A program made the translations under genes and the position numbers. A DNA stretch of 8,736 nucleotides from a bacterium (GTDB lineage Bacteria > JAMCPX01). The stretch is from positions 1 through 8,736 of the forward strand of contig JAJYJX010000106.1 of assembly GCA_021789095.1 (NCBI GenBank). The letters are read 5' to 3'. Numbering within the stretch: position 1 is the first letter of the stretch; each line of letters begins with the position of its first letter. The notes under the pieces are model-generated. The model did no database searches, had not been told where the DNA came from, and saw only the letters and a program-made list of their open reading frames with translations. Positions 1 through 8,736 of this stretch are shown here, piece after piece.

Positions 1-1
1 G

Positions 2-355
2 TACGGCAGTATTTTCAAGTTTGAGGGACAGGCAACAGTATTCTCCCCTGGTGAAGGGCCGTGCTTCAGGTGCCTTTATCCGGAGCCGCCGCCGCCTGGA
101 ATGGTCCCAAGCTGCCAGGAGGCAGGCGTGTTTGGTGTACTGCCGGGCTTTGTAGGCATGATACAGGCAACTGAAGCGATTAAAATTTTACTTGGTATTG
201 GGAAACCGCTTATAGGCAGGATGATGATTTATGATGCACTGCGTATGGAGGTAAGGCAGATGAAGATCCGGAAAGATCCCGAATGTCCTGTATGCGGTGA
301 ACATCCTATCGTTACCAAGCTGATAGATTATGAGCAATTCTGCGGTGTTCGATGA
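2..355 (+). CDS. ThiF/MoeB/HesA-family sulfur-carrier adenylyltransferase, C-terminal part (5' end outside window)
   Basis: E1-like enzymes of this family adenylate the C-terminal Gly-Gly of a small ubiquitin-like carrier (ThiS, MoaD or a CysO-like protein) so that it can take up sulfur as a thiocarboxylate. The open frame enters from the left edge and shows 117 residues. Two CxxC pairs, at visible residues 21/24 and 95/98, match the structural zinc site. A Cys at visible residue 38 in SCQEAGVFG lies where ThiF-type enzymes carry the cysteine that can bond to the carrier. The following segment (GxxGxxQAxEAIKxLLG) is typical of the family. The N-terminal ATP-binding half lies outside the window, so MoeB, ThiF and HesA cannot be told apart. 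No rhodanese domain follows. The stop codon overlaps the next start by 4 bases, so the downstream DsrE-like gene is co-translated. Given the neighbours, I infer that the carrier serves cysteine or other sulfur assimilation. Confidence 0.9.
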   Translation, partial: YGSIFKFEGQATVFSPGEGPCFRCLYPEPPPPGMVPSCQEAGVFGVLPGFVGMIQATEAIKILLGIGKPLIGRMMIYDALRMEVRQMKIRKDPECPVCGEHPIVTKLIDYEQFCGVR

Positions 356-648
356 AAATATGCATACTTGTCGCTGTGTCAGGTCAAACAATTTTAAGCA
401 CGTTACAGCGTCTTTATGATGACTACAAAGACGGCATAGAACTATTTTTGTATAACGACGGCGCCTTACTTTTGCATGATCCGGCGTTTATAGAACTGTC
501 AAAACATATGAAAACTACGGTATGCGACGTAAGCGCCGGAGAGAGGGGCATAAACAAACGTGAAGGGGTTATTTTCGGCAGCCTGTATAATCTTTCCGGT
601 ATGATTGCGCATGCAGACCGGTTCTTGTCTTTCGCAAGGGCATCATGA
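352..648 (+). CDS. DsrE/TusD-like sulfur-relay protein
   Basis: A 98-residue protein of the DsrE/DsrF fold, whose members carry or pass on persulfide sulfur as subunits of TusBCD or DsrEFH complexes. It has an N-terminal beta strand (residues 1-9), an acidic strand-turn FLYNDGALLL (32-41), and Cys58 in VCDVSAGERG. That last motif aligns by eye with the active-site cysteine region of TusD/DsrE (C-x-aa-x-x-RRG). The C-terminus (FGSLYNLSGMIAHADRFLSF) matches the usual 'GL..l......aDR...F' ending. At 98 residues it is somewhat shorter than TusD. The start ATG overlaps the upstream stop (ATGA), and its own stop overlaps the next gene in the same way, so three genes form a tightly coupled unit. The substrate is not evident. 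A persulfide carrier is the best reading from the conserved cysteine and context. Confidence 0.75.
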   Translation: MKICILVAVSGQTILSTLQRLYDDYKDGIELFLYNDGALLLHDPAFIELSKHMKTTVCDVSAGERGINKREGVIFGSLYNLSGMIAHADRFLSFARAS

Positions 649-956
649 ATATAGCGGTTTTAATTAAGGATAATGGCACAGCACGGCTGCATGATGGCAT
701 ACGACTTGCCCTTGGTTTGACCATCAACCACAAAATTTCATTACTTATTACTGCCCGGGGTGCAGATGCCCTTTCAACAGCTTTAAAAGATGACGCGTTT
801 AGAAAACAGTTTTTGGAGGCCGCTGAACTTATTCATTCAATGTCAGGGAATATGAAAACCGAAAAAGCCGTTGCCGGTGTGGATACTATAACCGTTATCT
901 CGAGAGATGACCTGACAAAGATATTGCTTGAATCAGATTCAATCATCACTTTTTAA
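645..956 (+). CDS. DsrF/TusC-like protein of the DsrE family, no cysteine
   Basis: A 103-residue protein with the pattern of DsrF/TusC: a first strand (MNIAVLIKD), then 'LHDGIRLALGLTI' as the helix that in TusC reads 'xEGLdxaLa', then 'KISLLI' as the second strand, and a C-terminal segment 'ITVISRDDLTKILLESDSIITF' that resembles the end of TusC/DsrF. It contains no cysteine, so it cannot itself bind a persulfide. In known hexamers the TusC/DsrF subunit is likewise non-catalytic. It starts inside the stop of the DsrE-like gene (ATGA). I see no third subunit (DsrH/TusB) next to it. The similarity is weak enough that 'DsrE-fold protein' is safer than a definite TusC assignment. It is the last gene before a 156-bp gap. 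Confidence 0.6.
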   Translation: MNIAVLIKDNGTARLHDGIRLALGLTINHKISLLITARGADALSTALKDDAFRKQFLEAAELIHSMSGNMKTEKAVAGVDTITVISRDDLTKILLESDSIITF

Positions 957-996
957 CATACTGTAAAACATAGGGTTTGTTCAATAAAAATACTTC

Positions 997-1026
997 TTGA
1001 CAAGAAAACCAATAATTAATTAATTA
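997..1026 (+). promoter_or_regulatory. Candidate sigma-70-type promoter for cysH-dsrE2-tusA operon
   Basis: A perfect TTGACA (997-1002) is followed after 18 bases by TAATTA (1021-1026), in the A/T-rich gap between the DsrF/TusC-like gene and cysH. Overlapping TAATTA copies (1013-1018 and 1017-1022) make the exact -10 uncertain. The expected start point, near 1033, falls inside the adjacent palindrome and leaves a leader of about 80 bases before cysH. This is a motif match only. No transcript data are available. Confidence 0.45.
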
Positions 1027-1050
1027 AACATAAGTAAAATACTCATGTTT
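1026..1050. promoter_or_regulatory. 25-bp near-palindrome, candidate operator at the cysH promoter
   Basis: Eleven-base arms (1026-1036, AAACATAAGTA, and 1040-1050, TACTCATGTTT) flank a 3-base AAA centre and match at 10 of 11 positions; A1032 opposite C1044 is the exception. It begins at the end of the proposed -10 and covers the expected transcription start, the usual place for a repressor site. The dyad is A/T-rich with no T-run after it, so it is a poor terminator. The cognate regulator cannot be named. A sulfur- or cysteine-responsive repressor would fit the downstream genes, but this is inference. Confidence 0.45.
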
Positions 1051-1112
1051 GATAAGCTATGAAATTTTATTGGCCGTGCTTAGTATACAAAAACATATAA
1101 AAGGAGAACAGG

Positions 1113-1799
1113 ATGCTTGCCGTAAGAGAAATTTCAGAGATTGCATTGAGATTTGAAGACAGTCCGCCGCAGGAGATTATTTCATGGGCTGTAAACACAT
1201 TCAATCAAGATATTGCATTTGCATGCAGCTTTGGCATGGAAGACGTATGCATTGTGGATATGATTGTAAAAGCAGGACAGGAAACAAATATATTTTATCT
1301 CGATACCTCCCTGCTTTTTAACGAAACGCATGAGCTGATAAAAAAGCTCGAGGACAGATACCGTATAAAATTCGAAAGTGTCAGAACCGAATGCACCCTT
1401 GAACAACAGGCAAACCAGCACGGCGATGATCTCTGGACTGTCAACCCGGATCTATGCTGCAACATAAGGAAGGTTGCCCCTCTCAAGAAAAAGCTTTCAA
1501 CATTAAGGGCATGGATGACCGGCATACGGAGGGACCAGACCCCGGAGCGAGCAAGCGCAAAGACCGTTGAATGGGACAAAAAATTCGGGCTTGTTAAGAT
1601 CAACCCGCTTGTACGATGGACAAGCGGTGATACAAAGGATTATATAGTGAAACACGGCGTACCGTACAATCCGCTGCATGACAAAGGGTATCCGAGCATA
1701 GGGTGTGAACCGTGTACCTTCCCGGTAAAACCAGGGGAGGAACCCCGTTCGGGCAGATGGAAGGGTTTTGCAAAAAAGGAATGCGGGTTACATAAATGA
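1113..1799 (+). CDS. cysH: Assimilatory adenylyl-sulfate (APS) reductase, [4Fe-4S] CysH type
   Basis: Reduces adenosine 5'-phosphosulfate to sulfite and AMP in the cytoplasm with thioredoxin-type reductant. The 228-residue length is usual for the bacterial single-domain enzyme. The PP-loop region is FACSFGMEDVCIVD (37-50), followed by FYLDTSLLF (61-69). Cys115-Cys116 and Cys198-x2-Cys201 are the four iron-sulfur cysteines that mark APS rather than PAPS reductases. WMTGIRRDQTPERA (134-147) is the substrate-binding arginine motif. The catalytic cysteine is Cys224 in the terminal KECGLH. All key residues are present, so it should be active. The start is supported by AAGGAG (1101-1106) six bases upstream. 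It heads a cluster with dsrE2 and tusA, which suggests that the sulfite or sulfide made here feeds a protein-bound sulfur relay. The partners sat and sulfite reductase are not in the window. Confidence 0.95.
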   Translation: MLAVREISEIALRFEDSPPQEIISWAVNTFNQDIAFACSFGMEDVCIVDMIVKAGQETNIFYLDTSLLFNETHELIKKLEDRYRIKFESVRTECTLEQQANQHGDDLWTVNPDLCCNIRKVAPLKKKLSTLRAWMTGIRRDQTPERASAKTVEWDKKFGLVKINPLVRWTSGDTKDYIVKHGVPYNPLHDKGYPSIGCEPCTFPVKPGEEPRSGRWKGFAKKECGLHK

Positions 1800-1902
1800 A
1801 CCCCGTTAGAAAGTCGGCCGTAAGCCGATCGCTTCTGACGGAAAGACATGCTGGATTTATTATAGTATTCCCGCTATGAATAGTAAAACTTTCTAACGGG
1901 GT
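1800..1902. repeat. 103-bp intergenic element with 15-bp perfect terminal inverted repeats
   Basis: The arms 1800-1814 (ACCCCGTTAGAAAGT) and 1888-1902 (its exact reverse complement) enclose 73 bases that themselves contain small dyads: CGGC/GCCG (1815-1818 with 1824-1827) and TATTC/GAATA (1866-1870 with 1878-1882). The element starts on the base after the cysH stop and ends just before the dsrE2 ribosome site (AGGAGG, 1906-1911), so it fills nearly the whole spacer. No reading frame or clear target-site duplication is seen. It could be a MITE-like or REP-like genomic repeat, or an RNA structure that sets relative expression of cysH and the downstream genes. The arms do not reach the ribosome site, so direct masking is unlikely. 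An intrinsic terminator is unlikely because of the long loop and lack of a T-run. Confidence 0.75.
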
Positions 1903-1916
1903 AAAAGGAGGTTCCA

Positions 1917-2390
1917 ATGGACAAAGCTATAATTGTCGTATTCTCCGGAGACATGGACAAGGTGATGGCTGCATTCAACATTGCCGTCGGTGCAGCTTCT
2001 TCGGGCATGGAAGTGACCATGCTCTACACGTTCTGGGGACTGAATGTGCTGAGGAAAGACAAAACAGGGAGCCGGACAAGCGGGATTATGCAAAAAATGC
2101 TGACATGGATAAATAAGGGCGGTACGGAGAACCTTCCGATGTCCCGTTTCAATATGTTCGGTCTGGGGACATGGATGATGAAAAAGCTCATGAAAAGATA
2201 CAGCATGCCTACGGTAAAGCAGCTCTACACCACTGCAAAGCAGCTCGGCGTAAAGATGATAGCATGCACCATCACCATGGGTGTTATGGGCATAGGCAAG
2301 GAAGACCTTGTGGACGATATTGATGAATTCGCAGGAGTGATTACATATATAAAAGATGCGAAAGAATCGAAAATAAACCTTTTTATATAG
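1917..2390 (+). CDS. dsrE2: DsrE2-type sulfur carrier protein
   Basis: A 157-residue member of the DsrE2 branch of the DsrE/DsrF/DrsH superfamily. Visible hallmarks are the N-terminal strand KAIIVVFSGDMDKVMAAF, the FWGLNVLRK motif (39-47), a Met-rich middle segment (residues 59-97), and IACTITMGVMGI (115-126), where Cys117 is the only cysteine and sits at the family's persulfide-carrying position. DsrE2 proteins in sulfur-metabolising bacteria and archaea are commonly encoded beside tusA and are thought to exchange sulfane sulfur with it. Exactly that order is found here. The ribosome site AGGAGG (1906-1911) is strong and lies five bases before the ATG. The protein is fairly hydrophobic, and membrane association has been suggested for some relatives. 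The gene follows cysH after the inverted-repeat element and its stop codon overlaps the ribosome site of tusA, so those two are likely coupled. Confidence 0.88.
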   Translation: MDKAIIVVFSGDMDKVMAAFNIAVGAASSGMEVTMLYTFWGLNVLRKDKTGSRTSGIMQKMLTWINKGGTENLPMSRFNMFGLGTWMMKKLMKRYSMPTVKQLYTTAKQLGVKMIACTITMGVMGIGKEDLVDDIDEFAGVITYIKDAKESKINLFI

Positions 2391-2400
2391 GAGCACGCAC

Positions 2401-2631
2401 ATGGATATAAACAAAATAGTGGATGCAAGCGGGCTTTTGTGCCCGCTGCCGATACTCAAGACTGTACAGGCTGTAAAAGAGATGAAGGTAGGAGAGGTGC
2501 TTGAAATAACAGCCACGGATCCGGGTATAAAGCCGGACATCAAAAACTGGTGTGAGATGATGGGACATGAGCTTATAGACATCCAGGACAAAGACAACAA
2601 GATCATCGTTCACCTGAAAAAATCGAAATAA
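2401..2631 (+). CDS. tusA: TusA-family sulfurtransferase / sulfur carrier
   Basis: A 76-residue protein with the usual TusA length and order. DASGLLCPLPILK (8-20) holds the persulfide-accepting Cys14 in the CPxP motif, followed by the amphipathic helix and the strand GEVLEITATDPG (31-42), where the Asp-Pro is typical. It ends in a basic strand HLKKSK. A second cysteine, Cys51 in NWCEMMGHEL, is also common in the family. TusA takes sulfane sulfur from a desulfurase or rhodanese and hands it to DsrE-type partners, here most simply the adjacent DsrE2. The ribosome site AGGAG (2389-2393) overlaps the dsrE2 stop codon, which favours translational coupling and roughly matched amounts of the two proteins. 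Whether it serves tRNA thiolation, cofactor sulfur or assimilation cannot be told from sequence. The neighbouring cysH favours assimilation or sulfur shuttling. Confidence 0.93.
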   Translation: MDINKIVDASGLLCPLPILKTVQAVKEMKVGEVLEITATDPGIKPDIKNWCEMMGHELIDIQDKDNKIIVHLKKSK

Positions 2632-2644
2632 ACAGGAGGCTGGA

Positions 2645-3592
2645 ATGAAGGCCATGATTATTACCGCCTTTGGCGGCCCTGAGGTTTTCAAGGAACAGGA
2701 TATGCCGAAACCAGAGCCCGGTGTAAATGATGTACTGGTAAAGGTTTATGCCACCTCTGTTAACCCGGTTGATTATAAAATACGGAACGCAGGGGCATGG
2801 GCAGGGGTTAAACCGCCTGCGATTATCGGCTATGATGTTTCAGGTGTTGTGGAGGCGGTTGGCAGCGGAGTAAAGAGTTTTAATCCCGGGGATGAGGTTT
2901 ACTATACACCAGAGATCGTTAACGCACAGGGCAGCTATGCACAGTATCATGTTGCAAATGAAGCAATTGTCGCCATCAAGCCGTCAAACCTTAACCATGT
3001 TGAAGCGGCAAGCATTCCTCTTGCAGGCTGCACTGCGTTTGATGCTCTTGTTACCGTAGCCAACATAAAGGCCGGTGAGTCGGTATTGATTCATGCAGGT
3101 GCCGGAGGCGTTGGATCCCTCGCACTACAGATCGCAAAAGCACTCGGTGTATATGTGTTTACAACATGCGGTTCCTATAACAAAGAACTTGTAAAACAAT
3201 TAGGAGCCGATCGCATAATAGATTACCGGACGGAAGATTTTGTTGATGTTGTTCTTGAAGAAACGGCAAATAAAGGCGTTGACGTTGTTTTCGATACCGT
3301 GGGCGGTGAAACCCTGTCAAGGAGTGTAAAGGCCGTAAAACCTTCGGGGAGGATTGTCAGTATAGTATCATCGGACGTTAAGCTTGATGCCGCGAAGGAG
3401 AAGAATATTACGGTTAGCTATATGTTTATGCAGAGGGGACGTTCAAAGCTTGATGCCCTGCGTGCGTTGATAGAGAAAGGCAAGGTAAGGCCTGTCATTG
3501 ATTCAGTCATGCCGCTTAAGGATGTTGCCCTGGCGCACCAGAAGCTGGAAAAAGGCGGGGTAAGAGGCAAGATTGTTTTAAAGGTTGTTTAA
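2645..3592 (+). CDS. Zinc-free medium-chain NAD(P)-dependent oxidoreductase (quinone oxidoreductase-like)
   Basis: A 315-residue MDR-superfamily enzyme. The N-terminal GroES-like catalytic domain contains NPVDYKIR (40-47) and the GYDVSGVVEAVGSGV segment (62-76). The Rossmann domain carries AGAGGVGS (151-158) for the dinucleotide, and DVVFDTVGG (213-221) is a later family signature. The cysteines and histidines of the catalytic and structural zinc sites of alcohol dehydrogenases are absent, placing it with zeta-crystallin/QOR-like reductases that use NAD(P)H on quinones, enones or similar substrates. The true substrate is unknown. AGGAGG (2634-2639) sits five bases before the ATG and only 13 bases separate it from tusA, so it is probably the last gene of the cysH operon. 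A direct role in sulfur metabolism is not shown by the sequence and it may be an electron-transfer or detoxifying add-on. Confidence 0.9.
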   Translation: MKAMIITAFGGPEVFKEQDMPKPEPGVNDVLVKVYATSVNPVDYKIRNAGAWAGVKPPAIIGYDVSGVVEAVGSGVKSFNPGDEVYYTPEIVNAQGSYAQYHVANEAIVAIKPSNLNHVEAASIPLAGCTAFDALVTVANIKAGESVLIHAGAGGVGSLALQIAKALGVYVFTTCGSYNKELVKQLGADRIIDYRTEDFVDVVLEETANKGVDVVFDTVGGETLSRSVKAVKPSGRIVSIVSSDVKLDAAKEKNITVSYMFMQRGRSKLDALRALIEKGKVRPVIDSVMPLKDVALAHQKLEKGGVRGKIVLKVV

Positions 3593-3647
3593 ACACAAAT
3601 GTAGACACTTACACCTGTTTCTGTCTGAACAAATGCCTTTGTTTTCA

Positions 3648-3676
3648 TTATGTCTCCGATCTAAATGCTATATAAT
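3648..3676 (+). promoter_or_regulatory. Candidate promoter for the GMC oxidoreductase gene
   Basis: A perfect TATAAT (3671-3676) lies in an A/T-rich stretch of the 167-bp gap before the GMC gene. The corresponding -35 position (3648-3653, TTATGT) is poor, so the site might need an activator. A start near 3683 would give a leader of about 75 bases. The gap also holds three ACAAATG heptamers (3595-3601, 3629-3635, 3708-3714). Motif match only. Confidence 0.35.
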
Positions 3677-3745
3677 TATTTATACGTTTGCCTATCCATT
3701 TCTGATGACAAATGTAAGTGCCGGTGATAGTAACCATAATCAATG

Positions 3746-3751
3746 AAGGAG
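3746..3751 (+). promoter_or_regulatory. Ribosome binding site that fixes the GMC oxidoreductase start
   Basis: AAGGAG lies eight bases before the ATG at 3760. An in-frame GTG at 3718 would add 14 residues (starting MPVIVTIINE) but has no ribosome site upstream of it and would place this AAGGAG inside the coding sequence. The ATG at 3760 is therefore preferred. Confidence 0.7.
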
Positions 3752-3759
3752 TTGGAGCT

Positions 3760-5634
3760 ATGAACAAACGAAAACTCTTTATAAGTCTTCTCGAAGCCAT
3801 TACCCAGAAACCTGATATATCCGATGAAGTAAAACAAAAGTCCGTTATCCAGCTTGAATCCTATCTGAAAGACGCCCCGGCGCTGGTAAGGTTTGTGTTC
3901 CCATTCCTTTTATATTTGGTTGAATATTTGCCTGTATTTACCAGATTTACGAGGCTTTCAAGGATGGATATTGATAAAAGATCCGAATACCTTGGCAGCT
4001 TCAACGGAAGAATAGGCGGCAATATTTTAATGGTGCTCAAGCTCTTTGTCACGCTTTCATACTACTCTGTTGATGACATTGAACGCAAGCTCGGTTTCAT
4101 AAGGCACTGCGAGGACATTAAAGGAAGGATAAAAAAGCCTCTATTTATTGACGGTGCTGAAGCAGATAAGGATATAAGCATAGACACCGACGTATGTGTC
4201 ATAGGGAGCGGTGCAGGCGGGGCAGCAGCAGCATACACTATTGCCAAAGCGGGTATGAAAACCGTTATCCTTGAAGAAGGCAGATACCTCACCGGTGAGG
4301 ATTTCACGCAAAAGCCCGTGGATGCACTGAGTACAGCGTACAGGGACCACGGATTTATAACATCTTTTGGCACACCGCCAATAATCATCCCGCTTGGTAA
4401 GTCGGTTGGAGGTACGACGACCATAAACTCAGGTACATGCTACAGAATGCCATCGTCTGTTATTAAAAACTGGCATGATCAGTACGGCATAGACTGGCTG
4501 ACATGCAACGAGTACAGCAGACTGGCTTCATTTGTAGAAAAGGAGATACATGTAGAGCCTGTGCCTGAACGCATATTCGGAAAAAACAGCGGACTTTTCA
4601 GAAAAGGCACAGAGGCGCTCGGACTTGCGGGTGCGCCCATACCGAGGAATGCCTATGAGTGCGACGGCTGTGCGTTCTGCGCATTCGGCTGTCCGAGAGA
4701 TGCAAAATATGGCACCATGCTGAATTTTATCCCTGATGCAATAAAACACGGGGCAACATTGTATTCGAATACAAAAGCTGTAAAGCTTGTAATAAATAAC
4801 AACAGGGTTGAAGGTGTAAAAGGCGCATTCCTTGATCTCCACGGGAAGCCAACATCAAAGCGTATTACAGTAAGTGCAAAATACGTGGTTGTGTCCGCGG
4901 GGGCGATATATACTCCTGTTTTTCTGAAGAAGAACGGCTTAAAACATCCTCGTATAGGCAAGAACCTGCATATCCATCCGGCAGCGCGCGTGTCTGCAAT
5001 GTTCGGTGAACGGGTGGACGGCTGGGTAGGCGTGCCGCAAGGCTACAATATACATCACTATGTCAATGAGGGTATATTCATACAGGGACAGTTTGTTCCT
5101 CCATCAGTATTGTCCCAGTCCATTCCATTTGTCGGCAGCCGGCATTCTGCCCTCATGGACAGATACGCATACATGGGCTCATTCGGTGCACTTATCTCCG
5201 ATACAGGCTCCGGCAGTGTTTCACCAGGCCTGGTCAGTCCCATGATATTTTATAACCTCTCCAAAGAGGACCATGTCAGGATGATAAAATCCATTGCAAT
5301 AACAGCAAAGGTATGGTTTGCGGCAGGCGCAAAAGAGGTCCACACGCAGATCGCAACAAGGCCTGTTATACACAGTGCAAAAGATGCAGATGAATTAAAG
5401 GACAAATTACCGCCTGCATGGGCGCTTGAGCTTATGGCTTTTCATCCAATGGGCACTGCCATGATGGGTGGCGATGAGAACACTGCTGTAGTAAAACCGG
5501 ATGGAGAGACATACGAGGTAAAAGGTCTTTATGTTGCAGATGCCTCCCTGTTCCCGACATCAACAAAGCTCAACCCTCAGATCACGATCATGAGCATGGC
5601 AACGAAAGTAGGAGAGGAAATCAGCAGGCACTAA
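3760..5634 (+). CDS. GMC-family FAD-dependent oxidoreductase with ferredoxin-like cysteine motif
   Basis: A 624-residue flavoenzyme of the glucose-methanol-choline family, which oxidises alcohols, sterols or sugars. The first ~135 residues are a helical extension with a hydrophobic stretch at about 40-63 that might touch a membrane. The FAD dinucleotide motif is VIGSGAGGAAAA (147-158), the GMC loop is GKSVGGTTTINSG (213-225), and the C-terminal catalytic pair is His562 in HPMGT and Asn605 in NPQITI. Between the FAD and substrate regions, Cys301, Cys304, Cys307 and Cys311 form CxxCxxCxxxCP, the spacing of a [4Fe-4S] ferredoxin site. Long-chain alcohol oxidase relatives have a cysteine cluster around this place, but the exact ferredoxin spacing is noteworthy. 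The substrate is unknown. In an anaerobe electrons would more likely go to a carrier than to oxygen. It seems to be a single-gene unit between its own promoter and a convergent spacer. Confidence 0.9.
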   Translation: MNKRKLFISLLEAITQKPDISDEVKQKSVIQLESYLKDAPALVRFVFPFLLYLVEYLPVFTRFTRLSRMDIDKRSEYLGSFNGRIGGNILMVLKLFVTLSYYSVDDIERKLGFIRHCEDIKGRIKKPLFIDGAEADKDISIDTDVCVIGSGAGGAAAAYTIAKAGMKTVILEEGRYLTGEDFTQKPVDALSTAYRDHGFITSFGTPPIIIPLGKSVGGTTTINSGTCYRMPSSVIKNWHDQYGIDWLTCNEYSRLASFVEKEIHVEPVPERIFGKNSGLFRKGTEALGLAGAPIPRNAYECDGCAFCAFGCPRDAKYGTMLNFIPDAIKHGATLYSNTKAVKLVINNNRVEGVKGAFLDLHGKPTSKRITVSAKYVVVSAGAIYTPVFLKKNGLKHPRIGKNLHIHPAARVSAMFGERVDGWVGVPQGYNIHHYVNEGIFIQGQFVPPSVLSQSIPFVGSRHSALMDRYAYMGSFGALISDTGSGSVSPGLVSPMIFYNLSKEDHVRMIKSIAITAKVWFAAGAKEVHTQIATRPVIHSAKDADELKDKLPPAWALELMAFHPMGTAMMGGDENTAVVKPDGETYEVKGLYVADASLFPTSTKLNPQITIMSMATKVGEEISRH

Positions 5635-5667
5635 GCAAGGAGATACATTTGCAAAAATATAAATCAA

Positions 5668-5849
5668 AAAGGGAAGAGTTCGATTCGATGTGAAGTCGCA
5701 CACCGTGAACTGCATGGTGGATCTTCGTGGCAGGCTGCGTGGACTACTTCGCTGACAGTGTCAAAAGAAAATGTTTGCATTTTTAAACGCTGTGTCCGTT
5801 TAGCAAAAACAGCCTTGTGCGGCGGACGGAGGAGAAAACTCTTCCCTTT
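5668..5849. repeat. 182-bp structured intergenic element closed by a 13-bp perfect inverted repeat
   Basis: The arms 5668-5680 (AAAGGGAAGAGTT) and 5837-5849 are exact reverse complements. Inside, further arms pair in nested order: 5695-5702 with 5816-5823 (8 pairs, one G-U), 5732-5737 with 5810-5815 (AGGCTG/CAGCCT), a hairpin 5703-5717, and a hairpin 5774-5807 with arms TTTGC+TAAACG and CGTTTA+GCAAA around a 7-base loop. A local hairpin 5828-5845 (GGAGGAG, AAAA loop, CTCTTCC) competes with the outer stem. The G-U pairs are possible only if the + strand is the RNA. A 77-codon minus-strand frame (5664-5897) overlaps it but looks non-coding. The element lies 33 bases after the GMC stop in a convergent gap and holds no transposase. 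It is either a dispersed non-autonomous repeat or an unrecognised structured RNA. The rest of the 294-bp gap shows nothing else convincing. Confidence 0.65.
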
Positions 5850-5928
5850 ATAATATATGATTGCTCCGTTGGCGGAATAGCCCGGATAAACAGGCAAACT
5901 CCCTTATCCTATCGGATTCATTTTTAAG

Positions 5929-7308
5929 TTAAGGGTCCGGTTTCTTGACCTTATACCTTTCCCACAATACAACTGTGCTTAACCATAGAAGCGGCGGTGC
6001 GAGCTGTGTCATTGTTCTGAGAATGGAATATCCCAGCTGCCACTGGATCGTATGGGGCGTTATAATATACACGGTGGAATAAATGAAAAACAGCAGGACA
6101 AAAGGCAGCCAGAGCGTACCGTACCTACTCCTTGTTGATTCATGGCTTAGCATAACGATCAATCCTATGAGTGCAATCAACCATAAAAAACCCGTGCCTT
6201 TTACCGGGGGAAAAGTGCCCGTAAAAAAGTGATAATAATGATCCAATATTACCGGCATCCTGTCTTTCATCAATGGTATCTGATGAAATACGTTTATAAA
6301 AAGATCAGACCTTATTCCATACATTAACTTTGTTATAAACCACGGGAGTCCGAGTATTGCCGAGGGTATGAAATAATACATCCATGCCTTCCTGGTTATG
6401 CCGGGCGTAAAAATCAAAAGAAAGGAAAACATAACAAAAAATGCAAAACCTTCATTCTTTGTATTTGCAAGGAAGCCTGTCAGCATACCAAGCATGAACG
6501 CCATTTTAAGCGAAGAGCGTGTAAGAAGTTTTATATATACAATAAGTATGCCGGTCAGATAGGCTGCAACGATGATATCCGTATCCCCGCCTACCGAGTT
6601 GGAAATAACAATAGGGTTAAACAATATGATAAGCAGGGAAAAGAGCGCGATGGAACGTGATGTTTTAAGCTTCAATGAACCGTAAAAGATGCCTGCGAGG
6701 GCCATGTAATAGCCTATAGAAACAAACTGGATTAACTGGTAATTGTCAGAGCCTATGAAGTGATAGCACCAGTATTCAAGCAAAGGCAGCAGTAAAGGGT
6801 AATCAAGATGGATATGACCGTATCTCGTAACATCAGTAAAAAAACCCATATTTATTTTGTTAGATATAAAAAGGGATTTGGCTGTAAACCCGTAGGTAAG
6901 CAGGCCGTCCCAGTTGGGTGCACCTGATATGCCTCCTGAAATCACACCGACGATTATAAAAAGGACAGGCAGGATTAACAGGTATTCATGATATTTTAAC
7001 GGTTTTGCCTCTGAGATAATTTCCCATAGGTGCATGCGCTTGCCGTGCGACCACAGGATAAAGGAGGGTATCCCTGATGCCAACAGGAAACCATACACAA
7101 ACCACGGACTGAACCTGCCCAGCATTACAGAGCTTATGCCCAGCAGTGCCCCGGTAATACCCGAGCCTATGATATAGCTGAAGCCTATAAATTCAGGCAA
7201 TGAAAATTCGTCGTACAATACCACGAACATTATAAATGCACCTGCAAGCCATGTAATAAGGATTGAGATGCATGTCAGGGACAGATTTAATAAGAGCTCA
7301 GTTGGCAT
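5929..7308 (-). CDS. GT-C fold glycosyltransferase-like polytopic membrane protein (PMT/ArnT-like)
   Basis: A 459-residue integral membrane protein with roughly eleven hydrophobic segments. The large extracytoplasmic loop after the fourth one carries NWDGLLTYGFTAKSL (132-146), where Asp134 occupies the place of the catalytic aspartate of PMT/ArnT-type GT-C enzymes. HLDYPLLLPLLEYW (167-180) and the GGDTDIIVAAYL (240-251) and KNEG (284-287) motifs follow in the usual family order. Such enzymes move a sugar from a polyprenyl-phosphate donor to a protein or glycolipid on the outer face of the inner membrane. Donor and acceptor are not evident. The start overlaps the upstream gene by 11 bases and is preceded only by a weak ribosome-site-like AGAGAG, so translational coupling is likely. 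It is the last gene of the minus-strand operon. No convincing terminator follows. Confidence 0.8.
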   Translation of the reverse strand: MPTELLLNLSLTCISILITWLAGAFIMFVVLYDEFSLPEFIGFSYIIGSGITGALLGISSVMLGRFSPWFVYGFLLASGIPSFILWSHGKRMHLWEIISEAKPLKYHEYLLILPVLFIIVGVISGGISGAPNWDGLLTYGFTAKSLFISNKINMGFFTDVTRYGHIHLDYPLLLPLLEYWCYHFIGSDNYQLIQFVSIGYYMALAGIFYGSLKLKTSRSIALFSLLIILFNPIVISNSVGGDTDIIVAAYLTGILIVYIKLLTRSSLKMAFMLGMLTGFLANTKNEGFAFFVMFSFLLIFTPGITRKAWMYYFIPSAILGLPWFITKLMYGIRSDLFINVFHQIPLMKDRMPVILDHYYHFFTGTFPPVKGTGFLWLIALIGLIVMLSHESTRSRYGTLWLPFVLLFFIYSTVYIITPHTIQWQLGYSILRTMTQLAPPLLWLSTVVLWERYKVKKPDP

Positions 7309-7840
7309 GCTCTCTGCCCTTTGTTTTTGTAATCGTAACCGTACCGTCCTCTGCAGTTATAAGGAATACGCAGGGATAGCTGCCGGTCGAACTCACGGGT
7401 TCTGCCTCAGGTGTTATTCTCCAGCTGAAAACAATGCGGTAGAGCTTGTTACCTTTGCTGAAGCCCCAGTCAACATGCCGTGGATAAAGGTTGTAATTGG
7501 TTCTGTAAAGAAGATACGCCCATTGACCAAGCAGGGTATTTTTGCCGCCCAATCCTTCTTTGACCAGTTTGTCGTACGGAAGCTCAACAAAACAGGCACC
7601 CTGTGTTTTTCGGAATTCATGTTCAAGCATATCATCGACTGTTTTTACGAGCAGGCCTTCCTGAAGCCATTGCCTCTGCCGGTAGGTTAGTTCTGCGAAT
7701 TTCAGAGATTGAAAGATCTCCTTTATGGGGTTTATTACATATATAAGCTCGGATACAAAAGCGGTAATGAACAAACCGACCAGTAAAACATGCATAACAA
7801 CCATTCCGTATTTATTATGAGTGGATGTCCTAGCGGGCAT
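7298..7840 (-). CDS. Small single-pass membrane protein between two GT-C genes, function unknown
   Basis: A 180-residue protein with one hydrophobic segment near the N-terminus (about 12-37) and a soluble remainder predicted outside. It has no signal-peptidase site I would trust, so it is probably anchored. The middle section contains a hydrophobic/aromatic 'WAYLLYRTNYNLYPRHVDWG' stretch (107-126). The 'YrxYPR' pattern is one I associate with soluble parts of membrane glycan-assembly proteins, but I cannot name a family. The start ATG is supported by AAGGA (complement of 7848-7852) seven bases upstream, and a later Met at residue 13 is an alternative. The gene overlaps both neighbours by 11 bases, which argues that the product works with the flanking glycosyltransferases, perhaps as an accessory or acceptor-recognition subunit. 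That role is inference. Confidence 0.8.
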   Translation of the reverse strand: MPARTSTHNKYGMVVMHVLLVGLFITAFVSELIYVINPIKEIFQSLKFAELTYRQRQWLQEGLLVKTVDDMLEHEFRKTQGACFVELPYDKLVKEGLGGKNTLLGQWAYLLYRTNYNLYPRHVDWGFSKGNKLYRIVFSWRITPEAEPVSSTGSYPCVFLITAEDGTVTITKTKGREHAN

Positions 7841-8736
7841 TTTGAAGTCCTTCTATGATCATCTTCAATGTTTTTACATCAGGCTGGTTCGGGTTGAGAC
7901 GATAAGACAGTTTAAAGTATTTTTTTGCCAATACAGGTTTATTATAAAACTTCAGGTAGATGGCGCCAAGTGCCCTGCAGGCTATATATTGTTCCGGTGC
8001 TTTTATCTCCGACATACGTTTAATCAACGGAAAAGCCTTTTCATAGTTCCCCTGCTTTAAATACTTACCACCCAGGTTCCAGAGAGCCGGAACAAGCGAG
8101 TTGTCATACTTAAGTGCGAGTTCATACGCCTGTTTAGCCAGTTCAGGTTGATCGTGTGCATCGTAATAAACACCGAGATTGTTTCTGGCAACGGCGCTTT
8201 GCGGCTGCAAGTCAGCGGTATAGCTCCACAACGAATAGCTGTTTTCCCAGCGCAGGGATTGCCTGTACGATAAAAAAGCAAGTAATAAAAAAACAGACGC
8301 GTAAACAAGTGCAGTTGTGCGTTTCGCGTTTACGTGATTGTAAAAATCAGCCATCCATGTGCCCGCTATAAGAAAGATGCCCAATGCAGCTTCATACATA
8401 TACCGGTCAGCCAGCTTGGTTGGTAAAGAGATGATGTTGCTGACAGGGATGAAATTTGCTGAAAACCATGCCAAGCCGAACAAAATCAAAAATTCCTTCT
8501 TTTTAAAAAGTTTTATAATCCATAGAAGCAAGGCAATGAAAAACACCAAAGATATAATGAATAATCCTGTATCGGGAAAAGAGGGGACTGCGTAAACAGG
8601 GGTAAGATTAAAAGGCAGTAAAAATTTTCTTATGTAAATAAATATCGCCTCGGGTATAAACAGTATAGTCCATAAGAAGCCTTTATTATCAACGAATGCA
8701 GTAGCACCTTTATGATAATACCACATTGTATAGGGC
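7830..8736 (-). CDS. TPR-containing GT-C membrane glycosyltransferase-like protein (TMTC/PMT type), C-terminal part
   Basis: The frame is open through the right edge; 301 residues are visible and the N-terminal GT-C core, with its catalytic acid, is outside the window. The visible part has three or four transmembrane segments and the cytosol/periplasm loop motif LPTKLADRYMY (about 104-114 of the visible part), which is characteristic of TMTC-like O-mannosyltransferase relatives. The RQSLRWENSYSLW segment then leads into about three TPR repeats (ARNNLGVYYDAHDQPELAKQA, then two more) running to the C-terminus. The TPR domain probably binds protein substrate or partner. Its stop overlaps the next start by 11 bases. 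Together with the two downstream genes it suggests protein or surface-glycan glycosylation. The sugar and target are unknown. Confidence 0.85.
   Translation of the reverse strand, partial: PYTMWYYHKGATAFVDNKGFLWTILFIPEAIFIYIRKFLLPFNLTPVYAVPSFPDTGLFIISLVFFIALLLWIIKLFKKKEFLILFGLAWFSANFIPVSNIISLPTKLADRYMYEAALGIFLIAGTWMADFYNHVNAKRTTALVYASVFLLLAFLSYRQSLRWENSYSLWSYTADLQPQSAVARNNLGVYYDAHDQPELAKQAYELALKYDNSLVPALWNLGGKYLKQGNYEKAFPLIKRMSEIKAPEQYIACRALGAIYLKFYNKPVLAKKYFKLSYRLNPNQPDVKTLKMIIEGLQNAR

What the first reader, a model, noticed from the sequence alone, without database searches (positions are those of the whole stretch)
5668..5849. Highly nested 182-bp structured element with sense-strand G-U pairs, between convergent genes
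A 13-bp perfect inverted repeat closes a block in which at least four further stems nest without crossing. All the non-Watson-Crick pairs I found (U5696-G5822, G5705-U5715 and the competing G5831-U5842) are G-U on the + strand; on the - strand they would be C-A mismatches. That bias hints at selection on a + strand RNA rather than on double-stranded DNA alone. I cannot assign it to a known RNA family. The alternative is a dispersed non-autonomous repeat.
Basis: partly seen in the sequence, partly recalled or inferred. Interest (0 to 1): 0.6.

Follow-up and report, generated by a model that had tools for sequence, protein, structure and literature searches.

The report
Dispersed hairpin repeat between genes
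The 182-bp block is one of six copies in this genome of a small non-coding repeat that spreads and disappears between genes in one bacterial family; its two ends mirror each other and change together, but nothing found here shows that it works as an RNA.

Summary
The 13-bp inverted repeat and the boundaries 5668-5849 are real. A family model recovers exactly these ends, and the fold beats all 200 shuffles (z -4.0). The block is one of six copies in its own genome. The family occurs in 8 of 9 genomes of the same bacterial family (0 to 47 copies each); among 281 other genomes there was one borderline hit. Copies are present in some relatives and absent in others at the same gene junctions. In one relative about 30 near-identical copies sit inside a 241-bp miniature transposon with 8-bp target duplications and ISL3-type ends. 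The two arms (closing stem plus a second stem) change together: 18 of 27 pairs vary on both sides, and 0 of 1000 tree-based simulations match this. The interior stems do not hold up: inside the second stem folding is no better than shuffled sequence (mean z +0.37), and the family G-U : A-C ratio is 24:19, so the strand argument for a + strand RNA fails. At one orthologous site the interior is inverted between the arms; arm correction plus spacer inversion is what replication template switching produces. Verdict: a new family of a known kind, a MITE-like non-autonomous repeat. An RNA role is possible but unsupported.

The parts
5668..5849 (+). full-length copy of the dispersed repeat (core element)
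   Evidence: CM R1 match, positions 1-183 of 183, E 4.7e-39; blastn copies elsewhere in the same genome
5668..5680 (+). left arm of the closing inverted repeat (P0)
   Evidence: native arms pair far better than swapped arms across copies, z -11.6
5837..5849 (+). right arm of the closing inverted repeat (P0)
5689..5702 (+). left strand of inner arm pairing: 5689-5691 (3 bp) and P1 5695-5702
   Evidence: duplex in window copy; columns 24-38 of A3 covary
5816..5828 (+). right strand of inner arm pairing: P1 5816-5823 and 5826-5828
5703..5815 (+). interior: conserved blocks (ACTGC ... CTGCGTGGACnnCTTC; CCGTTTAGCAAAAA) and a variable middle; no structure above chance, no reading frame

Best explanation
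The block is a copy of a non-autonomous, MITE-like dispersed DNA repeat about 180 bp long, found so far only in one bacterial family. It encodes no protein. Its two ends form a long imperfect inverted repeat of about 37 nt per arm, and the interior carries conserved sequence blocks. Shown here: many copies per genome; gain or loss at orthologous gene junctions; carriage in one relative inside a 241-bp miniature transposon with 8-bp target duplications; arms that stay complementary as they change, including after insertion at the same site; inversion of the interior between the arms at one site. Inferred: copies are spread by transposases acting in trans (an ISL3-type enzyme in the relative G005; the enzyme for the window copy is unknown), settle mainly just behind stop codons where they do little harm, and keep their arms matched mainly by template switching during DNA replication, which copies one arm onto the other and occasionally flips the spacer. 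The hairpin in the transcript would then be largely a by-product.
For: Six copies in the own genome; 24 in G004, 47 matches in G005, 0-3 in the other six genomes of the family; none in 281 other genomes except one hit at E 3.8e-4, expected by chance; none in plasmids, phages or viral contigs. A scan of 84,980 species genomes found multiple pattern hits only in MAGs of this group; the scattered hits elsewhere are about the number I estimated for chance. Presence/absence: at the window junction five relatives with an orthologous GMC gene lack it; at the acyl-CoA dehydrogenase junction G004, G002 and G005 have it, and G001, G008, G006 and G003 do not; four G004 copies are absent at the same junctions in same-genus genomes. 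MITE in G005: 241 bp, exact 8-bp direct repeats at 7 of 15 distinct testable loci; same end sequence beside an ISL3 transposase remnant in G003. Arm co-change: 18/27 pairs with double changes, 0/500 shuffles; tree null 0/1000; same-site comparisons show 9 double changes, 2 single changes, and every pair still formed. Spacer inversion: G002 versus G005 interior 89% identical when inverted, flanks 80-82%. No strand bias 24:19. Mostly 3' of genes: 11 convergent, 10 tandem, 1 divergent. Template switching causes arm homogenization and spacer inversion (PMC8604942) and can mimic compensatory change (PMC8794818).
Against: No target duplication or transposase-related end was found around the window copy or around other core copies outside G005. 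No copy lies beside the Y1 or IS110 transposases examined. The conserved interior blocks are not explained by end recognition or by template switching, and they leave room for a function. The model-fitted alignment gives G-U:A-C 26:11.
Confidence: 0.8

Rival explanations
1. A structured RNA (sRNA, or a 3'-UTR element controlling mRNA stability or termination) that is selected on the + strand and happens to be multicopy.
For: Significant folding on +; arms covary, also in orthologous copies; conserved interior blocks; position just after stop codons; a terminator-like hairpin at 5828-5845 in the window copy.
Against: G-U and A-C mismatches about equal; - strand folds almost as well (mean z -2.6 versus -3.1); interior not structured above shuffles; no promoter-like site above chance; terminator hairpin not conserved by co-change (z +0.44); tandem sites more often place the - strand in the mRNA (8 '<<' to 2 '>>'); patchy presence at orthologous sites; no Rfam match.
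Confidence: 0.12
2. A cis element used as DNA, for example a protein-binding or cruciform site between convergent genes, with selection keeping the palindrome.
For: Symmetric mismatches and co-varying arms fit selection on DNA symmetry; enrichment between convergent genes.
Against: Arm sequence differs completely between subgroups (for example GGAAGAG, GGTAATAG, GGTTAGCAG), unlike a site read by one protein; many relatives lack it at the same junctions.
Confidence: 0.06
3. A decayed fragment or end of a larger autonomous element (IS or integron-like) rather than an independent repeat.
For: In G005 it is carried between ISL3-type ends.
Against: Length is constant at 176-186 bp in divergent copies; no copy is linked to a transposase gene among the loci tested; no reading frame in the block.
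Confidence: 0.1

Closest known systems
Bacterial MITEs of the Correia/NEMIS, ERIC (IRU), RUP type (review PMC2229807)
   Same: About 100-200 bp, intergenic, terminal inverted repeats, multicopy, non-coding, transcript would form a long stem-loop
   Different: No match in Rfam, plasmid or phage searches; no target duplication around the window copy; confined to one uncultured bacterial family; conserved interior blocks
ISL3-derived miniature element (G005 subfamily)
   Same: 241 bp, ISL3-type ends, 8-bp target duplications, carries the same core
   Different: These ends are absent from the window copy and from the other genomes' core copies; that 8 bp is typical of ISL3 is from my own knowledge of the family
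REP / REPIN / BIME elements moved by Y1 (RAYT) transposases (PMC3116915)
   Same: Intergenic hairpin repeats near gene ends, no target duplication around most copies; Y1 transposase genes occur in 8 of 9 genomes
   Different: Far longer than the 20-40 bp REP units (length from PMC3733652); no core match at the Y1 loci tested
Template-switch evolution of inverted repeats (PMC8604942, PMC8794818)
   Same: Arm homogenization and spacer inversion
   Different: Those are yeast coding genes and RNA gene histories; here the signature is in a bacterial repeat and inferred from single genomes

Membership tests
bacterial MITE | short, non-coding, multicopy | tested here: met
   182 bp, no conserved frame or 3-base periodicity, six copies in the own genome
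bacterial MITE | terminal inverted repeats | tested here: met
bacterial MITE | target-site duplication | tested here: inconclusive
   window copy and other core copies: none above swapped flanks; G005 subfamily: exact 8-bp repeats at 7 of 15 distinct testable loci
bacterial MITE | ends shared with an autonomous transposon | tested here: inconclusive
   met for the G005 subfamily (ISL3 remnant in G003); no partner found for the window copy
ISL3-derived MITE | ISL3-type terminal repeats and 8-bp duplications | tested here: not met
   absent around the window copy; no ISL3 transposase match in the own genome. Met only in G005
REP/REPIN | 20-40 bp palindrome unit linked to a RAYT gene | tested here: not met
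   element is 182 bp; Y1 loci tested have no core match
IS110 bridge RNA | non-coding RNA beside an IS110 transposase | tested here: not met
   no IS110 match in the own genome; no core match at the IS110 loci tested
known Rfam RNA | score above a family's gathering threshold | tested here: not met
   no match in the window; best sub-threshold match 14 bits against a 39.8-bit cut-off
structured RNA in general | covarying internal helices and tolerance of G-U over A-C | tested here: not met
   outer arms covary but the interior does not and G-U:A-C is 24:19
structured RNA in general | discrete transcript | not testable with these tools
   no expression data available

The most novel reading that the evidence does not exclude
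The conserved interior blocks and the co-changing arms mark a selected, transposon-carried non-coding RNA (or a DNA signal for an unknown mobilising enzyme) that persists at some sites after insertion and acts on the transcripts of convergent genes.
Probability: 0.1. Interest if true: 0.55.

Novelty: new member of a known kind. Interest (0 to 1): 0.3.

Why it matters
It is a caution for RNA discovery. Strong folding and significant covariation (0 of 1000 under a tree-based null) can come from a mobile inverted repeat, and the G-U versus A-C count and an interior-only folding test separate the two readings. It also gives a bacterial locus at which arm correction and spacer inversion of one inverted repeat can be read from related genomes, and it shows one repeat core carried by different mobile frames.

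Tried and rejected
Rfam: no match. Protein-coding remnant: no open frame shared and no 3-base periodicity. Interior helices: exhaustive scan found none that covary convincingly, and candidate P2 failed. Conserved terminator/anti-terminator switch at the 3' end: arm-swap z +0.44. Target duplications flanking the core outside G005: native 5.8 versus swapped 5.4 nt longest match, not significant. Mobilisation by Y1 or IS110 enzymes: genes exist in the family but no core match near those tested. Per-pair significance under the tree null was weak (best E 0.35); only the structure as a whole is significant. Empty-site comparison could not give exact insertion boundaries because intergenic flanks have diverged. 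My first alignment (A1) included one copy on the wrong strand and was discarded.

Full report
What the sequence shows. The window carries a GMC oxidoreductase gene (3718-5634, +) and a converging membrane-protein gene without a Pfam match (5929-7308, -). Between them lies the block 5668-5849. The 13-bp inverted repeat is exact. The + strand fold beats all 200 shuffles (z -4.0) and the - strand is also unusual (z -3.0). No Rfam family matches.

It is a repeat. A blastn search of the own genome found further copies at 66-84% identity on other contigs. Relatives of the same family carry it and more distant genomes do not. A covariance model from 26 copies then gave a census: six in the own genome, 24 in G004, 47 matches in G005, three in G001, two each in G002, G003, G006 and G008, none in G007. 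Of 281 other genomes only one reached E 3.8e-4, which a search of that size yields by chance. A pattern scan of 84,980 species genomes found multiple hits only in MAG records that match the relatives by sequence (JAMCVD01 'Deltaproteobacteria bacterium' FK_Sedi_A_Bin.102 = G005 and DAHXOM01 = G004), with single hits in JAJYLN01 = G002 and JAJYUJ01 = G001. The scattered hits elsewhere were about as many as my rough estimate for chance. Viral contigs, plasmids and phages gave nothing.

It moves or is lost. At the window junction, five relatives with an orthologous GMC gene have no element. In G004, G001 and G007 the GMC gene is followed directly by the TPR gene that in the window lies 2 kb further on, so the own genome has gained the element and two genes there, or the relatives have lost them. 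Behind an acyl-CoA dehydrogenase the element is present in G004, G002 and G005 and absent in G001, G008, G006 and G003. Four G004 copies are missing at the same junctions in same-genus genomes. In G005 about 30 near-identical copies sit inside a 241-bp miniature transposon with ends GGCTCTTATCCCAAAAGTGATCATG and, inverted, GGTTCCTCTCCCCATTTGTGATCATG. Seven of 15 distinct testable loci have exact 8-bp direct repeats at its borders. The same end lies beside an ISL3 transposase remnant in G003. That ISL3 elements typically make 8-bp duplications is my own knowledge of the family.

What is structured. Only the arms. On an alignment not fitted to any structure, 18 of 27 arm pairs show double changes and 90.3% of cells pair, against 80.2% after shuffling; sliding the partner drops pairing to about 50%. 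With a tree built from non-stem columns and substitutions replayed on it, none of 1000 simulations reached the observed pairing or double changes. Native arms pair better than arms swapped between copies (closing stem z -11.6, second stem z -6.4). The interior folds no better than its shuffles in 28 copies (mean z +0.37 and +0.14), and no interior helix covaries convincingly. The interior is nevertheless unevenly conserved, and I have no tested explanation for that.

RNA or DNA. If an RNA were selected on the + strand, G-U cells should far outnumber A-C cells. The count is 24 to 19. A model-fitted alignment gives 26 to 11, but such an alignment leans towards pairs. At three orthologous sites, arm differences total nine double changes and two single ones, all still paired. 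At the acyl-CoA dehydrogenase site the interior in G005 is inverted relative to G002: 89% identity inverted, flanks 80-82%, break points within the arms. Arm homogenization plus spacer inversion is the reported outcome of template switching between inverted repeats (PMC8604942), and template switching can produce multi-base compensatory changes (PMC8794818). I take this as the likelier cause of the matched arms, without excluding selection.

Where copies sit. Of 22 copies with both neighbours, 11 lie between convergent genes, 10 between tandem genes and one between divergent genes (two sites are counted twice as orthologues). Element ends are commonly 5-80 nt from a stop codon. This fits tolerated insertion behind genes. 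It also fits a 3'-UTR role, so it does not discriminate.

Verdict. The block is a MITE-like non-autonomous repeat, new as a sequence family and ordinary in kind. For the window copy itself neither a target duplication nor a mobilising enzyme was found, so strict MITE membership is not claimed.

Noticed in passing
window 1800-1902: A second dispersed repeat family, about 100 bp, with a perfect 15-bp inverted repeat (ACCCCGTTAGAAAGT ... ACTTTCTAACGGGGT). The own-genome search listed 60 matches, many to the ends only.
   Followed up: partly
L039, L043, L187, L188 (G004): The second repeat is inserted inside four copies of the first repeat at the same position, just before the GAAACACC or AAAACACC of the second stem; one of these is orthologous to an uninterrupted copy in the own genome.
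   Followed up: partly
L131 compared with L130: The interior of one orthologous copy is inverted between its arms in G005 relative to G002.
   Followed up: yes
L159 571-647 (G008) and L172 1501-1577 (G001): 77-nt versions that keep both arms but have lost the interior, leaving a plain hairpin.
   Followed up: no
window 5929-7840: Two - strand genes without Pfam matches lie between the GMC oxidoreductase and the TPR gene; in G004, G001 and G007 those two genes are adjacent.
   Followed up: partly
flanks of L034, L042, L048, L058, L081 and others: A recurring motif like TTGCATTTTTNGGGTTAA near many copies, perhaps a third small repeat family.
   Followed up: no
window 352-2631: Sulfur-transfer gene cluster: DsrE-like proteins, PAPS-reductase-domain protein and TusA.
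   Followed up: no
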